Positions 1 to 10,357 of a stretch of DNA of 10,357 nt are shown piece after piece. Position 1 is the stretch's first letter; every line of letters starts with the position of its first letter. The position numbers were made by a program, and so were the translations under genes. Below the pieces are notes generated by a model. The model had not been told where the DNA came from. It ran no database searches and saw only the letters and a list, made by a program, of their open reading frames with translations. The DNA comes from Prevotellaceae bacterium (GTDB lineage: Bacteria > Bacteroidota > Bacteroidia > Bacteroidales > UBA932): NCBI GenBank assembly GCA_031268055.1, contig JAIRXY010000293.1, positions 1 to 10,357 of the forward strand, given 5' to 3'.

Positions 1-247
1 GGACGAAGTTATGCTGCATGCGGGTAGCTTTGTGCAGCGCAGAGAGGCGGCGCTGCCTAATGTCGACAAGCTAAGATTTTGTCCACAGATTTACGCAGGC
101 TTTTGTCCGCTGGCGTGGAGTTGTCGTTTGTGGCATTTTATTGAGGAAAAAGAGGCGCACCTATTGAGATTGCTACAGCCACATTTTTCAACAAAAATAT
201 TTCGAAGTTCTGCCGCCAGCATGTGTACTTTGAGCCCTCCCTTTTTC
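1..247. other. Unassigned left flank, no gene recognised
   Basis: No reading frame here gives a protein I recognise. The longest plus-strand frame (11-301) runs straight into the IS1-like end and has an unconvincing composition. A short minus-strand frame that leaves the window at position 1 could be the start of a neighbouring gene, but too little is visible to judge. Confidence 0.4.
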
Positions 248-474
248 GGTAATGTATCAAATTCGCTGAAAATTATTATCTATGCAGAAAAAACCTCATG
301 AAACATTATCAACTAATAACTTGTCCTTTTTGCAATAATGATAACGTGGTTAAAAATGGACACAATCCTAATGGTGGGCATAGATGGCATTGTAACTGCT
401 GTAAAAAAAGTTTTCAGTTGGCCTATACAACATTCAGCTGCAAAAGTAGCAAAATTTGCGAAATATGCAAGCAT
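248..474 (+). mobile_element. Truncated left end of an IS1-family insertion sequence
   Basis: The segment begins with GGTAATG at 248, which resembles the terminal inverted repeat of IS1-family elements (they begin GGT). About 50 bp later comes an ATG opening an InsA-like zinc-ribbon frame. This is the expected spacing from IS1 left end to first ORF. There is no right-hand repeat, no helix-turn-helix half of InsA and no InsB catalytic part. Recognisable IS content stops before the poly-A/terminator at 475-502, so the element is a remnant. The right boundary is approximate. The terminal-repeat assignment is from memory of the family, not from alignment. Confidence 0.55.
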
Positions 475-516
475 AAAAAAAGGCCCCACGTTGCTGTGAG
501 GCTTGATTCTGCTTAA
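298..516 (+). pseudogene. IS1 transposase InsA-like N-terminal fragment
   Basis: The 72-residue frame opens with an IS1 InsA-type zinc ribbon. It has CPFC at residues 9-12, VVKNG at 18-22, a GGHRWHC segment, then CNCC and the KSFQLAYT stretch at about 32-44. In intact IS1 this is followed by a helix-turn-helix and, by frameshift, the InsB DDE domain. Here similarity fades after about residue 45. The frame then reads through the tRNA-His terminator hairpin and ends at 516, so its last 15 or so residues are not transposase. A third Cys pair (CEIC, about residues 53-56) lies in the degenerate part. It is most likely non-functional. Autonomous use as a small DNA-binding protein cannot be excluded but nothing supports it. 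Confidence 0.6.
475..502 (-). terminator. Intrinsic terminator of tRNA-His
   Basis: Read on the minus strand, a 7-bp stem GCCTCAC/GTGGGGC (one G-T pair) with a 6-base loop is followed by C and seven T residues (475-481 on plus are all A). It lies 25 bp past the tRNA 3' end in the correct orientation. The hairpin arms are 496-502 and 483-489. Confidence 0.8.
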
Positions 517-527
517 TTTTATTGGGG

Positions 528-602
528 GGTGGAAGATGGGGCTCGAACCCACGACCCTCAGAACCACAATCTGATGCTCTAACCAACTGAGCTACATCCA
601 CC
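528..602 (-). tRNA. tRNA-His (anticodon GTG)
   Basis: The minus strand folds as a cloverleaf. The D-arm is GCTC/GAGC. The anticodon stem is TCAGA/TCTGA around loop TTGTGGT, with anticodon GTG. The T-arm is GTGGG/CCCAT with loop TTCGAGC. The acceptor has eight pairs counting the extra G at -1 (position 602) opposite C73 (position 528), the histidine identity pair. One acceptor position is a T-T opposition (T6:T67). CCA is not templated: a run of C follows C73, so CCA would be added by the nucleotidyltransferase, as is usual in this phylum. The gene has its own promoter and terminator, so it is a monocistronic unit. Confidence 0.93.
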
Positions 603-620
603 ATAGGTAAAACGAGGGTG

Positions 621-652
621 CAAAGGTAAGTATTTTGAGATAAAAAACCAAA
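621..652 (-). promoter_or_regulatory. Bacteroidota-type promoter for tRNA-His
   Basis: On the minus strand TTTG (649-652) is separated by exactly 20 bases from TACCTTTG (621-628). This matches the TTTG-N19-21-TAnnTTTG pattern recognised by the Bacteroidota primary sigma factor. Transcription would start near 614, about a dozen bases before the mature tRNA 5' end. Confidence 0.75.
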
Positions 653-668
653 TTTTTTTTTACCTTTG
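634..668 (+). promoter_or_regulatory. Probable promoter for the flavin reductase gene
   Basis: TACCTTTG at 661-668 is a perfect -7 element on the plus strand. The nearest upstream TTTG (634-637) is 23 bases away, slightly long. It interleaves with the tRNA-His promoter on the opposite strand, so the two may compete for polymerase. The predicted 5' leader to the ATG at 784 is about 110 bases. Confidence 0.5.
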
Positions 669-783
669 TGCTTCGTAAAAATACATCATTCATAAACTCA
701 CAAGTAATAATGAAGTAACTTTTGATTGTTACGGTGTTTAATTGAATGGCTGGCAGCATGCCAACCCACAAAAAAAAGAAAAA

Positions 784-1320
784 ATGAGCAAATTTAGAGC
801 ATCTTCTTTTTTTGACAAGGATAAAAAAAGTTCGCCGGCGCTAATCACAAGCGGCTTCTTGTTAGCAGTTGGCGACAAGGCCTCTCTCAACGCTACAACG
901 GCAGCGTGGGGAGCCATAGGTCACTTTTGGGAGCGCAACGTGATTTTTGCCTTTGTGAGTCCGCAGGCGCAGCGCCACATACTTCAGCTTCTTCGGCGCG
1001 AAAAGTTTTTTTCAGTCTCCTTCTTACCAGAGGAGCATAAGCGTATGCTCACCGTTTATGATGTCCTCACGGGGCGCGGCGCCGATAAGATAAAGAAGAT
1101 AAACCCTACGCCCGTAAAATTGTCCAACGGTGTAATTACTTTTCTGCAAGCATCGAGGGTGGTGGTATGTAACACGCTACACACCGAAGACTTTATTGAC
1201 CCTACTAACTTTATAGATGATGATGATTTTGCCGGCGTAAACATACCCAGCGATATTTACCGTAGAAAAGAGCTTTACCACATGTTTATAGGCGAATTTG
1301 TAGACCTGCTTGGAAAGTAG
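784..1320 (+). CDS. Flavin reductase-like (flavoredoxin-type) FMN-binding protein
   Basis: This 178-residue protein matches the flavin reductase-like split-barrel family, cytosolic FMN-binding proteins that reduce flavin or carry electrons. Visible hallmarks are PALITSG near the N-terminus, LNATTAAWG (FMN-binding region; family version is often NxMTAxW), the NVIFAFVSPQ strand, FFSVSFLPEE, the VLTGRGADKIKK segment and a C-terminal YHMFIGEFVDLL. Length is typical (about 170-190). I chose the ATG at 784 because homology begins just after it. An in-frame ATG at 742 would add 14 residues with no family resemblance. No clear ribosome binding site is seen, only an A-rich stretch. The next gene starts 55 bp downstream on the same strand, so co-transcription is plausible. 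The physiological electron partner cannot be deduced. Confidence 0.85.
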   Translation: MSKFRASSFFDKDKKSSPALITSGFLLAVGDKASLNATTAAWGAIGHFWERNVIFAFVSPQAQRHILQLLRREKFFSVSFLPEEHKRMLTVYDVLTGRGADKIKKINPTPVKLSNGVITFLQASRVVVCNTLHTEDFIDPTNFIDDDDFAGVNIPSDIYRRKELYHMFIGEFVDLLGK

Positions 1321-1375
1321 ATGCAGCTCAATAAATCATTAAATACTCATTATTAATTAACTAATTTTCAGAATT

Positions 1376-2131
1376 ATGTCTTTATTCAACTCATCAAGCC
1401 CAGCGCTTAACGATAAAGTATTTGAGGCCGCGCGTAGCGCCTCGCTGACCACAGACTCTGTAATGACGGTGCGCGGCGCCATTCACAAAACGCTGCTGCT
1501 GCTGCTGCTTGCCGTGCTTGGCGCTAGCTACACGTGGCAAATGTTTGCAAGCGCCGCTAACCCCACCGCTGCGGTAACGCCTTACATGGTTGGCGGGCTG
1601 GTTGGCGGGCTGGTGTTTTCGCTCATCGCCATTTTTCGTCCGCGCAGCTCTACCTGGGCAGCGCCCCTGTACGCTGTGTGCGAAGGCCTGTGCCTTGGCG
1701 CGCTGTCGGCCATGTTCGACGCGCAAACCAACGGCATTGTGCTGCAGGCGGTGGGGCTTTCGGTAGGCGTGCTGTTTTTGATGCTGGTGCTGTACCGCAC
1801 GGGCGCCATCAAGGTAACCGACAAGCTGCGCGGCGGCATTATCATTGCCACCGGCGCTATTGCGCTCTTTTCCGTCGTCACGTGGATAGTGGGCATGTTT
1901 ACCTCGGTAACGTTCATGTACGACGCCTCGCCGCTGAGCATTGGCATTAGCGTATTTGTGGTGATTATTGCAGCGCTCAACTTCCTGATGGATTTTGACT
2001 TTATTGACCGCGGAGCGCAAATGTCCCTGCCTAAGTACATGGAGTGGTACGGCGCATTTGGCCTTATGCTAACGCTGGTGTGGCTATACTTGGAAATGCT
2101 GAGGCTGCTCAGCAAGCTCAACAAAAGGTAG
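1376..2131 (+). CDS. Bax inhibitor-1/YccA family membrane protein
   Basis: This 251-residue, very hydrophobic protein has about seven transmembrane segments (roughly residues 37-58, 68-87, 96-114, 120-140, 153-174, 186-204 and 221-243), preceded by a polar N-terminal tail of about 35 residues. Family signatures are PLYAVCEGLCLGALS (95-110; conserved Glu103), LNFLMDFDFIDRGA (201-214; acidic cluster Asp206/Asp208/Asp211) and EWYGAFGLMLTLVWLYLEMLRLL near the C-terminus. Characterised relatives such as YetJ are pH-dependent calcium leak channels using an Asp pair. That activity is inferred here, not shown. It resembles the longer-tailed bacterial branch of the superfamily. It follows the flavin reductase gene by 55 bp with no evident promoter between them. 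Confidence 0.9.
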   Translation: MSLFNSSSPALNDKVFEAARSASLTTDSVMTVRGAIHKTLLLLLLAVLGASYTWQMFASAANPTAAVTPYMVGGLVGGLVFSLIAIFRPRSSTWAAPLYAVCEGLCLGALSAMFDAQTNGIVLQAVGLSVGVLFLMLVLYRTGAIKVTDKLRGGIIIATGAIALFSVVTWIVGMFTSVTFMYDASPLSIGISVFVVIIAALNFLMDFDFIDRGAQMSLPKYMEWYGAFGLMLTLVWLYLEMLRLLSKLNKR

Positions 2132-2132
2132 C

Positions 2133-2157
2133 GGGAGACGACCATCCCCTATTTTTT
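2133..2157 (+). terminator. Weak candidate terminator after the BI-1 gene
   Basis: A short GGGA/TCCC stem (2133-2136 with 2145-2148) is followed by CTATTTTTT. The stem is only 4 bp, so the call is tentative, but a T-tract directly after a stop codon and upstream of a new promoter is the expected place. Confidence 0.3.
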
Positions 2158-2173
2158 CACCGAAGAAATTCGG

Positions 2174-2200
2174 TTGCTTATCGAAAAATATCCTACTTTG
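2174..2200 (+). promoter_or_regulatory. Candidate promoter for the metallophosphoesterase gene
   Basis: TTG (2174-2176), 17 bases, then TACTTTG (2194-2200) approximates the Bacteroidota consensus with one base missing in the -7 element. A perfect 6-bp hairpin with a GAAA loop (ACCGAA/TTCGGT, 2159-2174) touches its upstream edge. It lies about 80 bp before the next start codon. Confidence 0.45.
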
Positions 2201-2284
2201 GTAGAATTATCCTGCTGCGGTACACAATTTTTGCCGAACATTGAGGTTTATTTTATGAAGATAATAATCAAATAGAGAAGTAAA

Positions 2285-3520
2285 ATGAATCACAGCGTAA
2301 ATCTATTCATGCCGTTTTTGCTCATTGCTACGGTACTGCTACTGAATTTGTATGCCTACCAGTCGTTGCGCACGCTTTCTGCCCCCACATACCTGCGCGT
2401 AGCGTACTGGATAGTGATAAGCTTGAGCATTGTTGTGCCGATGGCCACGCTCCTGATTGTTTTCAAATCAGGCGAAATGACGAACGTAGGCGGGTGGGCG
2501 CTAAGCACGCTAATGATATTTTTTGCACCGGTGGTAGCAATGGTAGCGCTGCTGCTGCTGGAAGATGCGTACCGCTTGGTTATGCTGGCGGTACGCTACG
2601 GCCTGCACGCGTCGCCGATTGCTTTGCCTCGGGCAAAGTGGGTAGGCGTTGTGGCGTTAGCTGCGGGAGGCGTGGCGCTGATGGCCATGCTGCACGGCGT
2701 TATGTGGGGCAAGTACGATTACCGCGTAAAAGAGCAGGTGGTGTACTTCCGCGATTTGCCGCAAGCTTTTGACGGGTTTCGTATTTTGCAGCTCTCCGAT
2801 TTTCATGCGGGTAGCTTCTCGTCGCCAAAGGATGTGCAGCGGGGTATTGATTTGGCTAACGCCCAGCACGCCGACCTGTTCATTTTTTCGGGCGATATGG
2901 TCAACAATTTTGCCGACGAGCTGCGCCCTTGGGCTTCGTACATTGCAAAGGTAAAAGCGCCGTATGGGCAACTTGCCGTGCTGGGCAACCACGACTATGG
3001 CGACTACTACAAGTGGAAAACCGCCGAGGCAAAGGCGGCCAACTTGCAATCGCTGGTTGAGCAGGAGCGCGCTATTGGGCTGCGGATGCTGCTGGACGAA
3101 AATGTAGCCATAGAGAAAGACGGGCAAAAGATAGTAGTGGCAGGCGTACAAAACATTGGCATGTACTCCCACTTTGTTGCATACGGCAACCTAAAGAAAG
3201 CGCTTGAGGGCGCAGATTCGGGCGCGTTCAAGATACTTGTTTCGCACGACCCGTCGCACTGGGACAAAGAGGTGAGCGACTACCCCGAAAAAATTCATCT
3301 CACCTTATCGGGTCACACGCACGGCTTTCAGTTTGGGGTAGAAACGCCGCTGTTCAAGTGGAGCCCCGTGCAGTGGATTTATCCGCACTGGGCAGGCTTG
3401 TACGAGAAAAACGAGCGCTACCTCTACGTCAACCGTGGCTTTGGCTTCATTCCATTCTTTATGGGGCGCGTAGGAATTATGCCGGAAATAACCGTGATAG
3501 AGCTAAGGACTCAGGATTGA
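2285..3520 (+). CDS. Membrane-anchored calcineurin-like metallophosphoesterase
   Basis: 411 residues. The N-terminal 142 form about four transmembrane helices (roughly 8-25, 38-60, 72-100 and 119-140). The rest is a calcineurin-like phosphoesterase domain with all metal motifs intact: SDFH (Asp172, His174), GDMVNN (Asp204), GNHD (Asn235, His236), the VSHDPSHW His321 and GHTHG (His344, His346). These ligate the two metal ions that activate water for phosphoester hydrolysis. The overall plan resembles the YkuE/YaeI group, some of which act on lipid-linked substrates such as UDP-diacylglucosamine or lipid phosphates. The actual substrate is not determinable here. The helix arrangement suggests a membrane-proximal catalytic domain. 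Its stop codon lies 14 bp from that of the convergent kinase gene. Confidence 0.9.
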   Translation: MNHSVNLFMPFLLIATVLLLNLYAYQSLRTLSAPTYLRVAYWIVISLSIVVPMATLLIVFKSGEMTNVGGWALSTLMIFFAPVVAMVALLLLEDAYRLVMLAVRYGLHASPIALPRAKWVGVVALAAGGVALMAMLHGVMWGKYDYRVKEQVVYFRDLPQAFDGFRILQLSDFHAGSFSSPKDVQRGIDLANAQHADLFIFSGDMVNNFADELRPWASYIAKVKAPYGQLAVLGNHDYGDYYKWKTAEAKAANLQSLVEQERAIGLRMLLDENVAIEKDGQKIVVAGVQNIGMYSHFVAYGNLKKALEGADSGAFKILVSHDPSHWDKEVSDYPEKIHLTLSGHTHGFQFGVETPLFKWSPVQWIYPHWAGLYEKNERYLYVNRGFGFIPFFMGRVGIMPEITVIELRTQD

Positions 3521-3534
3521 GCAACTTAGAAAAT

Positions 3535-4155
3535 TCAGGATTTTTTCTCAACGATTGCCTTTATCATCTCCACGGTATTGTCAACGCCCAGCAGCGATAC
3601 GTCGATGGAAACGTGGTACGACGACGACATTCCCCACTCCTTGTCGGTGTAGTATTTGTAGTAGGTAGCCCGCGATTTATCGGCTTTCTTCATCATTTCT
3701 TTTGCCTCGCTTTCGCTTATGTGGCAACGCTCAACGATATTTTTGATGCGGTTTTCGGGCTTGTTGTGGATAAAAAAGCTTACCAAATCGGGGTTGTCGC
3801 GCAGCACGTAGTCGGCGCAACGCCCTACCAGCACGCACGGCTCGCCCTTGTCCACGATGCTCCTGATGGCGTTGCTTTGGAGCAAAAACAGCCGCTCGTT
3901 GGACAGTATGTCCGGGTAAGGCGCATAGATACCCACGCTTGGTAGCCCTACCGAAAAAACGTACTGTAATCCGCTGGACGCTCTTTCATCGGCTTTTTCA
4001 AATACTTCGCCGCACAGCCCGCTCTCCTTGGCGGCCTCCGCAAGCAGCTCTTTGTCGTAGCAAGCAATGCCGAAGTCTTTGGAGAGCTTTTGCCCTATAA
4101 GGTGTCCTCCGCTGCCAAACTGTCGGCCTATGGTGATGATGATTCGTTTCTTCAT
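3535..4155 (-). CDS. Cytidylate kinase-like family protein (Cytidylate_kin2 type)
   Basis: 206 residues of P-loop NMP-kinase fold. The Walker A variant GRQFGSGG (10-17) is the signature of the Cytidylate_kin2 family (PF13189). It is followed by YDKELLAEAAKESG (33-46), the substrate-side segment VLVGRCADYVL (108-118) and a lid-like stretch KADKSRATYYKYYTDKEWG (157-175) with Lys157, Lys160 and Arg162 positioned to contact phosphates. The C-terminal YHVSIDVSLLG (180-190) is also typical. These proteins are paralogues of CMP kinase widespread in Bacteroidota and Clostridia, with poorly known substrates, so a nucleotide substrate is plausible but not proven. It is probably not the essential Cmk. 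It is transcribed toward the metallophosphoesterase, with a likely promoter far upstream at 4416-4444. Confidence 0.85.
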   Translation of the reverse strand: MKKRIIITIGRQFGSGGHLIGQKLSKDFGIACYDKELLAEAAKESGLCGEVFEKADERASSGLQYVFSVGLPSVGIYAPYPDILSNERLFLLQSNAIRSIVDKGEPCVLVGRCADYVLRDNPDLVSFFIHNKPENRIKNIVERCHISESEAKEMMKKADKSRATYYKYYTDKEWGMSSSYHVSIDVSLLGVDNTVEMIKAIVEKKS

Positions 4156-4259
4156 GTTGCTATCTTGAATTTTTGATGGTGATTAAAAAAATATACGTTT
4201 GTAAATAGCTGGCAATCTTGGATTACGCTCTTTCAGGTCTTGGCGGCTAATTCTTGCTC

Positions 4260-4353
4260 TGTCCGTAGGGTGTTGCCCTACGAAAACGGATACCCCACCA
4301 AACCCAAGCCCAGCAAGGGCGCAATCCAGACGACGAACTTTTTTTGTCGGACA
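4260..4353. repeat. Hairpin element, REP-like
   Basis: A perfect 7-bp stem CGTAGGG/CCCTACG (4264-4270 and 4276-4282, loop TGTTG) is followed by a second small stem GCCC/GGGC (4308-4311 and 4317-4320, loop AGCAA). The block is bounded by TGTCCG (4260-4265) and CGGACA (4348-4353), an inverted pair. The first hairpin with its TGTTG loop resembles dispersed palindromic sequences I recall from Bacteroidota intergenic regions. It has no T-tract, so it is not an intrinsic terminator. It would lie in the 5' leader of the kinase transcript if that starts near 4408. Confidence 0.45.
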
Positions 4354-4415
4354 ATAGTAAATAAATTTGTATTTCCGTCAACGCAAATCAAATTTACTCT
4401 CCACTGCTCCGGCTG

Positions 4416-4444
4416 CAAAGTACAAAAATAAAGAAAAGTGACAA
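4416..4444 (-). promoter_or_regulatory. Promoter candidate for the cytidylate kinase-like gene
   Basis: On the minus strand TTG (4442-4444), 19 bases, then TACTTTG (4416-4422) forms a near-consensus Bacteroidota promoter. A start near 4408 would give a leader of about 250 bases crossing the hairpin element at 4260-4353. Confidence 0.5.
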
Positions 4445-4469
4445 GAAATCGCACGGGAAGCAAAATTAA

Positions 4470-4500
4470 TTGCACCCTCTCGGTTTTTTTCCTACTTTTG
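4470..4500 (+). promoter_or_regulatory. Promoter for rbfA
   Basis: TTG (4470-4472), 20 bases, then TACTTTTG (4493-4500), a full match to TAnnTTTG. Transcription would begin around 4507, about 35 bases before the chosen rbfA ATG. This also argues against the longer in-frame start at 4470, which would lie upstream of the transcription start. Confidence 0.7.
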
Positions 4501-4541
4501 CTTTTTTACTTCAGCAACTCAACAGCTCAAATTATCAAGGT

Positions 4542-4886
4542 ATGGCAACAACTCGACAGCTCAAAGTAGGACGACAGCTACAAAAAGATATAAGCGAAAT
4601 TATTCAGCGTCAGGGAATGGCGATGTACGGTGGTGCGCTAATTACCGTTATGGGAGTAGAAGTTAGCCCCGATTTAGGCTTCGCTAAGGTGGCGCTCAGC
4701 ATTTTTCCTTCGGAAAAAACTGCCGAGGCTAAGGCTGCGCTTAACGAAAAGCATATTCGCACAGCGCTGGCTAAGCGCGTGAAAAACCAGCTGCGCATAG
4801 TTCCGGAGTTGGCGTTCTCTATCGACACCTCGTTGGACTACGTGGAGCATATTGAGCAGCTGCTTAAAGATTCAAAAAATTCATGA
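4542..4886 (+). CDS. rbfA: Ribosome-binding factor A
   Basis: 114 residues, the usual RbfA length, with a type II KH-like fold that binds the 30S subunit near helix 1 of 16S rRNA during late maturation. Visible family features are the N-terminal TTRQLKVGRQLQKDISEIIQ helix, GALITVMGVEVSPDLGFAKVALSIFP (central strands; the V(x)VSPDL motif is diagnostic) and the C-terminal helix LAKRVKNQLRIVPELAFSIDTSLDYVEHIEQLL, where R..P.L.F..D.S.DY..HI is conserved. The start at 4542 is preferred over the frame's first ATG because of the promoter position and because MATTRQ is where homology begins. It stands apart from nusA and infB and faces the LolE-type permease. Confidence 0.92.
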   Translation: MATTRQLKVGRQLQKDISEIIQRQGMAMYGGALITVMGVEVSPDLGFAKVALSIFPSEKTAEAKAALNEKHIRTALAKRVKNQLRIVPELAFSIDTSLDYVEHIEQLLKDSKNS

Positions 4887-4888
4887 TT

Positions 4889-4940
4889 TGGCCTCCCGCT
4901 CCTGCTTCAGAGGAGGCAGGGTGGGGGCGGGGACGCGCGC
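4889..4940. repeat. GC-rich imperfect palindromic spacer between convergent genes
   Basis: The 58-bp gap between the rbfA and permease stop codons is markedly C-then-G rich. CTCCT (4902-4906) can pair with AGGAG (4911-4915), and CCTGC with GCAGG offers a competing fold. A G-rich run (GGGTGGGGGCGGGG) follows. It resembles the C/G-rich palindromic intergenic repeats common at the 3' ends of Bacteroidota genes. It may act as a bidirectional transcript end, but no T-tract is present. Confidence 0.35.
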
Positions 4941-4944
4941 TTTC

Positions 4945-6171
4945 CTACCCGCGATTGCGATTTTTGCTTAGCAAATACCGCACTGGAATATTGGCAGCGG
5001 CGTATCCAATGAGCATCACGGTGGCCAGCACGAGCGCAATGTCGGTGGGGCTAACCTCAACGGGGTAGGCGTCGACCACAAAGTTGCCGCTCAGCTTGAT
5101 GAGCTTGAGGTGTATCTGCGCGTAGCACGCCGCAAGCCCCAGCGCTACGCCGGCGGCGCAGCCCAGAAAGGAAATCATCACGCCCTCCGAGATAAAAATA
5201 CGGCGCACCAAGCTATCCTGCGCTCCAAGGCTGTGCAAGATTTTTATGTCTTTCTTTTTCTCAATGATGAGCATGGTGAGCGACCCGATGGAGTTGAACG
5301 AGGCCACCAGCAGCACAAAGGTGAGGATAAAAAATATAGCCCACTTTTCGCCCTGCATCATGCGAAAAAGCACTTCATTTTGCTCCTCGCGCGTCTGCAC
5401 TTTCAGCTGGCTGCCCAAGATTTTTTGCACCTCTTTCTTCACGCTTTTAGTGTTGGCGTTAGGGTTCAGGTAGAGCTCCACGCTCGACACCTCCCGCTCG
5501 TAGCCAAGCAAGCGCTGCACCACGTCCAACGGCGCAAGCACGTATCGGGAATCGGAGTCCATCTCAATAGAAAAAATTCCCGCCGGCTTTAGATACTCGT
5601 AGGTAAAAGCCTCGCTTGGGTTGATGGACTGCAGGCGCAGCCCTCGCTTTGGAAAGTACACCCACAGCATGTCGAAAAAGCTGGGGCGCAAGTTGAGCGT
5701 TCCGGCAATCACCTTGCCCACAATGGCCATGTCCACGTCGCCTTTCCTGATAGCGGCTTCACCCTCGACAATGCTTCCGGCAAGGCCGGAGCGTCGCAAA
5801 AATGTTTCGTCCACGCCGCGCACGGTGGCCAAGTGCTGGCGGTCGCGATACCTGAGCGCGGCGTTCTCCTCCAGCGCTTCGGAGTAAAACGCCACCCCCT
5901 CTACGCTCTTAACGCTGCTGAAATCAAACTGCCGAACGTCAAAAACTTTACCCTCTACGGCGGTAATTTTGAGGTCGGGCGAGAGGGTGTTGTAGAGCGA
6001 TGTGATGAGGCTGTCAAGCCCGTTGTAGACCGATAGCGCTACCACCAGCGCAAACACGCCTACCGCCACGCCCACCGCGCTCACCAGCGATATAATGTTG
6101 ATGGCGTTGTGCGATTTTTTGGCAAACAGATACCTACGGGCAATGAAAAATGCTGGTTTCACAAGCTTCAA
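4945..6171 (-). CDS. LolC/LolE-type ABC transporter permease (FtsX family)
   Basis: 408 residues with the architecture of lipoprotein-releasing permeases. A cytoplasmic start (FFIARRYLFAKKSHNAINIIS) leads to a first transmembrane helix at about 26-50 (ending VVALSVYNGLD). A large periplasmic MacB/PCD-type domain (about 52-270) follows. The FtsX domain has three helices (about 279-303, 328-350 and 376-396) and the cytoplasmic IIEKKKDIKILHSLGA loop (302-316), where LolD-type ATPases dock. In Gram-negatives the complex extracts lipoproteins from the inner membrane for delivery to LolA. No ATPase gene lies alongside, so it must use one encoded elsewhere. It starts 76 bp after sufS on the same strand and may share its transcript. 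I do not choose between lolC and lolE because Bacteroidota often carry homodimeric versions. Confidence 0.88.
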   Translation of the reverse strand: MKLVKPAFFIARRYLFAKKSHNAINIISLVSAVGVAVGVFALVVALSVYNGLDSLITSLYNTLSPDLKITAVEGKVFDVRQFDFSSVKSVEGVAFYSEALEENAALRYRDRQHLATVRGVDETFLRRSGLAGSIVEGEAAIRKGDVDMAIVGKVIAGTLNLRPSFFDMLWVYFPKRGLRLQSINPSEAFTYEYLKPAGIFSIEMDSDSRYVLAPLDVVQRLLGYEREVSSVELYLNPNANTKSVKKEVQKILGSQLKVQTREEQNEVLFRMMQGEKWAIFFILTFVLLVASFNSIGSLTMLIIEKKKDIKILHSLGAQDSLVRRIFISEGVMISFLGCAAGVALGLAACYAQIHLKLIKLSGNFVVDAYPVEVSPTDIALVLATVMLIGYAAANIPVRYLLSKNRNRG

Positions 6172-6247
6172 AAAAAAATCATCAATTTCAAATTCTGTAC
6201 AGGATACGGAAAAATAGGTAGGGGGTGCGCAGCCGCGCGCCTTTACC

Positions 6248-7453
6248 TTAGCTCAAAATGCTTTTTGCCTTCTCCAGCCCCTCGGCCAGCGCATGCACTT
6301 CGCCAAGCGTATTGTAGTAGGCAAAGGAGGCGCGCACCATGCCCGTAAGCCCATAGCGCTGCATTGTCGGCTCGGCGCAGAGCGTGCCGCTGCGCACGGC
6401 AATACCCTGCTTATCGAGCACCTGCGCAATGTCGAGGTGGTGAATATTCTTAAAGGCAAACGAAACAATGCCGCTTTTTCGCGGAGCATTGCCGTAGATG
6501 GTGAGGCCGCCTATGCTTTGTAGCCGCTCGGTAGCGCAGCGCAGCAGCTCCTCTTCGTGCAGCCGTATGGCGCTGGGGCTAATGCTTTTGGAAAATTCTA
6601 TGGCTGCTCCAAGCCCAATGGCGCCAATGTAGTTGGCTGTTCCCGCCTCGAACTTGTACGGGAGGTCGGCGTAGGTAGCTTTGGCAAACGTTACCGCTTT
6701 TATCATGTCGCCGCCGCCTTGGTAGGGCGGCATTTCGTTCAAATATTCCTCCTTTGCGTACAGCGCCCCTATGCCGGTAGGCCCGTAGATTTTGTGCCCC
6801 GAAAACGCGTAAAAATCGCAACCCATCTGCTGCACATCCACGGGGCCATGCTGCACTCCCTGCGCACCGTCCACCAGCACGGGAACGCCCAAGGCATGGG
6901 CTATACGGCAAATTTCGTCCACAGGGTTGATGGTACCCAGCACGTTGGAGACCTGCGCTACCGCCAGCAGCTTTGTTTTTTTCGATATCATCGAGGGCAG
7001 CATGTCCACGCGCAGCTCGCCGTTATCGGCAAAGGGCAGCGCCTTGAGCGCAGCGCCCTTGCGCTCGCACAGCAGCTGCCACGGCACAATGTTGCTGTGG
7101 TGCTCCATTTCCGTCACCAGAATTTCGTCGCCTGCTTTTACGTAGCGTTCGCCAAACGCAAACGCCACCAAGTTGACGCCCGCCGTGGTGCCTGCCGTAA
7201 AAATTACCTCGTGCGCTTTTGCCGCGTTGATATACCCGCGGACGCTTTCGCGGGCAGCCTCGTAGCGCGCGGTGCACTGCTCGGCCATGCGGTGCACGCC
7301 GCGGTGAATGTTCCCGTTGAGCGAAGTGTGCAGCTCGTTTACGGTATCAATCACCACCTGCGGCTTTTGCGAGGTGGCGGCGTTATCTAAGTACACCAAC
7401 GGCTTACCGTCGATGGTTTGCGACAGCAAGGGAAAGAGTGAGCGAATATCCAT
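6248..7453 (-). CDS. sufS: Cysteine desulfurase SufS
   Basis: 401 residues from the ATG at 7453, matching group II desulfurases. These PLP enzymes take sulfur from L-cysteine for Fe-S assembly, leaving alanine and an enzyme persulfide. Using E. coli SufS as a guide, every key residue appears at a constant offset of -5: His118 (cofactor stacking), Asp195 and Gln198 (pyridine ring and O3'), Lys221 in SGHKIYGPTG (Schiff base), Cys359 in RSGTLCAEP (persulfide carrier) and Arg374 (substrate carboxylate). DNAATSQKP (23-31) and the NIHRGVH loop (48-54) are also classic. The bases before the Cys encode Thr-Leu where E. coli has His-His. An in-frame ATG at 7549 would add 32 unrelated residues and lies next to the -7 element. 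No sufBCD or sufE/sufU is present here. Confidence 0.92.
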   Translation of the reverse strand: MDIRSLFPLLSQTIDGKPLVYLDNAATSQKPQVVIDTVNELHTSLNGNIHRGVHRMAEQCTARYEAARESVRGYINAAKAHEVIFTAGTTAGVNLVAFAFGERYVKAGDEILVTEMEHHSNIVPWQLLCERKGAALKALPFADNGELRVDMLPSMISKKTKLLAVAQVSNVLGTINPVDEICRIAHALGVPVLVDGAQGVQHGPVDVQQMGCDFYAFSGHKIYGPTGIGALYAKEEYLNEMPPYQGGGDMIKAVTFAKATYADLPYKFEAGTANYIGAIGLGAAIEFSKSISPSAIRLHEEELLRCATERLQSIGGLTIYGNAPRKSGIVSFAFKNIHHLDIAQVLDKQGIAVRSGTLCAEPTMQRYGLTGMVRASFAYYNTLGEVHALAEGLEKAKSILS

Positions 7454-7546
7454 AATTTTGCCGGATAGATTCTTTGTTACATGTGCGCTACTTACGGCGC
7501 GTAGCCATAGCTTGGATGCAGGTGGTAAGCAGCAAATAAATACGCG

Positions 7547-7577
7547 CAAAGATAGCTCCTTTTTTTACAATGCCCAA
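7547..7577 (-). promoter_or_regulatory. Promoter for sufS
   Basis: On the minus strand TTG (7575-7577), 20 bases, then TATCTTTG (7547-7554), a full TAnnTTTG match. A start near 7540 gives a leader of about 87 bases and rules out the upstream ATG at 7549. Confidence 0.7.
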
Positions 7578-7810
7578 CTTCGGTAAATTCAAATAGGGCT
7601 TCTGCTGCCTCCAAGCGCTTAAAAAAAGCTGTAGCGACCACCTAAAAAACATCTCGCTCAAAAAAATGCCTTTCTGTTTTTATCCATGCTGCACCAGCTG
7701 ACCAATAAATTGAAAGCGAACTCTACCCTTTTGCTTCGGATTAATATCACTTTCATTTTTTTCTTGAAATATAACCTGTCCTTTGGGTACAGTTTGGCGC
7801 GCATTACAGC
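7578..7810. other. Intergenic stretch, nothing identified
   Basis: Between the sufS promoter and the micro-ORF unit the sequence is T/A-rich with several short homopolymer runs. I see no convincing frame, RNA gene or terminator. Confidence 0.4.
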
Positions 7811-7818
7811 TACTTTTG
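7811..7818 (+). promoter_or_regulatory. Possible -7 element of the micro-ORF unit
   Basis: TACTTTTG is a perfect -7 match. Two upstream TTTG tetramers (7782-7785 and 7793-7796) sit 25 and 14 bases away, neither at the ideal 19-21, so the -33 part is uncertain. Transcription from about 7825 would end at the terminator near 8102, giving an RNA of roughly 280 bases. Confidence 0.4.
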
Positions 7819-7907
7819 CTGTCGGAAATCACGGCAGCGAGCGTTTCTCTTGTTGCTGAAATGTTTTTCCTAACGCTGTGATAAGCTCCGGCTAAATCTT
7901 AACTTGT

Positions 7908-7915
7908 AAGGAGGT
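7908..7915 (+). promoter_or_regulatory. Strong Shine-Dalgarno-like sequence AAGGAGGT
   Basis: A full anti-16S match lies 14 bases before the ATG at 7930. This is a rather long spacing, but notable because the recognised genes in this window show no clear Shine-Dalgarno sequence. It favours translation of the first micro-ORF, though the same bases could serve in RNA structure. Confidence 0.5.
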
Positions 7916-7929
7916 AAAAACTCAACCTG

Positions 7930-7986
7930 ATGAAAGCCCTAACCGAGCCTAAGCTTCAACCTATGAGAAAGCCCAAAAAAACTTAA
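7930..7986 (+). CDS. Putative micro-ORF 1 (18-residue basic peptide)
   Basis: Encodes MKALTEPKLQPMRKPKKT, Lys- and Pro-rich. It is the frame served by the AAGGAGGT at 7908-7915. I know no family for it. It could be a translated leader peptide, the first copy of a tandem peptide set, or chance. It ends 3 bases before the next ATG, an arrangement suited to translational coupling. Confidence 0.3.
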   Translation: MKALTEPKLQPMRKPKKT

Positions 7987-7989
7987 CTT

Positions 7990-8010
7990 ATGAAAGACGA
8001 AGAAGCCTAA
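7990..8010 (+). CDS. Putative micro-ORF 2 (6 residues)
   Basis: Encodes MKDEEA between two other micro-ORFs, with 3-base gaps on both sides (CTT before, CCT after). A product this short is probably only relevant as part of reinitiating translation or as a decayed repeat copy. No function is proposed. Confidence 0.2.
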   Translation: MKDEEA

Positions 8011-8013
8011 CCT

Positions 8014-8067
8014 ATGAAAGAAGTAAGCAATAAAAAGGCTTCATGCGTGGGCATTATGTGCAAGTAA
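8014..8067 (+). CDS. Putative micro-ORF 3 (17-residue Lys/Cys peptide)
   Basis: Encodes MKEVSNKKASCVGIMCK. Two cysteines spaced C-x4-C near the C-terminus, behind a charged N-terminal part, resemble the layout of a small modified-peptide precursor (leader plus short core). No maturase, protease or exporter gene specific to such peptides sits beside it, apart from the unspecific ABC exporter 0.7 kb away. Its stop codon falls at the base of the terminator hairpin, so the frame fills the transcript exactly to its end. It is not a family I recognise. Confidence 0.3.
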   Translation: MKEVSNKKASCVGIMCK

Positions 8068-8102
8068 AATCTCCCCCATAGGGGGGGGGATTTTTGATTT
8101 TT
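8066..8102 (+). terminator. Strong intrinsic terminator
   Basis: A 12-bp stem, AAAATCTCCCCC (8066-8077) against GGGGGGATTTT with one T-G pair, has a 5-base loop (8078-8082) inside a run of nine G. It is followed by TTTTTGATTTTT. Because an A-run precedes it, it could also act in the reverse direction. Confidence 0.75.
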
Positions 8103-8105
8103 GAA

Positions 8106-8735
8106 TAAATCCTTTCTCTACAACTTTTCAATTCATAAAAACACATTAGTGTCCGGTTAAGAAAATATTAATATCACCAAACTTCTTATAAGTAAATGAA
8201 TTTAAATATATTATTCAATTTTTCGATTTGAAAATTATTCTGACTTTTGCAGTAAAATTGTAAAAGTATGAATACTGGTAACCTGATTTTCGTGCGATTG
8301 TCCTGAAAGTTAAATGTAAATATTGACTTTCAACAGGTCGTTATGAAATGACGTAACTTATTGAAAATTAGCAAAATGTAAAGATGTTTTGCGATAAAGA
8401 AATAGATAGCTGATTGGGTGTCAATAATTTTACAGATTGACTGACACCTATCCAAAAGAATCGCTGATATGCAGCGTAATGGAGTGTTTAAGGTTCTACC
8501 ATTATTTGTGTGGAAAGACGATGAGGCCAATTGTTTTCTACCAACATTTCGCCTTAATACGGGGTGGAGGACAGGGAGCCACGTATCATTTTTTACCAAC
8601 AAACATTTTGTGCGCATGGCGGCACAAAAAAACAGGACAAATAATTTTGCGCGAATATCACATTTTACTCCCCACCCTCCGTAGATTCTCAGCACGACAA
8701 CTTGAGCAGCTTTGGCGTGCGCAGATAAGCACAAG
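8106..8735. other. AT-rich gene-free stretch with possible relics
   Basis: No frame is convincing. The two longest (8330-8734 minus, 8437-8811 plus) overlap each other, have no recognisable domain, and the second runs into the end of the permease gene. The composition is clearly more AT-rich than the flanking genes from 8106 to about 8480. An 8-bp inverted repeat TTTTGTGC/GCACAAAA (8606-8613 and 8622-8629, 8-base loop) lacks a T-tract in either direction. The stretch is best read as decayed DNA. Confidence 0.45.
8147..8306 (+). mobile_element. Possible vestige of an IS4-like element's left end
   Basis: TAGTGTCCGGTTAAG at 8147-8161 resembles terminal repeats I recall from Bacteroidota IS4-family elements. 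About 107 bp on, at 8268, an ATG starts MNTGNLIFVRLS and then stops. Transposases of that group commonly begin MNTGK..FAQ. No second copy of the terminal sequence and no DDE domain are visible, so at most this is a fragment. The identification is from memory. Confidence 0.3.
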
Positions 8736-10052
8736 CTACCGGTACATCATCCACTTCAAGAGCTCCTTAAGCGTTGGCTTCTTGCCGTACATCAAAATGC
8801 CTACACGGTAAATCCTGCCGGATACCCACACCGTAGCTACAAAGGTAGCGTAGAGTATGCCCAGCGATAGCGCAACCTGCCACACGGGAACGCCAAACGG
8901 TATTCGCGCCATCATCACTATCGGCGAGGTAAAGGGTATGATGGAAAACCAAAACGAAAGGGCGCTGTCGGGGTACTGAAACGTATTGAGCATAACAAAA
9001 ATACCCGCTATTAAGGGCATGGAGATGGGAAGCATGAGCTGCCGCGTGTCGGCCTCGGACTCTACAGCCGACCCTACGGCGGCAAACAGCGACGAGTAGA
9101 GCAGGTAGCCGCCAAGGAAAAATAGCACAAAGCAAGCGATAATCCACGTAAAGTTGAGGCCGGACAGGTAGCCGAGCGCATGCAGGTCGCCAATGCCGGA
9201 TAGACCAAAGATAGCATGGTTGGCAGCGCCTGCACCGGCCAGCCATCCGGTAACCTCAGCCGAGGCGAGAAGCTGCCCCGGCACGCCAACGAGCAGCAGC
9301 GTGAGCACAATCCACAGCGTAAATTGCAGCAGCCCTACCGCTGCCACGCCAAGTATTTTGCCCATCATCAGCTGGAATGGCCTGATGGACGAAACAATCA
9401 CTTCGACTACACGATTTACCTTTTCCTCAATAACGCTGCGCATTACCATGCCGCCAAACATAAAGATGAACATGTAAATAAGAAATGCGGAGGCGTACGA
9501 AATGGCCATTGTAACGCCTGCATGCGTACTCTGCTCTTCGCTGTTGTTGCCCCACTTTACGGTGGCAGCATGCAGCCTTGTGTGCGAATCCTGTATGATT
9601 TGAAGCAGCTGCGGAATGTTGTGCGCTTTCAGCTTGCGCTGCTCCACCTCGCGCGACAGCATGCCTACAACTTTTTGCTGCACCTCAAGGCTCACCTGCT
9701 TGGTAGAGTAAAATTTCAGCTCTTGCGGTTCGCCGCTGTCGTTCAGCTTGCCAATGTGCAGCAAAGCGTAGTAGCCTGACGCGTCAAAATTTTTGCTCAT
9801 GCCGGCGATATCGGCGTCCGGCAGCGCTGCGAAGCGGAGCACGTCGTCGGAAACCAGCACGGTGTCGAACGAATGTGTATCGTCGATAACGGCTACCACG
9901 TTCACATCGCTACTCTTGAGGCTCATGATGATAATGGGCGTGGCGGCCATGAGCGCCATGAGCAGCGGCGCCAAAAGCGTGAGCACAAAAAAAGATTTTT
10001 TGCGCACGCGGACGGTAAACTCTCGTCGGGCAACTAAGAAGATTTTATTCAT
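8736..10052 (-). CDS. ABC-2 type exporter permease (NatB-like)
   Basis: 438 residues. The architecture is a cytoplasmic start MNKIFLVARREFTVRVRKKS, a first helix (about 21-44), a large extracytoplasmic domain (about 46-180), then five helices (about 182-204, 230-256, 300-325, 340-357 and 390-412). The first two flank the hallmark cytoplasmic segment EEKVNRVVEVIVSS (209-222), typical of NatB/PF12698 permeases. Its ATG overlaps the stop of the upstream ATPase gene by 4 bp (ATGA), a strong sign of a paired exporter. NatAB of Bacillus exports sodium ions, but the substrate here is unknown. After its stop (8736) no clear terminator is visible before the AT-rich relic region. Confidence 0.9.
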   Translation of the reverse strand: MNKIFLVARREFTVRVRKKSFFVLTLLAPLLMALMAATPIIIMSLKSSDVNVVAVIDDTHSFDTVLVSDDVLRFAALPDADIAGMSKNFDASGYYALLHIGKLNDSGEPQELKFYSTKQVSLEVQQKVVGMLSREVEQRKLKAHNIPQLLQIIQDSHTRLHAATVKWGNNSEEQSTHAGVTMAISYASAFLIYMFIFMFGGMVMRSVIEEKVNRVVEVIVSSIRPFQLMMGKILGVAAVGLLQFTLWIVLTLLLVGVPGQLLASAEVTGWLAGAGAANHAIFGLSGIGDLHALGYLSGLNFTWIIACFVLFFLGGYLLYSSLFAAVGSAVESEADTRQLMLPISMPLIAGIFVMLNTFQYPDSALSFWFSIIPFTSPIVMMARIPFGVPVWQVALSLGILYATFVATVWVSGRIYRVGILMYGKKPTLKELLKWMMYR

Positions 10053-10357
10053 ACATCAACATTTTTTTCCTTTGTTACTGCGGCAATAAATACATCGTGC
10101 ATGCTTGGCTCAAGGCGTGCAAAGTACTCCACCTTCACGACCTTCAAAGCATGCTGTAGCAGCAAGTTCGCGTTGTCTTCGCAGGTAGCGCTTACGGTGG
10201 CCACCTGTAGCCCCGCCTCTTGCCTGCTTTCGCTTATGGTGAAGTTGGCGGCTGTGGCGGCGGCTGTAAATTTTTCGCTGTCGCCAACGTAGCGCAGCTC
10301 ATACCGCAGGCTGCCGTAGCTGCCGCGCACCTCGCCAAGCGTGCCGTGCAGCACGCA
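10049..10357 (-). CDS. ABC transporter ATP-binding protein, C-terminal part (NatA-like, partial)
   Basis: Only the last 102 codons lie in the window and the frame runs off the right edge. Walker and signature motifs are outside. The visible part has the composition of the regulatory tail that follows the nucleotide-binding domain in NatA-like ATPases (DUF4162-like). It ends with EYFARLEPSMHDVFIAAVTKE, where the LEPS(L/M)xDVFI motif is typical of this group's C-terminus. Function is inferred from that motif and from the 4-bp overlap with the permease gene. The true start lies beyond 10357. Confidence 0.8.
   Translation of the reverse strand, partial: CVLHGTLGEVRGSYGSLRYELRYVGDSEKFTAAATAANFTISESRQEAGLQVATVSATCEDNANLLLQHALKVVKVEYFARLEPSMHDVFIAAVTKEKNVDV

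Follow-up and report, generated by a model that had tools for sequence, protein, structure and literature searches.

A gap between two genes in an uncultured Bacteroidales genome raises the question of what a closely ordered set of short signals encodes when no standard gene explains them. The window, which is the whole 10,357-nucleotide stretch of DNA analysed here, comes from genome G000 (2.07 Mb in 313 contigs, 74.5% complete). In the window, the neighbour on the 5′ side of the element is a cysteine-desulfurase-like gene (Pfam Aminotran_5, 6251–7453, minus strand) and that on the 3′ side is an ABC-2 permease gene (8739–10052, minus strand); the 71- and 124-amino-acid frames 3′ of the element had no Pfam match. 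The first-pass annotation had described, in 7811–8102, a −7 promoter element, a Shine–Dalgarno sequence, three micro-open reading frames (micro-ORFs) separated by 3 nucleotides and a 12-bp intrinsic terminator. It had left three options: a small-peptide operon, a leader or attenuator whose downstream gene has been lost, and a small RNA in which the ATGs are incidental.

We found the −7 element and the 12-pair hairpin where they had been described (Table 1). The arrangement of parts in 7811–8102 exceeds chance, in agreement with the earlier view that it is more than decayed DNA would provide: two TAAnnnATG junctions arose in 7 of 2,000 dinucleotide shuffles of this segment, and four AACCT(G)ATGAAA-like units, allowing up to two substitutions, arose in none of 2,000, the maximum being three units, reached once. 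When the window was scanned with Rfam, tRNA-His was the sole match over the cut-off; matches to Phe_leader and RT-2 near the element, with E values of 4.1 and 6.4, were no better than chance and were rejected. Near the tRNA-His gene (525–602), a 72-amino-acid frame at 298–516 matches the InsA N-terminal zinc ribbon (PF03811) and is probably the remnant of an IS1-type transposase gene.

Table 1 Features of the element in the window (energies are for the predicted duplex with the sRNA seed)
Feature	Position	Strand	Remarks
Upstream region, probable control	7664..7810	+	Borders by eye; conservation peak ~7733–7775; from alignments of four loci
−7 promoter element TACTTTTG (TAnnTTTG)	7811..7818	+	Present in 4/4 loci; G003 form is TATCTTTG
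5′ hairpin region, includes ACGGCAGCGA at 7831–7840	7815..7858	+	ACGGCAGCGA invariant in 4/4 loci
Site 1, degenerate repeat copy with 'Shine–Dalgarno' AAGGAGGT	7889..7916	+	−17.0 kcal/mol
Site 2, CTCAACCTGATGAAA with one-base bulge	7916..7942	+	−17.0 kcal/mol
Site 3, CCTAAGCTTCAACCTATGAGAAAGCC	7946..7975	+	−30.0 kcal/mol
Site 4, CTTAACTTATGAAAGAC	7973..7998	+	−22.6 kcal/mol
Site 5, CCTAACCTATGAAAGAA	8001..8028	+	−23.7 kcal/mol
Micro-ORF 1, 18 amino acids, judged incidental	7930..7986	+	Relatives differ in length and frame
Micro-ORF 2, 6 amino acids, judged incidental	7990..8010	+	6-codon ATG frame in 4/4 loci; length follows repeat spacing
Micro-ORF 3, 17 amino acids, judged incidental	8014..8067	+	Not seen in three relatives
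Intrinsic-terminator-like hairpin, 12 pairs	8066..8094	+	T-rich DNA after it; C/G hairpin in 4/4 loci

Homologous loci in related genomes

A DNA search of 60 genomes (G000 included) returned three clear homologous loci, in G003, G005 and G010, all of the same genus, and the element is present in 4 of the 11 genomes of that genus. The four loci occupy three different neighbourhoods, and the relatives' flanks are unlike those of the window. The G010 and G005 loci lie in the same place, adjoining dapF and a gene for a CNNM/CBS-domain protein (Pfam match in G010; the G005 counterpart is 93% identical), and the G003 locus is flanked by a DUF2461 gene (upstream) and an alpha-galactosidase-like gene (downstream). 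The G000 counterpart of the CNNM/CBS gene (90% identical) is followed by a Fic-domain gene, and the searches reported no element at that place. Gene order around sufS is generally not preserved. Judged by the sufS-like protein, the genomes that carry the element are the nearest to G000, with identities of 91% (G010), 90% (G005) and 82% (G003), compared with 71–81% for the other orthologues matched in the genus.

The spread of the element was narrow. R1, a model of the repeat block, gave 81–91 bits at each of the four loci, and none of the other matches listed exceeded 17.5 bits. Model R2, built from window positions 7725–7846, scored 97–116 bits in the same four genomes, and the next best match listed among 60 relatives reached 26 bits; its side matches in G003:C6 (26 bits) and G000:C298 (19 bits) had no array by eye. 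The pattern AACYTNATGAAAN{6,36}AACYTRYGARAAA occurred in 4 of 149 family genomes, every one in this genus. The pattern AACYTRTGAAAN{10,40}AACYTRTGAAA occurred in 3 of 398 genomes, again in the same genus (reversed control, two matches in one genome), and missed G005 because one copy there reads GCG. In a scan of genome contigs that yielded 40 stretches, the three that scored with R1 or R2 were the records of G003, G005 and G010. Stretches from three scans of viral sequences (4, 13 and 1) were rejected because by eye they look like lysine-rich coding repeats or chance, and the first four gave no match to R1 or R2. An Arenicella metagenome-assembled genome holds a short CTTCAACGTAACCTATGAAAG-like repeat in two to three copies, whose likeness to the array may be due to chance.

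Decayed or non-functional repeat DNA could have such a restricted spread, with three neighbourhoods in four genomes. However, the promoter box, the upstream region and the array are kept while the flanks differ, and we regard this explanation as highly improbable.

Repeat units and reading frames

In an alignment of the four loci, the parts that are kept are ~110–150 bp before the promoter box, the TAnnTTTG box, ACGGCAGCGA, the repeat block and the C/G hairpin at the end. By eye, no TTTG precedes the −7 element at the usual −33 spacing, and the T-run after the C/G hairpin is clear only in the window and G010, being weak in G003 and G005. A consensus fold had both-side changes in 6 of 48 pairs, from four loci only. 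Just 3′ of the promoter, ACGGCAGCGA is identical in the four loci amid variable surroundings; the predicted pairing of this stretch with the sRNA described below is −12.5 to −18.7 kcal/mol. In G005, a local inverted repeat made up of CCTAACCT and AGGTTAGG lies at the start of the array (G005:C58 1617–1641), and by eye none of this type was seen in the other three loci.

The first-pass annotation had recognized the signals but overlooked a tandem repeat among them, as well as the fact that this repeat is complementary to a conserved sRNA. The motif resembles CTTAACCTATGAAA, and the repeat can be written as YTYAACCT(R)RTGAAA-like, with four copies and one decayed copy in the window, five copies in G003, and three copies plus partial ones in each of G010 and G005. 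The three ATG frames are present as annotated, with gaps at 7987–7989 and 8011–8013. These 3-nucleotide stop–start gaps are a property of the tandem repeat, because the motif TAAcctATGAAA contains TAA-nnn-ATG. The Shine–Dalgarno sequence AAGGAGGT is indeed found at 7908–7915, 14 nucleotides before the first ATG (7930), but it sits inside the decayed repeat copy, is absent from the three relatives and aligns in position with an intact G003 copy, AACCTGTGAAAGA.

Conservation of the frames and the hairpin, which the annotation had proposed to examine in relatives, was partial. The C/G hairpin and a 6-codon ATG frame are present in all four loci, but ORF 1 and ORF 3 are not kept: ORF 1 encodes 18, 4, 15 and 4 amino acids in the window, G010, G003 and G005, respectively, and ORF 3 was seen in no locus but the window. 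At site 3, the window's ATG is replaced by GTG in two relatives (G010 and G003) and by GCG in the third (G005). The 6-codon frame encodes MKDEEA, MKNEEA, MKNGEA and MKNGKT, the last of which, in G003, is nested inside a longer GTG frame. This frame spans one repeat copy to the next, and therefore its length follows the repeat spacing.

These comparisons bear on two of the original options. If the micro-ORFs were translated into functional peptides, three ordered frames with 3-nucleotide gaps and a 6-codon frame at the same place in every locus would be expected features of the operon. By contrast, the changing length of ORF 1, the restriction of ORF 3 to the window, the replacement of the site 3 ATG in all three relatives, the lack of conservation of AAGGAGGT and a 6-codon length set by repeat spacing all argue against it, and a small-peptide operon is weak at best and, in our judgement, unlikely. 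A leader or attenuator that has lost its gene would explain the ordered promoter box, short frames and terminator; the chance of this is very small, as in every locus the first recognizable gene 3′ of the element has the opposite orientation. Of the three options, the small RNA with incidental ATGs is the favoured one.

A FopS-like sRNA and its predicted pairing with the array

Six of the 27 weak R1 matches listed share model columns 23–52 and fall in six genus genomes, at 11.5–12.1 bits (E 0.37–0.76). Read on the reverse strand, all six places show one sRNA-like gene, as do three places in other genera; in the six it has a TAnnTTTG box, a seed and a terminator. The layout of this gene in the genus is TAnnTTTG, a mini-hairpin, the seed UUUUUUCAUAGGUUAAGUUUUAGGUUAG and the terminator, and it lies directly 3′ of alaS (Pfam tRNA-synt_2c) in the six genus loci checked; no alaS match was found beside it in three loci of other genera. 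Of 149 family genomes, 67, spread over 15 of the 25 genera, contain a 29-mer antisense to the seed with up to three mismatches (reversed control pattern, 0); in the window's genus, 7 of the 11 genomes have one match each. A terminator-like hairpin follows 36 of the 39 sites examined (one locus counted twice).

The Rfam family RF04319 (FopS) gave a full-length match of 25–32 bits in eight of nine loci scanned, and the sRNA-like place was the best FopS match in each of the seven genus genomes with the 29-mer. The gene is also predicted to have the FopS layout, with a single-stranded 5′ seed containing UUUUUCAU and a 3′ terminator hairpin. We call it 'FopS-like' rather than FopS because none of the 11 genus genomes reached the gathering score of 56, and because RF04319 at E up to 10 matched 8 of 14 control genomes (one over the cut-off). 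Possible second FopS-like genes, below the cut-off, are found at G001:C314:6225-6291 (28.2 bits) and G003:C30:4690-4747 (23.6 bits). No FopS-like gene was found in G000 (74.5% complete), G005 (72%), G004 or G007; weak R1 matches in G000 and G005 and a weak RF04319 match in G000 had no such gene by eye. The element and the sRNA occur together in G003 and G010 only.

In other genera, TGGCA[CT]N5[TC]TG, which follows the sigma-54 consensus, ends 16–20 nucleotides before the seed in 30 of 33 FopS-like loci (one counted twice), compared with 331 of 20,000 random 60-mers and none of six loci of the window's genus. This suggests that, in many of the family's genera, FopS-like sRNAs may be driven by RpoN.

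The complementarity between array and seed is beyond chance, both for the best site and for the mean over sites. The best site per locus is predicted to pair at −30.0 kcal/mol in the window, −32.9 in G010, −33.7 in G003 and −28.9 in G005. Random 32-mers (n = 6,000) drawn from 18 genus loci had a mean of −9.2 and a minimum of −21.5 kcal/mol against the seed, a null that is conservative because one source locus holds the G010 element. With flexible site borders, the best duplexes were −31.4 (window), −40.3 (G010), −36.7 (G003) and −35.1 (G005), each matched by none of 300 element shuffles. The mean over sites (4, 3, 5 and 3 sites per locus, omitting degenerate site 1) was −22.7 to −24.6, which none of 500 shuffled seeds reached in any locus; the reversed seed gave −6.6 to −8.2. 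The summed duplex energy of the element was reached by 22 of 300 shuffles in the window and 19 in G005, and is not exceptional there; it was reached by none in G010 and G003.

Individual sites differ in strength. Pairing is weak at site 2 (−17.0 kcal/mol in the window), with a range of −16.5 to −19.4 when its counterparts are included. In some sites the pairing extends past the start-codon box: G010, G003 and G005 each have a site with a CCTAAA extension that fits the 3′ half of the seed, and each has a site whose 5′ flank pairs with that half better than all of 6,000 random 19-mers. For the other 12 of the 15 sites, extended pairing was reached by 4 to 4,131 of the 6,000 controls, and for site 3, the best of the window in this respect, by 26. 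The site cores are predicted to be unpaired only in part (0.44–0.93). Site differences between loci, which are few and were judged by eye, include a mixture of changes that keep pairing and changes that break it.

One possible explanation for this complementarity is that the array is a generic mimic of translation starts, bound by ribosomes or by a protein that recognizes start regions in RNA, and that the seed matches it simply because the seed complements start regions. AACCTATGAAA resembles the start regions of Bacteroidota genes. In PMC11697453, RbpB, the protein that binds FopS, is described as a global RNA binder. However, the seed pairs far less well with 39 start regions taken from frames of 250 amino acids or more (minimum −17.4 kcal/mol; the first ATG was taken as the start, and some starts are possibly wrong), and the CCTAAA extension of one site in each relative fits the 3′ half of the seed. 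Both observations make a generic mimic improbable.

Alternatively, the element may be a target rather than a sponge, that is, a short mRNA or regulatory RNA under control of the FopS-like sRNA, in which pairing regulates the element itself. The complementarity would be identical, and pairing alone cannot separate targets from sponges. We nevertheless favour a sponge because there is no conserved product beyond six codons and because four to five sites exceed what a single target needs; the target reading is doubtful, though of all the alternatives it is the one to which we give the most weight.

A putative sponge and its relation to known systems

We propose, with a probability of roughly two in three, that 7811–8094 encodes a non-coding RNA of ~270 nucleotides that serves as a sponge, or decoy, for the conserved FopS-like sRNA. 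Transcription would start just 3′ of the TAnnTTTG box and end at the hairpin at 8066–8094. The RNA would fold its 5′ hairpin and display four to five target-like sites (YTYAACCTRTGAAA), some with a CCTAAAnCTT extension, each able to pair with the sRNA seed. Several sRNAs could thereby be held per sponge molecule and kept off the start codons of their mRNA targets. We infer transcription, binding in the cell and titration from the arrangement of the locus, and the targets would be glycan-uptake mRNAs if published FopS work applies here. In favour of the sponge, the four loci share the promoter box, upstream region, array and C/G hairpin despite their other flanks, and the repeat motif is kept where two of the three ORFs are not. 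Against it count the failure to detect the partner in G000 and G005, the partner's RF04319 scores below the cut-off, the 6-codon frame in four of four loci, the unexceptional summed duplex energy in the window and G005, the weak site 2, the 12 sites whose extended pairing is reached by controls, the partly paired cores, the missing −33 box, the weak T-run in two loci, and the small number of loci, only four.

Repeated sites within one RNA are known from other systems. CsrB and RsmZ RNAs carry repeated binding sites, as the element does, and titrate a protein, whereas the sites of the element are complementary to an RNA. ToxI, the RNA array of type III toxin–antitoxin systems, likewise has tandem repeats between a promoter and a terminator; by contrast, no toxin-like gene adjoins the array at the four loci, among all downstream and some upstream neighbours examined. 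A likeness can also be drawn to bacterial sRNA sponges such as QrrX of Vibrio cholerae (PMC9732341), in that the element, too, would be a separate RNA that pairs with regulatory sRNAs and inactivates them. The element differs from QrrX in its four to five tandem sites, in being in Bacteroidota and in being known from sequence alone.

The predicted partner resembles FopS and GibS of Bacteroides thetaiotaomicron (PMC11697453 and PMC7366714; RF04319) in having a UUUUUCAU-type single-stranded seed followed by a terminator hairpin. According to PMC11697453, FopS sRNAs pair around the start codons of SusC-type transporter mRNAs and block their translation, thereby repressing glycan-uptake operons, and the protein RbpB counters this block. 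The same paper gives 12–15 FopS copies per Bacteroides genome. The partner differs in scoring below the Rfam cut-off, in having a 5′ mini-hairpin and in occurring once, perhaps twice, per genus genome, with no sign of the Bacteroides-type multicopy state. The element itself carries the complement of FopS and is not a FopS. Words beginning with 'sponge' have no occurrence in the main FopS paper (PMC11697453), and in the GibS work in B. thetaiotaomicron (PMC7366714) sponges appear as a general concept. We found no FopS sponge in the open-access literature searched.

The way in which post-transcriptional control works in Bacteroidota is poorly known. We lean slightly towards the broader view that uncultured Bacteroidales have naturally evolved a dedicated sponge, with four to five tandem anti-seed sites, some of them bulged, which tunes a FopS-like sRNA that blocks start codons. 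It would be the first sRNA sponge in Bacteroidota and, as a tandem array, an unusual design for bacteria, confined to one small clade while acting on an sRNA widespread in the family. The locus also carries a warning for annotation, as tandem 'stop–3 nt–ATG' micro-ORFs in Bacteroidota can be anti-seed repeats and not genes. If the proposal is true, the sponge would add a layer of control by switching off the sRNA, for whose titration a tandem array of sites is a natural design.
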